A stretch of DNA of 64,000 nucleotides from Protaetiibacter mangrovi (GTDB lineage Bacteria; Actinomycetota; Actinomycetes; Actinomycetales; Microbacteriaceae), in the NCBI RefSeq assembly GCF_024752305.1, contig NZ_JANTHX010000005.1:89050-153049 (forward strand), read 5' to 3'. Below, in pieces: positions 1 through 64,000 of the stretch. Within the stretch, counting starts at the first letter, position 1. Every line of letters begins with the position of its first letter. The notes beneath the pieces were generated by a model. The model had not been told where the DNA came from and ran no database searches. It saw only the letters and a list, made by a program, of their open reading frames with translations. The position numbers and the translations under genes are program-made.

Positions 1-391
1 ACGAGTCGAGGTGGTAGGTCTTGCGGGCGAGCTGCAGGCTGCACATGTAGGAGTACGCCGGGGTGGGGAGGCCCGTCGCGGCGCACGCCGACTTGATGAC
101 GCCCATGTCGAATCCGGCGTTGTGGGCGACCAGGATGTCGCCCCCCGCGAACTCCACGAGGTCGGGCAGCTGCTCGACCCAGCCGGGGGCGCCCAGCACG
201 TCGTCGGCTCGGATGCCGTGGATGCGCGTGTTCCATTCGACGAAGTGGTCGTGACCCGGCGGCGGCTGGATGAGCCATCCGATGCGGTCGACGATCTGCC
301 CGTCGCGCACCTTCACGAGGCCGACGGAGCAGGCGCTGGCGCTGGACCCGTTCGCGGTTTCGAAGTCGATCGCGGTGAAGTCCAGTGGCAC
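1..391 (-). CDS. DnaQ-like 3'-5' exonuclease, 5' part only
   Basis: Partial gene running off the left edge; about 130 N-terminal residues are present. It starts with GTG at 391 (VPLDFTAIDFETAN). Residues D9 and E11 form the DxE ExoI motif of the DEDD exonuclease superfamily, and HNAGFD near residue 90 is the ExoII motif. The ExoIII motif should lie beyond the window. The family trims 3' ends of DNA as the polymerase III epsilon subunit or as stand-alone exonucleases; this may be a stand-alone DNA-repair or BRCT-linked version. No homology search was possible, so the exact subfamily is open. The next gene upstream (537-821) is on the same strand but is separated by a strong terminator. Confidence 0.85.
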   Translation of the reverse strand, partial: MPLDFTAIDFETANGSSASACSVGLVKVRDGQIVDRIGWLIQPPPGHDHFVEWNTRIHGIRADDVLGAPGWVEQLPDLVEFAGGDILVAHNAGFDMGVIKSACAATGLPTPAYSYMCSLQLARKTYHLDS

Positions 392-476
392 GTTCCGACT
401 CTCGCACGGGGCACCGACAGCGGGGTCGGGGCGCGCCGGTGCGCGCGCATACGAGCCGGGGGCGGTGGGGATGCGA

Positions 477-513
477 CGGGCCCGTCACCTGACGAGGTCT
501 GGTGACGGGCCCG
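477..513 (-). terminator. Perfect 13-bp stem-loop terminator
   Basis: Arms CGGGCCCGTCACC (477-489) and GGTGACGGGCCCG (501-513) are perfect inverted repeats around an 11-nt loop. The hairpin lies just after the stop of the small gene at 537-821 and before the exonuclease start, so it probably terminates the former. No U-tract is visible, which is common in high-GC actinobacteria. Confidence 0.7.
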
Positions 514-536
514 ATGGTGGTTCCGCGAGCGCCCGC

Positions 537-821
537 TCAGAAGAGACGGGCGACGATGCGCGCATGCTCGCGCTCCAGCTCGATGCGCGCCGCTTCGCGG
601 TCGCGGTGCAGCAGGCTGCGCTCGAACGAGGTGGCGACGCGCTCGTGGCGGGCGAGTTCGCGCCCGGGGCGGCGGCCCCATCGGATGAGCGCCATGCCGA
701 GGTGCAGCGCGGCGCGATCGACGAATCCGAGCCGACGCGCGACGAGCGCATGGGTGTCCGGGGTCTCGACCTCGTGAGGCGGTTGGGTGTGACGCACGGT
801 CGGCGTCAGCGTGGTGTTCAT
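537..821 (-). CDS. Small unknown protein, 94 aa
   Basis: The chosen start is the ATG at 821 (MNTTLTPTVRHTQPP), although the frame stays open to 917. The C-terminal half is basic and probably helical: the segment VARRLGFVDRAALHLGMALIRWGRR is followed by a charged helix rich in Arg and Glu ending RIVARLF. There is no signal peptide or clear membrane helix. Amphipathic small proteins of this appearance are common as unnamed proteins in Microbacteriaceae (recollection, not a search). It is followed by a perfect hairpin terminator at 477-513. Function unknown. Confidence 0.65.
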   Translation of the reverse strand: MNTTLTPTVRHTQPPHEVETPDTHALVARRLGFVDRAALHLGMALIRWGRRPGRELARHERVATSFERSLLHRDREAARIELEREHARIVARLF

Positions 822-1016
822 GATCGGTGTCCTCGATGTGGTGGGTGTCGAGTCGGCCTGGTGGGCCGCTCGGAGGAGTGCCGCTCCTGGCGGCAAGGTA
901 CCGACCACCACCGACATGCGGCGGGGTCGTAGACGGGACGAGATCGTCGGATGCGGACATCCGCCGATCGGGCTTCGAGAGCGTCGCCACCGTCACGGAC
1001 GGTGGCGCAGAAACGC

Positions 1017-1103
1017 CTAGCCTTCCCGGACGATGAGGACGCCGACGAAGCCGGCGATGCGGGCGAACTGACGCCCACGGCGGGTGAACGGTGCGTTCAT
1101 CAT
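1017..1103 (-). CDS. Candidate 28-aa microprotein
   Basis: A short frame with ATG at 1103 (or ATG at 1100) and TAG at 1019-1017. It is preceded by AAAGGAG with a spacing of about 7 nt, a near-ideal ribosome binding site. The peptide MMNAPFTRRGRQFARIAGF has a basic start and a short hydrophobic second half (GFVGVLIVREG), so it could sit on the membrane. It lies upstream of, and on the same strand as, the small gene at 537-821, with 195 nt between them. The evidence is the strong RBS plus composition only; conservation has not been tested. Confidence 0.4.
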   Translation of the reverse strand: MMNAPFTRRGRQFARIAGFVGVLIVREG

Positions 1104-1252
1104 GGCCGGCTCCTTTCGGTATCTGGTTGCGCCGCCTGTCGGCGCGGCTTGTCACGTTAGCGTCACCGAGGGAGCGGACGCAAGCATCCCGGGCGTGTCG
1201 CGGTCCACCGGGGGCGGATCGGCCCGATCGGACGCCGGTAGGCTTGACCCCC

Positions 1253-2329
1253 GTGGCTCTCACCATCGGCATCGTCGGACTCCCCAACGTGGGCAAGTCG
1301 ACCCTCTTCAACGCCCTCACCAAGAACACGGTGCTCGCGGCGAACTACCCGTTCGCGACGATCGAACCGAACGTCGGCGTGGTGAACCTGCCCGACGAGC
1401 GGCTCGGCATCCTGGCGCAGATCTTCGGCAGCGAGCGCATCCTGCCCGCCACGGTGAGTTTCGTCGACATCGCCGGCATCGTGAAGGGCGCCTCGGAGGG
1501 CGAGGGGCTCGGCAACCAGTTCCTCGCGAACATCCGCGAGGCGGATGCGATCGCCCAGGTCGTGCGCGGCTTCGACGACGCGGATGTGGTGCACGTCGCC
1601 GGCGCCGTGAACCCGAAGGACGACCTCGAGGTCATCACGACCGAGCTCGCGCTCGCCGACCTGCAGACCCTCGAGAAGGCGATCACGCGTCTCGAGAAGG
1701 AGGTCAAGGGCAAGAAGGCGGATCCCGCGGTGCTGGATGCGGCGCTCGCTGCCAAGAAGGCGCTCGACGAGGGCACGCCGCTGTCGCGCGCCGCCGGCAT
1801 CGAGCTGGGCCTGCTCAAGGAGCTGGGCCTGATGACCGCCAAGCCGATCATCTACGTCTTCAACGTCGACGAGGCGGTGCTCACCGACGACACCCGCAAG
1901 GCGGAGCTCGCGGCGCTGGTCGCCCCCGCGAAGGCGGTGTTCCTCGACGCGAAGGTCGAGTCGGAGCTCATCGACCTCGACCCCGAGGACGCCGCGGAGC
2001 TGCTCGCCTCCACCGGCCAGGACGAGTCGGGTCTCGACCAGCTCGCCCGCATCGGCTTCGACACCCTGGGCCTGCAGACCTACCTCACCGCCGGCCCCAA
2101 GGAGTCGCGCGCCTGGACCATCCGCAAGGGCTGGAAGGCGCCGCAGGCGGCGGGCGTCATCCACACCGACTTCGAGCGCGGATTCATCAAGGCCGAGGTC
2201 GTCTCGTTCGAAGACCTGGTGGCCGCGGGCTCGCTCGCCGAGGCGCGCTCGCGCGGCAAGGCCCGCATCGAAGGCAAGGACTACGTCATGCAGGACGGCG
2301 ACGTGGTCGAGTTCCGCTTCAACGTGTGA
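1253..2329 (+). CDS. ychF: Redox-regulated/ribosome-binding ATPase YchF
   Basis: OBG-family P-loop NTPase of 358 aa, matching the usual ~360. The GTG at 1253 is chosen because the protein then begins VALTIGIVGLPNVGKSTLFN as in the family; upstream in-frame codons would add unrelated residues. G1 is GLPNVGKST, and the G3-like DIAGIVKGAS and G4-like FNVDE (in place of NKxD, explaining the ATP preference) are visible. A coiled-coil follows in the middle (LEKEVKGKK) and the TGS domain lies at the C-terminus (AWTIRKGWKAPQAAGVIHTDFERGF). It is a cytosolic, ribosome-associated, stress-related ATPase. No operon partner is evident. Confidence 0.97.
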   Translation: MALTIGIVGLPNVGKSTLFNALTKNTVLAANYPFATIEPNVGVVNLPDERLGILAQIFGSERILPATVSFVDIAGIVKGASEGEGLGNQFLANIREADAIAQVVRGFDDADVVHVAGAVNPKDDLEVITTELALADLQTLEKAITRLEKEVKGKKADPAVLDAALAAKKALDEGTPLSRAAGIELGLLKELGLMTAKPIIYVFNVDEAVLTDDTRKAELAALVAPAKAVFLDAKVESELIDLDPEDAAELLASTGQDESGLDQLARIGFDTLGLQTYLTAGPKESRAWTIRKGWKAPQAAGVIHTDFERGFIKAEVVSFEDLVAAGSLAEARSRGKARIEGKDYVMQDGDVVEFRFNV

Positions 2330-2371
2330 CGCCGCCGCGGTCCCGCCGAGCGCCCTAGGCTCGTGGTCGTG

Positions 2372-3247
2372 ATGTCACCGCTGCCGGGCCCCTCCGTGGC
2401 GCCGAAGAAGCGAGGCATGCCCTGGTGGGCATGGACGTTGATCGCGCTCGGGGTGGCAGCAGTTCTCGGTGTCGTCGCGCTGACGGTGTTCGGGTTCGTC
2501 GCATACGTCACCCACAGCGTGGCGGAGACGAGCCCGGACCAGCCGTTCCTCGAGGGACCCGCTCAGCAGCCGGACGCGGATGCGCCCCTCGCGTGTCCAG
2601 ACCGCTGTTTCGATATCGGGTCCGCAGCTCTTCTGGAGGTGTCCGCCGGGGACGTCGCCCTGCTGTCGATCGAGGACGAGCTCTACGGGGTGGGCGACCT
2701 CGAGTCCGCGACGGTGGCCCAGGTCGCTTCGGACGGAGGCGACCAATGGCTCTCGATCGGCGGCGACGCGGAGTGCTCGTTCGTCCCGACCAATGCCCCC
2801 TACTTCCCGGTCGGTTCCGACAGCACGTCCGACGACCCGATCAGCTGGGTCCAGGTCTGGCAGACCGGCGACGAGGTGATGGACATCGCCGGTCGGGAGT
2901 TCGCCACGACCGACGACGCCAGCGCGTTCATGCACGACCTCCACACGCGCGTGGCAGCCTGCCCGTGGCAGGACTTGGACGTGCCCTCGGCGGGCGGACT
3001 CGACACCTCGCTCATCCAGATCACGGCCCAGGCTGCGGTCGACGTACCGACCGACGTGGCGGCGGTGGGCTGGGTCCGCGAGGGCACCCCGGGGCCCCGA
3101 TGGAGGTCCTATGTGTGGGACCTGCAGCGCGGCAACCTCGTCGTGCAGGTGCGCGTGTTCACCGACGGTCGTGTCCTCGAGAAGGACGTGGCGACGTTCG
3201 TGGAACGGGTCGCCGTACGTCTGGGCCAGCTGCAACCCCCGGCTTGA
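2372..3247 (+). CDS. Membrane-anchored protein of unknown function
   Basis: 291 aa from the ATG at 2372 (MSPLPGPSVAPKKRG); GTG codons at 2363 and 2369 are alternatives. A basic N-terminus is followed by one membrane helix at about residues 18-45 (WWAWTLIALGVAAVLG...), then an extracytoplasmic domain with paired cysteines (ACPDRC, ECSF and AACPW), suggesting a folded, disulphide-bonded exterior domain. The end contains WRSYVWDLQRGNLVVQVRVFTDG. I do not recognise the family. It is 31 nt upstream of the SnoaL-like gene on the same strand and may be cotranscribed with it. Confidence 0.8.
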   Translation: MSPLPGPSVAPKKRGMPWWAWTLIALGVAAVLGVVALTVFGFVAYVTHSVAETSPDQPFLEGPAQQPDADAPLACPDRCFDIGSAALLEVSAGDVALLSIEDELYGVGDLESATVAQVASDGGDQWLSIGGDAECSFVPTNAPYFPVGSDSTSDDPISWVQVWQTGDEVMDIAGREFATTDDASAFMHDLHTRVAACPWQDLDVPSAGGLDTSLIQITAQAAVDVPTDVAAVGWVREGTPGPRWRSYVWDLQRGNLVVQVRVFTDGRVLEKDVATFVERVAVRLGQLQPPA

Positions 3248-3278
3248 CTACACGCGTACATCGGTGTCGGGTGGGGAG

Positions 3279-3611
3279 ATGGACCTCGCAGACGAACTGA
3301 TGCAGATCGAGCGTCGCCTCGCTGACGGTCGCGGGGATGTGTACAGCGAGGTGCTCGCGGAGGACGCGGTCGTGATCGTCCCGGGTGCCGTGCTCGACAA
3401 GGCGGAGTGCGTCGCGGCGATGGACGCGTCAACCGGCTGGGACAGCGTCGCGCTCGAGGCGCCGCGCCTCATCGAGAACGGGGACGTCGCGTCCCTCGTC
3501 TACCGCTTTCGCGGGGTGCGTGGGCAGCAGCGATATACCGCCACCCTCTCGTCCACCTATCGCCTGCGGTCGCGGGAGCTCGTCCTGCACCAGCAGACTC
3601 CCGACAGCTGA
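3279..3611 (+). CDS. SnoaL/NTF2-like small protein
   Basis: 110 aa beginning MDLADELMQIERRLADG; the ATG at 3279 directly follows a GGGGAG sequence. The pattern of an N-terminal helix, then AEDAVVIVPGAVLDKAECVAAMDAS, then strands with VASLVYRFRGVRGQQRYTATLSSTYR, resembles the DUF4440/SnoaL-like alpha+beta barrel of the NTF2 superfamily. Members bind small molecules or act as isomerases or cyclases, and many are uncharacterised. No catalytic residues can be assigned by eye. It lies between the anchored protein (2372) and the convergent M16-like gene, with only 15 nt to the latter. Confidence 0.75.
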   Translation: MDLADELMQIERRLADGRGDVYSEVLAEDAVVIVPGAVLDKAECVAAMDASTGWDSVALEAPRLIENGDVASLVYRFRGVRGQQRYTATLSSTYRLRSRELVLHQQTPDS

Positions 3612-3626
3612 CCCGTCAGCGATGCA

Positions 3627-5471
3627 TCACAGCGGTGGCTGCCAACCGGCCGCGACGAGCCGCTTCCACCTGCGGCGGCGGTGCGCGCCCCCGAGGAACT
3701 GGATCGTCGCGCCGGCCATGATCAGCACGATCGTCCATCGGGCGACGACGTCCCCCGGAGTGACCAGGTCGCCGTCCTCGTCGATGGTTCCCACGGAGGC
3801 TGTGAGGTGGTCGCCGTCCTCGTCGATGGTTCCCACGGAGGCTGTGAGGTCGATGGCGGTCGCGAAGAACACGAGCCCCAGGAGCGCGGTGATGACGCCC
3901 ACCACCACAGCCCAGGCGCCGTATCCGCGCCAGCGGAGGGGCCGGGTGGGGAGCTTCGGGATCGAGACGGCAGAAGGCGGCTGCGGGATCTCGTCCGGCG
4001 CGCGGGGCGGAAGCGGGATAACCGCCCCCTGCGGGGCCGCAGCATCGAGGGCGGCGATCGTCTCTGCGGTCATGCCCAGGTGCAGCGACGGTTCGACGGA
4101 TACCCGGAATCCGTCGGCGCCGAGAAGTGTGCGCGCTCCGTCGGGCCAGGTGAGGTACCCGACGCAGGAGTCGAAGAGCACGGTGGCGGCGCCGTGCGGC
4201 GTCGTCTGCGAGACCCCGTCGTTTCCGATCACGACAACCGTCGTCGGATCCCCGATCCGGGGGTATCGCGCCCCCTGGACGGCTCCCCTCGACCATCGCG
4301 GGGAGGGGCTGAACCCTGCCCACTCGAGATCGCCCTCGGGTATCTGGGCGAGGGCGTCGGCCTTCATCTCCCGTCCGATGGCGGCGAGGTCGGCCGGTGT
4401 GATGTGCTCGTACTCTCGGCGCACCTCCGCGGGATGCACCACGCGTGCGCCCATGAGCAGGTCCATCGCGGTCGAGGGCAGCATGGCGGCGCCGAGGTGC
4501 GGCACGTCGAGCACGTCGAGGGAGGCGGTTCGCGCGGTGGAGAGGTCCTCGGCGTGAATCGTTCCCGCTTCCAGGGCGGCCAGGACGTCGACGAGACCTC
4601 CGATCACCGCGGCTTGCTGCTCGGGGAGGGCATCCGCGTACACGGTGATACGGGCTCGCTCGGCGTCGACTGGCTCGTAGCGGCAGTCGGCCGTGTAGGA
4701 GTAGCCGCCCTCCTGACGGAGCGCGCGGAACAGCGACTTGGCGAGCACCCTCGAGTAGAGCGCCGCCGCGGCGGAACGGCGGACGATCGCGTCGAGAAGC
4801 ACGGAGCCCTGTGAGCCGGGGAAGTACGCGGGCATCGCTTGCGGGATCGCCGCCGCACGGGGGACCGCATGTCGCGCGCCCGAGGGGAGGTCCAGTCGGA
4901 GTCCGGGGGGGATGCGGTCGCCGGCGATCCAGAGCACCACGTTGTCGCGGGTGAAGTAGGTCCGCGCCCACTCGAGGATCTGCTCGGTGTCGATCGCCGC
5001 CAATCCGAGCTCGCCGGTCGCGACGACGCCGGGGCCGACGGCGCCGTGGCGCTCGATGCGCTGGGCGTACGCGCTGCCGAAGCCTCGCCCGTTCGCCTCG
5101 GTCCTCAGGATGTCCTTCTCGACCGCCGCGCGATGCACGGGGAGGTCGCGCAGGGACGCGCACACCGAGTCGAGGAACGCCACGACCTGCGATTCCGTTC
5201 CGCGCACGAAGAAATGGGTGAAGTTGTCGTGCGTCTCGCCGTTCTGGTGGCCGGCGGAGAGGTTCTGGGTGAACAGCGCGAGGTGTTCGACCAGGTGCGT
5301 GATGCCGCCGGTCGCGACCGTCTCGTCTGCGGTGCCGACGCGGAAGACGAGTCCCGCGGTCATCGGACCGTCTTGAGGGGCCAACAAGGTGGGGATCCCA
5401 TCCACGTCGGTCGCCTGGATGAGGTCCCGGATCCCCTCGAGCACGTGTGCCGTCTCCTGATCCCGTGTCAT
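3627..5471 (-). CDS. Membrane-anchored M16-like zinc peptidase
   Basis: 614 aa from the ATG at 5471 (MTRDQETAHVLEG). The M16 inverted zinc motif HxxEH is present as H59-L-V-E62-H63, followed by a candidate third ligand E125 (DILRTEANG), so the N-lobe may be active. The second lobe has the M16 R/Y-type region (FRALRQEGGYSYTADCRYEP). Unlike soluble M16 enzymes, it ends with two membrane helices (GYGAWAVVVGVITALLGLVF and a second helix containing WTIVLIMAGATIQFLGG), which would tether the peptidase to the membrane. Between them is a 14-residue sequence duplicated in tandem. Its start overlaps the stop of the upstream gene by ATGA, implying coupled translation. Confidence 0.8.
   Translation of the reverse strand: MTRDQETAHVLEGIRDLIQATDVDGIPTLLAPQDGPMTAGLVFRVGTADETVATGGITHLVEHLALFTQNLSAGHQNGETHDNFTHFFVRGTESQVVAFLDSVCASLRDLPVHRAAVEKDILRTEANGRGFGSAYAQRIERHGAVGPGVVATGELGLAAIDTEQILEWARTYFTRDNVVLWIAGDRIPPGLRLDLPSGARHAVPRAAAIPQAMPAYFPGSQGSVLLDAIVRRSAAAALYSRVLAKSLFRALRQEGGYSYTADCRYEPVDAERARITVYADALPEQQAAVIGGLVDVLAALEAGTIHAEDLSTARTASLDVLDVPHLGAAMLPSTAMDLLMGARVVHPAEVRREYEHITPADLAAIGREMKADALAQIPEGDLEWAGFSPSPRWSRGAVQGARYPRIGDPTTVVVIGNDGVSQTTPHGAATVLFDSCVGYLTWPDGARTLLGADGFRVSVEPSLHLGMTAETIAALDAAAPQGAVIPLPPRAPDEIPQPPSAVSIPKLPTRPLRWRGYGAWAVVVGVITALLGLVFFATAIDLTASVGTIDEDGDHLTASVGTIDEDGDLVTPGDVVARWTIVLIMAGATIQFLGGAHRRRRWKRLVAAGWQPPL
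3767..3850 (-). repeat. 42-bp perfect tandem duplication inside the M16-like gene
   Basis: 3767-3808 and 3809-3850 are identical 42-nt units. In frame they encode two copies of LTASVGTIDEDGD plus one variable residue (H, L), located between the two C-terminal membrane helices. The perfect identity at every codon position points to a recent duplication. It leaves the frame intact and lengthens an acidic loop. Confidence 0.9.
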
Positions 5472-6439
5472 CGCCGCGCGGCCGTCTCCTGAGAGAGGAT
5501 CTCGGCGCGGATCCGTCCCAGTTCCGATGGCTCGTCGATGGCGTACCTCCAGGGGAATTCGCTGGCGCGACCGTCGAGGGCGCGGACGTGGACGGCGGCA
5601 TCGGCGTGCGCTCCGGCCAGCCAGAAGGCCATGAGGAATGCGGAGTGCGCGACGACCCCGAGCGGGGTGGGGCGGTACGCGACATGGAGGACCGAACGCG
5701 CGGCGCTTGCGCGCAGCTCGGCGAGCACCTCCGGGCGTGACAGGTATGCCGTGCCCGCCGCGCGCCCGCCTGTCTCGAGCCAGCGCTCGAGGTGGTAGAC
5801 GGCGACGATCGCAGGGGCCGTCGATCCCTCGGGCGCGGCAGCGGCGCACCCCCGGGCGAATGCGGCGGCGTCGTCGTCGGTGCCGAACCACTTCGGGAGC
5901 AGGTACTGCAACTGCGCCCCCTGCGCCGTGAGGTCGTGAGGGGAGAGGTCGGCGTGCCGACGGGCGCGCCGACGCATCTCGGAGGCGCCGAGCTGGAGTC
6001 CCCGAGCGTTGGTGATCCTCGCCGCCCAGGCCGGCGCGAAGTTCGGATGTGCGCCGCAGACCGCGATCAACATGATTTCCGATTCGCGGAGCAACGACAG
6101 GAACGCCGCGAACCGCTCGGGCTCGACGTCAGCCGACTGCCGCCGCGTCCGGGCCTCCCATGCCTGAACCGTCCGCCGCATGGCGAGCAGGGTCGCGATG
6201 TGTGCGGACTCGGCATGGGCGGCGTGCTCGATCTCGAGGACGGCTTCGATCCCGGCCACTTCCGCGAGGAGGGTCATCGCGTAGGTCGCCTCGTCGGCGG
6301 GCAGTGAATCGAGGCCCACCTCGAGGCCGCGCCAGTCGCCGGCATCGACGGCCGCCCGGAGCGACGCGTAGTCGGGGATGTCGGCGAAGGTGTCGTAGGA
6401 GGGCTCGCGAGGGTGTTCGATCTCTGGCACCCGGCTCAC
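5468..6439 (-). CDS. DUF4034-like helical-repeat protein
   Basis: 323 aa from the GTG at 6439 (VSRVPEIEHPREPSY). The protein is almost entirely helical and lacks a signal peptide or membrane segment. The segment HPNFAPAWAARITNARG followed by LQYLLPKWFGTDDDAAAFARG resembles the DUF4034 family, whose members carry a P-K-W-G-G-S-like motif and tetratricopeptide-like helices. The biochemical role of DUF4034 is unknown to me. Its TGA overlaps the ATG of the membrane-anchored M16-like peptidase, so the two are likely a functional pair. A 25-bp palindrome lies 47 nt upstream of its start. Confidence 0.7.
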   Translation of the reverse strand: MSRVPEIEHPREPSYDTFADIPDYASLRAAVDAGDWRGLEVGLDSLPADEATYAMTLLAEVAGIEAVLEIEHAAHAESAHIATLLAMRRTVQAWEARTRRQSADVEPERFAAFLSLLRESEIMLIAVCGAHPNFAPAWAARITNARGLQLGASEMRRRARRHADLSPHDLTAQGAQLQYLLPKWFGTDDDAAAFARGCAAAAPEGSTAPAIVAVYHLERWLETGGRAAGTAYLSRPEVLAELRASAARSVLHVAYRPTPLGVVAHSAFLMAFWLAGAHADAAVHVRALDGRASEFPWRYAIDEPSELGRIRAEILSQETAARR

Positions 6440-6485
6440 GCGACATCCTTCATCGACTGGGCGCCGCGATCGGACTGCCTCGGCG

Positions 6486-6510
6486 GACCTCGGAGGAATC
6501 CTCCGAGGTC
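6486..6510. promoter_or_regulatory. 25-bp perfect palindrome between divergent genes
   Basis: GACCTCGGAGGA (6486-6497) and TCCTCCGAGGTC (6499-6510) are perfect 12-bp arms around a single A. It lies between the divergent starts of the DUF4034-like gene (6439, minus) and the nuclease gene (6627, plus), where a terminator would serve no gene. A dimeric repressor operator is therefore the simplest reading, most likely for the DUF4034/M16 pair. No regulator gene is adjacent. Confidence 0.55.
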
Positions 6511-6626
6511 GCCAATGTACCAAGTCCCCTGCCGCCTCACGCGCCCCGCAAGCGGGGGATGCGAGCCCGCACGGCGCAGGCCGTCGACGGGTCGACGGGG
6601 CCGGGTTCGCGTGTGAGAATCCCCCC

Positions 6627-7430
6627 GTGCCCGGCTTCGATCGCGACTTCCTCGGCAGCCCGACGCCGTATCCCGAGCTCACGGATGCGGCGGCGGCCGA
6701 CGCCGTGCCCGTCGACGGCGCCGACTGGATCGACTACGCGCACTTCTCGCTCGTCATGAGCCGCAGCCGGCGGATGGCGCGCGTCGTCGCGTGGAACATC
6801 GACGGCGAGGCGCTGCTGCCGGAGGATGCGATCGGCCGCAGCGGTATCCGATTCCGCCCCGACCCACGCGTGCCCACCGGACTGCAGCTCACCGACGAGC
6901 TCTACGCCCGCAACGACATCGATCGCGGGCACGTCGCCCGCCGCGCCGACCTGCTGTGGGAGCCGGATGCCGCCCGGGCCAACTCGGACTCGTTCTTCTT
7001 CACGAACATCACCCCGCAGCACCGCGATTTCAACCAGGCGAGCCGCGGCGGCCTCTGGGGGCGGCTCGAAGACGACCTGCTCGCCGAGGCCCGCCTCAGC
7101 CGGCAACGCGTGTGCCTGTTCGGTGGGCCGGTGCTCACCGCCGCCGATCCGCTGTACCGCGGGGTGGCGATCCCGACGGCGTTCTGGAAGCTGTTCGTCT
7201 ACGAGTTCGACGGTGCGCCGCGGGCGCAGGCGTTCCTGCTGCGGCAGTCGCTCGACGACCTCGGCCCCGAGTTGTTCCCGTTCGAGCGCTGGAAGACCTA
7301 CCGCCTGCCGATCGCCGAGCTGCGCGAGATCGCCGGACTCGACTTCGGCGCGTACCTGACGTGGGAGCGCCCGCTCGAGCAGCTGGCACCCGAGGCTCCC
7401 CGGTTGCCGCTGGAGCACGCGATCTGGTAG
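6627..7430 (+). CDS. DNA/RNA non-specific endonuclease (DRGH family)
   Basis: 267 aa from the GTG at 6627. The beta-beta-alpha-metal catalytic signature is intact: NDIDRGHVARRADLLW gives the DRGH motif with the catalytic His, and FFFTNITPQHRDFNQ supplies the metal-binding Asn. The family (NucA/NucG, Serratia nuclease) cuts DNA and RNA without sequence specificity. No signal peptide is visible, so the protein may be cytosolic or exported by another route. A C-terminal region (WKTYRLPIAELREIAGLDFG) matches family architecture. No immunity-like partner is adjacent; the next gene is a VOC protein 22 nt away on the same strand. Confidence 0.88.
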   Translation: MPGFDRDFLGSPTPYPELTDAAAADAVPVDGADWIDYAHFSLVMSRSRRMARVVAWNIDGEALLPEDAIGRSGIRFRPDPRVPTGLQLTDELYARNDIDRGHVARRADLLWEPDAARANSDSFFFTNITPQHRDFNQASRGGLWGRLEDDLLAEARLSRQRVCLFGGPVLTAADPLYRGVAIPTAFWKLFVYEFDGAPRAQAFLLRQSLDDLGPELFPFERWKTYRLPIAELREIAGLDFGAYLTWERPLEQLAPEAPRLPLEHAIW

Positions 7431-7452
7431 CCGCATCCGCGAGACTGGCCGC

Positions 7453-7851
7453 ATGCCCCTCTTCGACCACCTCGGCATCACGGTCAGCGACCTCGACCGC
7501 GCCATCGCGCAGTGGGATCCGGTGCTGACCGCCCTCGGCCTCGAGCGGGAGGAGGGCGACGCCAACGGCGCTGCCTGGTACCGGGAGGGCGAGACCGAGC
7601 TGATCCTGATGCCCGCCCGCGAGCCCGAGTCGGGGCCGCACCGGCACGGCACGGTCGGATGGCAGCACCTCGCCTTCGCGATCGACACCCGTGCCGAGGT
7701 CGACCGGCTGCATGACCTCGCCGTCTCAGCGGGGTGGACCGAGGTGCGCGAGCCGAAGCCCTACCCGCGCTTCACCGCGCGCTACTACGCCGCCTTCCTC
7801 GAAGACGCCGACGGCATCCGGATCGAGTTCATGTTCAACGGCGTCGAGTAG
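7453..7851 (+). CDS. VOC-family (glyoxalase/bleomycin-resistance fold) protein
   Basis: 132 aa with two betaalphabetabetabeta modules: MPLFDHLGITVSDLDRAI in the first and HLAFAIDTRAEVDRLHDLA in the second. Possible metal ligands are H6, a mid-domain His (WQHLAF) and the late Glu in IRIEFMFNG. The family covers glyoxalase I, dioxygenases and antibiotic-binding proteins, so the substrate cannot be predicted. It is 22 nt downstream of the nuclease gene and may be cotranscribed. Its stop codon lies inside a long hairpin shared with the convergent acyltransferase gene. Confidence 0.85.
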   Translation: MPLFDHLGITVSDLDRAIAQWDPVLTALGLEREEGDANGAAWYREGETELILMPAREPESGPHRHGTVGWQHLAFAIDTRAEVDRLHDLAVSAGWTEVREPKPYPRFTARYYAAFLEDADGIRIEFMFNGVE

Positions 7852-7902
7852 TCGTATTTCCGGCCCATCCGGGTGGTTTTGGGCTGGAAGTACGACTACT
7901 CG
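7845..7902. terminator. Bidirectional hairpin embedding both stop codons
   Basis: CGAGTAGTCGTA (7845-7856) pairs perfectly with TACGACTACTCG (7891-7902); inner stems TTCC/GGAA (7858-7861, 7886-7889) and GCCCA/TGGGC (7863-7867, 7880-7884) extend it. The TAG of the VOC gene (7849-7851) and the TAG of the convergent acyltransferase gene (7898-7896) sit symmetrically in the two arms. It is probably a two-way terminator. Confidence 0.75.
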
Positions 7903-8474
7903 CGAGACGGGGCGACCTCGGCGTCGAGCCGCGGCTCGCTGCGCCACTCCGGGCGGAAGCCGGCCTTGTCGGCGTAGAAGGCGCGGATGCGGTCCATGTC
8001 GGCCGCGACGTCGCCCGTGAGCTCGATGCTCGGTCCGAGTCCCGTGGTCATCGTGGTGCGGTCGACGTAGCCGAGGGTGACCGGCATGCCGGCCTCGCGG
8101 GCGATGCGGTAGAAGCCCGACTTCCACGGCCCGCGGTTGGTGCGGGTGCCGTCGGGGGTGACGACGAGGCCGAACACCTCGCCCGAGCGGATCCGCTCCA
8201 CGACCTCGCCGACGACGCGGGCGGGATCCGAGCGGTCCACCGGGATGCCGCCGAGCGCCCGCATGATCGGCCCGCGCCACCCGGCGAACAGGCTCGCCTT
8301 GCCGAGCCAGCGGATGTCGACGCGCAACCGCCACGCGATCGCGAGCATGAGCACGAAGTCCCAGTTGGAGGTGTGCGGCGCCCCGACGAGCACGGTGGGC
8401 CGGGTCGGCGCGGGCTCGGTGACGAGCTTCCAGCGGGAGACGGCCCAGAACAGCCGGGCGATGAGGCGGCGCAT
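7896..8474 (-). CDS. 1-acyl-sn-glycerol-3-phosphate acyltransferase-like protein
   Basis: 192 aa from the ATG at 8474. The PlsC signature H-x4-D is HTSNWD near residue 34, and the second block reads VVTPDGTRTNRGPWKSGFYRIA where PlsC enzymes have the E/D-G-T-R motif that binds the phosphate of the acceptor. This suggests transfer of an acyl group to a lysophospholipid or related acceptor at the inner face of the membrane. At under 200 residues it is a short form of the family, like those of the NlaB/PlsC_6-type group. The exact acceptor is unknown. It is transcribed alone, convergent with the VOC gene. Confidence 0.85.
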   Translation of the reverse strand: MRRLIARLFWAVSRWKLVTEPAPTRPTVLVGAPHTSNWDFVLMLAIAWRLRVDIRWLGKASLFAGWRGPIMRALGGIPVDRSDPARVVGEVVERIRSGEVFGLVVTPDGTRTNRGPWKSGFYRIAREAGMPVTLGYVDRTTMTTGLGPSIELTGDVAADMDRIRAFYADKAGFRPEWRSEPRLDAEVAPSRE

Positions 8475-8587
8475 CCAGGAACGATACGCGACCCCGGATC
8501 ACGAACCGGGAATGCGCGTCGGCGGCCCTCCCCGTGTGGCCGGCTCGGGAGTAGCGTGAGCGTCGTTCGCGACCGTGAGAAGGAAGC

Positions 8588-9604
8588 ATGGACGAGGCAG
8601 AGCTGCCGATCCGCGTCTCCACGGGCTCGCTGCCCGGCTGGGAGGCCGTCGAGCGCTTGGTGCTCGACGCCCACCGGGACGCGCTCGCGGTGTCCGACGG
8701 CGTCGTCGCCGACTACATCCCGCGCCTGGCGCAGGTCGATCCCGAGCTGTTCGGGGTGAGCGTCGCCGAGGTCGACGGTGCGGTGCACACCGCGGGCGAT
8801 GCGCATGTCGCGTTCTCGATCCAGTCCATCTCGAAGGCGTTCGTCTACGCGCTGGTCTGCGAGGAGCTCGGCCACACCGCGGTGCGCGAGCGCGTGGGGG
8901 TCAACAACACCGGGCTCGCCTTCAACTCGGTCGTGGCGATCGAGCTGAACGGCGGCCACCCCATGAACCCGATGGTCAACGCGGGGGCGATCGCGACCAC
9001 GGCCCTCGTGCCCGCCGCATCCCCCGAGGAGCGCTGGGGGCGCATCCAGGACGGCCTCTCGGCGTTCGCGGGGCGCCGACTCGAACTCGACGGCGAGGTC
9101 TACACCTCGGAGGCCGACACCAACCAGCGCAATCGCGCGATCGGCACCCTGCTCGAGGCGTATGGCCGCATCGACACCGACCCGCTCGCGGCCGTCGACG
9201 TCTACACGCGCCAGTGCTCGCTGCTCGTCACGGCCGCCGACCTCGCCGTCATGGGGGCGACGCTCGCCGACGGCGGGGTCAATCCCGTGACGGGCGACCG
9301 CGTCGTGTCGGCATCGGTCGCGCGCGACACGCTCGCGGTGCTCGCCTCCACGGGTCTCTACGAGCGCTCGGGCGAGTGGCTGTTCGAGATCGGGTTGCCC
9401 GGCAAGTCGGGCGTCGCAGGCGGGATCGTGACCGTGTCGCCCGGTAAGGGCGGCATCGGGGTCTTCTCGCCGCGCCTCGACTCGGCCGGCAACTCCGTGC
9501 GCGGCCAGCGCGCCACCCGTTACCTCTCCCGCGCCCTCGGACTCGACGTGTTCGCGTCCGAGGCGCACGCGCACGGCCCCTACCCCTACACGAGAGAGAG
9601 TTGA
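8588..9604 (+). CDS. glsA: Glutaminase A
   Basis: 338 aa, a serine-dependent beta-lactamase-like glutaminase that converts L-glutamine to glutamate and ammonia. The catalytic S80-x-x-K83 lies in FSIQSISKAF. Further family blocks are NNTGLAFNSVVAIELN, NPMVNAGAI, and the glycine-rich LPGKSGVAGGIVTVSPGKGG near the end. AGAAGGAAGC precedes the ATG at 8588 as a good ribosome binding site. The C-terminus is slightly longer than the usual ~310 residues but there is no STAS or ankyrin domain. The following transporter starts 6 nt after its stop, suggesting an operon. Confidence 0.95.
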   Translation: MDEAELPIRVSTGSLPGWEAVERLVLDAHRDALAVSDGVVADYIPRLAQVDPELFGVSVAEVDGAVHTAGDAHVAFSIQSISKAFVYALVCEELGHTAVRERVGVNNTGLAFNSVVAIELNGGHPMNPMVNAGAIATTALVPAASPEERWGRIQDGLSAFAGRRLELDGEVYTSEADTNQRNRAIGTLLEAYGRIDTDPLAAVDVYTRQCSLLVTAADLAVMGATLADGGVNPVTGDRVVSASVARDTLAVLASTGLYERSGEWLFEIGLPGKSGVAGGIVTVSPGKGGIGVFSPRLDSAGNSVRGQRATRYLSRALGLDVFASEAHAHGPYPYTRES

Positions 9605-9609
9605 TCGGC

Positions 9610-11241
9610 ATGACCACCACCGGCACCGCAGTCGAGATCCGGCGCTCCTGGGCCCCCATGGTGGGCCTCTTCCTCGCCCAGATGCTCATGTCGTTCAACG
9701 TCGCCGCGCTGCCGGTGTCGATCGGGGGCATGGTCGACGAGTTCGGGGTGCCGCCGACCACCGCCAGCACCGCGATCGTCGTCTACGGCCTCGCCGTCGC
9801 GGCGCTCGTGATGACCGGCGCCAAGCTCGGTCAGCGGATCGGATGGGTGCTGATCTTCCGGGTCGTGATCGTCACCTTCGCGGGCAGCTCGCTCATGATG
9901 CTGCTGGGGCCGAGCATCGAGTGGATCATCGCCGCCCAGGTGGTGGCGGGCGCTTCGGCGGCCATCATCGTGCCGTCGCTCGTGGCGCTCATCGCCGAGA
10001 ACTACCGCGGCGCGCAGCAGGCCACCGCGGTCGGCTCGCTCGGATCCGCGCGCGCCATCTCGGGCGTCACCGCGTTCTTCATCGGCGGCGCGCTCGGCAC
10101 GCTCATCGGATGGCGTCCGGTCTTCGCGATCGTGCTCGCGATCGCGGTCGCGGTGTTCGTGCTGAGCTTCGGCCTGCGCGGCGACAGGGGCGACCCCGGC
10201 ATCCGCATCGACCTGGTGGCCGCGGTGCTGATCGGTCTGGCGATCGTCTCGCTGACCCTCGGGTTCAACAACCTGCGCGGCTGGGGGGTGCTCTCGGCGA
10301 CCGAGGACGCGCCGTTCGACATTGCCGGGATCTCGCCCGCCCCGCTGCTGATCGTGCTGGGCATCGTGCTCGGCCAGCTGTTCTTCCTGTGGACGAGGCG
10401 TCGCACCAAGGCCGGCAAGGTGCCGCTCGTGAGCCTCTCGGTGCTGGGGCGCGGCAGCGAGCGCGCCGCGGTGTACGCGATGTTCATCGTCGTGGCGCTC
10501 GAGGCGGCCCTCAACTTCACGGTGCCGCTCTACATCCAGATCGTGCAGGGGCGCACCCCGTTCGATACCTCGCTCGCGATGATGCCGTTCAACCTCACCG
10601 TCTTCGTCACGGCGACCCTCATCGTGCGCTTCTACGGGCGCTTCGACCCGCGCACGATCGGCGTCTTCGGTTTCGTCATGACGACGGCGGCGCTCGTCTG
10701 GCTGTCGTTCGTCGTCACCAACAACTGGGAGACCCTGCCCACGATCCTCGGGCTGTTCGTGTTCGGCGTGGGCCAGGGCGCGCTCGTGACCCTGGTGTTC
10801 AACGTGCTCGTGACCGCCGCACCGAAGGAGCTGGCGGGCGACGTGGGGTCGATCCGCGGCACCACCCAGAACCTCGCCTCCGCCGTCGGCACGGCCGTCG
10901 CCGGGGCGATGCTCGTCGGCATCCTGTCGTGGGGCATCGGGCAGGCGATCATGGCGAACACCTACCTGCCCGACGAGCTCGTCGACGAGGTGAGCCTCGA
11001 GAACGCGAACTTCGTCAGCAACGACCAGCTGCGCGAGCTGCTCGCGGGCACGGAGGCGACCGACTCCCAGGCGGAGGAGTTCGTGCGCATCAACGAGGAG
11101 GCCCGCCTCTCCGCCCTGCGCACCGGGCTGCTCATCCTCGCCGGCATCTCGGCGCTCGCCATCGTGCCCGCGGCGCGCCTGCCGCGCTATCGGCCCGGCG
11201 AGATCCCCGACCCGTCGCCCGCGGGCGGCGAGAAGGCCTGA
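9610..11241 (+). CDS. MFS transporter, DHA2-like (14 TM)
   Basis: 543 aa from the ATG at 9610; an in-frame TTG at 9601 overlaps the glsA stop but has no better ribosome binding site. The hydrophobic profile suggests about 14 membrane helices, as in the DHA2 drug:H+ antiporter group, with the signature VYGLAVAALVMTGAKLGQRIG in the first half. Later helices contain LSWGIGQAIMANTYLP followed by a soluble loop rich in Glu. It could export a drug or metabolite, or serve the glutaminase through amino-acid transport; only the fold is supported. Confidence 0.88.
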   Translation: MTTTGTAVEIRRSWAPMVGLFLAQMLMSFNVAALPVSIGGMVDEFGVPPTTASTAIVVYGLAVAALVMTGAKLGQRIGWVLIFRVVIVTFAGSSLMMLLGPSIEWIIAAQVVAGASAAIIVPSLVALIAENYRGAQQATAVGSLGSARAISGVTAFFIGGALGTLIGWRPVFAIVLAIAVAVFVLSFGLRGDRGDPGIRIDLVAAVLIGLAIVSLTLGFNNLRGWGVLSATEDAPFDIAGISPAPLLIVLGIVLGQLFFLWTRRRTKAGKVPLVSLSVLGRGSERAAVYAMFIVVALEAALNFTVPLYIQIVQGRTPFDTSLAMMPFNLTVFVTATLIVRFYGRFDPRTIGVFGFVMTTAALVWLSFVVTNNWETLPTILGLFVFGVGQGALVTLVFNVLVTAAPKELAGDVGSIRGTTQNLASAVGTAVAGAMLVGILSWGIGQAIMANTYLPDELVDEVSLENANFVSNDQLRELLAGTEATDSQAEEFVRINEEARLSALRTGLLILAGISALAIVPAARLPRYRPGEIPDPSPAGGEKA

Positions 11242-11242
11242 G

Positions 11243-11812
11243 TCACACCCCGTCGACGAGCGCGTCGCGCAGCGCGGGCGACAGGTCCGGCGGCACGTCC
11301 ACCGGCACCGCGAGGGCGTGCAGCGCGCGCGAGTAGAAGTTGCGGGCCGCGGCGGCCAGTGCGATGTCGACGATCTCGTCGTCCGAGAATCCGAGCTCGC
11401 GCAGCCGCAGCGAATCGGCATCCGTCATCGACGCCGAGTCGTGGGAGAGCTTCTGCGCGAAGTCCATCATCGCCACCTCGGCCTCGCTGAGCCCGGCGTC
11501 GTGGAAGTCGCGGGCGATCCGCTCCAGCTGGTTCTCGTCGAACACCTTGAGCGACTTGCGGCCGTGGGCGAGGCGGCAGGCCCGCGAGCCGATCGCCTGC
11601 GCGGCGGCGAGCGTGACGAGCTCGTAGCGGCGCAGATCCATGGTGCGGATGGATGCGCGGATCAGGTTCTCGAACGCCCGCACGGCCGCCGGGTTCGTCG
11701 CCATGACGCGCGTGTGCGAGGGGACGTACCCGATCGCCTGCAGGTCCTCCGCGTACAGTTCGGCGGCGTCGCCGGCGACCTCGTCGGGCTCGGGCGTGCG
11801 GATGATGGTCAT
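11243..11812 (-). CDS. Carboxymuconolactone decarboxylase/AhpD-like protein
   Basis: 189 aa, all-helical, starting MTIIRTPEPDEV. The AhpD-type block is RRYELVTLAAAQAIGSRACRLAHGRKSL; where AhpD has CxxCxxxH, this protein has S-R-A-C-R-L-A-H, so the first cysteine is a serine and only one redox cysteine remains. That argues against a standard disulphide-based peroxidase mechanism. Related uncharacterised proteins are often called CMD-domain or peroxidase-related. Its stop is 1 nt from that of the convergent transporter. Function uncertain. Confidence 0.8.
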   Translation of the reverse strand: MTIIRTPEPDEVAGDAAELYAEDLQAIGYVPSHTRVMATNPAAVRAFENLIRASIRTMDLRRYELVTLAAAQAIGSRACRLAHGRKSLKVFDENQLERIARDFHDAGLSEAEVAMMDFAQKLSHDSASMTDADSLRLRELGFSDDEIVDIALAAAARNFYSRALHALAVPVDVPPDLSPALRDALVDGV

Positions 11813-11885
11813 GCTGTCCTCCCGCGCACGAGCCTGGCACCGACGTCGGTGATGCGGAAGCCCTGCGCGGCCCTACGATGTGCCC

Positions 11886-12221
11886 ATGGGAACACTCTTC
11901 TACGCCGACCAGCCGATCGAGATGGATGATCGCACGTTGGCGCACCTCAAGGTCGCGGTGGTGACGAAGCTCCGCCGCGGGGAGAGCTTCACCCTCTCGT
12001 GGACGCACGCCGAGGACGCCCCCGTGGGCCGCACGACGATCTGGATGCACGAGTCCATCCCGCTGCGGTTCGAGTTCGCGGAGCCGCAGCCCCCGGAGCT
12101 GCACCGGGAGTGGATCGAGGAGATCCTCCGCTCGGCGAACACGACGGGCGGCATCCAGCTGACGGCGGAGCACATCGAGACGGGACCCCTCCCCGAACTC
12201 GGTGCAGAGGTGAGCGCTTAG
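11886..12221 (+). CDS. Small protein, paralogue of 12610-12969
   Basis: 111 aa from the ATG at 11886 (MGTLFYADQPIEMDDR). It shares with the gene at 12610-12969 the pattern G-x-L-x-Y at the start, the block DDRxLAHL, then K-L-R-R-x-E-S-F-x-L-S-W, then IWxxxxIPLxFxF and EWxEE. This small actinobacterial family looks like an ATP-dependent-ligase-associated or DUF7882-type protein, but the function is not known to me. The central LSW and IWMHESIPLRF segments suggest a compact alpha/beta fold. Followed by a short hairpin at 12224-12245. Confidence 0.75.
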   Translation: MGTLFYADQPIEMDDRTLAHLKVAVVTKLRRGESFTLSWTHAEDAPVGRTTIWMHESIPLRFEFAEPQPPELHREWIEEILRSANTTGGIQLTAEHIETGPLPELGAEVSA

Positions 12222-12223
12222 CA

Positions 12224-12245
12224 CGTTCCGCCGCAAAGCGGAACG
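12224..12245 (+). terminator. Short hairpin after the first paralogue
   Basis: CGTTCCGC (12224-12231) and GCGGAACG (12238-12245) form an 8-bp stem with a 6-nt loop, beginning 2 nt after the stop of the gene ending at 12221. No U-tract follows. Confidence 0.5.
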
Positions 12246-12303
12246 GGTTCGCGGCATCCTGTGCCGTGGGTGACCATGGAGATCGAGTCGAGATCCATGG
12301 GGC

Positions 12304-12603
12304 ATGAACATGAGAGCACTGCACTACGCCGGATGTGAACTGGTGACGACCGAGCGCGTCGCGGAGGCGCTGCTCGACTACATCGTCACGCTGCCCCTCA
12401 ATCAGCCGCCCGAACGCGTCACCATCCCGGCGCTGCGAGGCGGCGAGCCCGTGGTGGCCGAGCTCGTGCTCACGGCGGCGACGCCGCTCGCCACGACGAG
12501 CCTCGACATGCGCGAGCAGCCGCTCGACGGCGAGGACTACGCGGTCGAGGTGCTGCGCTTCAAGGCGCACCGGCTCGACAGCGTCGGATTCGACCTGCGC
12601 TGA
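12304..12603 (+). CDS. Small unknown protein, 99 aa
   Basis: Starts at the ATG at 12304 or 12310 (MRALHYAGCELVTTERVAEAL). Beta-rich with EDYAVEVLRFKAHRLDSVGFDLR at the end and no membrane segment. It sits between two paralogous small proteins (11886 and the minus-strand 12969), so the three may act in the same process. Just upstream, CCATGGA (12274-12280) and TCCATGG (12294-12300) form an inverted repeat that could be an operator. I do not recognise the family. Confidence 0.65.
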   Translation: MNMRALHYAGCELVTTERVAEALLDYIVTLPLNQPPERVTIPALRGGEPVVAELVLTAATPLATTSLDMREQPLDGEDYAVEVLRFKAHRLDSVGFDLR

Positions 12604-12609
12604 GCGGGG

Positions 12610-12969
12610 TCAGCGCGCCGGGTGGTCCTTGCGCTTGACGGAGTTGTCGCGCGACTTCACGGGCTGCTCGGTGACCGGGTCCTCGCCGAGCACCAGCCCG
12701 CGCGTCGAGCCGGCCTGCACGGCGAGCTCCTCGAGCCACTCCTTGTCGATGAGCGGCATGCGGCTGCCCGAGTAGCGGAAGTAGAGCGGGATCGCGGTGT
12801 CGAGCCAGATCGAGCTTCGCCCGTCGCCGACGCCCGGGGTGTCGCGCCAGCTGAGCATGAACGACTCGCGTCGGCGCAGCTTGGCGTTGATCACGAGCTC
12901 GAGATGCGCGAGGACGCGGTCGTCGAAGGAGACCTCGACGCCCGACATCCCGTAGATGAGAGACCCCAC
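12610..12969 (-). CDS. Small protein, paralogue of 11886-12221
   Basis: 119 aa from the GTG at 12969, preceded by GGAAGG. VGSLIYGMSGVEVSFDDR aligns with the start of the 11886 protein, followed by VLAHLELVINAKLRRRESFMLSW against its LAHLKVAVVTKLRRGESFTLSW. This copy has a basic tail (KSRDNSVKRKDHPAR) that the other lacks. It lies 46 nt downstream of the patatin gene on the same strand and could be its operon partner. Function unknown; the pair probably arose by duplication and inversion or by separate acquisition. Confidence 0.75.
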   Translation of the reverse strand: MGSLIYGMSGVEVSFDDRVLAHLELVINAKLRRRESFMLSWRDTPGVGDGRSSIWLDTAIPLYFRYSGSRMPLIDKEWLEELAVQAGSTRGLVLGEDPVTEQPVKSRDNSVKRKDHPAR

Positions 12970-13015
12970 GACGACCTTCCTGCCGGCCGCTCGCTCGGCG
13001 GCGCCTGCGCTGATG

Positions 13016-16000
13016 TTACGGCACCTCGACGGTCTCGGGCTGCGCGCCGTCGAAGGCGTCGAGCAGCGTGCCGAGCATGCCGTATTCGCCGCTCGCCCGG
13101 CAGCCGTCGTCGGCATGCGCGGCGAGCGTCGACGCGGCGACCTTCTCGGGATCGCGCCCGCACACGGCCTGCGCCTCCGCCTCGAAACGCAGGCGGCTGC
13201 GGCTGAACGGCGAGAGGCTCCAGCCGAGCGGCGCCGACACCGCGGGGCCGGTCGAGGGGGAGGCCACGACCACGCCCCCGGGCAGGGAATCGCGCACCGC
13301 GGCGACGGCGGAGGCGCATCCGGCGTCCGACGGCGGGCACACCTCGCGGTAGGCGTCGGATGCGCGCCGCAGCCAGGCGGCGGGGGAGACCTGGGCGCCC
13401 TTCGCGCCCAGCATGGCGGCGAACGGCACGAGCGCCTCGGGGCGGGTGCCGTCGGGCGCTACGAGCACGTCGGTCCCGGGCTCGTTGGTGGCGAAGAGCA
13501 CCACCGGCACGACGTACGGCCCCGCCCCGGATGCCGCGGCGGCGTTCGTGTCGCGGATGAGCGCCGTGAGCGCGGGGGCGATGTCGACCCAGGTTCCGAG
13601 CGCGCTGTTGTCGATGATGCCGCCGTCCACGAGCTGCAGGTCGGCCACCCGGCGGCAGCCGTCGGGCAGCGTCGCCGGCGAGATGCGGCCCGCCGGGCTC
13701 ACGAACGGGAACCGCGCCGAGAGCTCGGCGGCGCTCGCCCAGCTGAGGTCGGCCCGGCACGCCCCCAGGTAGTCGACCAGGTCGATGGTGTCGGCGAGCT
13801 CCGCCCGCCGCGCCGTGCAGTCGGGGGAGGCGGCGGTCTGCGCGCCGGCGCCGCCGCTCGTCTGCGTCCACCCGCCGGAGGTGAGGTCGAGCTGGCTGAC
13901 GAGCACCTTGCAGAGCGAGGTCGAGTCCGTCGAGCCGAGCACGAGGTAGCCGGTCGGGGCGACGGGTGACGCGTCGAAGGGCTCCGCGAACTGCGGGGCC
14001 TGCGCCTCCCAGGTGGTCTCCTGCAGGGCGGTGCGGTCGCGCCAGACCCACTCGTCGGTGTGCGGCGCCCCGCTCGAGGGCACCCGGATGCCGGTCGCGG
14101 CGCCCACCAGGTCGCCCGCGAGCAGTCCCGCGAGGTCGGCCGACAGCGCATCGTCGCCGCCGATGTCGATGGTCGACTGCGCGGCGCCTCCTCGGGTGCT
14201 GCCGGTCTCGCGGAAGGCGGCCAGACCGATGCTGCCCCCCGAGGCGCCGGTCGAGGCGAACACCGCATCCGAGGCGCAGTCGCTCGCCCGCGGCAGCTCG
14301 CGCAGCACGTCGACCGTCCAGGTGGCGGCGCGGATGCCGCCGCCCTCTGCGGCGACCAGCACGAGCGGCTTCACCGCGACGCCGCCGAGCTCGGTGACGC
14401 AGCTCCCGCCCGCGTACCAGTCCGCGTAGGCCTCGGCGAGGGGGAGCCGCTCGGGGAGTGCGTCGCCGACCGGGAATCGCACGGCGTGCAGCCCGGGGGC
14501 GTTCTGCACCGCCGAGGCGACCACGGGCAGCACGACGAGCAGCGTCACGACGGGGGCGGAGCGCAGTCGCAACGCGCGGAACACCTCGAGCGGCCGGAAC
14601 CTCCCGAGGGTCAGGGTGAGCCATCCGAGGATGCCCGTCCACGCACCGGCGAGCAGCACGATCACGGCGGGGGCGCCGAGCACCGCCGAGATCGCCATCG
14701 GGGCGAGCAGGAACGCGGCCACGACGCAGCCCGAGACGCCGAGCACCACGAGTCCCAGCCGGGTCAGCAGCGTCTGCTGCTGCTCGGTGACGGCACCCGC
14801 GTGCACCGCGGCGCGGAGGGTGGGGCGGATGCCGCCGCCGCTCGCGACGCCGCGGGGGTCGCGGGCGCACCAGCGCCGGAACCCGACGACGCCGGCCACC
14901 GCGAGCGCGAGGTACCCGAGCGCGAGAGCCACCGTGCCGGGCAGGGCGGTCGCGAACCGGGAGTCGGCGAATGCGCCGGTCGCCTCGAGCGCGACGGGGG
15001 TCACGAGCGACTTGAGCGGCCCGAGACCCGCGAGCGCGATCCAGGCGGCGAGCAGCACGTCGCCCGCCCGCCGGGCGGCGTCCGCATCCCCGCTCGTGTC
15101 GGGGGAGCGCAGCGCATCGGGCAGCAGGACCGCGCGTCGGCGCAGCGCGAGGGAGATGAGGGGGATGACGAGCAGCACGAGCAGGAACGCCGCGAGCGGC
15201 ACCCAGTCGGCCCACGATCCGTTCTGCGGGATGCCGAGAGCCACGCCGATGACGGCGACGACCGCGGCGACGACGAACCAGGGGACGAGCGGCGACTGCG
15301 CGCGCGCGTCGTCCTCCGAGCCCGCGTACCGGCGGACGCGGCCGCGCGCCAGCCAGAGCAGACCCGTCCCCGTGAGCGCGAAGGCGGCCAGCGCCGCGAG
15401 CAGCGGCCCGACGTCGAGGCCGCCGTAGCCGACCCACGAGCGGTACACGTCGGCGAGCTGCTCGAGCACCCCGTCGGCCGTGACGAGCGACACCACGCCG
15501 ATCGCGCCGACGACGATCGCCACCAGACGCTGCGCATAGAGCCCCCGCCATCCGCGGGCGGCCGCGGCACGCACCCGGTCCCCGATCTCGGGTCCGAGCA
15601 CGGCGAAGATCGCGAAGGCGACCACCGCCGCCCACTTGAGGTAGCTCGCCCCCACCTGGGCGACGACGAGCCAGGTCGGCGGGGGCGCCGCGAAGCTCAG
15701 GGCCAGCACGAGCGCGTCCTCGAGCAGGTCGGCCACCGCCATCGCCCGCACGAGCCGCAGTCCCCGGCGGCGCCCCGCTGAGTCGGCGGGCGCGAGCCGA
15801 CGCACGAACCGGGAGAGCAGCGCCGCGTAGCAGCCGATGAACACCAGATCGGCCAGGGTGTGCGCCCGCACGAGCTGCCCGGCCAGCTCCCCGGACGCCG
15901 CCCAGTCCCCCCACGCCTCGGTCTGCAGCGCGGCCCCGGGTCCGATCACCGAGCTGAGCGAATGAATGCGACCGGAGGGCGACAGCACGTCGGCGATCAG

Positions 16001-16123
16001 CCGGTCGAGTTCGTTCATGACCACGAGCGCGGCCGTCGCGACCACGACGAGTGCTCCGGACGAGCCGAGGCTCGCGCGGAACCGTCGGCGCCAGGCGGCG
16101 GAGGGGGGTACGGCAGCGGACAC
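13016..16123 (-). CDS. Patatin-like phospholipase fused to a ~13-TM membrane domain
   Basis: 1035 aa. Residues ~20-560 contain about 13 hydrophobic helices (for example LVVVATAALVVMNELD and WVPLAAFLLVLLVIPLISL), with no similarity I recognise to a transporter. Residues ~590 onward are a patatin domain: the oxyanion loop EGGGIRAATW (~594), nucleophile elbow GASGG (~626), and the DGG of the Ser-Asp dyad in LVDGGIIDNSALG (~833). All catalytic elements are present, so it is likely an active lipid acyl hydrolase. The domain contains many cysteines (VCGRDPE, SDCASD, CPPSDAGC) compatible with disulphides if it faces outward. The start MSAAVPPSAAWRRRF lies at ATG 16123. Confidence 0.85.
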   Translation of the reverse strand: MSAAVPPSAAWRRRFRASLGSSGALVVVATAALVVMNELDRLIADVLSPSGRIHSLSSVIGPGAALQTEAWGDWAASGELAGQLVRAHTLADLVFIGCYAALLSRFVRRLAPADSAGRRRGLRLVRAMAVADLLEDALVLALSFAAPPPTWLVVAQVGASYLKWAAVVAFAIFAVLGPEIGDRVRAAAARGWRGLYAQRLVAIVVGAIGVVSLVTADGVLEQLADVYRSWVGYGGLDVGPLLAALAAFALTGTGLLWLARGRVRRYAGSEDDARAQSPLVPWFVVAAVVAVIGVALGIPQNGSWADWVPLAAFLLVLLVIPLISLALRRRAVLLPDALRSPDTSGDADAARRAGDVLLAAWIALAGLGPLKSLVTPVALEATGAFADSRFATALPGTVALALGYLALAVAGVVGFRRWCARDPRGVASGGGIRPTLRAAVHAGAVTEQQQTLLTRLGLVVLGVSGCVVAAFLLAPMAISAVLGAPAVIVLLAGAWTGILGWLTLTLGRFRPLEVFRALRLRSAPVVTLLVVLPVVASAVQNAPGLHAVRFPVGDALPERLPLAEAYADWYAGGSCVTELGGVAVKPLVLVAAEGGGIRAATWTVDVLRELPRASDCASDAVFASTGASGGSIGLAAFRETGSTRGGAAQSTIDIGGDDALSADLAGLLAGDLVGAATGIRVPSSGAPHTDEWVWRDRTALQETTWEAQAPQFAEPFDASPVAPTGYLVLGSTDSTSLCKVLVSQLDLTSGGWTQTSGGAGAQTAASPDCTARRAELADTIDLVDYLGACRADLSWASAAELSARFPFVSPAGRISPATLPDGCRRVADLQLVDGGIIDNSALGTWVDIAPALTALIRDTNAAAASGAGPYVVPVVLFATNEPGTDVLVAPDGTRPEALVPFAAMLGAKGAQVSPAAWLRRASDAYREVCPPSDAGCASAVAAVRDSLPGGVVVASPSTGPAVSAPLGWSLSPFSRSRLRFEAEAQAVCGRDPEKVAASTLAAHADDGCRASGEYGMLGTLLDAFDGAQPETVEVP

Positions 16124-16209
16124 GGGGGCTCCAGCCGGGGAGGATTGCTCACAGGCTAGCGGCGACCCCGCCCGCTGTCACCGTGCCGCCGGCCCGCTAC
16201 CCTCGGCCT

Positions 16210-16794
16210 ATGAGCGACGCCGCCCCGCCCGCCGCCGCGCGGACACCCGAGGGCGTCGCCGTCGACCCTGCGCGCACGGCTCGGCAGAGCCCGTGGGGGC
16301 GTCTGGTGGTCGCCCTGCTCGCGCTCGCCGGGCTGGTCGCGAACGTCGTGGGCGGCGTGGGCTTCCCGAACAGCGCCCCGGCCGAGTGGCTCGTCAACGC
16401 GGGGGTCACGATCGATCTGGTGGCGACCCTCATCGCCTGCGGCATCGGCTTCGCCGTCTCGGTGCGCGCGCGTCCCGCCGCGCTCGCGCGCGTCTTCCCC
16501 TGGCTCGGCCTCGGCCTCTCGCTCGTCGCCGTCGTCGCGTGGGCGCTGACCGCCGGCGGCCTCGTCGAAACCCTGTTCCAGGGCGGCCGCGGGCGCTACC
16601 TCGAGGACGTCGCGGGTGTCTTCGCCCTCGGCCCGGCGTGGTCGTTGGGGGCGGTCTTCAGCGCCTACGGGCTGCGCGGACGCGCCCCGTGGTACCTCAG
16701 CGCCGCATGCTGGGCGGGCATCGCGCTCTGGGGCGCGGTGCTGGCCGGAGCGGTCGCATCGGCGCTGCTCTACGCCGCGGGCCTGACGGACTGA
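16210..16794 (+). CDS. Integral membrane protein of unknown function
   Basis: 194 aa from the ATG at 16210 (MSDAAPPAAARTPEG). About four to five hydrophobic helices: LVVALLALAGLVANVVGGVG, VTIDLVATLIACGIGFAV, LGLGLSLVAVVAWALTAGG, SLGAVFSAYGLRG and a C-terminal WAGIALWGAVLAGAVASALL. The N-terminal tail is Pro/Ala-rich and cytosolic in appearance. No known family can be assigned by eye. It is divergent from the patatin gene and precedes the glycine riboswitch. A role in envelope or small-molecule transport would be a guess. Confidence 0.75.
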   Translation: MSDAAPPAAARTPEGVAVDPARTARQSPWGRLVVALLALAGLVANVVGGVGFPNSAPAEWLVNAGVTIDLVATLIACGIGFAVSVRARPAALARVFPWLGLGLSLVAVVAWALTAGGLVETLFQGGRGRYLEDVAGVFALGPAWSLGAVFSAYGLRGRAPWYLSAACWAGIALWGAVLAGAVASALLYAAGLTD

Positions 16795-16949
16795 GCGGCC
16801 GCGGCATCCGCTAGGCTGACCGCACAACCGAACAACGGGCCGCACGCGATGCGGGAGAGCCGGCGGCCGAGCCGCGGGCACCGAAGGAGCAAGCCTCCCC
16901 GCCAATCTCTCAGGTACGTGTACCGCATCGACAGGCCGCTCTGGAAAGT

Positions 16950-16970
16950 GCTCCGCGCGGAGCGCGGAGC
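16950..16970. repeat. Hairpin in riboswitch linker
   Basis: GCTCCGCG (16950-16957) and CGCGGAGC (16963-16970) form an 8-bp stem with a 5-nt loop between the two glycine aptamers. Together with the adjacent palindrome it accounts for the expanded linker. Confidence 0.7.
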
Positions 16971-16971
16971 A

Positions 16972-17006
16972 GATCGAGTAGCCGCCGCAAGCGGCGTGTC
17001 GAGATC
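16972..17006. repeat. REP-like palindrome inserted in riboswitch linker
   Basis: GATCGAGTAGCCGC at the left is mirrored by GCGGCGTGTCGAGATC at the right, giving an imperfect palindrome with a GCAA-type apex. Elements of the form GTCGAGTAGCCGC...GCGGCGTGTCGAGAC are, from memory, common intergenic repeats in Microbacteriaceae. No second copy lies in this window, so the family assignment rests on recollection. Confidence 0.5.
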
Positions 17007-17118
17007 CCCGCTGCGCACCTCTCGAAGCCGCCCAAGGTGAAAGCGACCCCCCGTCGCGAATCTCTCAGGCACCGGTGACAGAGGGGGAGTTCCACCGACC
17101 GAGATCGGAGAACTCGCC

Positions 17119-18252
17119 ATGACCGACACCCCCGACGGCACCGCCCGTCGCTCGCCGCTCGACGCCGTCCACGTCGCCGCCGGCGCGGCCTTCACCGACT
17201 TCGCCGGCTGGATGATGCCGGTGCGCTACAGCTCCGACCTCGCCGAGCACCGCGCAGTGCGCGAGGCTGCGGGCCTGTTCGACCTCAGCCACATGGCCGA
17301 GATCCTGGTGCTCGGGCCCGAGGCCCCCGCCGCCCTCGACCACGCGCTCGCCGGCCGGCTGTCGGCCATCGAGGACGGGCAGGCCAAGTACAGCCTGCTG
17401 CTCGCCGAGGACGGCGGTGTCATCGACGATCTCGTGGTCTACCGCACCGGACCGGATCGGTTCCTGGTGGTCGCGAACGCCGGCAACCGGCACGCGGCGG
17501 TCGACGCGTTGCGCGAGCGCGCCGCCGGTTTCGACTGCGTCGTCGACGACGAGTCCGACGACGTCGCCCTCGTCGCCCTGCAGGGGCCACGCGCCGAGGA
17601 GATCCTCCGGAACGTCGAGGGCTTCGACATCCCCGCGCTCGACGGGCTGCGCTACTACCGCGCGATCACGGGCGACTTCCGGGGGCACGAGGTGCTCGTC
17701 GGGCGCACCGGCTACACCGGCGAGGACGGCTTCGAGTTCTTCCTCGACCCGGATGCGGCGTCCGAGCTCTGGGACGCGATCGCCGAGACCGGTGCGGGCG
17801 CCGGGCTCATCCCCTGCGGTCTCGCGGCCCGCGACACCCTGCGCCTCGAGGCCGGCATGCCCCTCTACGGGCACGAGCTCACCCGCGCGACCCTGCCCCA
17901 GCAGGTGGGCCTCGGGCGGGTGCCGGTGGCGGGCAAGCCCGGCGGATACGTCGGCGAGGTCGCGGTCGAGGCCGGCCCCGCCGAGGGCGCGCCCGTGCTC
18001 GTCGGCCTCGCCGCCGAGGGACGTCGGGCGGGGCGCGCCGACTACCCGGTCTTCGCGACCGCTGAGGCCGCGGACCCCGCGGGCACCATCACGAGCGGCG
18101 CCCTGTCGCCCACCCTCGGTCATCCGATCGCGATGGCCCTCATCGACCCCGAGCTCGCCTCGGTCGGCACCACCGTCTTCATCGACGTGCGCGGGACCCG
18201 CATCCCCGCGACCGTCGTCACCCTGCCGTTCTACTCGAGAAAGAAGAGCTGA
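17119..18252 (+). CDS. gcvT: Glycine cleavage system T protein (aminomethyltransferase)
   Basis: 377 aa. Transfers the aminomethyl intermediate on lipoyl-GcvH to tetrahydrofolate, yielding 5,10-methylene-THF and ammonia. Family blocks include [35 protein letters not shown], the folate-binding region with [16 protein letters not shown], and [13 protein letters not shown] with the conserved Arg. The start ATG at 17119 follows GGAG. First gene of the gcvT-gcvH-gcvP operon, 1 nt before gcvH, and placed under the glycine riboswitch directly upstream. Confidence 0.97.
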
Positions 18253-18253
18253 G

Positions 18254-18621
18254 ATGTCGCTCCCCGAAGGACTCAAGTACACCGCCGAGCACGAGTGGAT
18301 CGCCGTCGACGGCGACGTCGCCCGCATCGGCATCACCGACTACGCCGCCGACAAGCTCGGCGACGTGGTGTTCGTCGACCTGCCGAAGGTCGGCTCCGCG
18401 GCCGCGGCCGGCCGTGTCGTCGGCGAGATCGAGTCGACGAAGTCGGTCGGCGAGCTCTACGCTCCCGTCGACGGCGAGGTCGTCGAGGTGAACGACGCGG
18501 TGGTCGACGACCCCTCGCTCGTGAACTCCGACCCCTACGGCGCCGGCTGGATGATCGCCGTGCGCTTCACCGAGCTGCCCGCCCTGCTCTCCGCGGACGA
18601 GTACGCCGCGCTCACCGCCGA

Positions 18622-18625
<4 letters not shown>
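18254..18625 (+). CDS. gcvH: Glycine cleavage system H protein
   Basis: 123 aa lipoyl carrier. The lipoyl-lysine lies in [20 protein letters not shown], the canonical H-protein hairpin, and the N-terminus [20 protein letters not shown] is typical. It shuttles the aminomethyl group from GcvP to GcvT. Length matches the family's ~125-130. The ATG at 18254 follows the gcvT stop by 1 nt, and its TGA overlaps the gcvP ATG, so the three subunits are translationally linked. Confidence 0.97.
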
Positions 18626-21456
<2,831 letters not shown>

Positions 21457-21461
21457 GAACT

Positions 21462-21590
21462 CGACGCTCCGCGGCGGAGCGGATTCGGTTTCGGGACGCA
21501 TTCCCCCGCGTGCGCCCCTTCGGGAGCGCCCCGTCCAGGGGCGCGGGGGCATGCGTCCGCAAGAGGGCCATCCGACCCCGCGGAGCGTCG
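21462..21590. repeat. 129-nt imperfect palindromic repeat, family copy A
   Basis: Outer arms CGACGCTCCGCGG (21462-21474) and CCGCGGAGCGTCG (21578-21590) are perfect. Inner arms GACGCATTCCCCCGCG (21495-21510) and CGCGGGGGCATGCGTC (21542-21557) match at 15 of 16. The inner 16-mer occurs again, identically, at 60521-60536 in another long palindrome. It sits between the convergent gcvP and peroxiredoxin genes and can act as terminator for both. Confidence 0.75.
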
Positions 21591-21598
21591 CGTGCGAG

Positions 21599-22120
21599 CT
21601 ACTCGGGCGGGGGGAGGGCGTAGCGGGTCTGGCCGGCCTCGGGTGCGGGGAACAGGCGGCGCAGCTCCTCGCGGATCTGCTCGGCGCTGCGGTAGGTGAG
21701 GCCCAGCATCGCGACGTGCTTCCAGCGGATCACGCCGTCGCCGTCGAGGATGAACACGGAGCGGCGCACCGCGAGGTTGCCGAGCATCACGCCGTACGCG
21801 CTGGAAACGCCCTCGGTGTCGGCGAGCAGCGGGAAGGTGATGCCCTGGGCGCGGGCGAACTCCTCGTGGCTCTCGACCCCCTGCAGGCTGATGCCCCACA
21901 CCTGGGCGCCGAGGTCCTCGAACCCTTTCAACTGGTCCTGGTAGCTGCACAGCTGCTCGGTGCAGACTTTGCTGGCGTCGAGCGGGTAGAAGGCCAGCAC
22001 CATGGGGGCGCCGCGGCGGCTCGACAGGCGGAACTCGTCGTGCTCGACGGTCCCGTCCTGGAATCGGATGCCGCGCAGTGCGAAGTCGGGGGCGAGGTCG
22101 CCGATCTCGGTTCCGGTCAC
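21599..22120 (-). CDS. Peroxiredoxin, Bcp/AhpC-TSA family
   Basis: 173 aa thiol peroxidase, thioredoxin fold. Peroxidatic Cys53 is in KVCTEQLCSYQ and the likely resolving Cys58 is five residues on, the spacing of atypical 2-Cys Bcp enzymes. Further family segments are GDLAPDFALRG, VLAFYPLDASK and GISLQGVESHEEFARAQGITFPLLADTEG. It reduces hydroperoxides, probably with thioredoxin. The Thr before the usual catalytic Cys and a later Arg (RRSVFILD) fit the active site. It starts at ATG 22120. The next genes upstream run in the same direction. Confidence 0.9.
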   Translation of the reverse strand: MTGTEIGDLAPDFALRGIRFQDGTVEHDEFRLSSRRGAPMVLAFYPLDASKVCTEQLCSYQDQLKGFEDLGAQVWGISLQGVESHEEFARAQGITFPLLADTEGVSSAYGVMLGNLAVRRSVFILDGDGVIRWKHVAMLGLTYRSAEQIREELRRLFPAPEAGQTRYALPPPE

Positions 22121-22186
22121 TCACGCCACTCTACGTGACGCGTCAACTTCTCGGGGGACGGCGGGGATGCGCTCGGGGGACGGGTC

Positions 22187-22348
22187 TCAGCCCGGAGGCG
22201 GCGGCAGCTCGAACCGGACGGCGCCGTCGGTCGGCGGGGGCAGTTCGAAGCGGGTGGCTCCCGCGGCGGGCGGGGGCGGCGCGGCATCGGTCGCAGACTC
22301 CGGCGCCTGCGTCGCGATCGCCGACTCCCCCGAGTCGGGCTCAGACAT
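22187..22348 (-). CDS. Small Pro-rich protein with repeated RFELPPP
   Basis: 53 aa from the ATG at 22348 (MSEPDSGESAIATQAPES). The C-terminal half repeats ATRFELPPP and AVRFELPPP. There is no signal peptide or membrane helix; the sequence looks disordered. AGGAGGT lies about 16 nt before the ATG, further away than usual, so the start is uncertain. It lies between the peroxiredoxin gene and the CPBP protease gene on the same strand. The repeated motif makes a real protein likely. Confidence 0.5.
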   Translation of the reverse strand: MSEPDSGESAIATQAPESATDAAPPPPAAGATRFELPPPTDGAVRFELPPPPG

Positions 22349-22389
22349 GCGCGCGAGTCTATTGACCTCCTCGGGCGTCGGGGAGTCCC

Positions 22390-23193
22390 CTATCCGGGGA
22401 GTCCGAACAGCCCCGGCCACCACGCCGCCGCGAGCGGGTAGCCGACGAACGCGATGGCGTCGACCAGGAAGTGCGCCACCAGGAACGGCAGCAGGCGCCC
22501 GGTGCGGGCGAACAGGAAGCCGAAGACCACGCCCATGAGCAGGTTCCCGACGAACGCCCCCGGGCCCTGGTAGAGGTGGTAGCTCGCGCGGAACACCGAG
22601 GTGGCCAGGACGATGGGCCAGACGCCCCAGCCGAGCCGACGGAGGCGGTCGAAGAGGTAGCCCAGCACCACGAACTCCTCCTGGACGGCGGCTCGCGCTG
22701 CCGAGAGCAGCAGCACCGGGACCGTCCACCAGTGGTCGCCGAGACCGCCCGGGTCGACCGCCACGAACAGCCCGAGCGCCCGCCCGCCCGCGTAGAGCGC
22801 CAGGCCGGGGATCCCGATCGCGGCGACGAGACCCGCACCCCACACGATGTCACGGCCGACCCGTCGTCCGTCGAGGCCGAGCGGCGCGAGGTGCGGCCGC
22901 CGCGGCGCCCAGACGAGGAAGCACACGAGCAGCACCGGAACGAGGGCGAACACGATCGCGAGCAGCTGATAGATGAGGTCGAAGACCTCGCGGTCGCTGA
23001 GCGAGGGGTTGAGCGTCGCGGTCTGGTCGGCGAGCGCCGTCTCGCGCGTCAGCCGGTACGCGAGCGCGACGATCGCGTAGACCGCCGACTGCCCGAGACC
23101 GAGCGCCAGCACGATGGCGATCTCCCACCACAGGCGTGCCTGCGACGGTTCGAGCCGCTCATCCGGGGGCGGCGCGGGGGCGGCGGCGCTCAT
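22390..23193 (-). CDS. CPBP-family intramembrane metalloprotease
   Basis: 267 aa from the ATG at 23193 (MSAAAPAPPPDERLE). About seven membrane helices. The Abi/CAAX protease motifs are AAVQEEFVVLGYLFDRLRR (EExxxR-like, here EEFVVLGYL without the usual Arg at the sixth position), FxxxH as FRASYHLYQG, and the late H of LVAHFLVDAIAF. The missing Arg may alter activity. Such proteins cleave prenylated or other small substrates, or act in bacteriocin self-immunity. The ATG overlaps the stop of the upstream DCC gene by ATGA. Confidence 0.85.
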   Translation of the reverse strand: MSAAAPAPPPDERLEPSQARLWWEIAIVLALGLGQSAVYAIVALAYRLTRETALADQTATLNPSLSDREVFDLIYQLLAIVFALVPVLLVCFLVWAPRRPHLAPLGLDGRRVGRDIVWGAGLVAAIGIPGLALYAGGRALGLFVAVDPGGLGDHWWTVPVLLLSAARAAVQEEFVVLGYLFDRLRRLGWGVWPIVLATSVFRASYHLYQGPGAFVGNLLMGVVFGFLFARTGRLLPFLVAHFLVDAIAFVGYPLAAAWWPGLFGLPG

Positions 23194-23597
23194 CCGCGCT
23201 CGGCGGGAGGGAGGGCGCACGCCGGGGTGCCGCCGGGGAGCAGGTGCCGGTAGCGGGCGACGGCGGCGTAGGCGACGGCGGCGACCCAGGAGATCGGCGG
23301 CGTGGCGAGGAGCCAGCCGGCGAACCGCCAGCCCGGACCGCGCTGGCAGCGCAACAGGGCGGAGAGCGCGAGATGGCCGCCGAGCTGACGGGTGGGGGAG
23401 ACGTACCAGGCGTAGTGGGTCACGTCGTGTCGATCCAGCCCGAGCTCGCCGTAGTCGATCCACTGGTAGGGCACGGCCTCCGGGAACCGCGGGAGCAGCT
23501 CGGCGAGGCGATTCACCCAGGTCGTGCAGAAGGCGCAGTCGCCGTCGAAGATCAGGATCGGCCGGGTGACGGGCTTCGGGACACGCGCGAGGGGCAC
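23190..23597 (-). CDS. DCC-family (DUF393) thiol-disulphide oxidoreductase-like protein
   Basis: 135 aa. The CxxC motif is in LIFDGDCAFCTTWVNRL (C21 and C24), the signature that names the DCC family. A later segment AWYVSPTRQLGGHLALSALLRCQRG and a hydrophobic GWLLATPPISWVAAVAYAAVARYRHLLP follow the family pattern. Proposed to be redox-active on the membrane surface; substrates are unknown. Its end overlaps the CPBP protease start (ATGA), suggesting coupled production of a membrane protease and a redox partner. Confidence 0.88.
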   Translation of the reverse strand: MPLARVPKPVTRPILIFDGDCAFCTTWVNRLAELLPRFPEAVPYQWIDYGELGLDRHDVTHYAWYVSPTRQLGGHLALSALLRCQRGPGWRFAGWLLATPPISWVAAVAYAAVARYRHLLPGGTPACALPPAERG

Positions 23598-23601
23598 CCC
23601 C

Positions 23602-23727
23602 CGATGCTACGCCGCACGCCTTTTCGCGCGAGATCGGCCTCGGCCGCGGACGGTACGCAGCATCGTGTCATCTCGCGCCGGTTTCTTGCGCTCAATCGAC
23701 TGCTGTGCAAGAAACCAGCGGAGCGGT
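23602..23727. promoter_or_regulatory. Cluster of overlapping inverted repeats upstream of oppA
   Basis: Three inverted repeats lie in 126 nt: CGATGCT/AGCATCG (23602-23608, 23659-23665), GCGCGAGAT/ATCTCGCGC (23626-23634, 23670-23678), and GGTTTCTTGC/GCAAGAAACC (23680-23689, 23707-23716). GGTTTC recurs nearby (about 23725), so GAAACC could pair with either copy, an arrangement that permits alternative RNA folds before the oppA start. No known riboswitch class is recognised. Confidence 0.45.
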
Positions 23728-23850
23728 TTCCTCCGTGTAACGATTCCCGTCGCGGGTTTGGTGGTGGTGGAGCAGCCACTTAAGGTTGCAGGCATCACCG
23801 CCATGCGCGCCACACGCTCGCATGGCGTCCCATTGTGTACAGGAGGAACT

Positions 23851-25476
23851 GTGCGAATCTCTCGCATCGCAGCAGCAGCCGGAGGCGTCGTCATCGCCGC
23901 CGCGCTCGTCCTCTCCGGTTGTGCGTCCGACAGCGGCGACACCGGGGGAGGATCGGCATCGACCGGCGTCGTCAACGTCGCCTGGGGTGAGCCGGAGAAC
24001 CCGCTGATCCCGGCCAACACCAACGAGGTGAACGGCGGTCAGGTTCTCAACAACATGTTCGCCGGTCTGGTCTACTACAAGGCCGACGGATCGTGGGACT
24101 ACGACGCCGCCGAGTCGATCGAGTCCGACGACTACATCACGTGGACGGTCAAGCTCAAGGCCGACCAGACGTTCTCCGACGGCACCCCCGTCACGTCCGA
24201 CTCCTTCGTCAAGGCGTGGCAGTGGGCGGCCTCGAACCCCGACCTCCTGAACCAGTGGTGGTTCATCGACGCGATCGCGTTCAAGGGCGGCACCTACGAC
24301 GGTGGCGAGAACACCCTCGACCTGACGGTCGTCGACGACACCACCTTCACGGTCGTTCTCGACCAGCCCCGCGCCGACTTCCCCGTCGCCCTGGGCTACA
24401 CGGTGTTCTTCCCGCTGCCGGACTCGTTCTTCGACGACCCGGACGCGTTCGGCGACGCCCCCATCGGCAACGGCCCCTACAAGCTCTCGGACGAGGGCTG
24501 GGTCCACGGTGAGTCCCTGTCGCTCGTGCCGAACGACGGCTACACCGGCCCGCGCAAGGCGCAGAACGGCGGCCTGAACTTCAAGGTCTACGCGACGCAG
24601 GACGCCGCCTACGCCGACCTGCTCTCGGACAACGTCGACGTGATCGACACCGTCCCGACGAACGCGCTGGCGACCTTCAAGGACGACCTGGGCGACCGCG
24701 CGGTCGAGCAGGCGAGCGCCGTGTTCCAGTCGTTCACGATGAACTACAACCTCGAGCACTTCGGTGACAACGAGGAGGGCAAGCTGCGTCGCGCCGCGAT
24801 CTCGCACGCCATCGACCGCGCGGAGATCACCGACGTGATCTTCCAGGGCACCCGCACCCCCGCCGAGGACTTCACCTCGCCGGTCATCGCGGGCTTCGAC
24901 CCGGCGTCGATCGAGGGCTCGGACGTCATGAAGTACGACCCGGCGATGGCCAAGGACCTGTGGGCCCAGGCTGACGCGATCAGCCCCTGGTCCGGCACGT
25001 TCCAGCTCGCGTACAACGCGGATGGCGGCCACCAGGAGTGGGTCGACGCGACCGTCAACTCGATCAAGAACTCGCTCGGCATCGACGCCGTCGGCCTCCC
25101 GTACCCGGACTTCAAGGGTCTGCGTACCGAGGTCAACGACCGCACGATCAAGGCGGCGTTCCGCACCGGTTGGCAGTTCGACTTCCCGTCGCAGGCCAAC
25201 ATCCTCGGCGCGCTGTACGTGACCGGTTCGGGCTCGAACGACGCCGACTACTCCAACGAGAACTTCGACAAGCTGTTCCGTGAGGGCCTCGCCGCCCCCA
25301 CCCAGGAGGAGCAGTCGAAGATCTTCAACGAGGCCCAGGGGCAGCTCTTCACCGACCTGCCCGCGATCCCGCTCTGGTACGGCGCCGTCACCGCCGGTTA
25401 CTCGACGCTGGTCGACAACGTGGAGTACGGCTGGGACAGCTGGCCGATCCTCTACAACGTGACCAAGTCCGAGTAA
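23851..25476 (+). CDS. Oligopeptide ABC transporter substrate-binding lipoprotein
   Basis: 541 aa from the GTG at 23851, which has an ideal AGGAGG at 23841-23846. Lipobox LSGC places the lipidated Cys at residue 24. The mature part is an SBP_bac_5 (OppA/DppA) protein: NPLIPANTNEVNGGQVLNNMFAGLVYY, then TFSDGTPVTSDSFVKAWQWA, and FRTGWQFDFPSQANIL. It captures peptides outside the membrane for the permeases downstream. A strong 17-bp hairpin with a 2-nt bulge sits between this gene and oppB, as seen where the binding protein must outnumber the permease. Confidence 0.93.
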   Translation: MRISRIAAAAGGVVIAAALVLSGCASDSGDTGGGSASTGVVNVAWGEPENPLIPANTNEVNGGQVLNNMFAGLVYYKADGSWDYDAAESIESDDYITWTVKLKADQTFSDGTPVTSDSFVKAWQWAASNPDLLNQWWFIDAIAFKGGTYDGGENTLDLTVVDDTTFTVVLDQPRADFPVALGYTVFFPLPDSFFDDPDAFGDAPIGNGPYKLSDEGWVHGESLSLVPNDGYTGPRKAQNGGLNFKVYATQDAAYADLLSDNVDVIDTVPTNALATFKDDLGDRAVEQASAVFQSFTMNYNLEHFGDNEEGKLRRAAISHAIDRAEITDVIFQGTRTPAEDFTSPVIAGFDPASIEGSDVMKYDPAMAKDLWAQADAISPWSGTFQLAYNADGGHQEWVDATVNSIKNSLGIDAVGLPYPDFKGLRTEVNDRTIKAAFRTGWQFDFPSQANILGALYVTGSGSNDADYSNENFDKLFREGLAAPTQEEQSKIFNEAQGQLFTDLPAIPLWYGAVTAGYSTLVDNVEYGWDSWPILYNVTKSE

Positions 25477-25490
25477 GAGCGATCGCACTA

Positions 25491-25535
25491 CGCACCGTGG
25501 GGCGGCGTCGATACGGCGCCGCCCCACGGGGTGCG
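25491..25535 (+). promoter_or_regulatory. oppA-oppB intercistronic hairpin
   Basis: CGCACCGTGGGGCGGCG (25491-25507) pairs with CGCCGCCCCACGG plus GGTGCG on the other side (25517-25535), leaving a 2-nt bulge and a 9-nt loop. It lies 15 nt past the oppA stop and 34 nt before oppB. Such hairpins protect the upstream message or attenuate the downstream genes. Confidence 0.7.
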
Positions 25536-25568
25536 TTCCCCCTGAGTTTCTGAAACGCTGAAATCCCT

Positions 25569-26498
25569 ATGCTCTGGTACATCGTCAGGCGCCTCTTGCA
25601 GGGCATCCCTGTCTTCTTCGGGTCGACGTTCATCATCTTCTCGATGGTGTTCCTCACCCCCGGCAACCCCGTCCTCCGCATGTTCGGCGACCGCACCCCG
25701 GCGCCCGAGCAGGTGGCGGCGCTCGAGGAGAAGTTCCACCTCAACGAGCCCTTCCTCACCCGGTACTTCCTGTACCTGGGCGACATCCTCCAGGGCAACC
25801 TCGGCACCACCTACGCCGGGCAGTCGGTGAACGAGATCCTCGCCCGCACCTTCCCGACGACGCTGCGTCTCGCGCTTCTGGCGGTCATCATCCAGCTCGT
25901 GATCGGCGTGCTCGTCGGTCTCATCTCGGGGCTGCGCAAGGGCGGGATCTTCGACAACGTCTCGCTCCTCGTGACCCTGCTCATCATCTCGATGCCGGTC
26001 TTCGTGCTCGCCTTCGTGGCGCAGTGGATCTTCGGCATCCAGCTGGGCTGGTTCCGGCCGACCGTGGGCGCCGGCGCCCCGTGGAGCGACCTGATACTCC
26101 CCGCGATCGTGCTCGCGGGCCTCAACATGGCGTATGTGGTGCGGCTGACGCGCGCCTCCGTCATCGAGACCAGCCAGAACGACTTCGTGCGGATGGCGTA
26201 CGGCAAGGGACTGTCGCGAGGGCGCGTCATCCCCGTGCACATCCTGCGCAACTCGATGATCCCCGTGACCACGAACCTCGCCGCCGACTTCGGCATCCTG
26301 ATCGTCGGCGCGACCGTCACCGAGGGAATCTTCAACGTACCGGGCGTCGGCAACGAGCTCTTCAAGGCGATCAACCGCGGGGACACCCCGGAGATCGTCT
26401 CCATCGTGACGATCCTCGTCATCGTCTACGTGCTCGTGAACATCGCCATCGACGTCCTGTACGGCGTGCTCGACCCGAGGATCCGCTATGTCAAGTAA
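25569..26498 (+). CDS. Oligopeptide ABC transporter permease, OppB/DppB-type
   Basis: 309 aa with six membrane helices. The N-terminus MLWYIVRRLLQGIPVFFG is typical of OppB/DppB. The EAA loop for contact with the ATPase is QNDFVRMAYGKGLSRGRVIPVHILRNSMIP. It forms the channel with the permease of the next gene. It overlaps that gene by 11 nt. A clear AGGAGG-type ribosome binding site before the ATG at 25569 is absent, in keeping with lower expression than the binding protein. Confidence 0.93.
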   Translation: MLWYIVRRLLQGIPVFFGSTFIIFSMVFLTPGNPVLRMFGDRTPAPEQVAALEEKFHLNEPFLTRYFLYLGDILQGNLGTTYAGQSVNEILARTFPTTLRLALLAVIIQLVIGVLVGLISGLRKGGIFDNVSLLVTLLIISMPVFVLAFVAQWIFGIQLGWFRPTVGAGAPWSDLILPAIVLAGLNMAYVVRLTRASVIETSQNDFVRMAYGKGLSRGRVIPVHILRNSMIPVTTNLAADFGILIVGATVTEGIFNVPGVGNELFKAINRGDTPEIVSIVTILVIVYVLVNIAIDVLYGVLDPRIRYVK

Positions 26499-27498
26499 GA
26501 ACCCTGTCCGCACCGCCCCGCACTACGTCGCAGAGGTCGACGAAGGCGGCCTCGGTGCGGTCGACGCGGTGCGCGTCAGCGACCGCAAGTCGAATCTGTG
26601 GCTCGACGCCTGGCGTGACCTCCGCGGCCGCTGGATGTTCTGGGTCTCGGCCGTCATCATCCTGTTCATCGTGTTCGTGGCGCTGTTCCCGGGCGCGCTG
26701 ACCCAGGTGCCGCCGAACGACAACTGCATCCTGAGCGTGAAGACCCAGGACCAGGCCGATGCGCTCGGCGTGCCGATCGGCACGCGCATCTCGGACCACG
26801 GCCCGCTGCCCGGCCACCCGCTCGGGTTCACCAAGCAGGGCTGCGACGTGTTCTCGCGTATCGTGCACGGCACGGGCACCTCGCTCTCGGTCGGCATCAT
26901 CGTGACGGTGCTCGTCGCCGTGATGGGCATCGTCATCGGCGCCTTCGCCGGATACTTCGGCGGCTGGCTCGACTCGTTCCTGATGCGACTCGGCGACATC
27001 TTCTTCGCGATCCCGTACATCCTCGCGGCGGTCGTGATCATGTCGCTGTTCCTGCATGACCGGAACATCTGGATCATCTCGCTCGCGATCGGCTTCTTCA
27101 GTTGGCCATCCACGGCGCGCATCCTGAGATCCGAGGTGCTGAGGGTGAGGAACCTCGACTACGTGATGGCGTCGGAGTCCATCGGGCTCTCGAAGTTCCG
27201 CACGATGTTCATGCACGTGCTGCCGAACTCCATCGCGCCGGTCATCATCATCTCGACGGTCGGTCTCGCCGGAGCCATCACCGCGGAGGCGACCCTGTCG
27301 TTCCTCGGCGTCGGTCTGCCCAACAACATCTACATGTCGTGGGGCAACGACATCTCGGCGGCCCAGACGAGCCTGCGCACCGCGCCGCAGACCCTCATCT
27401 ACCCGTCCATCGCCCTGTCCGTGACCGTGCTCGCCTTCATCATGCTGGGCGAGACCGTGCGCGACGCGCTCGACCCGAAGGCGAGGGCGACCCGATGA
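26488..27498 (+). CDS. Oligopeptide ABC transporter permease, OppC/DppC-type
   Basis: 336 aa. A cytosolic N-terminus (APHYVAEVDEGGLGAVD) precedes membrane helices. The EAA loop is NLDYVMASESIGLSKFRTMFMHVLPNSIAP. It contains a periplasm-facing insertion after the first helix with NDNCILSVKTQDQADALGVP and a second Cys in GCDVFSRIVHG, typical of actinobacterial OppC. Its TGA overlaps the ATG of the fused ATPase gene. Confidence 0.93.
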   Translation: MSSKNPVRTAPHYVAEVDEGGLGAVDAVRVSDRKSNLWLDAWRDLRGRWMFWVSAVIILFIVFVALFPGALTQVPPNDNCILSVKTQDQADALGVPIGTRISDHGPLPGHPLGFTKQGCDVFSRIVHGTGTSLSVGIIVTVLVAVMGIVIGAFAGYFGGWLDSFLMRLGDIFFAIPYILAAVVIMSLFLHDRNIWIISLAIGFFSWPSTARILRSEVLRVRNLDYVMASESIGLSKFRTMFMHVLPNSIAPVIIISTVGLAGAITAEATLSFLGVGLPNNIYMSWGNDISAAQTSLRTAPQTLIYPSIALSVTVLAFIMLGETVRDALDPKARATR

Positions 27499-29213
27499 GC
27501 GCTCTGGAACCCCTGCTCTCCGTCGAGGACCTGCAGGTCGCGTTCAAGACGCAGGACGGCTTCGTGCCGGCCGTGCGCGGCGTGAGCTTCGACGTCTACC
27601 CGGGCGAGACGATCGCCATCGTCGGCGAGTCGGGCTCCGGCAAGTCGACGACCGCGCACGCCATCATCAACCTGCTGCCGGGCAGCGGGCGGATCACGGG
27701 CGGCAAGGTGCTGTTCGAGGGTCGCGACCTCTCCCAGCTCAAGCGCGGCGAGATGGAGGCCGTGCGCGGCAAGGAGATCGGCCTCGTCCCGCAGGACCCG
27801 ATGAACTCGCTGAACCCGGTGCACCGCATCGGCTTCCAGGTCGAGGAGACGATCCGTGCGAACGGGCTCGCCACCTCGAAGCGCGACGTGCGCAAGCGCG
27901 CCGTCGAGGTGCTCAAGGAGGCCGGCCTCGCGGACGCCGATCAGCGGCTGCGCCAGTTCCCGCACGAGTTCTCGGGCGGCATGCGGCAGCGCGTGCTCAT
28001 CGGCATCGGCCTGTCGTCGCACCCCAAGCTGGTGATCGCCGACGAACCGACGAGCGCGCTCGACGTCACGGTGCAGAAGAAGATCCTCGACCACCTCGAG
28101 CACCTGACCGCGGAACGCGGTACGGCCGTGATCTTCATCACGCACGACCTGGGGCTCGCCGCGGAGCGCGCCGAGAACCTGGTCGTCATGCACCGCGGCA
28201 AGATCGTGGAGTCGGGCCCCGCCCGCGAGATCCTGCAGAACCCGCGGCACCCCTACACCAAGCGGCTGGTCTCGGCGGCGCCGAGCCTCGCATCCCAGCG
28301 CATCCAGGCCGCCGCGGCGACCGGTGCGCCGATCGGCTCGGTGGAGGTCGAGGGCGAGGAGCCCACGCTCAGCCTGCTGACGGTGGCGGAGCGCGCAGCC
28401 GAGGCGTCCGTGGACGCCCCTCCGGTCATCGAGTTCCGCGACGTCACCAAGGTGTTCAAGATCCGCACCGGCGGGCCCCGTTCGATCCCGTTCACCGCGG
28501 TCGACAAGGTCTCGTTCCAGGTGCCCAAGGGGTCGACCATGGCGCTCGTGGGCGAGTCCGGCTCGGGCAAGTCGACGGCCGCCAAGCTGCTGCTGCGGCT
28601 CGAGGACATCACGTCCGGCACGATCCACGTCGACGGCAAGGACATCACGGAGCTCGGCAAGCAGGAGCTGCTCGCGCTGCGTCGCAAGATGCAGCCGGTG
28701 TTCCAGGACCCGTACGGCTCGCTCGACCCGCTGCACAACATCGGCAACACCATCGCGGAGCCGCTCAACGTGCACCGCGTCGGCGACGCCAAGACGCGCA
28801 AGGCGCGCGTTCTCGAGGTGCTCGACCAGGTCGCGCTGCCGCAGACCGTGCTGGCGCGCTACCCGAACGAGCTCTCGGGCGGGCAGCGGCAGCGCGTCGC
28901 GATCGCGCGCGCGCTCGCGCTCAAGCCCGAGATCGTCGTGCTCGACGAGGCGGTGTCCGCGCTCGACGTGCTCGTGCAGGCGCAGGTGCTCAACCTGCTG
29001 GCCGAGCTGCAGTCCGAGCTGGGGCTCACCTACCTGTTCATCACGCACGACCTGGCGGTCGTGCGCGTCATCGCCGACCACGTGTCGGTGATGCAGCAGG
29101 GCAAGATCGTCGAGCAGGCGACCGTGGGCGAGGTCTTCGACAACCCGAAGACCGCGTACACCCGCGAGCTGCTCGCCGCCATCCCCGGCGTCGACATCCC
29201 GCTGGGGGCCTGA
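27495..29213 (+). CDS. Oligopeptide ABC transporter ATPase, fused OppD-OppF
   Basis: 572 aa carrying two complete nucleotide-binding domains in one chain. Domain 1 (residues ~5-260) has Walker A GESGSGKSTTAH, signature FSGGMRQRV and Walker B LVIADEP. Domain 2 (~320-570) has GESGSGKSTAAK, LSGGQRQRVAIARAL and IVVLDEA. The C-terminal oligopeptide-type extensions (HPYTKRLVSAAP, KTAYTRELLAAIPG) are present. It powers peptide import by the two permeases upstream. Both catalytic sites look intact. The ATG overlaps the oppC-like TGA. Confidence 0.94.
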   Translation: MSALEPLLSVEDLQVAFKTQDGFVPAVRGVSFDVYPGETIAIVGESGSGKSTTAHAIINLLPGSGRITGGKVLFEGRDLSQLKRGEMEAVRGKEIGLVPQDPMNSLNPVHRIGFQVEETIRANGLATSKRDVRKRAVEVLKEAGLADADQRLRQFPHEFSGGMRQRVLIGIGLSSHPKLVIADEPTSALDVTVQKKILDHLEHLTAERGTAVIFITHDLGLAAERAENLVVMHRGKIVESGPAREILQNPRHPYTKRLVSAAPSLASQRIQAAAATGAPIGSVEVEGEEPTLSLLTVAERAAEASVDAPPVIEFRDVTKVFKIRTGGPRSIPFTAVDKVSFQVPKGSTMALVGESGSGKSTAAKLLLRLEDITSGTIHVDGKDITELGKQELLALRRKMQPVFQDPYGSLDPLHNIGNTIAEPLNVHRVGDAKTRKARVLEVLDQVALPQTVLARYPNELSGGQRQRVAIARALALKPEIVVLDEAVSALDVLVQAQVLNLLAELQSELGLTYLFITHDLAVVRVIADHVSVMQQGKIVEQATVGEVFDNPKTAYTRELLAAIPGVDIPLGA

Positions 29214-29235
29214 ACCCGCGCCTAGGGTGGAGAGG

Positions 29236-31086
29236 GTGACCTCCCCCCGCTTCCCGGCTCTCGCCGCCGCCGTGCTCGTCACGGCGGCGGCGCTGGCGGG
29301 CTGCACGGATCAGGACCGGATCGTCGAGGGCTCGACGGTCGCGGTCGCGGTCGACGGAACCCTCACCTCGCTCAACCCGAACAGCTCCTACGGTCGCGCG
29401 TCGGAGGTCAACGCCGACGTCGCCTACCTGACGGGCACCTCGTTCGCGTATCCGGACGACGCCTACGGTCTCGTGCGAGACACGAGCTTCGGCAGCGCCG
29501 AGCGGACCGCCGACGACCCCCTGACCGTGCGGTACACGATCGCCGAGGGGGTCACCTGGTCGGACGGGGTGCCCGTGACGCCCGCGGATCTGCTGCTCGC
29601 CTGGGCGGCCAACTCGGGGGCGCTCGACACGCCCGACGTCGACCCCGAGGCCTACGTCGACGCGGAGTCGGGGCGCCTCACCGAGCTGCCCGGCGACGTC
29701 GTGTACTTCGACGGAGCCCGGGGGAGGGGTCTCGAGCGCGCCACCCAGACCCCGCAGCTCGGCGACGACGGGCGATCGCTGTTCGTGCACTTCGACGAGT
29801 TCACCCCCGGCTGGGAGACCGCCCTGGCGCCGGGGCTGCCCGCCCACGTGGTGGCGTCGCGTGCGCTCGGACTGCCGCTCGGCGACGCGGCGGCCTCGGC
29901 GGACCCGGATGCGGCGGACGCGCGCGCGGCCCAGGACGCGCTCGTGTCGGCCGTGGACGACGCCGATCCCGCCGCGCTCTCGGCGATCGCGAACGTGTGG
30001 AACAGCGGGTACGACCTCACCGGCGCCGCACCCGACCCGGAGCTGCTGGTCGCGAGCGGCCCGTACCTCGTCTCCGAGGTGCGCGACGGCAGGGTCACCC
30101 TCACAGCGAACCCGCGGTATCGCGGCGCGCGGGCCCCCGCGATCCAGACGATCGTGCTCTCGACCGTCGCCGACCCGGCCGAGCTGGTGCGCCGCTTCCA
30201 GGACGGCACGGTCGACGTCGCCTCCCCGGCGCCCGACCCCGGAGTCGCGAGCGAGCTGAGCGAGGTGCCCGGAGTGACCGTCACCGCCGGCTCCGAGGCG
30301 ACCTTCGAGCACCTCGATCTGCAGTTCGCGGACTCGAAGAGCGGCGCCTTCGGCGACCCGCGGGTGCGGCAGGCGTTCCTGCACGTGGTGCCGAGGCAGC
30401 AGATCCTCGACGAGCTGGTGGTGCCGGACCAGGTCGACGCGGGGCTGCTCGACTCGTTCGTGCTGCGCCCCGGTGCGCCGGGTTACGACGACACCATCGC
30501 CGACAACGGATCGGCCGACTACCAGTCGACCGACGTCGACGCCGCGCGCAGTCTGCTGGCGGAGGCGGGCGTCGGCGCGCCCGAGGTGTGCATCCTGTTC
30601 GACCCCGCCGACGCGCGCCGGGTCGCCGAGTTCGAGCTGATCCGCACCTCGGCGGCTCGTGCGGGCTTCCGCGTGACCGACTGCTCGCGGTCCGACTGGA
30701 CGAGCATCCTCGGGGTGGCGGGCGCCTACGATGCCGCGCTGTTCGCCTGGGACACGACGCGGCTCGGCCCGGGAGCCGTCGCGGCGGTGTTCCGCAGCGA
30801 CTCGGCCGTCGCCAACCTCAACCACTACTCCGATCCGCGTGCGGACGAGCTGGTCGACGCGATCACGGGCACCGACGACCCCGAGGCGCAGAGTGCCGCG
30901 CTCGGCGAGCTCGACGCCGTGCTGTGGGCGGACGCGTACGGCGTGCCGCTGTTCGCGCATCCGACCCTCACCGCCGTCTCGGACCGCGTGGCGGGCGTCA
31001 CGCGGTCCCCGCTGGCCCGCGGAGTGCTCTGGGACGCGTGGTCCTGGACGCCCGCGACCCCGAGCGCGAGCCCGGCGGCGGGCTGA
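29236..31086 (+). CDS. Second oligopeptide-binding lipoprotein (SBP_bac_5)
   Basis: 616 aa from the GTG at 29236, next to a GGAGAGG; a GTG at 29227 would add three residues. The lipobox LAGC gives lipidation at Cys23. Family blocks include LTSLNPNSSYGRASEVNADVAYLTGTSF, VTWSDGVPVTPADLLLAWA and PRVRQAFLHVVPRQQI. It shares the operon direction but only distant similarity with the first binding protein, so it may extend substrate range of the same permease. It is 22 nt after the ATPase gene. Confidence 0.88.
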   Translation: MTSPRFPALAAAVLVTAAALAGCTDQDRIVEGSTVAVAVDGTLTSLNPNSSYGRASEVNADVAYLTGTSFAYPDDAYGLVRDTSFGSAERTADDPLTVRYTIAEGVTWSDGVPVTPADLLLAWAANSGALDTPDVDPEAYVDAESGRLTELPGDVVYFDGARGRGLERATQTPQLGDDGRSLFVHFDEFTPGWETALAPGLPAHVVASRALGLPLGDAAASADPDAADARAAQDALVSAVDDADPAALSAIANVWNSGYDLTGAAPDPELLVASGPYLVSEVRDGRVTLTANPRYRGARAPAIQTIVLSTVADPAELVRRFQDGTVDVASPAPDPGVASELSEVPGVTVTAGSEATFEHLDLQFADSKSGAFGDPRVRQAFLHVVPRQQILDELVVPDQVDAGLLDSFVLRPGAPGYDDTIADNGSADYQSTDVDAARSLLAEAGVGAPEVCILFDPADARRVAEFELIRTSAARAGFRVTDCSRSDWTSILGVAGAYDAALFAWDTTRLGPGAVAAVFRSDSAVANLNHYSDPRADELVDAITGTDDPEAQSAALGELDAVLWADAYGVPLFAHPTLTAVSDRVAGVTRSPLARGVLWDAWSWTPATPSASPAAG

Positions 31087-31152
31087 CCGGTAGGATGGGG
31101 TGTCGCGCATCGCGCGCCGTCGACTTCCCCTCCAACATCCCGAGGTTCCCGC

Positions 31153-33066
<1,914 letters not shown>

Positions 33067-33127
33067 CGGCGTCAACCCTCCGGGGCGCGTCGCGCGTCGT
33101 GACAGCGACACCACCACGGAGGTCCCC

Positions 33128-33565
33128 ATGTCGCACCGCATCCGCATCGCCGCCGCCCTCGCCGCGCTGACGCTCGCCACAGGCGCGCTCACCGGCTGCT
33201 CGCTCATCCCGAACCCGGTCCGCGACATCGTGGAGCAGGGCACGGGGGGAGGCGGGTCAGGCTCGGACAACCCGCTCGGCTCCATCCCCGCCGATTTCCC
33301 CTCCGAGGTGCCGCTCGTCGACGGGGACGTCATCGCCGGGCTCAAGGTGAACGACCGCAGTTGGGGCGTGACGATCCGCGTCGCCGACGAGGCGGCCGCC
33401 GATCAGGCCAAGCAGCTGATGCTCGACGCGGGCTTCACCGAGCTCATCGAGGGCGCGTCGGCCTACGAGAAGGACGACCTGAAGGTCGTCATCGTCGCGG
33501 GTCCGGCCGACGACGACGAGGGCGGCTACGCCGTCGCGTACACCGTCGTCATCGTCACCGAGTAG
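33128..33565 (+). CDS. Small lipoprotein of unknown function
   Basis: 145 aa with an N-terminal lipoprotein signal; lipobox LTGC gives a lipidated Cys24. After a Gly/Ser-rich linker (EQGTGGGGSGSDNPL) comes an acidic domain of about 100 residues with IPADFPSEVPLVDGDVIAG and a likely alpha/beta fold (VTIRVADEAAADQAKQLMLDAGF). It is exported and anchored to the outer leaflet of the membrane. The family is common in actinobacteria but without known function. GGAGG precedes the ATG. It follows typA by 61 nt. Confidence 0.85.
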   Translation: MSHRIRIAAALAALTLATGALTGCSLIPNPVRDIVEQGTGGGGSGSDNPLGSIPADFPSEVPLVDGDVIAGLKVNDRSWGVTIRVADEAAADQAKQLMLDAGFTELIEGASAYEKDDLKVVIVAGPADDDEGGYAVAYTVVIVTE

Positions 33566-33625
33566 CGCGCCGCGCGTCATCCGACCGCCGCGATCCGTTC
33601 ACCCGCGTGGGGTTGGATCGCGGCG

Positions 33626-34465
33626 GTGGAACGAAAGGGGATGCTGCTCGCCGTCGGGGTGCTCGGTGCCCTCGCCGCGGTCGGCGTCGGCCTCCGTGCG
33701 GCCCTCGCCCACCAGGCCGCTCTCGCCCGGCGACGGATCGGCAAGCCGCACGGTGACGACGTGCCCCGCTCGGATCGCATCTGGCGACCCCGGCTCGCGG
33801 GCGAGCCGCTCGAGCTGCTCGTGATGGGCGACTCCGTCGCGGCGGGGCTCGGCGCGCACCGCCGCAAGGACACCCCGGGCGCGCGCCTGGCGAAAGGCCT
33901 CGCCCGTGCGACCGCCCGACCGGTCGAACTGCGCACCGTCGCCGTCGTCGGAGCGGAGACCTCGTCGCTCGCCGCACAGCTCGATGCCCTGCCCCGCGGT
34001 TACCGGCCGGATGTCGCGCTCGTGATCGTGGGTGGCAACGACGTGACCCACCGCATCCCCCTCTCGACCTCGACCGCGCACTTGCGCGACGCCGTCGAGC
34101 GACTCCGCGATCTCGGCGCCGAGGTGATCGTCGGGACGTGCCCCGACCTCGGCGCGGTGCGTACCGTGCCGCAACCCCTGCGCGAGCTGCTGTCGCGGCT
34201 GTCTCGACGGCTCGCGGCCGCGCAGGCGGCGACCGCCGCATCCGCGGGGGCGCGCGTCGTCTCGCTGCGTCAGGCGGTGGGCGGGTACTTCGTGGCCAGC
34301 CCCGACGAGGCGTTCGGCATCGACGGCTTCCACCCCAGTGCGCTCGGCTATCGCCGCACTGCCGAGGCGCTGCTCCCCGCGGCGGTCGCCGCCCTCGCCA
34401 CACCGAGTGCTACCGAAACCGGCGACCGCCACCCGTCCACGGGTAGCGCTCGCCGGTTTCGGTAG
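33626..34465 (+). CDS. SGNH/GDSL-family hydrolase
   Basis: 279 aa from the GTG at 33626, with the ATG at 33641 as an alternative. A short hydrophobic N-terminus (LLAVGVLGALAAVGVGL) is a signal anchor. The four SGNH blocks are visible: GDSVAAGLGA (Ser nucleophile), the Gly block VVGAETSSLAAQL, GGNDVTHRIP (Asn), and DGFHPSALGYRR (Asp and His). It probably hydrolyses an ester at the cell surface. The last 20 residues (SATETGDRHPSTGSARRFR) are read from the two arms of the terminator-like palindrome, so the C-terminus may be a recent extension. Confidence 0.9.
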   Translation: MERKGMLLAVGVLGALAAVGVGLRAALAHQAALARRRIGKPHGDDVPRSDRIWRPRLAGEPLELLVMGDSVAAGLGAHRRKDTPGARLAKGLARATARPVELRTVAVVGAETSSLAAQLDALPRGYRPDVALVIVGGNDVTHRIPLSTSTAHLRDAVERLRDLGAEVIVGTCPDLGAVRTVPQPLRELLSRLSRRLAAAQAATAASAGARVVSLRQAVGGYFVASPDEAFGIDGFHPSALGYRRTAEALLPAAVAALATPSATETGDRHPSTGSARRFR

Positions 34466-34470
34466 CGCTC
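34405..34470. terminator. 21-bp stem palindrome overlapping the SGNH stop
   Basis: GAGTGCTACCGAAACCGGCGA (34405-34425; one G-T pair) pairs with the sequence ending GGTAGCGCTC (34450-34470). A smaller ACCCG/CGGGT stem lies in the loop. The TAG of the SGNH gene (34463-34465) is inside the right arm. It can terminate both the SGNH gene and the convergent efeB. Confidence 0.7.
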
Positions 34471-34475
34471 GCGGA

Positions 34476-35771
34476 TCAGGCGAGGAGGGCGTCGCCGATC
34501 GAGCCGCCCTCCGGCACCCCCGCGGGGATCGCGAAGACCGCCGAGCCCACGTGGCGCAGGTACTCGTTCAGGCCGTCGCGGGCGAGCGAGCGCTGCACGG
34601 TCACGAAGCGCGCCGGGTCGTTCTGGAAGCTGAGGAAGAACAAGCCTGCGTCGAGGCGGCCGAGCTCGTCGTTGCCGTCGACGAAGTTGTAGCCGCGGCG
34701 CAGCAGCCGGATGCCGCCGTTGACGTCCGGATGCGCGAGCCGCACGTGCGCGTCGGCCGCGATCGCCGGCGTGCCGTCGGCGTCCGTCGCGTCGAGGTCG
34801 ATCGGGGCGAACTCGGTGCCGCCCGAGAGCGGCCCGCCCTCGCCCTTGGTGCGACCGACGAGGTCCTCCTGCTCGGCCAGCTGCACGCGGTCCCAGCTCT
34901 CGATGATCATCCGGATGCGGCGGGCCACCAGGTAGCTGCCCCCCACCATCCAGTCGGGGCCCTGCTCGGACGACACCCAGACGTGCTCGGCGACCTCGGC
35001 GGGCTCCTCCGCCTTGAGGTTGGCGGTGCCGTCCTTGAAGCCGAACAGGTTCCGCGGGGTCACCTGGCTCGTCGAGGTCGAGGAGGTGCGCCCGAACCCG
35101 AGCTGCGACCAGCGCAAGCTCGCGCGACCGAACGCGATGCGGCTGAGGTTGCGGATGGCGTGCACCGCCACCTGCGGATCGTCGGCGCACGCCTGCACGC
35201 ACAGGTCGCCGCCGGAGCGCGCGGGGTCGAGGGCGTCGCCCGTGAAGCGGGGGAGCGGCTCGAGGGCCGGCGGTCGGCGGTCGGCGAGACCGAAGCGGTC
35301 GACGCCCTCCGCGGTCTCGAACAGCGTGGGGCCGAAGCCGAAGGTGATCGTGAGCCCCGACGGCGGCAGCCCCAGCGCCTCGCCGGTGTCCTCGGGCGGC
35401 GCGTACGGCGAACCGTCCACCGCGCCGGTCTCGCCCACCTCGAGACCCTGCGTCATGCGCGCCGCGGCGTCCGTCCAGTCGGCGAGCAGGCTCGCCAGCT
35501 CGTCGCGGGTGGCGCCGTCGGCGAGGTCGAACGCGGCGAAGTGCAGCCGATCCTGGGCCGGCGTGGTGATGCCGGCCTGGTGCCCGCCGTAGAAGTCGTA
35601 GCGGGTCGTGCTCCCCGATCCGGATGCCGCCCCGGCCACCGACGCGGCGAGCGCGCCGCCCGCCGCCCCGCCCACCACGAGGCCCGCGCCGCCGACGGCG
35701 GCGAGGCCGAGCAGCCCGCGGCGCGAGATGCCGTCGTCGGGCCCGGGTGGGGTGGGCGGGGATGCGGTCAT
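34476..35771 (-). CDS. efeB: DyP-type heme peroxidase EfeB
   Basis: 431 aa. Twin-arginine signal with ISRRGLLGLAAVGGAG near residue 15 sends the folded, heme-loaded protein outside. The DyP motif GFKDGTAN (GxxDG) supplies the distal Asp, and the C-terminal IRLLRRGYNFVDGND with the late Arg and a proximal His (VRLAHPDV) fits the family. In EfeUOB it is thought to oxidise Fe(II) or release iron from heme for uptake. Its ATG overlaps the efeO stop by one base. Last gene of the efeU-efeO-efeB operon. Confidence 0.95.
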   Translation of the reverse strand: MTASPPTPPGPDDGISRRGLLGLAAVGGAGLVVGGAAGGALAASVAGAASGSGSTTRYDFYGGHQAGITTPAQDRLHFAAFDLADGATRDELASLLADWTDAAARMTQGLEVGETGAVDGSPYAPPEDTGEALGLPPSGLTITFGFGPTLFETAEGVDRFGLADRRPPALEPLPRFTGDALDPARSGGDLCVQACADDPQVAVHAIRNLSRIAFGRASLRWSQLGFGRTSSTSTSQVTPRNLFGFKDGTANLKAEEPAEVAEHVWVSSEQGPDWMVGGSYLVARRIRMIIESWDRVQLAEQEDLVGRTKGEGGPLSGGTEFAPIDLDATDADGTPAIAADAHVRLAHPDVNGGIRLLRRGYNFVDGNDELGRLDAGLFFLSFQNDPARFVTVQRSLARDGLNEYLRHVGSAVFAIPAGVPEGGSIGDALLA

Positions 35772-36976
35772 CAGACTCCGAGGACGGTGCTGGTCAGCTG
35801 CGAGAGGGGCTCGGCGAGCGCGTTGACGGCGTCGGAGAGCTGCTTGCGCTGCGCGTCGGTCACCTGATCGTAGGGGGTGAAGCCGTCGTCGACGGAGCCG
35901 TACTGCGCGAGCACCGTCTCGAGGGCGTCGAACTGCTTCCGGATCTCGCTCGCGAGGGTCTCGCCCTCGTCGCTCGTCGAGGCGAGCTTCTCGACGTTGC
36001 CGAAGGCCACGGAGGCGCCGTCGACGTTCGCCGCGAAGTCGGAGAGGTCGGTGTGCGACCACCAGTCCTCCTCGCCCGAGATCTTGCCGGTGGCGACCTC
36101 GTCGAGCAGCCCGATGGCGCCGTTCGAGATGTCGGACAGGCTCACCGTGAACGTCGGGTCGGAGACGAGGTCGAGCAGCTGCTGCACGTCGGCGACGAGC
36201 TGGTCGCCGAACCGCGTGCGCTGCTCGGGCGTGGACGGCTGCCAGTCGAGCCAGGCGCTCGTGCCGTCCGAGTTCAGGGCGTCGGCATCCGGAACCCAGA
36301 GGTCCTTCTCGATGCGGTGGAACCCGGTCCAGTCGAGGCCCTCGGCCACGGCGTCGACCTCGCGGTAGTCGATCTTCGGGTCGAGGTCGCCGAACGCCTC
36401 GGCCGTCGGCTCGATGCGCTCGTAGGGCACGCGGGCGGCCGCGAACAGGGTGCGGGCCGTCGCATCGTCGCCCGCCTGGTAGGCGGCGACCAGCTGCTGC
36501 ACCCGCGGGAGCAGCTCGCCGGCCTGCGAGCGGATGTAGGCGATGTAGTTCGTCACAGCCTCGTCCTCGAGCGCCTGGCGGTCGGCGTCCACGACGGCGG
36601 CCTCGCCCGTGACGGTGAACTCGGCGAGCCCGATCGGCTCGCCCACCAGCTGGAACTTGCACGCCGTGTAGTACGTGCCCGGGTCCAGCTGCACGGTGTA
36701 GCTGACGGGCTGGCCGGGCGCGATGTTCTCCTTCTCGCCGACGATCCGCAGCTTGTCGTCGGCGAGGATCTCGAACTCGTTGAGGTCGCTGCCCGTGTTG
36801 TCGAGCTCGAAGGTGATGGCACCCGCGGGGGCGGTGTCGGCCGAGACCGCGCAGCTCGTGTCGGTGATCGCCACGTTCAGGGCGTCGCCGGCCGGGGTGT
36901 TCGGCACGCAGCCGGTGAGCAGGAGGGCGGATGCGCCGAGCGCCGCGGCGGCGGCGAGCGGGAGGCGGGTGGGCAT
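35771..36976 (-). CDS. efeO: Iron uptake lipoprotein EfeO (cupredoxin plus imelysin domains)
   Basis: 401 aa. Signal with lipobox LTGC, lipidated Cys23. Residues ~30-130 form the cupredoxin-like domain (VAITDTSCAVSADTAPAG..., PGTYYTACKFQ). Residues ~145-401 are the imelysin (M75) domain with the metal-ligand motif GFHRIEKDLW (HxxE). It holds extracellular iron and hands it to EfeU. The gene is 45 nt from efeU and shares one base with efeB, supporting a single operon under the iron box upstream of efeU. Confidence 0.95.
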   Translation of the reverse strand: MPTRLPLAAAAALGASALLLTGCVPNTPAGDALNVAITDTSCAVSADTAPAGAITFELDNTGSDLNEFEILADDKLRIVGEKENIAPGQPVSYTVQLDPGTYYTACKFQLVGEPIGLAEFTVTGEAAVVDADRQALEDEAVTNYIAYIRSQAGELLPRVQQLVAAYQAGDDATARTLFAAARVPYERIEPTAEAFGDLDPKIDYREVDAVAEGLDWTGFHRIEKDLWVPDADALNSDGTSAWLDWQPSTPEQRTRFGDQLVADVQQLLDLVSDPTFTVSLSDISNGAIGLLDEVATGKISGEEDWWSHTDLSDFAANVDGASVAFGNVEKLASTSDEGETLASEIRKQFDALETVLAQYGSVDDGFTPYDQVTDAQRKQLSDAVNALAEPLSQLTSTVLGV

Positions 36977-37021
36977 GGGTCTCCTCGGGGATGTGCGGGG
37001 CGGGGATCGGGGTGCTGCGGG

Positions 37022-37897
37022 TCAGGCGGTGTGCTCCACCGCATCCGGGACACGGCGGGTGGGTGCCGGGCCGGATGAGGTGGCGGGGCGGGGCGAGCGC
37101 CGGCTGCGGCGCAGGAACACGGTGCCCGTCACGACGATGTAGCCGAGCCATGCGATGACCTGGGCCCAGGTGGGCTCCGGGGTGAAGTTGAAGACGCCGG
37201 CGAGCACCATGCCGTACCAGCTGGTGGCGGGGACGAGGGCGGCGAGGCTGAACGCGGGCTGGCCCGCGCCGGGGATGACCCCCGCCTCCTGCAGGTCGCC
37301 GACGCCGTAGGCCAGCACTCCGGCCGCGACGACGATGAGGAAGATGCCCGTCCAGCGGAAGAACACGGCGAGGTTGATGCGCACGAAGCCGCGGTAGATC
37401 AGGTAGGAGATGACGGCGGCGCCGAGCAGCCCGAGCACCGCGCCGAGGGTGCCGAGCACGGGCTCGCCGGTGGAGGTGGTCGCTGCCCAGACGAAGAGCG
37501 CGGTCTCGACCCCCTCGCGGCCGACGCTCACGACGCCGAGCACCACGAGCCCCCAGCCGGCACCGCGGGCGATGGCACCGTCGAGGCCCTGCTCGAGCTC
37601 GCCCTTGAGGCCCCGCGAGTGGCGCAGCATCCAGAAGATCATCCAGGTGACGAGACCCACCGCGAGGATCGACAGCGAACCCCCGAGGATCTCCTGCGCC
37701 TGGAAGCTCAGGCCGAAGGGCCCCCAGGTGAGCAGCGCGCCCACGCCCAGCGAGAGCGCGATCGCGAGCGAGATGCCGATCCAGAGGCGGGGGATCAGCT
37801 CGTCGCGGCCGAGCTTCTTCAGGTAGGCGACGAGGATGCCGACCACGAGACCGGCCTCGAGGCCTTCGCGGAGGCCGATGAGCACGTTCGCGAGCAC
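37022..37897 (-). CDS. efeU: Iron permease EfeU (FTR1 family)
   Basis: 291 aa, seven membrane helices. The two REGLE-type iron-binding motifs are GLREGLEAGLVVG near residue 8 and GREGVETALFVW near residue 130, both needed for ferrous/ferric iron transport in the family. The C-terminus is a basic tail (RRSRRSPRPATSS). First gene of the efeU-efeO-efeB operon; a DtxR/IdeR-type box lies about 30 nt upstream of the ATG at 37897. Confidence 0.95.
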   Translation of the reverse strand: MLANVLIGLREGLEAGLVVGILVAYLKKLGRDELIPRLWIGISLAIALSLGVGALLTWGPFGLSFQAQEILGGSLSILAVGLVTWMIFWMLRHSRGLKGELEQGLDGAIARGAGWGLVVLGVVSVGREGVETALFVWAATTSTGEPVLGTLGAVLGLLGAAVISYLIYRGFVRINLAVFFRWTGIFLIVVAAGVLAYGVGDLQEAGVIPGAGQPAFSLAALVPATSWYGMVLAGVFNFTPEPTWAQVIAWLGYIVVTGTVFLRRSRRSPRPATSSGPAPTRRVPDAVEHTA

Positions 37898-37925
37898 GGG
37901 GGACTTTCCGGGTTTCTGGACGGGA

Positions 37926-37944
37926 TTAGGTAAGGCGATCCTTA
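37926..37944 (-). promoter_or_regulatory. DtxR/IdeR-type iron box
   Basis: TTAGGTAAGGCGATCCTTA matches the 19-bp IdeR consensus TTAGGTTAGGCTAACCTAA at 15 positions, and GGTAAGG/CCTTACC form a perfect palindrome (37929-37946). It sits about 30 nt before efeU, so iron-loaded DtxR/IdeR should repress efeUOB. This is inference from sequence and known family consensus. Confidence 0.85.
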
Positions 37945-38010
37945 CCGGCTCAGCGAGCCTACGCCCGTCGACCCCCGCTGTCCACTCGGAGCTCGGGCTA
38001 TCGTGGCGAC

Positions 38011-38373
38011 GTGAGTCCCCTGCTGCGCGCCGGAGTCGCCGTCCTGGCGGCCGTCGTCGGCGCCGTCGTCGGCCTCGTCACGACCTTCGCCCACGCGCAG
38101 TCGCCCCCGTGGGTGCTGCTCGGCGGTCTGCTGCTCGTCGCCGGCTACGTGCTCGGTGTCCGGCTCGCCTTCGAGGACCCGATCGCGACCTCCGCCGGCG
38201 CCCTCGGTGTGCTGGCGCCCGTCGGCTACGTGCTGCTGGTGCAGGGCGACGCCGTCGTCATCGGCGACGACGCGCTCGGCATCGCCTGGATCGTGGCGGT
38301 GCCCACCGTGATCGCGGCGGCCGCGGCCTGGCCGATCCGCCGACGTCCGGAACCCGGGTCCGAGTCGCCATAG
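38011..38373 (+). CDS. Small integral membrane protein
   Basis: 120 aa from the GTG at 38011. Four hydrophobic helices: AGVAVLAAVVGAVVGLVTTF, WVLLGGLLLVAGYVLGV, ALGVLAPVGYVLLVQG and GIAWIVAVPTVIAAAAAW, with a basic C-terminal tail (RRRPEPGSESP). A DUF6113-type or related actinobacterial membrane protein is possible, but I cannot be sure. It runs 9 nt ahead of fdxA on the same strand and often such a gene precedes ferredoxin in relatives. Function unknown. Confidence 0.75.
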   Translation: MSPLLRAGVAVLAAVVGAVVGLVTTFAHAQSPPWVLLGGLLLVAGYVLGVRLAFEDPIATSAGALGVLAPVGYVLLVQGDAVVIGDDALGIAWIVAVPTVIAAAAAWPIRRRPEPGSESP

Positions 38374-38382
38374 GATGAGACG

Positions 38383-38703
38383 GTGACCTACGTCATCGCC
38401 CTTCCCTGCGTGGATGTCAAAGACCGCGCCTGCATCGACGAGTGCCCCGTCGACTGCATCTACGAGGGCGACCGCATGCTCTACATCCACCCCGACGAGT
38501 GCGTCGACTGCGGTGCGTGCGAGCCGGTCTGCCCCGTCGAGGCCATCTACTACGAAGACGACCTGCCCGAGCAGTGGAGCGACTACTACAAGGCCAACGT
38601 CGAGTTCTTCGAGGAGATCGGATCGCCGGGCGGCGCCGCCAAGGTCGGTGTGATCGCGGGAGATCACCCGGTCGTCGCCGCGCTGCCGCCCCAGGGCGAG
38701 TGA
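38383..38703 (+). CDS. fdxA: Ferredoxin, seven-iron type
   Basis: 106 aa from the GTG at 38383. Cysteines are laid out as in mycobacterial/Streptomyces FdxA: CVDVKDRACIDECPVDC at residues 9-25, then CVDCGACEPVCPVEAIYYEDD. This pattern binds one [3Fe-4S] and one [4Fe-4S] cluster. It is a cytosolic electron carrier. The C-terminal tail is typical of the actinobacterial group. It immediately precedes the dapC gene (stop/start within a few bases), an arrangement conserved in actinobacteria. Confidence 0.95.
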   Translation: MTYVIALPCVDVKDRACIDECPVDCIYEGDRMLYIHPDECVDCGACEPVCPVEAIYYEDDLPEQWSDYYKANVEFFEEIGSPGGAAKVGVIAGDHPVVAALPPQGE

Positions 38704-38705
38704 CC

Positions 38706-39806
38706 GTGTCGTTGGAGTTGCCCGACTTCCCCTGGGATCTGCTGACGCCGTACGCCGACCAGGCGCGGGCGCATCCGGACGGCATCGTCGACCTGTCGGT
38801 CGGTTCCCCCGTCGACCCCACCCCGGCATCCGTGCGGGAGGCGCTCGCCGCCGCAACCGACGCGCACGCCTACCCCGCGACCTCCGGATCGCCCGCGCTG
38901 CGCGAGGCGATCGTCGAGTGGTACGCCCGGCGCCGCGGTGTGCCCGACCTCACCGTCGACAACGTCATCCCGACCATCGGGTCGAAGGAGTTCGTGGCGC
39001 TGCTGCCGAGGCTGCTCGGCCTCGGGCCGGGCGACGTCGTCGTGCAGCCCACCGCCGCGTACCCGAGCTACGCCGTGGGCGCGGCCGTCGTCGGCGCCAC
39101 CGTGCTCAGCTCCGACGAGCCCGAGGAGTGGCCGGCCGAGACCAGGCTCGTGTGGCTCAACAGCCCGGGCAACCCCGACGGGCGGGTGCACTCCCTCGCC
39201 TTCCTGCGTCGCGCGGTGGTGCGCGCCCGCGAGCTGGGCGCGGTCATCGCGAACGACGAATGCTACGCCGAGCTCGACTGGGGCTCCGACGAGCCCACCC
39301 CGAGCATCCTGCACCCGGAGGTGACGCAGGGCTCGCGGCGGCTGACGCTCTCGGTGTACTCGCTGTCGAAGCAGTCGAACCTCGCCGGCTACCGTGCGGC
39401 GTTCGTGGCCGGCTGCAGCGACCTCGTGGGCGAGCTGCTGACCGTGCGCAAGCACCTCGGGCTCATGCCCCCGGCACCCGTGCAGGCGGCGATGATCGCG
39501 GCCCTCGCCGACGAGGAGCACGTCGCGGCGCAGAAGGAGCTGTACCGGCGGCGGCGCGAGGCGCTCACCGCGGCGCTCACGGCATCCGGGTTCCGCATCG
39601 ACGGCTCCGAGGCCGGCCTCTACCTCTGGGCGAGCCGCGACGAGGACTGCTGGCAGACCGTCGCCGCGCTCGCGCGCATCGGCATCCTGGTGGCACCCGG
39701 ATCGTTCTACGGCGAGGCCGGGACGCGGCACGTGCGGGTGGCCCTCACTGCCACCGATGCGAGGGTAGACGAGGCCGTCTCCCGTCTGCGCGCCGGTAGG
39801 CTGTAA
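38706..39806 (+). CDS. dapC: Succinyldiaminopimelate transaminase DapC
   Basis: 366 aa, class I/II PLP aminotransferase. Start at the GTG at 38706; GTG 38700 (overlapping the fdxA stop) is also possible. The PLP lysine is in VYSLSKQSNLAGYRAAF, with SPGNPDGR and NDECYAELDWG upstream. Position after fdxA is characteristic of actinobacterial dapC, which transfers an amino group from glutamate to N-succinyl-2-amino-6-ketopimelate in lysine and peptidoglycan biosynthesis. dapD and dapE are nearby (42372, 43949). Confidence 0.93.
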   Translation: MSLELPDFPWDLLTPYADQARAHPDGIVDLSVGSPVDPTPASVREALAAATDAHAYPATSGSPALREAIVEWYARRRGVPDLTVDNVIPTIGSKEFVALLPRLLGLGPGDVVVQPTAAYPSYAVGAAVVGATVLSSDEPEEWPAETRLVWLNSPGNPDGRVHSLAFLRRAVVRARELGAVIANDECYAELDWGSDEPTPSILHPEVTQGSRRLTLSVYSLSKQSNLAGYRAAFVAGCSDLVGELLTVRKHLGLMPPAPVQAAMIAALADEEHVAAQKELYRRRREALTAALTASGFRIDGSEAGLYLWASRDEDCWQTVAALARIGILVAPGSFYGEAGTRHVRVALTATDARVDEAVSRLRAGRL

Positions 39807-39808
39807 CG

Positions 39809-41104
39809 GTGAGCGACACGACGAGCAACGAGAAGGTGACCCTGAACCTCGGCCATCGGGTCGCGGAGTTCCCGGTGCTGGCGGCCGTCGACGGCCGCGA
39901 CGCGGTCGACCTGTCGTCGTTCACCAAGCAGACCGGCTACAACACCTTCGACCCCGGGTTCGTGAACACCGCCGCCACGCGCAGCGCGATCACCTACATC
40001 GACGGCGACGAGGGCATCCTGCGCTACCGCGGCTACGCCATCGAGGATCTCGCCGCGAACTCCACCTACCTCGAGGTCGCCTGGCTGCTCATCTACGGCG
40101 AGCTGCCGACGCCGTCCGAGCTCGCCGAGTTCTCGGAGAAGGTGCGACGCCACACGCTGCTGCACGAGGACCTCAAGCGCTTCTTCTCGGCCCTGCCGCA
40201 CACCGCGCACCCCATGTCGGTGCTGTCGGCCGCGGTGTCGGCGCTGTCGACCTACTACGAGGACTCGCTCGACCCGAAGAACCCCGAGATGGTCGAGCTG
40301 TCGACCATCCGCCTGCTCGCGAAGCTGCCGGTCATCGCCGCCTACGCCCACAAGAAGTCGCTCGGCCAGGCGTTCCTCTACCCCGACAACTCGCTCGACT
40401 TCGTCGAGAACTTCCTGAAGCTCAACTTCGGCAACCTCGCCGAGGTGTACGACGTGAACCCCGTGCTCGTGAAGGCGCTCGACCGACTGCTCATCCTCCA
40501 CGAGGACCACGAGCAGAACGCCTCCACCTCGACGGTGCGGCTGGTGGGCTCGACGGAGGCGAACATGTTCGCGTCGATCTCCGCCGGCATCAACGCGCTG
40601 TACGGCCCGCTGCACGGCGGCGCCAACGAGGCGGTGCTGCGCATGCTCGCGCAGATCCAGGACTCGGGCGAGTCGGTGTCGAAGTTCGTCGAGCGGGTGA
40701 AGGCCAAGGAGGACGGCATCCGCCTCATGGGCTTCGGGCACCGCGTCTACAAGAACTACGACCCGCGCGCGAAACTCGTGAAGGAGTCGGCCGACGAGGT
40801 GCTCGCCGACCTCGGCGTGAAGGACCCGCTGCTCGACATCGCCAAGGAGCTCGAGCAGATCGCCCTCGACGACGAGTACTTCCAGGAGCGACGTCTCTAC
40901 CCGAACGTCGACTTCTACACCGGCGTGATCTACAAGGCGATGGGCTTCCCGACCCGCATGTTCACCGTGCTCTTCGCGATCGGCCGCCTGCCCGGCTGGA
41001 TCGCCCACTGGCGCGAGGCGAACGACGACGCCGGCACCAAGATCGGCCGTCCGCAGCAGCTCTACGTGGGCCCCGCCCCGCGCCCCTGGCCCGCCGGCCG
41101 CTGA
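39809..41104 (+). CDS. gltA: Citrate synthase
   Basis: 431 aa, type II citrate synthase that condenses acetyl-CoA with oxaloacetate. Catalytic His in GPLHGGANEAVL and GFGHRVYKNYDPRAK, and the Asp in YPNVDFYTGVIYKAMGFP are present. The N-terminal beta segment (NLGHRVAEFPVLAAVDGRDAVDLSSF) marks the hexameric bacterial form. Starts with the GTG at 39809, 2 nt after dapC. Followed by a 57-nt-loop hairpin at 41170 and the convergent DUF559 gene. Confidence 0.97.
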   Translation: MSDTTSNEKVTLNLGHRVAEFPVLAAVDGRDAVDLSSFTKQTGYNTFDPGFVNTAATRSAITYIDGDEGILRYRGYAIEDLAANSTYLEVAWLLIYGELPTPSELAEFSEKVRRHTLLHEDLKRFFSALPHTAHPMSVLSAAVSALSTYYEDSLDPKNPEMVELSTIRLLAKLPVIAAYAHKKSLGQAFLYPDNSLDFVENFLKLNFGNLAEVYDVNPVLVKALDRLLILHEDHEQNASTSTVRLVGSTEANMFASISAGINALYGPLHGGANEAVLRMLAQIQDSGESVSKFVERVKAKEDGIRLMGFGHRVYKNYDPRAKLVKESADEVLADLGVKDPLLDIAKELEQIALDDEYFQERRLYPNVDFYTGVIYKAMGFPTRMFTVLFAIGRLPGWIAHWREANDDAGTKIGRPQQLYVGPAPRPWPAGR

Positions 41105-41169
41105 CCCGCGCCGCCGCCGCGTCGCGGCGCCTCGGGCGTTGCTCCCCGTCCGCCCACCTCGTCGACTAC

Positions 41170-41256
41170 GTCGAAAATGCAGGAACTTCGAGCCGCCGCG
41201 TCCGGGAACGCTGGGTAGCAGTCGGCGACGCGCCCGACATCTCCTGCATTTTCCAC
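41170..41256. repeat. Hairpin repeat left of DUF559 gene
   Basis: GTCGAAAATGCAGGA (41170-41184) and TCCTGCATTTTCCAC (41242-41256) pair at 14 of 15 positions around a 57-nt loop, total 87 nt. The same arms occur, with the same loop length, at 42250-42336. The loop matches the inverse complement of the other loop at 31 of 57 positions, against 18 of 57 in direct orientation. Confidence 0.85.
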
Positions 41257-41293
41257 CCAGTGGTCGCGACTTCGGGATCCGTGAATCGGGGTA

Positions 41294-42160
41294 TCAGCGG
41301 TGGTCGCCGCGTGCGAGCGCGGCGCGGATCGACGCCATCACCTCATCCGGGCGGTACACGACCTGCACGTAGCTGAAGTGCAGCACCCGGTAGCCGCGGA
41401 TGCCGAGCCGGGCGTCGCGCGCACGGTCCCGTTCGAACGCGCCGGAGTTGTCGTGGTGCTCCTTCCCGTCGACTTCGATGACGAGGCGACCGAGAAGGAA
41501 GTCGACACGCATGTCGTCGATCCACTGCTGGGTGAGAAACGGGATGCCTGCTCGGATGAGATGCCACCGCAGAACGGATTCCGGGAAGGACTCCGACCGG
41601 GGGTCGACAAAGGAGAGGATCTCGCCTCGCTCACCCGGAAGGCGACGGCGCAGCTCACGGAGGTCCGATCGGTTCAGGACCCGACTCGAGAGCCCGCTGT
41701 CGAGCGCACCGAGCACCCACTGCGGCGCGTGGCACGCGGCGAGGTCGACGATGCATTCGATCGGCGTCGCGCGGAATCGATCGTGTGCTTCGGCATCCCT
41801 CCAATGGAGGACGACCCGATCGTCGGGTTCGTCGGAGAGCCGGATGCGCCGATCATCCGGGCGCCTCATTCGCGCATCGTGCGGTGGCACGATCACGTGG
41901 AGGTGGTCGTCGGGCGGCGACCACATTCCGAAGCTCGATACCGCGTTCACGCAGGTGAGTAGGCCCCCCACCCTCCAGGCAGCAGCGAGGAGCCCGTCGA
42001 TCTCGTTGAGTGCATACCATCCGTTGCGAATTCTCTGCACCCATCGCTGTCGGACGGCGTAGTCGAGTGCACGGTAGGTCCACCCCATCTTCAGCAGGGC
42101 GTGCGCTGGGGCGAGGCCGCCGAGGCTTCGGAGATCTGCGGTCAGGCTCATCCGCAGCAT
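41294..42160 (-). CDS. DUF559 PD-(D/E)XK protein with AbiEi-like N-terminus
   Basis: 288 aa from the ATG at 42160, preceded by GAGGTGG. The N-terminus (SLTADLRSLGGLAPAHALLKMG, then RIRNGWYAL) resembles the winged-helix AbiEi antitoxin fold. The C-terminus is a DUF559 domain, related to Vsr and other very-short-patch or restriction-type nucleases: E of FPESVLRWHL, then D of RVDFLLGRLVIEVDGKEHH with D...E-x-D-x-K, and the closing GYRVLHFSYVQVVYRP. All catalytic positions are present. GC falls to 57-58% in sampled stretches against about 70% around it. Flanked by inverted hairpin repeats. No AbiEii toxin partner is adjacent. Confidence 0.85.
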   Translation of the reverse strand: MLRMSLTADLRSLGGLAPAHALLKMGWTYRALDYAVRQRWVQRIRNGWYALNEIDGLLAAAWRVGGLLTCVNAVSSFGMWSPPDDHLHVIVPPHDARMRRPDDRRIRLSDEPDDRVVLHWRDAEAHDRFRATPIECIVDLAACHAPQWVLGALDSGLSSRVLNRSDLRELRRRLPGERGEILSFVDPRSESFPESVLRWHLIRAGIPFLTQQWIDDMRVDFLLGRLVIEVDGKEHHDNSGAFERDRARDARLGIRGYRVLHFSYVQVVYRPDEVMASIRAALARGDHR

Positions 42161-42249
42161 GCTGACCACCTCGGACCGCATCCCGTCGCATGGGTCGGGT
42201 ATCGGCGCGCAACATCAGAGTCGACCGCCCGTGCAGGAGAGGAGGTGAG

Positions 42250-42336
42250 GTCGAAAATGCAGGAGAATCCGGGCGTGTCCCCTGTTCAATCCCTGTGAAA
42301 CCAGGGTCGGCAGCTTTGGGTTCCTGCATTTTCGAC
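42250..42336. repeat. Hairpin repeat right of DUF559 gene
   Basis: GTCGAAAATGCAGGA (42250-42264) and TCCTGCATTTTCGAC (42322-42336) are perfect inverted repeats around a 57-nt loop, total 87 nt; one flanking G/C pair extends it. Arms and loop length equal those of 41170-41256, and the loops are similar when one is inverted. It lies between the DUF559 start and the dapD stop and could also terminate dapD. Confidence 0.85.
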
Positions 42337-42371
42337 CCGACTGCAGGGTGGGGACGACGCGGCGGGTACGG

Positions 42372-43295
42372 CTAGGCGTGCAGTTGGGCGTTGAGCTCGA
42401 CGCCGTGGCCGGCGCGGGGGAGCGCCTCGACGGCCCCGGAGAGGGAGTTGCGGCGGAACAGGATGCCGGGCACGCCCGAGAGCTCCACGGCCTTCACCGT
42501 GCGGGGGCCCGCCGGCAGCAGGTAGGTGATCTTGGTGCCGGCGGTCACGTAGAGGCCGGCCTCGACGACCGAGTCGTCGCCGATCGAGATGCCGATGCCG
42601 GAGTTCGCCCCGAGCAGCGCGCGCTCGCCGATGACGACGCGCTGGGTGCCGCCGCCCGAGAGGGTGCCCATGATCGACGCGCCGCCGCCCACATCCGAGC
42701 CGTCGCCCACGACGACGCCCTGCGAGATGCGGCCCTCGACCATCGAGGCGCCGAGGGTGCCGGCGTTGTAGTTCACGAAGCCCTCGTGCATCACGGTCGT
42801 GCCGGGGGAGAGGTGCGCGCCGAGCCGCACGCGCGCCGCATCCGCGATGCGCACGCGCTCGGGCACCACGTAGTCGAGCAGCCGGGGGAACTTGTCGACC
42901 CCGTGCACCGACACCCCCGCCCGCTGCAGGCGCCCGCGGCCGCTCTGCAGCACCGACGGATGCGCGGGGCCGGCGGTCGTCCACGCCACGATCGGCAGGT
43001 GGGCGAAGACGCCGTCGAGGTTGACCTCGTTGGGCTTCACCAGCAGGTGCGACAGCAGGTGCAGCCGCAGGTAGGCGTCGGGGGTGGACGCGGGCGGGGC
43101 GTCGGTGTCGATCTCGACGAGGACCGCCGCCGTGGTCACCTGCCGCACCTCGTCGTCTCCCACCCCGTCGCCCACCTCGGCGGGTGCGACGGCATCCGCG
43201 GGGGCCGCTCCCAGGGCGGGTGCGGGGAACCAGGTGTCGAGCACGGTGCCGTCGGCGGCGGTCGTGGCCAGTCCGTGGCCCCAGGCGGTCGTCAT
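42372..43295 (-). CDS. dapD: Tetrahydrodipicolinate N-succinyltransferase DapD
   Basis: 307 aa. The left-handed beta-helix hexapeptide repeats run through [35 protein letters not shown] and [36 protein letters not shown]. This is the longer actinobacterial form rather than the E. coli one. It succinylates tetrahydrodipicolinate, the committing step in the succinylase branch of lysine/mDAP biosynthesis. It is divergent from the DUF218 gene and dapE. Start ATG 43295. Confidence 0.93.
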
Positions 43296-43354
43296 GACTC
43301 CAGGCTATCGGCCCGACCGCGGCGCGATCCGCGGGCCGGTCGTACGATCGCCTG

Positions 43355-43939
43355 GTGCGCAGGCTCGCGATCGCGGTCGCCGCGGTTCTCGCCGCGGTGC
43401 TGATGTGGGGCGAGCTCGTGCACCTGCGGGCCTCCACGAGGCGGCTGGGCGGCGCCGCGGGGGCCGACGGCCCCCAGGTCGTCGTCGGACTCGGCTACGG
43501 CAACCGCGGAACGCGCGCGAACCTCGTCAACCGGCAGCGGGTGCGGGCGGCCGTCCGCACCTTCCGCGGTGCGCCCGGAGACCGACTCGTGTTCAGCGGG
43601 GGCCCCGTGCACAGCCCGGTGCCCGAGGCCGAGCTGATGGCGCACTACGCACGCGAGGAGCTGGGCGTGCGGGGCGAGATCCTCGTCGAGACGCGCAGCC
43701 GCAACACCCGCGAGAACGTGCGCAACGTCGTGCCGCTGCTCGAGGGCGCCGCCCGCATCGCCCTCGTGTCGAATCCGCTGCACGGCGAGTACGCCCGCGC
43801 GGAGCTGCGGCGCATCCGCCCCGACCTGGCCGAGCGCCTGGTGCGGGCCGACGACTACCGCGTCGGCGAGCAGCTGCTGCTGAAGCCCGTGATGGCGGTG
43901 ATCGGCCTCCGGGCGCTGCGCGGGCTGCCCCGCCCGTAG
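43355..43939 (+). CDS. DUF218/YdcF-like protein
   Basis: 194 aa from the GTG at 43355. An N-terminal membrane helix (LAIAVAAVLAAVLMWGELV) precedes a Rossmann-like domain with VVVGLGYGNRG, VFSGGPVHSP, ETRSRNTRENVRNVVPLL and LVSNPLHGEYARAELRR, which match the DUF218 family (YdcF, SanA). Roles in envelope polymer metabolism or vancomycin resistance have been proposed for SanA, but the substrate is unknown. It sits 9 nt before dapE and may be cotranscribed. Confidence 0.85.
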   Translation: MRRLAIAVAAVLAAVLMWGELVHLRASTRRLGGAAGADGPQVVVGLGYGNRGTRANLVNRQRVRAAVRTFRGAPGDRLVFSGGPVHSPVPEAELMAHYAREELGVRGEILVETRSRNTRENVRNVVPLLEGAARIALVSNPLHGEYARAELRRIRPDLAERLVRADDYRVGEQLLLKPVMAVIGLRALRGLPRP

Positions 43940-43948
43940 GCTGGGTTC

Positions 43949-45025
43949 GTGCCCGCGCTCGACCTCACCGCCTCCACGACCGAGCTCACCCGGCAGCTCG
44001 TCGACGTCTTCTCGGTGTCGGGGGAGGAGGCGGCGCTCGCCGACGCGATCGAGGCGGTGCTGCGCGCCCAGCCGCACCTCGAGGTGATCCGCGACGGGGA
44101 CGCCGTGGTCGCCCGCACGCGGCTCGGCCGTGCCCAGCGGGTGGTCATCGCGGGCCACATCGACACCGTGCCGGTGAACGGCAACCTCCCCGCGCGCCTC
44201 GACGACGGTGGCGCGACCCTCTGGGGTCGCGGCACGGTCGACATGAAGGGCGGCTGCGCGGTCATGCTGGCGCTCGCGGTGGAGCTCGCCGCGCCTGCCG
44301 TCGACGTCACCTGGGTCTGGTACGACAACGAGGAGGTCGACTCCGCCCGGAACGGACTGGGACGCATCGCCCGCGAGCGGCCGGAGCTGCTCGAGGCGGA
44401 CTTCGCGATCCTCGGCGAGCCCTCGAACGGCGAGATCGAGGGCGGCTGCAACGGCACGATCCGCGTCGACGTCACCACCCGCGGCCGCCGGGCGCATTCG
44501 GCGCGCGCTTGGATGGGCGAGAACGCCATCCACGCTGCGGCGCCGGTGCTGGAGCGGTTGGCCGCGTACGAGGCGCAGGAGGTGGAGGTCGACGGCCTCG
44601 TCTACCGTGAGAGCCTCTCGGCGGTCCGCATCTCGGGCGGGGTGGCGGGCAACGTCATCCCCGACGAGTGCACGGTGCACGTGAACTACCGCTTCGCGCC
44701 GAGCCGCAGCGGCGCCGAGGCCCTCGCCCACCTCGAGCAGCTGTTCGCGGGGCTGCCGGTCGAGATCGTCGTCGCCGACCTCGCCGAGGGCGCACGCCCC
44801 GGGCTCGACGCGCCCCTCGCGCAGCAGTTCGTGGCGGCCGTCGGGGGCGAGGCGCGCCCCAAATACGGCTGGACGGATGTGGCCCGCTTCAGCGCCCTCG
44901 GCATCCCGGCCGTCAACTACGGTCCGGGTGACCCGAGCCTCGCGCACGCTGACGACGAGCGGGTTCCGGTGGCTCAGATCGAGCGGGTCGAGGCGGGCCT
45001 GCGCCGATGGCTGACCGCCGGCTGA
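43949..45025 (+). CDS. dapE: Succinyl-diaminopimelate desuccinylase DapE
   Basis: 358 aa from the GTG at 43949, M20 metallopeptidase. Metal ligands are in AGHIDTVPV (His), [14 protein letters not shown] (Asp), [13 protein letters not shown] (Glu-Glu) and [16 protein letters not shown] (Glu); the dimerisation lid contains [17 protein letters not shown]. It removes succinate from N-succinyl-LL-diaminopimelate after DapD and DapC have acted, completing the branch. The next gene overlaps it by 19 nt. Confidence 0.93.
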
Positions 45026-46245
45026 TCACCCCGGCGCTCGTGCGCTGGCGGCTCACGCCGTGGTGGGGCCGGGTGCTCGTCGTCTATGCGCTCAGCCGCG
45101 TCGTCACGACGGTCGTCCTGCTGTGCTTCGCGGTCGTGCAGGCGCACGAGACCGGCACCACCGTGCCGGACTACTTCACCCTCGCCGCCAACTGGGACGG
45201 CCAGTGGTACTGGATCATCGCGCTGAACGGCTACCCGGCCGAGCTGCCGAAGGATGACGCGGGGCACGTCACCGAGAACGCCTGGGCGTTCCTGCCGGTG
45301 TATCCGCTGCTGCTGGGCGTGTTCGCCCGGGCCGGGTTCGGCTTCCCGGTGATCGCCGTCCTGTTCTCGCTCGCGGCGGGGGCGGGCGCCGCACTGCTGT
45401 TCGAGCGGCTGCTGCGCGGCGCGGGCCTCGGGGCGGGACAGGCGCTCACGGGCGTCGTCCTGCTCTGCACGGCGCCCCTGTCGGTGATGTTCCAGGTGTC
45501 CTACGCCGAGGCGTCGGGCCTCGCGCTGCTGTTCCTCGCCCTGCTGCTCGTGCAGCGTCGCCGTTTCGGCGTGCTGCTGCCCGTCGTGGTCGTGATGTCG
45601 CTGACCCGACCGAGCGGCCTCGCGTTCGCGTTGTTCCTGCTGCTCTACCTCGTGGCGCGGCTGGTGCGGTGGCGCCGCGACGCCGAGGCGCATCCGCTGC
45701 CCCGGCGGGAGGCGCTCGCCATCTGCGTCGCCGGGATCGTGAGCGTCGCGGCGGGCCTGCTGTGGTCGGCGATCGCGTGGGCGGTGACCGGTTCGGTGTC
45801 GGCGTACACGGATACCGAGCTCGCCTGGCGCGCCGGGTACCTCGGCTACGGGCATCTCGTGCCCTTCGCGGCATGGTTCGACGGGATCGCCTTCTGGCTG
45901 CGCTTCGCCGGTGTTCCGGAGACGGCATCCGCGGGCGCTGCGGTGGCGGTCGTGGGGGCGTCGCTCGTGCTGTTCGCGGGGTTCGTCCTCAGCCCGTGGG
46001 CGCGGCGGCTCGGGCTCGAGGTGCGCCTGTGGCTCGTGGGCTACCTCGTCTACCTCATGGCGGTGTTCTTCCCGCAGTCGAGCACCTGGCGGCTGCTGCT
46101 GCCGCTCTCGCCCGCGCTCGGCGCCTTCGCGGTGCCGCGGTCGCGCCTGTGGCGGGTGTCGCTCGTCGTGCTCGGGGTGCTCGGGCAGCTGGTGTGGGTG
46201 TACTTCTGCTGGATCCGCCTGCCCGGCGACTGGTCGCCGCCGTAG
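45007..46245 (+). CDS. GT-C-type glycosyltransferase (PIG-V-like)
   Basis: 412 aa with about ten membrane helices. The first exterior loop carries [21 protein letters not shown], the W-D-x-x-W-Y motif of PIG-V/DolP-mannose-dependent GT-C enzymes, followed by [10 protein letters not shown]. It is likely a membrane mannosyl- or glucosyltransferase that uses a polyprenyl-linked sugar to build envelope glycans. The acceptor is unknown. The start overlaps dapE by 19 nt, so translation is coupled, though a functional link with lysine biosynthesis is not obvious. Confidence 0.85.
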
Positions 46246-46261
46246 GCCCGCACCCCGCGGA

Positions 46262-46291
46262 TTGGCCCGTGTCCGCCGCATACGGGATAAT
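46262..46291 (+). promoter_or_regulatory. Candidate sigma-70-type promoter before DUF3117
   Basis: TTGGCC at 46262-46267 and GATAAT at 46286-46291 are spaced by 18 nt, a plausible -35/-10 pair. It lies about 30 nt before the DUF3117 ATG. Confidence 0.5.
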
Positions 46292-46323
46292 GGGGATGAG
46301 CAACCGTCGAAAGGGGACATCTC

Positions 46324-46494
46324 ATGGCAGCCATGAAGCCGAGGACCGGTGACGGCCCGATGGAGGCTGTGAAGGAGGGTCGCCTCATCATCGTGCGCGT
46401 TCCGCTGGAGGGCGGGGGGCGTCTCGTGGTCTCGGTCAACGATGACGAGGCCAAGGAGCTGCACGACGCGCTCGCGGGCGTCATCGCGGGCTGA
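46324..46494 (+). CDS. DUF3117 small protein
   Basis: 56 aa, MAAMKPRTGDGPMEAVKEG at the start and RLVVSVNDDEAKELHDALAGVIAG at the end. This tiny protein is nearly invariant across Actinobacteria, but its function is unknown. GAAAGGGG precedes the ATG. It is followed by a canonical terminator (46511-46544) and is monocistronic with its own promoter candidate (46262-46291). Confidence 0.95.
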   Translation: MAAMKPRTGDGPMEAVKEGRLIIVRVPLEGGGRLVVSVNDDEAKELHDALAGVIAG

Positions 46495-46510
46495 AACCCA
46501 TCCTGAAGCG

Positions 46511-46544
46511 AAACCCCGCCTGGTCCTCCGGATCGGCGGGGTTT
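46511..46544 (+). terminator. Rho-independent terminator after DUF3117
   Basis: AAACCCCGCC (46511-46520) pairs with GGCGGGGTTT (46535-46544) around a 14-nt loop; the stem is G/C-rich and bounded by A/T pairs, followed by CTG. One of the few textbook terminators in the window. Confidence 0.85.
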
Positions 46545-46551
46545 CTGCGTC

Positions 46552-47184
46552 TCAGTCGGCGGTCTTGACGAGCTGCAGCAGGCCGTCGCCGGCCGTGCTG
46601 AGGGCGGCGGTCACGGCGCTCGACTCCGCGATCGTCGCGAGCAGCGCTCGGTAGTCGGCGACCGTCTCGTCGCGGTGCGCCGGGTCGGCCACCCGCCCGC
46701 GCCAGAGGGCGTGCGCGACGACGACGATGCCGCCCTTCCGCGCGATCCGCAGGCCGTGCTCCACGTAGTCGAGCACGGATGCCGCATCCGCGTCGACGAG
46801 CACCAGGTCGTAGGCGCCGTCGTTCATGCGCGGCAGCACCTCGGTGGCCCGTCCCGCGATGAGCCGGGTGCGGGCGGCGGGGATGCCCGCGTCGGCATAC
46901 GCCTGGCGGGCGCGGTTCTGGTGGTCGATCTCGACGTCGATCGTCGTGAGGGTGGCGCCCGGGGCGCCCTGCAGCAGCCAGAGGCCGCTCACGCCGGCTC
47001 CCGTGCCGATCTCGAGGATGGTGCGGGCGTCGATCGCGGCGGCCAGCACCGCGAGCTGCGCTCCGGCGGCGGGCGAGACGGGGTCGATGCCGAGCTCGAG
47101 CGAGTGCTGGCGGGCGAGCTGCGTGGTCGCCGGCTCGCCCGAGAACTCCTCGGCGTACTTCCAGCTCAGGTCCTTGTCGCTCAC
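46552..47184 (-). CDS. O-methyltransferase (SAM-dependent)
   Basis: 210 aa, Rossmann methyltransferase of the catechol-O-methyltransferase-like group. Motif I is LEIGTGAGVSGLWLL, the acidic end of strand 2 is TTIDVEIDHQNRARQAYADAG, and DLVLVDADAASVLDYVEHGLRIARKGG gives motif IV and the metal-binding Asp-Ala-Asp. In many actinobacteria a gene like this (Rv1220c-type) lies next to the tatB locus, as here. Substrate unknown. It begins at ATG 47184, divergent from tatB. Confidence 0.9.
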   Translation of the reverse strand: MSDKDLSWKYAEEFSGEPATTQLARQHSLELGIDPVSPAAGAQLAVLAAAIDARTILEIGTGAGVSGLWLLQGAPGATLTTIDVEIDHQNRARQAYADAGIPAARTRLIAGRATEVLPRMNDGAYDLVLVDADAASVLDYVEHGLRIARKGGIVVVAHALWRGRVADPAHRDETVADYRALLATIAESSAVTAALSTAGDGLLQLVKTAD

Positions 47185-47241
47185 GTCGCCTCCGGGTTCC
47201 AGCGTAGGCCGTGCCCAGCCGGCGACGGTTATCCTGAGCGG

Positions 47242-47622
47242 GTGTCCTTCGGGTTGACCTTCGACAAGATCCTGATCATCTTCGTGATCGCGATCTTCCT
47301 CGTCGGCCCCGAGCGCCTGCCCGGCTATGCGGCGCAGCTCGCGCGCCTCACCCGGTCGCTGCGCGACATGGCGAACGGCGCCAAGGACCGCATGCGCGAG
47401 GAGATGGGGCCGGACTTCGACGAGGTCGACTGGGCCAAACTCGACCCGCGCAAGTACGACCCGCGTCGCATCATCCGCGACGCCCTGCTCGAGGAGGACC
47501 CGTCGGCGTCCGTCCCGGCCGGACCGGCGGCGCCCCGGCGCTCCGCGGCGACCGCCTACGAGCTGCGGCAGCGACGCCTCGGCAAGGGTGTCGTCCCCCC
47601 GTACGACGTCGAGGCGACGTAG
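47242..47622 (+). CDS. tatB: Twin-arginine translocase subunit TatB
   Basis: 126 aa from the GTG at 47242. One N-terminal membrane helix, LTFDKILIIFVIAIFLVGPERLPGY, with the conserved G-P-E-R-L-P at the helix end, followed by an amphipathic helix (LARLTRSLRDMANGAKDRMREEMG) and a long tail. TatB receives Tat substrates with TatC; EfeB in this window is one such substrate. It is close to the O-methyltransferase gene and followed convergently by the aldehyde dehydrogenase gene. Confidence 0.9.
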   Translation: MSFGLTFDKILIIFVIAIFLVGPERLPGYAAQLARLTRSLRDMANGAKDRMREEMGPDFDEVDWAKLDPRKYDPRRIIRDALLEEDPSASVPAGPAAPRRSAATAYELRQRRLGKGVVPPYDVEAT

Positions 47623-47638
47623 GGGCTGCTGGCCCTCC

Positions 47639-49189
47639 TCAGCGGCGGCGGATCGCCTTGAGCGACTTCAGGGTCAGCACCATGAGGCCGACGAGCTTCG
47701 CGAACTCGGGGCCGGTGCGGGGCAGCTGCATGAGGCCGGTCGCCTCGGAGACCGTGGTGGACTCGGTGAAACGCAGCAGGCCGTCGAGGCCGTTGCGGCG
47801 CCCGAGACCCGAGTGCTTGACGCCGCCCATGGGGGCGTCGATCGAGCCGAAGCTCGCCCGGTAGCCCTCGTTGACGTTGACCGAGCCGGCCTTCACGCGC
47901 GCTGCGACGGCGCGGGCGCGGGAGCGCGAACCGGACATCACGGATGCGTTGAGCCCGAACTCGCTCGCGTTGGCGGCGGCGACCGCGGCATCCGCATCGT
48001 CGACCACCGTGACGGCGACGAGCGGGCCGAAGGTCTCGCCCGCGAAGCACTGCATGGCGTCGGTGACGTCGGTGAGCACGGTCGGCTCCATGACGTACGG
48101 GCCGAGGTCGGGGCGGGCCGCACCTCCGGCGAGCACGGTGGCACCCTTCGCGACGGCGTCGTCGAGGTGGGCTGTGACGCGCTCGAGCTGGGTCTGCGTG
48201 GCGAGGGAGCCGACGTCGGCCGTGTAGTCGAAGTCCACGCCGAGCGAGAGGTTGCGGACGCGCTCGGCGAAGGCCGGGATGAAGCGGTCGGCGACGCCCT
48301 TCTCGACGTAGATGCGCTCGATCGAGACGCACAGCTGCCCGGCCGCGGAGAAGCATCCGTATGCCGCGTCCGCCGCCGCCTTCTCGGGGTCGACGTCGTC
48401 GAGCACGATGAGCGGGTTCTTGCCGCCGAGCTCCATCGACGCGCCGATGAGGCGACCGGCGGCGCGCTGCGCGACGGTGCGGCCGGTGGCGGTCGAGCCG
48501 GTGAAGCACACGTAGTCGGCCTGGTCGACGACGGCCGAGCCGATCTCGGCGCCCGGGCCGGCGACGACCTGCCACACCTCGGGCGGCAGCCCCGCGTCGA
48601 CGAAGGCGCGTCGCGCGAGGAGCACCGAGAGGGTGCCCTGGTCGTCGGCCTTCTGGATGACGGCGTTGCCCGTGGCGAGGGCCGGCGCGATGTCCATGAG
48701 GGCGAGGCTCAGCGGGTAGTTCCACGGCGTGATGACGCCGATGAGGCCCTTCGGCGCACGACGCACCTTGGTGCGCATGACGAGCGGGATGCCGGCGCGG
48801 CGCCCCTCCGTGCGCAGGATGCGGCGCGCCGTGAGGGCGGCGTAGCGGGTGGCGGCGGCCGAGTTGAAGACCTCCTCGAAGGCCTGTCCGCGGGTCTTGC
48901 CCGTCTCGGACTGCACCGCGTCGAGCAGCAGCTCGCGCCGCTCGAGGAACAGGTCGTGGCCCGCCAGCAGCACGGATCGGCGGTGCGCGTCGCCCGCCTC
49001 CCACCACGCGCGCTGGGCGTCGCGGGCCCGCGCCGCCGCCTGCTCGACCTCGGCGACCGTCGCGTGCGGCAGCAGGTAGAGCTGCTCGCCCGTGAAGGGG
49101 GCGATGACGGGGACGGGGGTGGCGGCGCGGCCGGCGAGATCGGTGGTGAGCTCGTCGGCGAGCGACCGCGGCAGCAGCTGGCCGGGCAT
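47639..49189 (-). CDS. Aldehyde dehydrogenase, succinate-semialdehyde-dehydrogenase-like
   Basis: 516 aa NAD(P)+-dependent aldehyde dehydrogenase. The catalytic Glu is in MELGGKNPLIVLDD and the nucleophilic Cys in AAGQLCVSIERIYVEKG; the cofactor loop is FTGSTATGRTVAQRA. This branch includes gabD2-type enzymes, but long-chain aldehydes are also possible. Its promoter region contains a 22-bp palindrome, on the far side of which are a transporter and a PLP lyase. It could oxidise the aldehyde produced by that lyase. Starts at ATG 49189. Confidence 0.9.
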   Translation of the reverse strand: MPGQLLPRSLADELTTDLAGRAATPVPVIAPFTGEQLYLLPHATVAEVEQAAARARDAQRAWWEAGDAHRRSVLLAGHDLFLERRELLLDAVQSETGKTRGQAFEEVFNSAAATRYAALTARRILRTEGRRAGIPLVMRTKVRRAPKGLIGVITPWNYPLSLALMDIAPALATGNAVIQKADDQGTLSVLLARRAFVDAGLPPEVWQVVAGPGAEIGSAVVDQADYVCFTGSTATGRTVAQRAAGRLIGASMELGGKNPLIVLDDVDPEKAAADAAYGCFSAAGQLCVSIERIYVEKGVADRFIPAFAERVRNLSLGVDFDYTADVGSLATQTQLERVTAHLDDAVAKGATVLAGGAARPDLGPYVMEPTVLTDVTDAMQCFAGETFGPLVAVTVVDDADAAVAAANASEFGLNASVMSGSRSRARAVAARVKAGSVNVNEGYRASFGSIDAPMGGVKHSGLGRRNGLDGLLRFTESTTVSEATGLMQLPRTGPEFAKLVGLMVLTLKSLKAIRRR

Positions 49190-49200
49190 GCGGCGAGTCT

Positions 49201-49222
49201 AACTTGGACGGGCGTCCAAGTT
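49201..49222. promoter_or_regulatory. 22-bp palindromic operator between ALDH and transporter genes
   Basis: AACTTGGACG (49201-49210) and CGTCCAAGTT (49213-49222) are perfect 10-bp arms around GG. The site lies 11 nt upstream of the aldehyde dehydrogenase ATG and 62 nt upstream of the divergent transporter ATG. This T-T-G-G-A-C/G-T-C-C-A-A form is typical of TetR-type operators. No matching regulator gene is in the window. Confidence 0.75.
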
Positions 49223-49284
49223 CGCGACCCCTGTGCGGGGGAGGCTGCACGTGAGGGCTCCGCCGCCCGGATAGGGTGGCCCGC

Positions 49285-50673
49285 ATGACATCGCCGTCCG
49301 GCACCCGACCGCTGACCGCATCCGTGACCGCCCGCTACGCCGCGGGCTCCCTCGGAACGGGCGGATTCGCCACCCTGCCGGGCCTCGTGCTCGCTATCTA
49401 CCTCACCGACACGCTCGGGGTCGCCGCGATCTGGGTGAGCGTCATCATCGGTGTCGCGAAGGTGTGGGACGTGATCATCGACCCGCTCATCGGCGGGCGC
49501 AGCGACCGCAGCCTCGCCCTCACCGGGTCGCGGCGCCGGTTCATGCTGCTGGGCGGCCTGCTGCTGCCGGTGTTCTTCATCCTGACCTTCGCCGCGCTTC
49601 CCGGTCTCGGGCCCGTCGCGAGCGGCGTCTGGGTGCTGGTCGCGTTCGTGCTCGCGGCCACCGCCTTCAGCCTCTTCCAGGTGCCCTACATCGCGCTGCC
49701 CGCGGAGCTCGTCACCGACTACGACGCGCGCACCCGGCTGCTGTCGGCTCGCGTCGTCGTGCTGACCCTCGCGATCCTGCTGTTCGGGGCGGGCGGGCCC
49801 GAGCTCGTCAAGGCGTTCGGCGGCCCCACCCACGGCGGCTACTTCTGGATGTCGGTCGTCGCCGGGGTGCTGCTCGGCGTCGGCATGATCGTCGCCACCA
49901 CCTCGGCACCCCGGAGCCTCCCCTCCGCGCCGCCCGCGCGCAGCTCGTTCGCGGCCCACTACCGGGACGGGGTGGAGGCGCTGCGCGGCAGCCGGCCGTT
50001 CCGCAACCTGCTCGGCACCTTCCTGCTGCAGGCGCTGGCGACCGGGATGATGCTCGCGGGAGCCGCCTACATCGCCAAGTGGGTGCTGCGGGACGACAGC
50101 GGCACGACCTACCTGTTCCTCGCGCTCATCGCGCCGGCCCTGGTCTGCGCGCCGCTGTGGTCGCTCATCGCCCGCCGCACCGGCAAGGAGTGGGCGTTCG
50201 GTCTCGCGAGCGTGCTGTACGGCCTCGCGGCGCTCTCGCTGGTGCTGCTGGTCTGGGTGCCCGGCCCGTGGCTCTACGGTCCGGTCGCGCTCGCGGGCGC
50301 CGCCTATGCGGGCATGCAGACCCTGCCGATGGCGATGCTGCCCGACGTCATCACCGACGACGCGCGGCGCAACGGCCCGGGGCGCGCGGGCATCTTCGGC
50401 GGGGTCTGGACGGCCGGCGAGACCACCGGCATGGCGCTCGGCGCGGTGCTGCTGACCCTGTTGCTCGCCGCCACCGGCTATCAGGAGTCGGTCGCCGGCG
50501 CTGTGGTCGACCAGTCGGCGACCGCGCTCACCGGCATCGTGCTGAGCTTCAGCATCGTGCCCGCCGTCATGATCGGCCTGAGCCTCTGGACGCTCGCCCG
50601 GTACCCGCTGCGACGCGCCGACTTCGTGACCGACACCGCGGATGCCGCGGCCGACCAGGAGGGAACACGATGA
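49285..50673 (+). CDS. MFS transporter, GPH-type
   Basis: 462 aa, 12 membrane helices. The pattern ATLPGLVLAIYLTDTLGV, WDVIIDPLIGGRSDRS and SRRRFMLLGG is that of glycoside-pentoside-hexuronide:cation symporters, which also include lipid-related (MFSD2-like) members. The region ALPAELVTDYDARTRLLSARVV is the GPH mid-loop. Likely imports a substrate for the PLP enzyme that follows with ATGA overlap. A 22-bp palindrome upstream suggests shared control with the aldehyde dehydrogenase. Confidence 0.88.
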   Translation: MTSPSGTRPLTASVTARYAAGSLGTGGFATLPGLVLAIYLTDTLGVAAIWVSVIIGVAKVWDVIIDPLIGGRSDRSLALTGSRRRFMLLGGLLLPVFFILTFAALPGLGPVASGVWVLVAFVLAATAFSLFQVPYIALPAELVTDYDARTRLLSARVVVLTLAILLFGAGGPELVKAFGGPTHGGYFWMSVVAGVLLGVGMIVATTSAPRSLPSAPPARSSFAAHYRDGVEALRGSRPFRNLLGTFLLQALATGMMLAGAAYIAKWVLRDDSGTTYLFLALIAPALVCAPLWSLIARRTGKEWAFGLASVLYGLAALSLVLLVWVPGPWLYGPVALAGAAYAGMQTLPMAMLPDVITDDARRNGPGRAGIFGGVWTAGETTGMALGAVLLTLLLAATGYQESVAGAVVDQSATALTGIVLSFSIVPAVMIGLSLWTLARYPLRRADFVTDTADAAADQEGTR

Positions 50674-52130
50674 ACCCCGCGGGCGACGTCGACGAGATCA
50701 TCGGCCGGCTGACGGCTATGCGGGCCGTCGACCCGCCGACGCATGGCGGCCGGGTGCTGAGCTACGTCTACGACCCGGGCCTCGACGAGCTCGAGCGCGT
50801 CATGAAGCGCGCCATCCAGGAGGTGCTGCCGGTCAACGGCCTCGACCCCACGACGTTCCGCTCCGTGGGGGTGCTCGAGTCGGAGCTCGTCGGCTTCACG
50901 CGCGGTCTGCTGAACGGCGACGCGGAGGTCGTCGGGTCGGCGACGAGTGGCGGCACCGAGAGCTGCCTGCTCGCCGTCAAGACCGCGCGCGACGTGTGGC
51001 GCGAGGCGCACCCCGAGGGGCGACCGCGACTGCTGGCGCCCGTCACGGTGCACGCGGCGTTCCAGAAGGCGGCCCACTACTTCGACCTCGTGCTCGACCT
51101 GGTTCCGGTGTCGCCGGAGGGCGAGGTCGACGCCCGCGACCTCGTGGCGCGTCTCGACGACGACGTGGCGCTGGTCGTGGTGTCGGCGCCGAACTACCCG
51201 TTCGCCGCCCTCGATCCGGTCGCCGAGGTGGCGGAGGCCGCCGCGGCCCGCGGCATCCCCGTGCACGTCGACGCGTGCATCGGCGGCCTCGTGCTGCCGT
51301 TCTGGGAGGACGACGCGGGCGAGCCGCTGCCGGCGTGGGACTTCCGGGTGCCCGGGGTCACGAGCATCAGCGCCGATCTGCACAAGTACGGCTACGCGCC
51401 GAAGGGCGTCTCGGTGCTGCTGCAGCGCGGGCGCGACCGCCAGCGCCACCAGTACTTCGCGACCACCCGCTGGCCGGGGTATCCGGTCGTCAACCCCACC
51501 CTGCTCGGCTCGAAGTCGGCGTCGCCCCTCGCCGCGGGCTGGGCGATCGCGCAGTGGCTCGGTCAGGGCGGCTTCGCCGAGCTGACGGCGTCGTGTCTGC
51601 GCAGCACGCGCGTGCTCCAGGCGACCGTCGACGGCATCGAGGGGCTGCGGGTCGTGGGGGAGCCCACGGGCCCGCTGTTCGCGGTCGCGGTCGACGACTC
51701 GGTGCCCGCCGAGCGCCGGGTCGACCCGCACCACTGGGCCGACGCCGTGCGGCGCCACGGCTTCGTGCTGCAGCTGCAGCCGGCTCTCGCCCAGGAGGGC
51801 GGCGAGCTGCTGCCGTCGACCACGCACCTCACCATCACCCCCGTCACCGAGTCGGTGGTCGACGAGCTCTCGGCCGCCCTGGTGGCGGGAGCGGATGCCG
51901 TGCGCGGCGTGCCGCACGTCGACGGCGCCGCGCTGCTCGCGGGGCTGCCGCCGCTCGGCGCGCTCGACTCCGACACGGCGTGGGCGCTGCTGCAGGGCAT
52001 CGGCATCGGCGGGGGCGGCGAGCTGCCGGACGCGCAGGCGCCGCTGCTGGCGCTCATCGAGGCGCTCCCGGCGCCGATCGCCGAGCGGCTGCTCGTCGAG
52101 CTGCTGGGCCGGCTCGTCGAACCCCGCTAG
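50670..52130 (+). CDS. PLP-dependent lyase/decarboxylase, sphingosine-1-phosphate-lyase-like
   Basis: 486 aa, group II PLP decarboxylase fold. The PLP lysine (about residue 239) lies in SISADLHKYGYAPKGVSVLL, the sequence shape seen in sphingosine-1-phosphate lyases; GSATSGGTESCLLAVKTARD and VHVDACIGGLVLPFW are the other hallmark blocks. It could cleave a phosphorylated sphingoid base into an aldehyde and phosphoethanolamine, or decarboxylate an amino acid. The neighbouring ALDH would fit the first reaction. The ATG overlaps the transporter stop, and the stop overlaps the convergent Mrp gene by 4 nt. Confidence 0.85.
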   Translation: MNPAGDVDEIIGRLTAMRAVDPPTHGGRVLSYVYDPGLDELERVMKRAIQEVLPVNGLDPTTFRSVGVLESELVGFTRGLLNGDAEVVGSATSGGTESCLLAVKTARDVWREAHPEGRPRLLAPVTVHAAFQKAAHYFDLVLDLVPVSPEGEVDARDLVARLDDDVALVVVSAPNYPFAALDPVAEVAEAAAARGIPVHVDACIGGLVLPFWEDDAGEPLPAWDFRVPGVTSISADLHKYGYAPKGVSVLLQRGRDRQRHQYFATTRWPGYPVVNPTLLGSKSASPLAAGWAIAQWLGQGGFAELTASCLRSTRVLQATVDGIEGLRVVGEPTGPLFAVAVDDSVPAERRVDPHHWADAVRRHGFVLQLQPALAQEGGELLPSTTHLTITPVTESVVDELSAALVAGADAVRGVPHVDGAALLAGLPPLGALDSDTAWALLQGIGIGGGGELPDAQAPLLALIEALPAPIAERLLVELLGRLVEPR

Positions 52131-53191
52131 AGCAGGGAGCGGCCCGCGAGGCCGCGGCCGCGCGCGACCAGGGCGTCCGCGAGGCCGATCAGCGCGTCCG
52201 CCGCCGGGTCGGAGCCGTCGCCGAGCACCACCGGCGCGCCCGCGTCGCCCCCCGCGGCGACGGCGCCCGAGAGCGGGATGCGGGCGAGCACCGGCACCTC
52301 GAGGCGCCGTGCGACCTCGTCGCCCCCGCCCGAGCCGAACACGCCGCCCGCCATGTTCTCGACGACCCCGATCACGGTCTGCCCGGTCTGCCGGGCGACG
52401 AGGCCCGAACGCTCCGCCACGTCGGCGGCGGCCGCCTGCGGTGTCGTCACGACCAGCACCTCGGCGTTCGGCAGCAGCTGTCCGAGCGTGATCGCCACGT
52501 CGCCGGTGCCGGGCGGCAGGTCGAGCAACAGCACGTCGAGGTCGCCGAAGTAGACGTCGGTCAGGAACTGCTGCATCGTGCGGTGCAGCAGGGGCCCCCG
52601 CCACGAGACCGGCGTGCGGTCCTCGACGAACATGCCGATCGAGATCACCTTCACCCCGTGCGCCACGGGCGGCAGGATCATGTCGCCCACCTGGGTGGGT
52701 TTCGCATCCGGGATGCCGAGGATGCCGGGGATCGAGAAGCCGAACACGTCGGCGTCGACGAGGCCCACCGCGAGCCCGCGCGCCGCGAGGGCCACCGCGA
52801 GCTCCGCCGTGACGGTCGACTTGCCGACACCGCCCTTGCCGGAGGTGATGGCGACGACGCGCGTGAGGGTGCCCGGGCCGAACGGCATCCGGCGCTCGCC
52901 CCGCAGGCGGGTGACGAGCGCGTCGCGCTCGGCCGGGGTCATGACGCCGATCTCGAGGTCGATCGCCTCGACCCCCGGAACCGCGAGCACCGCCTGCCGC
53001 ACGTCGCGCTCGATGCGGTCGGCGGCGGGGCAGCCGACGATCGTGAGGCGCAGCGCCACGCGGGCGGTGGCATCCGCCACCTCGACGGCGCCGACCATGT
53101 CGAGCTCGGTGATCGGCCGACGGATCTCCGGGTCCTGCACGCGTGCGAGCGCGGCCCGCACGGCGTCGGCGAGGGGACCGGACGAGGTCAC
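52127..53191 (-). CDS. Mrp/ApbC-type Fe-S cluster carrier ATPase
   Basis: 354 aa. An N-terminal DUF59 (MIP18-like) domain (VQDPEIRRPITELDMVGAV) is followed by the MinD/Mrp ATPase with deviant Walker A SGKGGVGKSTVTAE near residue 115. The usual CxxC pair of Mrp proteins is not obvious in the last third, so cluster binding may rely on other residues. It helps load or transfer Fe-S clusters. Its start overlaps the stop of the DUF1003 gene by 4 nt, and the MgtE_N/CBS gene lies upstream on the same strand. Confidence 0.9.
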   Translation of the reverse strand: MTSSGPLADAVRAALARVQDPEIRRPITELDMVGAVEVADATARVALRLTIVGCPAADRIERDVRQAVLAVPGVEAIDLEIGVMTPAERDALVTRLRGERRMPFGPGTLTRVVAITSGKGGVGKSTVTAELAVALAARGLAVGLVDADVFGFSIPGILGIPDAKPTQVGDMILPPVAHGVKVISIGMFVEDRTPVSWRGPLLHRTMQQFLTDVYFGDLDVLLLDLPPGTGDVAITLGQLLPNAEVLVVTTPQAAAADVAERSGLVARQTGQTVIGVVENMAGGVFGSGGGDEVARRLEVPVLARIPLSGAVAAGGDAGAPVVLGDGSDPAADALIGLADALVARGRGLAGRSLL

Positions 53192-53694
53192 CTCGCGACC
53201 TCGTCCGGCTCCTTCTCCTTGTCGAGCTCCTCGAGCAGCGCCCGCAGCTCCGCCCGGATGAAGTCCTTCGTCGCCATCTCCTTCACCGCGAGCCGCAGGG
53301 CCACCACCTCGCGCGCCAGGTACTCGGTGTCGGCGAGGTTGCGCTCGGCGCGCTGCCGGTCCTGCTCGATCTGCACGCGGTCGCGGTCGTCCTGCCGGTT
53401 CTGCGCCAACAGGATGAGGGGTGCGGCGTAGGAGGCCTGCAGGGACAGGATGAGCGTCAGCAGGGTGAAGTTCTGCGTGCGCGGGTCGAACTGGTACTCC
53501 TCGGGCGCGAGGGTGTTGTAGGTCAACCAGACCACCACGATCACCGTCATGCCGATGAGGAACCAGCTGGTTCCCATGGCGCGCGCGAACGACTCCGAGA
53601 AGCGCCCCATCCGGTCGCGCCCCGAGGGGCGGAAGCCGAACGCGGGGCGGATGCCCTTCGGCGAGTCGAGTCGTGGTTCGTTACGACGTGCCAT
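53188..53694 (-). CDS. DUF1003 membrane protein
   Basis: 168 aa. Two membrane helices (WFLIGMTVIVVVWLTYNTLAP and FTLLTLILSLQASYAAPLILL) separated by a short loop, then a long charged coiled-coil (DRVQIEQDRQRAERNLADTEYLAREVVALRL). This is the DUF1003 signature, seen next to Mg2+-transporter-like and Mrp genes in actinobacteria. Function unknown. It overlaps the upstream MgtE_N/CBS gene by 14 nt and the downstream Mrp gene by 4 nt, implying one operon. Confidence 0.9.
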   Translation of the reverse strand: MARRNEPRLDSPKGIRPAFGFRPSGRDRMGRFSESFARAMGTSWFLIGMTVIVVVWLTYNTLAPEEYQFDPRTQNFTLLTLILSLQASYAAPLILLAQNRQDDRDRVQIEQDRQRAERNLADTEYLAREVVALRLAVKEMATKDFIRAELRALLEELDKEKEPDEVAR

Positions 53695-54988
53695 GCGAGA
53701 TCCTCCTTCCTCGGGTCGGGATGGCTGCGGTACCCGTGCTCACGGGTTCGGGCTCAGCCGGGGTACTTCGCCAGTCATCCGGCAGGAGGTAGTCGAGGAC
53801 GTCGTCGATGGTCACCACCCCGACGAGCCGGTGCTTCTCGTCGACGACGGGAAGCGAGACGAGGTTGTACGACGCCAGGATGCGCGACACCTCGGCCGCG
53901 CTGGTGTCGGGGGAGACCGGCTCGAGGCTCGGGTCGATGAGGGTGCCGAGCCGCTCGTGCGGCGGGTAGCGCAGCATGCGCTGGAAGTGCACCACGCCGA
54001 GGAACCGGCCGGTCGGCGGCTCGTACGGCGGCAGGGTCACGCACACCGCCGCGCCGAGCGCCGGGGCCAGCTCGTGGCGGCGGATGAGGGCGAGCCCCTC
54101 GGCGACCGTCGCGTCGGCCGAGACGATGATGGGCTCGGTCGTCATGAGCCCGCCCGCGGTCTCGGGGGCGTAGTTCAGCAGGAAGCGCACATCCTCGGCC
54201 TCCTCGGGCTGCATGAGCTCGAGGAGCGCCTCGCCGCGCTCTTCCGGCAGCTGGGCGATCAGGTCGGCCGCGTCGTCGGGCTGCATCTGGTCGAGCACGT
54301 CGGCGGCGCGCTCGTCGTCGAGCTGGGTCAGGATGTCGACCTGCTCCTGCTCGGGCATCTCCTCGAGGGCGTCGGCGAGGCGGTCGTCGGAGAGCTCCTC
54401 GGCGACCTCCATGCGGCGCTCCTCGGGGAGGTCGAGCAGCGTCGAGGCGAGGTCGGCCGGCAGCAGGTCGGCGTAGGTGGCGATGAGCTGCTCGGCGGAC
54501 TGCGATTCGCCGGGTGCGGTGACCTCGCTCACCTTGTCCCAGGCGGCGAGCACCGTGGCGCCCTTGCCGAACGGGGCGGGGTTGCTGCGCGGTCGGCGCA
54601 GGAACAGCTCACCCACGACCCACTCGCCCGGGCCGGCCTCCTCGATGGCGACGTCCTCGATCGAGGCGCGCCCCGATCCGTCGCGCAGCGAGACCTGTCG
54701 GCCGAGCAGCTCCGCGATCACGCGCACCTCGCCACCGCGCTGCTCGAAGCGGCGCAGATTGATGAGGCCGGTGGTGATGATCTGACCGGCTCCGATGCTC
54801 GTGACGCGTCCGATCGAGACGAAGACGCGCCGGCGTCCGGGGATCTCGACGATCAGCCCGACGACCCGCGGGGAGCCCGTGGTGCGGTACACGACGAGCA
54901 CGTCGCGCACCTTGCCGACCCGGTCGCCGTTGGGGTCGAAGACGGAGCACCCGGCCAGACGGGCGACGAAGACTCTCGTGGCGCTCAC
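53681..54988 (-). CDS. MgtE-N/CBS-domain protein lacking a membrane domain
   Basis: 435 aa. A PRC-barrel-like N-terminal region (FVARLAGCSVFDPNGDRVGKVRDVLVVY) is followed by MgtE N-domain superhelix repeats (DLPEERRMEVAEELSDDRLADALEEMPEQEQVDIL), then two CBS domains (TTEPIIVSADATVAEGLALIRRH; SLEPVSPDTSAAEVSRILASYNLVSLPVVD). The transmembrane domain of MgtE is missing, so this would be a cytosolic sensor or regulator, possibly of Mg2+. Widespread in actinobacteria beside DUF1003. First gene of the MgtE_N/CBS-DUF1003-Mrp operon. Confidence 0.9.
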   Translation of the reverse strand: MSATRVFVARLAGCSVFDPNGDRVGKVRDVLVVYRTTGSPRVVGLIVEIPGRRRVFVSIGRVTSIGAGQIITTGLINLRRFEQRGGEVRVIAELLGRQVSLRDGSGRASIEDVAIEEAGPGEWVVGELFLRRPRSNPAPFGKGATVLAAWDKVSEVTAPGESQSAEQLIATYADLLPADLASTLLDLPEERRMEVAEELSDDRLADALEEMPEQEQVDILTQLDDERAADVLDQMQPDDAADLIAQLPEERGEALLELMQPEEAEDVRFLLNYAPETAGGLMTTEPIIVSADATVAEGLALIRRHELAPALGAAVCVTLPPYEPPTGRFLGVVHFQRMLRYPPHERLGTLIDPSLEPVSPDTSAAEVSRILASYNLVSLPVVDEKHRLVGVVTIDDVLDYLLPDDWRSTPAEPEPVSTGTAAIPTRGRRISHGTS

Positions 54989-55024
54989 GGGAAAACCCTA
55001 CCCGTCGGATGTCAGAATGACGGG

Positions 55025-55507
55025 GTGACCAGCCCTTCGCCTTTCGCGCGCCCCGGGGTGCCGACATCGGTGCCGCACGGTGACGTGCTCGGCACCTACG
55101 ACAGCTACCCCGAGGCCCAGAAGGTCGTCGACCGGCTCGCGAAGGCGGACTTCCCGGTGGCGAAGCTCGCGATCGTCGGCAACGGCCTCACGAGCGTCGA
55201 GGTCATCACCCGCAAGCGGTCCTGGAACCGCGCGGCGCTCTCCGGCATCCTGTCGGGCGCCTGGCTCGGCATCTTCCTGGGGCTGTTCCTGAGCTTCCTC
55301 TCGCCGACCTTCTCGTGGCAGCTGTTCGCGGCGGCCGTGTTCATCGGTGCGGCGCTCGGGCTCTTCCTGCAGCTGTTCGGCTACGCGCTCAGCCGTCGCA
55401 ACCGCGACTTCGAGTCGGTGTCGCAGGTGCTCGCGGCGAACTACCAGATCGTCCTGGAACCCGGGTTCCTCACCCGGGCCCAGGACGTGCTGGCGCGCAA
55501 CCCCTAG
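55025..55507 (+). CDS. General stress protein-like membrane protein (YflT/DUF1269-type)
   Basis: 160 aa from the GTG at 55025. The N-terminal half is a heat-induced stress domain (LGTYDSYPEAQKVVDRLAKADFPVAKLAIVGNGLTSVE), followed by two helices joined by a short turn (AALSGILSGAWLGIFLGLFL and FAAAVFIGAALGLFLQLFGYAL) and a tail (RDFESVSQVLAANYQIVLEP). Such proteins are induced by general stress in Bacillus; the role here is inferred. Its stop overlaps that of the convergent ABC permease by 4 nt. Confidence 0.85.
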   Translation: MTSPSPFARPGVPTSVPHGDVLGTYDSYPEAQKVVDRLAKADFPVAKLAIVGNGLTSVEVITRKRSWNRAALSGILSGAWLGIFLGLFLSFLSPTFSWQLFAAAVFIGAALGLFLQLFGYALSRRNRDFESVSQVLAANYQIVLEPGFLTRAQDVLARNP

Positions 55508-56307
55508 CGGCGCCCGGCCTTCGCGCGGAACAGCACGCGCGTGAGCACGAGCGCCACCGCGAGGATGAGGGCGCACCATCCGATCGCCCACCACCCGTCG
55601 GCGCCGATCTCGGTGCCGAGCAGCAGACCGCGGATGGTCTCGATGATGGGGGTCAGCGGCTGGTTGTCGGCGATCCAGCGCAGCCACTCGGGCATCGTGT
55701 CGACCGGCACGAACGCGCTCGAGAGGTACGGCAGGAACATCAGGAAGAAGCCGTAGCCGCTCGCCGCCTCGGGACTCGACGCCGCGAGCCCGATCGCCGC
55801 GAACAGGTAGGTGATGGCGAGGATGTAGGCGGCCACGAGCGCGAACGTCGCCGCCCATTCGAGCGGCGTCGCCGAGGGGCGGAAGCCCAGCAGCACGGCC
55901 ACCAGGATCACGATCGCCGTCGCGACGAGGTTGCGCACCAGGCTCGCCACGACGTGCCCCGCGATGACCGTCTCGGCACGGAACGGCATCGTGCGGAAGC
56001 GCTCGATGACGCCCGCCTTCATGTCGTTCGCGACGTCGACCGCGGTCGAGGCGGCACCGAATCCGGCGCACAGCAGGATGATGCCGGGCACCACGTAGTC
56101 GACGTAGCCGCCCGACGGGTCGATGGCGCCCCCGAACACCTGCGTGAACAGGACCATGAGGATGGTCGGCAGGGCGATCGCCATGATGAGCGCGTCCGGG
56201 GTGCGCAGGGTGTGCAGCATGCTGCGAGCCACGAAGGTCGCGAACACGGTGGTCGGCCGCGGGGGTGAGGCGAGCGGGGTCGTGGTGAGTGCGGTCATGG
56301 TCGTCAT
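55504..56307 (-). CDS. ABC-2 type export permease, DrrB-like
   Basis: 267 aa from the ATG at 56307, six membrane helices. It carries IALPTILMVLFTQVFGGAID and FRTMPFRAETVIAGHVVASLVRN, the signature region of DrrB/ABC-2 exporters. It forms the channel for the ATPase gene upstream, with which it overlaps (ATGA). Together they export hydrophobic compounds or antibiotics. Control is probably by the divergent TetR. Confidence 0.92.
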   Translation of the reverse strand: MTTMTALTTTPLASPPRPTTVFATFVARSMLHTLRTPDALIMAIALPTILMVLFTQVFGGAIDPSGGYVDYVVPGIILLCAGFGAASTAVDVANDMKAGVIERFRTMPFRAETVIAGHVVASLVRNLVATAIVILVAVLLGFRPSATPLEWAATFALVAAYILAITYLFAAIGLAASSPEAASGYGFFLMFLPYLSSAFVPVDTMPEWLRWIADNQPLTPIIETIRGLLLGTEIGADGWWAIGWCALILAVALVLTRVLFRAKAGRR

Positions 56308-57179
56308 CCCTTCGTGATGGCGGGTTCGCGGGTGCCCGTGACGGCGAGGAAGACGTCGTCGAGGCTGGGGGAGCGGAGGGCGACGGATGCCGACTCGTGG
56401 TCGATCGCCGCGATCGCGCGGCGGAGTCCCGCGAGGGTTCCGTCGGTGGGCAGCTCGGCGAGCACCGCGCCCTCCGGGTCGCTGAGGGTCACCACCTCGC
56501 CGCCGACGCGCGCCTTGAGCTCCTCGGGGGTGCCCTCGGCCACCACGGCGCCGTGCTCGATGACGGCGATGCGATCGGCGAGCCGGTCGGCCTCCTCGAG
56601 GTACTGGGTGGTGAGCAGCACCGTGGTGCCGTTCGCGGTGAGGCCGCGGATCTCCTCCCACAGCGCCTGCCGGCTGCGGGTGTCGAGGCCGGTCGTCGGC
56701 TCGTCGAGGAAGACGACGGGCGGCGTGAGGATGAGGCTGATCGCGAGGTCGAGGCGTCGGCGCATGCCGCCCGAGTAGGTCGCGACGCGCCTGCGGCCGG
56801 CGTCGTCCAATCCGAATCGGGCGAGCAGCTCGTCGGCGCGGCGGGAGGCGGCCCGGCGGCCGAGACCCGACAGGCGGCCCATCATCCGCAGGTTCTCGCG
56901 GCCGGTGAGCACCTCGTCGACGGCGGCCGACTGCCCGGTGAGGCTGATGCGGCGCTTGACCTCCTCGGGCTCGCGCGCCACGTCGCGACCCGCGACGGTC
57001 GCGGTGCCGGCATCGGGGGCGACGAGGGTGCTGAGGATGTTGATGAGCGTGGTCTTGCCCGCCCCGTTCGGCCCGAGCAGGGCGAAGACGGTACCGGCCG
57101 CCACGCTCAGCTCGACCCCGCGCAGCACCTCGGTGCCGCCGAAGCTCTTGCGGATGCCGCGCACGGTGATCGCGTCCAC
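56304..57179 (-). CDS. ABC exporter ATPase, DrrA-like
   Basis: 291 aa. Walker A GPNGAGKTTLINIL, signature YSGGMRRRLDLAIS, Walker B VVFLDEPTTGLDTRSR and H-loop TTQYLEEADRL are all intact. It matches daunorubicin-resistance-type (DrrA) ATPases. Drives the membrane partner that follows directly. The upstream intergenic region with the divergent tetR contains a 21-bp palindrome covering the probable promoter. Confidence 0.95.
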   Translation of the reverse strand: MDAITVRGIRKSFGGTEVLRGVELSVAAGTVFALLGPNGAGKTTLINILSTLVAPDAGTATVAGRDVAREPEEVKRRISLTGQSAAVDEVLTGRENLRMMGRLSGLGRRAASRRADELLARFGLDDAGRRRVATYSGGMRRRLDLAISLILTPPVVFLDEPTTGLDTRSRQALWEEIRGLTANGTTVLLTTQYLEEADRLADRIAVIEHGAVVAEGTPEELKARVGGEVVTLSDPEGAVLAELPTDGTLAGLRRAIAAIDHESASVALRSPSLDDVFLAVTGTREPAITKG

Positions 57180-57200
57180 GACGTCTCCTTTCTCTGTTTT

Positions 57201-57221
57201 CGTCGTAAACTGTTTACGACG
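57201..57221. promoter_or_regulatory. TetR-type operator palindrome
   Basis: CGTCGTAAAC (57201-57210) and GTTTACGACG (57212-57221) are perfect 10-bp arms around T. It lies 21 nt upstream of the ABC ATPase ATG (57179) and 69 nt upstream of the TetR ATG (57291). An AT-rich patch follows with GTTAC, TGTTTAACA and TACAC. It is the likely self-operator of the adjacent TetR. Confidence 0.8.
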
Positions 57222-57290
57222 TATGCGTTACTGTTTAACACATACACAGTTGTTGGAGCGCGTGTCAAGCGCGGATACGATGAGGCCTCG

Positions 57291-58205
57291 ATGAGCGACA
57301 TGCCGACCGACCCGGAGCTTCCGCGCGCCGTCGCGCTCGCCTGGGGCGTGGCCGCGAACCCGCAGCGCGGGCCGAAACGGGAGCTCTCGATCGAGCGCAT
57401 CGTCGACGTCGCGGTCGAGTTGGCCGACGCCGGCGGACTCCCATCCGTCTCCATGGCGGCCGTCGCGAGCGAGCTCGGGTTCACCCCGATGTCGCTCTAC
57501 CGCTACGTGAGCGCCAAGGACGACCTGCTCGTGCTCATGCAGGAGCGCGGGATCGGACTGCCGCCCGAGAGCGTGCTCGAACAGGAGGGCGTGCGCGCCC
57601 GTCTGCGGGAGTGGGCCCGCGCCTCGGCGGAGACCTACGTCGAGCACCCGTGGCTGCTCGACATCCCCATCCTCGGCACCCCCTCGACGCCGAACAACCT
57701 CGCCTGGCTCGACACCGCGCTCGCGGCGCTCGCCGACGCGCCCGTCGACGACGACGCGAAGCTCGGCGTGGTGCTCGCCCTCATCGCCCAGGTGCGCTGG
57801 CAGGCGACGATCATGCGCGGCTACTCGACGGTCGTGGCGAGCGGGGGCGATCCCGATGCGTTCGACGCGGCGACGGAGCGGATGCTGGGCGAGCTCGTGA
57901 CCGCCGAGGAGCTGCCGTTCGTTCGGCGGGCGCTCGACGCCGGCGCGTTCGACCCGACCCCCGGAGGCGACCCCTTCGCGTTCGGGCTCGACCGGCTGCT
58001 CGACGGCGTCGAGGCCTATCTCGCCGCCGGCACCGTGCCGCCCGAGCCGCCGGAGGTCGACCCGCTCGAGGAGCAGGCCGCACGCGATCCGAAGGTCAAG
58101 GAGGCGGTCAAGGCCCGCCGTGAGGCCGAGAAGCACCTGCGCGAGGCGCGGCAGCGGGAGCGTCAGCGCCTGCGCGACGCCCGGGAGCGCCTCCGCCGCG
58201 GGTGA
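57291..58205 (+). CDS. TetR-family repressor of the DrrAB-like exporter
   Basis: 304 aa from the ATG at 57291. The helix-turn-helix is SMAAVASELGFTPMSLYRYVSAKDDLL, and a long ligand domain (about residues 95-250) follows. The C-terminus is unusual: KEAVKARREAEKHLREARQ and a further Arg/Glu-rich helix form a highly charged coiled tail. It is divergent from the exporter genes across the palindrome at 57201-57221, so it probably represses them until a drug binds. The stop codon is the first base of the 24-bp hairpin arm. Confidence 0.92.
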   Translation: MSDMPTDPELPRAVALAWGVAANPQRGPKRELSIERIVDVAVELADAGGLPSVSMAAVASELGFTPMSLYRYVSAKDDLLVLMQERGIGLPPESVLEQEGVRARLREWARASAETYVEHPWLLDIPILGTPSTPNNLAWLDTALAALADAPVDDDAKLGVVLALIAQVRWQATIMRGYSTVVASGGDPDAFDAATERMLGELVTAEELPFVRRALDAGAFDPTPGGDPFAFGLDRLLDGVEAYLAAGTVPPEPPEVDPLEEQAARDPKVKEAVKARREAEKHLREARQRERQRLRDARERLRRG

Positions 58206-58260
58206 GGCGTCACTTCGTGTCGCCTCGGCCATGCCTGAGGCGACACGAAGTGACGCCTCA
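58203..58260. terminator. Perfect 24-bp hairpin with both stop codons
   Basis: The 24-nt arm starting TGAGGCGTCACTTC (58203-58226) is fully complementary to the arm ending GTGACGCCTCA (58237-58260), with a 10-nt loop. The TGA of tetR (58203-58205) and the TGA of the amylase gene (58260-58258) are the outermost bases of each arm. It is a bidirectional terminator and the strongest palindrome in the window by length. Confidence 0.85.
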
Positions 58261-60384
58261 GGAGACCGTCACGACGACGGATGCCGCCGAGCGGTGGTCC
58301 GCGGCGTCGACGGTGACGGCGCGGTACTCGAGGCGCGTGCCGCCGGCAAGGCCGCGCACATCGTGCACGACCCGCGGATCCGGGCCGGTCGCCGTGCCGA
58401 TGGCGTGCCAGGTGTCCGTGCCCACCACGCGCCACGCGAAGGAGGTCTCGCTCCACAGAGGCCCCGCGTCGACGTCGAGGTGCACGATGCCGTCCACATC
58501 GGATGCGGCGGGTGAGGTGAACACCGGGGTCACGGCCGCCGCCGGGCTCGTCACCTCGCGGTCGGCGACCCACACCGCCGCCGACATGGCGGGGACCGTG
58601 ACCGAGACGACGCCGTCCGCGGTGGCGCCCACCTCGTCCGCGGTGCCGGAGAGCGGGGAGAACCGGGCCCCGCGGGTGAGCGTCGGCACCTCGACGGTCA
58701 CCGGCTTCGCGCTCGCGTTGAGCACCACGAGGTGCTCGACCTTCTCGTCGCCGTCGACGCGGCTGAAGGCGTACGTCGACCCGTCGGCGAGGCGCTCGAG
58801 CTGCGCGCCGGTCGCGAGCGCCGGATGCGAGGAGCGCAGGTTCGCGAGCTCGGAGACGAGCGCGTAGAGCGGGGCGTCGGTGTCGTAGCGGTCGACCGCC
58901 CCCGCGGTCTCGCCCGTCACCAGGGTCTGGTCGGCGTACTCGGTGGCGCGCGTCGCGAACAGGCTCTGCCGCGCGTGCCGGTCGGTGCCGTCGCCGACCC
59001 CCGTGAAGCCCTGCTCGTCGCCCGCGTACACGACGGGCTGGCCGCGTGCGAGGAACAGCAGCTGCTGCGCGAGCTCGTCGCGGGCGAGCGCGTCCTGGTC
59101 GCGCACCAGGTAGCCGACCCTGCCCATGTCGTGGTTGCCGAGGAAGGTCGGCAGGGCGCGGGCGTCGCCCGACGGCGTCGTGTACGCCGGATCGTCGGAG
59201 AACACCTGGGAGAGGTGCTGCGACCCGGCGCCGTTGACGAAGTCGAGTGCGGCCGCCTGGAACGGGAAGTCGAGCACCGCATCCAGGCCGTCGTCGCGCA
59301 CATACGGCGCGAGCACGGCGGGGTCGGCGTCGTACACCTCGCCGAAGACGAAGAAGTCCGGGCGCCCGATCGCCTGCGCGTGCGTGTCGAGCGCGGAGGT
59401 GAACCCCTGCCAGAACTCCGAGTTCACGTGCTTGACCGTGTCGATCCGGAACCCGTCGACCCCGCGATCCATCCAGGCGGAGTACACGTCGACGAAGCCG
59501 TCGAGCACCGCCGGGTCCTCGGTCATCAGGTCGTCGAGACCGGCGAAGTCGCCGAGGGTCACCGACTCGCCCGCCCACGTCGTGTCGCCGCGGTTGTGGT
59601 ACTTGGTGACGTCGTTGAGCCAGGACGGCACCTTGAGGTCGGCCTCCGCGGGGTCCACCTCGGGCACGTAGGGGAAGCTCGTGGCGGCGTCGAGCACCGG
59701 GAAGTCGTCGGACTCGGCGACCGCCCCCAGGTCGATCGGGTTCCCGTCGGCGTCGAGGTAGGGCTTCGCGGCGGTGGCGATGTAGCCGTGGCCCGCGGAT
59801 CCGTACGAGATCACATCGGCCGTGTGGTTGGTGATGATGTCGAAGTACAGCCTCATGCCGCGCGCGTGCAGGGCGTCGACGAGCTCGTCGAGCTCGGCAT
59901 CCGTGCCGAGGTGCGGGTCGATGCGGGTGAAGTCGGTGACCCAGTAGCCGTGATAGCCGGCCGAGCGGCCCGCTCCGATGCCCTGCACGGGCTTGTTGAC
60001 GAAGCTCGGCGTGAGCCACACCGCGCTCACCCCGAGGCCCTCGATGTAGTCCAGCCGGTCGAGCAGGCCGGCGAGGTCGCCACCCTGGTAGTAGGCGGTG
60101 TCGGCGGGGTCGAACCCCGTCGCGTCCCGATCGCCCGTGAGGCCCCCCGTGTCGTTCGTCGGGTCGCCGTTCGCGAACCGGTCGGTCATCACGAAGTAGA
60201 ACGACTGCCCGGCGCCCGCCGGCAGCGCCGTATCCCGGATGAGGGCCGCATCCGCGTCCGTGTAGGCCCCGCGGGGCAGCAGAGGGGCCGCGGTGGCGGC
60301 GAGCCCGGTGAGCCCGACGACGAGCGCGAGCACCGCCGCCCCGACGATCGCGAGGGTCGCGGGGCGGGGGAGGCGTCGGCGCAC
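58258..60384 (-). CDS. Secreted alpha-amylase-type glycoside hydrolase (GH13)
   Basis: 708 aa. The N-terminal helix (TLAIVGAAVLALVVGLTGLA) is a signal peptide or anchor. Catalytic residues: nucleophile Asp in GFRIDTVKHVNSEF, acid/base Glu in FFVFGEVYDAD, and stabiliser Asp in FLGNHDMGRVG; the first conserved region is DIITNHTADV. About 200 C-terminal residues form beta domains (VEVPTLTRGARFSPLSG; FAWRVVGTDTWHAIGTATG). It degrades starch- or maltodextrin-like glucans outside the cell. A LacI-type operator lies 32 nt upstream of the ATG. Confidence 0.93.
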   Translation of the reverse strand: MRRRLPRPATLAIVGAAVLALVVGLTGLAATAAPLLPRGAYTDADAALIRDTALPAGAGQSFYFVMTDRFANGDPTNDTGGLTGDRDATGFDPADTAYYQGGDLAGLLDRLDYIEGLGVSAVWLTPSFVNKPVQGIGAGRSAGYHGYWVTDFTRIDPHLGTDAELDELVDALHARGMRLYFDIITNHTADVISYGSAGHGYIATAAKPYLDADGNPIDLGAVAESDDFPVLDAATSFPYVPEVDPAEADLKVPSWLNDVTKYHNRGDTTWAGESVTLGDFAGLDDLMTEDPAVLDGFVDVYSAWMDRGVDGFRIDTVKHVNSEFWQGFTSALDTHAQAIGRPDFFVFGEVYDADPAVLAPYVRDDGLDAVLDFPFQAAALDFVNGAGSQHLSQVFSDDPAYTTPSGDARALPTFLGNHDMGRVGYLVRDQDALARDELAQQLLFLARGQPVVYAGDEQGFTGVGDGTDRHARQSLFATRATEYADQTLVTGETAGAVDRYDTDAPLYALVSELANLRSSHPALATGAQLERLADGSTYAFSRVDGDEKVEHLVVLNASAKPVTVEVPTLTRGARFSPLSGTADEVGATADGVVSVTVPAMSAAVWVADREVTSPAAAVTPVFTSPAASDVDGIVHLDVDAGPLWSETSFAWRVVGTDTWHAIGTATGPDPRVVHDVRGLAGGTRLEYRAVTVDAADHRSAASVVVTVS

Positions 60385-60415
60385 GCCGCGACGCTAACAG
60401 CGCCCACCCACCCGA

Positions 60416-60429
60416 TGCAAACGCTTCCA
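60416..60429. promoter_or_regulatory. LacI/GalR-type operator upstream of amylase
   Basis: TGCAAACGCTTCCA fits the LacI-family consensus TGNAANCGNTTNCA at every fixed position. It lies 32 nt before the amylase ATG, where a maltose- or sugar-responsive repressor would block transcription. No LacI gene is in the window. Confidence 0.85.
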
Positions 60430-60451
60430 CTCGGATCCGCGTGCGAGCGCA

Positions 60452-60560
60452 GCGGGCGTGGGGTGCCGCTTTCGCGACGCTGGCATCGGGTCGGGCGGGA
60501 GCGCGCCGCCGAAGGCGGCACGCGGGGGCATGCGTCGCGAAAGCGGCACCCCACGCCCGC
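60452..60560. repeat. 109-nt palindromic repeat, family copy B
   Basis: Perfect 29-bp arms, GCGGGCGTGGGGTGCCGCTT at the start (60452-60480) and the matching right arm (60532-60560), enclose a 51-nt loop that itself has a GCCGCC/GGCGGC hairpin. The 16-mer CGCGGGGGCATGCGTC at 60521-60536 is identical to 21542-21557. It lies between pepP and the amylase promoter and can terminate pepP. Confidence 0.75.
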
Positions 60561-60573
60561 GGAGCGGCTCAGC

Positions 60574-62025
60574 TCAGCGCGCGGACGCCATCCACTCCTC
60601 GACCTCGTCGGCCGTGCGCGGGATGCCGGCCGACAGGTTCTCTGCTCCGTCGGCGGTCACCAGGATGTCGTCCTCGATGCGCACGCCGATGCCGCGGTAC
60701 TCCTCGGGCACGGTGAGGTCGTCGGGCTGGAAGTAGAGGCCCGGCTCGATCGTGAACACCATGCCCGGTTCGAGCACGCCGTCGAGGTAGAGCTCGCGCC
60801 GCGCTTGCGCGCAGTCGTGCACGTCGATGCCGAGGTGGTGGCTCGTGCCGTGCACCATGTAGCGGCGGTGGAACTGTGCGTCGGGCTCGAGCGACTCCTC
60901 GGCCGCCACCGGCAGGAAGCCCCACTCGGCGGTGCGGGCGGCGATGACCTTCATCGCCGCGGCGTGCACCTCGCGGAAGCGGATGCCGGGGCGCACGATC
61001 GCGAACGCCGCATCCGCCGCCTCCCGCACGGCCTCGTAGACGCGGCGCTGCACCTCGGTGAAGGTGCCCGAGATCGGCAGCGTGCGCGTGATGTCGGCCG
61101 TGTAGAGCGAGTCGAGCTCGACCCCCGCGTCGAGCAGCAGCAGGTCGCCCGGCACGACGGGGCCGTCGTTGCGGGTCCAGTGCAGGATGCAGGCGTGGGG
61201 TCCGGAGGCGGCGATCGTGTCGTAGCCGACCGTGTTGCCGTCGGCGCGTGCGCGACGGTTGAAGGTGCCCTCGACGAGCCGCTCGCCGCGCGGGTGGGCG
61301 ACGATCTGCGGCACGTCGGCGATGACGTCGTCGAAGCCGGTGCGGGTCGCTTCGACGGCGGCGCGCATCTCGGCGATCTCGTACTCGTCCTTCACGAGGC
61401 GCAGCTCGCTGACGGTGCGCAGCAGCTCGGCCTCGGCGGCGCTCGCCGACGCCAGCTCGTCGGCCGCCGGGTCGACCCCGCGCAGCACGAGCACCTCGTC
61501 GCCTGCGACGGCGAGCTCGGCGAGGGGGCGGGTGGCGAGCGCGAGGTCGGCGGCGACGTGCGCGAGCGACGGGCGCGGGCCGGTCCAGAACTCGCCGATC
61601 GCCGCGTTGGCGTAGAACTCGTCGGAGTCGCGCCCGGCGGTGGGCGTGAAGAACAGGGTGGCGGGGGCGTCCTCGCCCGGGCCGATGACGAGCACCGCGC
61701 CCGGCACGGTGTCGCTCGCCCAGCCGGTGAGGTGCGAGAACGCGGAGTGGGCGCGGTAGGGGTAGTCGGTGTCGTTGGAGCGCACCTTCGCGGGCCCCGC
61801 CGGGATCACGAGCGTCGCCGTCGGGAAGGCGGCGGCGAGGCGCAGCCGTCGCGCCGCGGCGAACGCCGCCTGGGCTCGGGGCGAGGGGGCGACGTCGGGC
61901 CGGTCGGCCCAGCCGCCGAAGATGAACTCGCGGAAGGCGTCGGAGGTGGGGGTGGTGGAGCGGTTCGCGGTCGCCGAGGGGGTGGCGGCGGGCGCGGCGG
62001 TGTCGACGGGGGTGCTGTCAGCCAT
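60574..62025 (-). CDS. pepP: Xaa-Pro aminopeptidase (aminopeptidase P)
   Basis: 483 aa, M24 creatinase/aminopeptidase fold. The five metal ligands are visible: DAGVELDSLYTADITRTLP (two Asp), HHLGIDVHD (His), TIEPGLYFQ (Glu) and GIGVRIEDDILV (Glu). The N-terminal AMP_N domain begins after a flexible Ala/Thr/Ser-rich tail of about 30 residues. It removes N-terminal residues before proline, probably in the cytosol. Starts at ATG 62025; precedes copy B of the palindromic repeat. Confidence 0.94.
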   Translation of the reverse strand: MADSTPVDTAAPAATPSATANRSTTPTSDAFREFIFGGWADRPDVAPSPRAQAAFAAARRLRLAAAFPTATLVIPAGPAKVRSNDTDYPYRAHSAFSHLTGWASDTVPGAVLVIGPGEDAPATLFFTPTAGRDSDEFYANAAIGEFWTGPRPSLAHVAADLALATRPLAELAVAGDEVLVLRGVDPAADELASASAAEAELLRTVSELRLVKDEYEIAEMRAAVEATRTGFDDVIADVPQIVAHPRGERLVEGTFNRRARADGNTVGYDTIAASGPHACILHWTRNDGPVVPGDLLLLDAGVELDSLYTADITRTLPISGTFTEVQRRVYEAVREAADAAFAIVRPGIRFREVHAAAMKVIAARTAEWGFLPVAAEESLEPDAQFHRRYMVHGTSHHLGIDVHDCAQARRELYLDGVLEPGMVFTIEPGLYFQPDDLTVPEEYRGIGVRIEDDILVTADGAENLSAGIPRTADEVEEWMASAR

Positions 62026-62060
62026 GCCCCCATCCTCCCACCCGACGCCGGGAGCCGCCT

Positions 62061-63080
62061 CTACGATCCCGGGTCGGGGCGCAGCTGTGCGACGACCGGC
62101 CGGTGGTCGGATCCCGAACCGTCGAGCGACTCGATCACGCGGAACCCGATCGGCTGCCAGGCGGACGTGGCGAGCACGTGGTCGATCGGGGAGCCGAGCA
62201 ACGGCGGCATGATGGCGGGCCAGGTGCCGAGCGCCGCCGCGCCGACCGCCCGTGCCACGTCGTCGCAGGCGCCGATGCCGGCGTCCGAGCCGAGATGCGC
62301 CCAGTGGTCGAGGGTCGAGTTCAGGTCGCCCGCGACCACCACGTCGGCGTCGGCGTCGGCGCAGCGCTCGGCGAGCCAGGCGAGCCCGTCGCGCCAGTTG
62401 TCCATCTCGCCCGGGACGGGGGCCACCGGATGCGCCGCGACGATCGTCGGACCGGTGCCGTCGACGGGCACCGCGACGACGCTCGGCAGGGTCGGCGTCG
62501 TGCCGGCGTCGTCGTCACGTCGGTACTCGCCGAGCTCGGTGCTGATGAGCAGCACGGTCGAGCGCGCCTTCGAGATCGTGTCGAGCTGTCGGTCGACGAG
62601 CTGCATGGGGTGGCCGGCCACCGCGAGGAGCGCCTGCACCGCCACGCCCGCCTCGTGGCTGGTCTCGGGGAGCGCGACGACGTCGGCGCCCTGGTCGATC
62701 GCGAGGCCCGCGATCGCGTCGGGCCCGGGGGCGTCGCCGAGCGTGTTCCACGACAGCACGATCAGATCGCCCGACGCCGTCGTCTGGAACGCGCCCCCGC
62801 CGACGCCGCGCACCGCGAGCACCCCCGTGGTCACCACGCCGAAGACGAGGAGCAGCACCGCGAGGCCGGCGAGGAAGCGCCGGATCCGGTACAGCAGCAG
62901 GGCGAACAGGGTCAGCAGCACGCCGGCGAGCACGGCCACGAGCGCCGCCAGCCCGCGCAGCGAGACGAGCTGGGCCACCCCGAACACCTGCTCGAGCCCG
63001 AACAGCTGGGGCCAGCAGGCGGCGAGGAGCAGGGCGGCGACGGCGAGGGTGACCGCGGCGGCGAGGAGGCGTCCGATCAT
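62061..63080 (-). CDS. Membrane-anchored endonuclease/exonuclease/phosphatase-family protein
   Basis: 339 aa. Three membrane helices in the first 110 residues (AVTLAVAALLLAACWPQLF, LAALVAVLAGVLLTLFALLLY, GLAVLLLVFGVVTTGVLAV) are followed by an EEP domain: SWNTLGDAPG, ALPETS (catalytic Glu), VVAGDLNSTLDHW (Asp/Asn), SPIDHVLA and GSDHRPVVAQL (Asp-His). It probably acts outside the membrane on phosphate esters or nucleic acids. Downstream of, and divergent from, the PHP gene. Confidence 0.88.
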   Translation of the reverse strand: MIGRLLAAAVTLAVAALLLAACWPQLFGLEQVFGVAQLVSLRGLAALVAVLAGVLLTLFALLLYRIRRFLAGLAVLLLVFGVVTTGVLAVRGVGGGAFQTTASGDLIVLSWNTLGDAPGPDAIAGLAIDQGADVVALPETSHEAGVAVQALLAVAGHPMQLVDRQLDTISKARSTVLLISTELGEYRRDDDAGTTPTLPSVVAVPVDGTGPTIVAAHPVAPVPGEMDNWRDGLAWLAERCADADADVVVAGDLNSTLDHWAHLGSDAGIGACDDVARAVGAAALGTWPAIMPPLLGSPIDHVLATSAWQPIGFRVIESLDGSGSDHRPVVAQLRPDPGS

Positions 63081-63135
63081 CGTCTCCGAGCCTAGGCGAC
63101 CGGCGCGGCCGCACCGGGCGTCCTAGCATGAGGGG

Positions 63136-63987
63136 ATGCCCGGTCCGATCGATCTGCACGCCCATTCGAGCGTGTCCGACGGCACCGAGTCGCCGGGGGA
63201 GCTGGTCGCGGCGGGCGTCGTCGCGGGGCTCGGTGCGCTCGCGATCACCGACCACGATTCGACGGCCGGCTGGGATCAGGCGATCGCCGCCGCCGCGGGC
63301 ACCGGGCTCGAACTGGTGCCGGGGATCGAGCTGTCGACCCAGCTAGACTACGCGAGCGTGCACATCCTCGGGTATCTCGTGGACCCCGCCGATGCGGATC
63401 TCGTGGCGGCGACGGCCGCCATCCGCTCCGAGCGCCTGCATCGAGCGGAGTCGATGGTGCGGCGCATCTCGGTCGACTACGCGCTCAGCTGGGACGACGT
63501 GCTCGCCCAGACCACGCCGGGCGCCACGGTCGGGCGCCCGCACATCGCCGATGCGCTCGTCGCGCGGGGGCACGTGCCGGACCGCACCGCCGCGTTCCAG
63601 ACGATCCTGCACTGGCAGGGCGGGTACTACCGCCCGCACGAGGCGCCGCCGCCGGTCGAGGGGGTGCGGCTCATCACGGGCGCGGGCGGCGTGGCCGTGA
63701 TCGCGCATCCGGGCGCCCGCGGACCGCAGCGGGTGCTGTCGGATGCGCGCATGCGGAAGCTGGTCGACGCGGGACTCGCGGGCATCGAGCTCGACCACCG
63801 CGACAACCCGCCCGCCTCCCGCGCGCACTGGTCGGATCTCGCCCGCCGTTTCGGGCTGCTCACGACGGGATCGAGCGACTACCACGGGGCGGGCAAGCCG
63901 AACCGGCTCGCCGAGAACACCACCTCGCCCGAGGTCTACGCGGCGATCGTGGCCCGTGCGACGGGCTCTCGGCCGGTGCGCGGCTGA
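63136..63987 (+). CDS. PHP-domain phosphoesterase (RNase AM/YciV-like)
   Basis: 283 aa from the ATG at 63136. PHP metal motifs are intact: DLHAHSSVSDGT, AITDHDSTAGW, LVPGIELST, AVIAHPGARGP, and SSDYHGAGKPN. This matches YciV/RNase AM-type 3',5'-nucleotide phosphatases, which process nucleotides and RNA ends. It starts 55 nt from the divergent EEP gene; the last 13 nt of the window hold no assignable start. Confidence 0.92.
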   Translation: MPGPIDLHAHSSVSDGTESPGELVAAGVVAGLGALAITDHDSTAGWDQAIAAAAGTGLELVPGIELSTQLDYASVHILGYLVDPADADLVAATAAIRSERLHRAESMVRRISVDYALSWDDVLAQTTPGATVGRPHIADALVARGHVPDRTAAFQTILHWQGGYYRPHEAPPPVEGVRLITGAGGVAVIAHPGARGPQRVLSDARMRKLVDAGLAGIELDHRDNPPASRAHWSDLARRFGLLTTGSSDYHGAGKPNRLAENTTSPEVYAAIVARATGSRPVRG

Positions 63988-64000
63988 GGGGGCTCACACG

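Follow-up and report, generated by a model that had tools for sequence, protein, structure and literature searches.

DUF559 genes of several subfamilies in the Microbacteriaceae often sit between two hairpins that carry an arm sequence of their own, and hairpins of this kind are also dispersed through the genomes of one genus in this family. These findings suggest a previously undescribed partnership between an enzyme and a repeat, which resembles that of RAYTs and REPINs but employs an unrelated enzyme. We lean, with modest confidence, towards the view that the DUF559 gene is a dedicated and vertically inherited partner of the dispersed hairpin population, and that the pair works in the manner of REPINs and RAYTs with a nuclease of the Vsr/homing-endonuclease type. 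DUF559, a domain of unknown function, would thereby gain a candidate natural DNA partner, and the arm word together with the spacing of the arms would represent a testable specificity code for it.

The window, i.e. the whole stretch of 64,000 nucleotides of Protaetiibacter mangrovi DNA that was analysed, encodes on the minus strand a 295-residue protein with a DUF559 (Vsr-like) nuclease domain (PF04480; positions 41294..42181), which has orthologues at the same locus in relatives. The true start of this gene may be at 42151, since conservation among the homologues starts near residue 11. The first hairpin, to which no strand is assigned, is located at 41170..41256 (arms 41170-41184 and 41242-41256), and the second, likewise without strand, lies on the upstream side of the gene at 42250..42336 (arms 42250-42264 and 42322-42336, which match exactly). 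Each of them is 87 nt long with a loop of 57 nt. The first-pass annotation of this DNA had described just such a gene flanked by a pair of 87-nt hairpins whose loops measure 57 nt, and the coordinates, the shuffling of the sequence and a PF04480 score of 40.5 bits (cut-off 20.6) all bear this out. It had also stated that the two hairpins share the same 15-nt arms. Three of the four arms are indeed exactly GTCGAAAATGCAGGA, but the fourth (41242-41256) has one mismatch, because of which the uninterrupted stem of the first hairpin is 12 bp. With up to three mismatches allowed, GTCGAAAATGCAGGA is found at four sites in the 64 kb, every one of them at the DUF559 locus, as compared to a mean of 0.52 sites in 100 dinucleotide shuffles, none of which reached four. 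Folding as single-stranded DNA gave z-values of -2.26 and -4.78 for the two hairpins relative to shuffles. The Pfam domains of the flanking genes (4Fe-4S ferredoxin, class I/II aminotransferase, citrate synthase, tetrahydrodipicolinate succinyltransferase and M20 peptidase) agree with the place beside gltA and dapD, within an fdxA-dapC...dapD-dapE stretch, that had been assigned to the unit; the names fdxA, dapC, gltA, dapD and dapE are derived from these domains and from the earlier annotation.

Relatives of the window protein were present in 8 of the 9 genus genomes (G000, the genome of the window, to G008). In six of these (G000-G005) a DUF559 orthologue is located next to gltA, with identities to the window protein of 77% in G001, 66% in G005, 63% in G003 and 62% in both G002 and G004. 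G007 and G008 have relatives at other sites, and a different sequence follows gltA in these genomes. No relative of the window protein was detected in G006 at an E-value of 0.001, and the gltA-dapD gap of this genome is gene-free and measures 42 bp; yet G006 has 14 hairpins. The gene was therefore probably lost there, and G006 represents a natural case of hairpins without a detected nuclease. The gltA neighbourhood is also common to the loci L103, L104, L109, L121, L123 and L133 of other genera.

At a threshold of 1e-20, a profile comprising eight members (A1) found matches in 105 of the 150 family genomes, which fall into 63 of 85 genera. We defined a matched pair as one hairpin on each side of the gene with a common arm word of a given length. 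Among the first 30 loci, 18 showed a matched pair, as opposed to none of the 30 at any of four shifted positions and 54 of 870 when the flanks were exchanged between loci. A larger test covered 68 loci, namely 70 taken from among the matches listed, mostly from the top rows, minus L141 and L151, which lie at contig ends. For arm words of 8, 9, 10, 11 and 12 nt, matched pairs were observed at 44, 37, 34, 30 and 25 of the 68 loci, respectively. The corresponding counts were 2, 0, 0, 0 and 0 at a shift of 450, 0 at all of these word lengths at a shift of 1000, and 30, 15, 9, 2 and 1 in 400 combinations of swapped flanks, some of which involve arms that are truly shared between loci. Once the genus was added and duplicates were taken out, 46 of 86 loci had a matched pair at 10 nt, this set omitting L180, L181, L182, L184 and the loci outside the family. 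The pairing is not universal: 34 of the 68 loci were without a matched pair at 10 nt, including the gltA-locus orthologues L121 and L123, and the DUF559 relatives of the genus that are without a pair include L056, L057, L060, L063, L065, L066 and L067. The arm words are diverse (TTGTGCAGGA, AATCAAGGA, CAACTCAGGA, AATTCAGGA, AAAACAGGA and others), and 35 of 43 contain CAGG, AAGG or a complement thereof, against a mean of 8.1 and a maximum of 17 after shuffling of the letters.

The dispersed hairpins were examined in the nine congeners. The exact arm of the window is present eight times in G000. A looser pattern for the genus (WWRTGCAGGA, 45-75 nt and the complement, nested pairs being counted twice) retrieved 24 hairpins from G000 and 48, 23, 36, 43, 4, 14, 8 and 13 from G001 to G008, respectively. 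All nine congeners thus have dispersed hairpins, between 4 and 48 per genome, and the reversed pattern gave 0 in each. In G000, 22 of the 24 hairpins are located away from the DUF559 gene of the window. The 37 AAATGCAGGA hairpins collected from G001 (Homoserinibacter gongjuensis NBRC 108755, whose locus L045 is identical to L180) have loops of 57 nt in 33 cases, 56 nt in 3 and 55 nt in 1, and the 95 distinct hairpins in the fetched loci have loops of 57, 56 and 55 nt in 50, 40 and 5 cases, with a search range of 50-62 nt. The mean pairwise identity of the 57-nt loops of G001 (n=30) was 48%, versus 33% upon shuffling. Spacing and arms are constrained, and the constraint on the loop sequence is far weaker; it should be noted that the arms belonged to the search pattern and that their conservation is therefore partly due to the selection of hits. 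The idea that the loop is a mere extension of the stem was rejected, as symmetric pairing did not exceed the column expectation in either the 56-nt loops (n=40) or the 57-nt loops (n=50). With respect to the outer arms, GTCGA was found on both sides in 35 of the 37 hairpins of G001 and on at least one side in 6 of the 24 hairpins of G000, the remaining 18 of which are CAG-like, as are all 12 sampled from the 14 hairpins of G006. The outer-arm counts for G002 and G004 are biased because many loci in these genomes were fetched via the GTCGA arm.

Profile searches of the window protein against solved structures returned 3hrl (E=8.7e-6) and the homing endonuclease I-Bth0305I (3r3p; 2.9e-4), and Foldseek with the AlphaFold model returned 3r3p (6.2e-4), 3hrl (0.01) and Vsr (0.018), of which 3r3p alone is below 0.001. 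The solved fold nearest to the modelled one is that of I-Bth0305I. The model has a mean pLDDT of 58.9; it is usable for residues 140-290 or thereabouts only, and falls below 50 over residues 48-139. Pfam recognised DUF559 and MTES_1575 only. In an alignment of 107 proteins (of 112 loci, 106 yielded an ORF that fits the profile and six were dropped, and several duplicates stand under two locus identifiers), E201 and D227 are retained in all 107, E236 and D252 in 106, and D238 and H243 in 105. Residues of a catalytic type are thus kept in 105-107 of the 107 proteins. EDxHD is the name of a family of homing endonucleases according to the abstract of PMC6083498, and the window protein may belong to it. 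PADLOC gave weak hits only, to a homing endonuclease (E=0.0002) and to AbiEi (E=0.0069), and a role as a defence system was therefore rejected. The first-pass annotation had called the N-terminus AbiEi-like. There may be such a similarity, but it would be a faint one, with an E-value of 1.0 in Foldseek besides the PADLOC hit and a model that is unreliable in this part; moreover, unlike in the AbiEi antitoxin, the region is fused here to a nuclease domain. The C-terminal domain resembles Vsr and I-Bth0305I in sequence, in fold and in its conserved acidic and histidine residues. It differs from them in that the protein has an additional N-terminal domain and cognate hairpins and is encoded outside any intron. 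A DUF559 domain is also carried by VsrA of Caulobacter, for which a role in mismatch repair is predicted (PMC12907096).

The closest parallel to the whole arrangement is the REPIN-RAYT system. Both comprise inverted doublets of a conserved word, which are dispersed, keep a characteristic distance and enclose a less conserved spacer; this distance is 72 bp here, and 71 bp, counted from first base to first base, in the GI REPs (PMC3116915). In both cases the repeats flank a cognate gene, though here not universally: at 10 nt they do so at 34 of the 68 loci, and at none in the shifted controls. PMC8049555 and PMC3733652 describe the RAYT gene as vertically inherited, dedicated and near the repeats, and the DUF559 gene beside its hairpins appears to be likewise dedicated and vertically inherited. 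The differences concern the enzyme, which is an HUH Y1 transposase in RAYTs and a DUF559/Vsr-like nuclease here, the tag, which is GTAG there and a frequent [C/A]AGG at the loop side here, and the host, the present hairpins having been found in actinobacteria. The earlier comparison with RAYT proteins hence holds as an analogy of layout, whereas by sequence and fold the enzyme is unrelated, and we set the system apart from REPIN-RAYT because the test for the defining enzyme fails, even though the layout is much alike. In the open-access papers searched, a scope outside which subscription papers and preprints fall, no link between DUF559 and repeats was found and an arm word did not occur, and a broader search yielded nothing relevant among the matches listed, beyond known REPIN papers.

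How such a partnership could operate can be proposed tentatively, and we hold the following account to be possible, if somewhat short of probable. It would be an independently evolved counterpart of REPIN-RAYT, in which an enzyme of the Vsr/homing-endonuclease type recognises the two arms and, through cutting followed by copying during repair, spreads them. The N-terminal part of the protein would read the arm, i.e. the frequent [C/A]AGG core together with a word specific to the lineage; two nuclease subunits would each hold one arm, with the distance between them fixed; the nuclease would then nick or cut, and repair synthesis by the host would occasionally copy the hairpin to another site. 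Breaking and copying is plausible in view of the kinship of the nuclease to a homing endonuclease. Specificity, word and spacing would co-evolve and thereby leave several hairpin populations per genome, and the upstream hairpin copy may in addition regulate the DUF559 gene. If the nuclease does spread the hairpins, a second and unrelated class of enzymes would lie behind REPIN-like repeats, which would bear on the question why bacteria retain such repeat populations.

Traces that could stem from copying were found in G001. Two hairpins of this genome that are 2 kb apart and inverted have loops that are 88% identical; on the left flank 23 of 25 bases are common to them, and on the right flank three bases only. 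This is what a one-sided copy made by repair synthesis or template switching might look like, and copying of hairpins driven by the enzyme is a possible origin. A second close pair in G001 is a tandem duplication. When roughly 400 kb from each of G001, G002 and G003, plus the window, were compared by synteny, hairpins at G001:1895096 and G001:2068873 proved absent at the corresponding sites of G002, and one at G002:2106890 at that of G001. Many further syntenic sites were ambiguous as to the presence of a hairpin, and the intergenic DNA is too diverged between the species for insertion junctions to be read exactly or target duplications to be delimited. The remaining G001 loops that were compared are at most 70% alike, and copying must therefore be rare or old.

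This paucity of recent copying would also fit a domesticated function, in which the nuclease, or its N-terminal part, would bind the dispersed hairpins for the sake of regulation, repair or chromosome maintenance, and the hairpins would benefit the host and not be spread by the nuclease. We regard this as rather unlikely, although the gene has been inherited vertically, at a locus that stays the same, under purifying selection (Ka/Ks between 0.15 and 0.25 for six pairs, Ks being saturated in one) and arms and spacing are conserved while the loops drift. The copy number, which varies from 4 to 48 between congeners, the retention of hairpins without the gene in G006 and the existence of the one-sided copy are at odds with it.

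Arm type and arm spacing differ jointly between nuclease lineages at the gltA locus. All four hairpins at this locus in G000 and G001 are of the type GTCGA-AAATGCAGGA with a loop of 57 nt (one outer arm being imperfect), whereas all 12 in G002-G005 are of the type CAG-AAATGCAGGA with a loop of 56 nt (two outer arms being imperfect, and one inner-arm mismatch having been permitted in the search). Similarly, L125 and L142, from two species, differ by the same letter in all four arms of their two hairpins, which read GGCGGAG in one species but GGAGGAG in the other; L142 failed the matched-pair test of the 68 loci. Hairpins of the TTGTGCAGGA type occur in the three genomes that have the respective nuclease subtype (G001, G007 and G008), and in none of the four fully listed genomes without it (G000, G002, G005 and G006), the hairpins of G003 and G004 being incompletely listed and hence left outside this count. 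G008 additionally has two hairpins of an AAA type. AATCAAGGA hairpins number 22 in G000 and 12 in G003, both of which have the respective subtype, and 6 in G001, for which no cognate gene was found; the other six genomes have none. A simple match of arm and enzyme is broken in G000, where the nuclease is GTCGA-armed but 18 of the 24 hairpins are CAG-like. The mean length of the shared arm word was 4.7, 4.6 and 5.9 for proteins with identities of below 30%, 30-40% and 40-50%, respectively, and rose to 8.0 for the 5 pairs at 50-60% and to 10.9 for the 14 pairs with more than 60%. A Mantel test of arm similarity against protein identity gave an r of 0.12, with 258 of 5000 permutations as high. 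The proposal that arms follow protein distance throughout was thus rejected; the relation is weak overall and clear for close pairs only.

These data also bear on the view that another enzyme spreads the hairpins and that DUF559 genes are flanked by them since the hairpins regulate or terminate these genes. That DUF559 is a putative nuclease here, as judged from sequence and model, leaves some room for this view. It is nonetheless improbable, given that the arm type varies with the DUF559 lineage at one and the same locus, and that matched pairs of many arm words all surround DUF559 genes.

In a search of 246 genomes of the phylum at 1e-15, 12 matched, two of them within the family. Of 14 loci outside the family, counted without an accompanying null, three (L266, L267 and L268) have a matched word of at least 9 nt, three have one of 8 nt, and eight have none. 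The genome of L267 (G305) contains 23 dispersed hairpins with the arm GAGCAGACGCAAAA. This arm has no exact occurrence in G193, the genome of L268, occurs once forward and twice in reverse in G229, which has no DUF559 match, and is absent from four others. At L267 the DUF559 relative lies between short hairpins with the arm GAGCAGACG.AAAAG, and many of the 23 hairpins have palindromic interiors. It is suggestive only, but the pairing of DUF559 with hairpins may extend past the family.

The hairpins next to L267 and L268 are terminator-like in appearance, and the first hairpin of the window is bracketed by convergent genes, as would be expected if the hairpins simply terminated transcription or belonged to a known RNA, their pairing with DUF559 being incidental. 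Long common arm sequences and narrow loop lengths speak against this, as do the lack of any Rfam match up to E=1 in positions 38000-46000 and the fact that, at shifted positions, none of the 68 loci had a matched pair of at least 9 nt, and we consider it very improbable.

The first-pass annotation had regarded the unit of about 1.17 kb as a self-contained mobile cassette, and in favour of this can be cited the exact flanking of the gene by the hairpins and the gene-free gltA-dapD site of G006, an empty site in a relative of the kind that it had proposed to look for. We give this idea hardly any credence, since the gene and its hairpins were not found at differing sites in relatives but, in six genomes, at one and the same place beside gltA, the hairpin alone is the dispersed unit and mostly occurs without the gene, and relatives of the window protein are almost absent from plasmid (3 of 72,556) and phage (1 of 50,697) records. 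It had been proposed to see whether hairpins flank DUF559 genes beyond chance, and at 10 nt they do so at 34 of 68 loci, whereas neither shifted control gave a single case. Hairpins throughout the genome with no association with DUF559 genes had been named as evidence to the contrary: the hairpins are indeed found throughout the genome, but the supposed lack of association is contradicted.

Several minor observations were made along the way. A DUF559 relative in G001 (C1:609516-610294) is present in two adjacent pieces in different frames (L061 and L064), which probably represent a decayed gene; L061 is without a matched hairpin pair. The loci L183 and L184 of two related species, which are about 92% alike over 7.9 kb, have identical inner arms and similar loop lengths, and their upstream loop has strongly diverged; in the upstream hairpin, CCAAATGAAGG is retained as the arm in spite of the strong divergence of the loop and of the intergenic DNA beside it. 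Hypermutation of the loop is unproven by this comparison itself, as the neighbouring intergenic DNA diverges likewise. A hairpin with a 57-nt loop that is similar and, by eye, coding-looking is found in four congeners (G000 C16:517020, G001 C1:2998478, G002 C1:3061492 and G006 C1:1763907), and its 87 nt would preserve a reading frame. Lastly, a hairpin common to G000 (C4:169086), G001 (C1:264358) and G002 (C1:381796) has an ATG in its arm, and a reading frame could, as judged by eye, start there and run through the loop.
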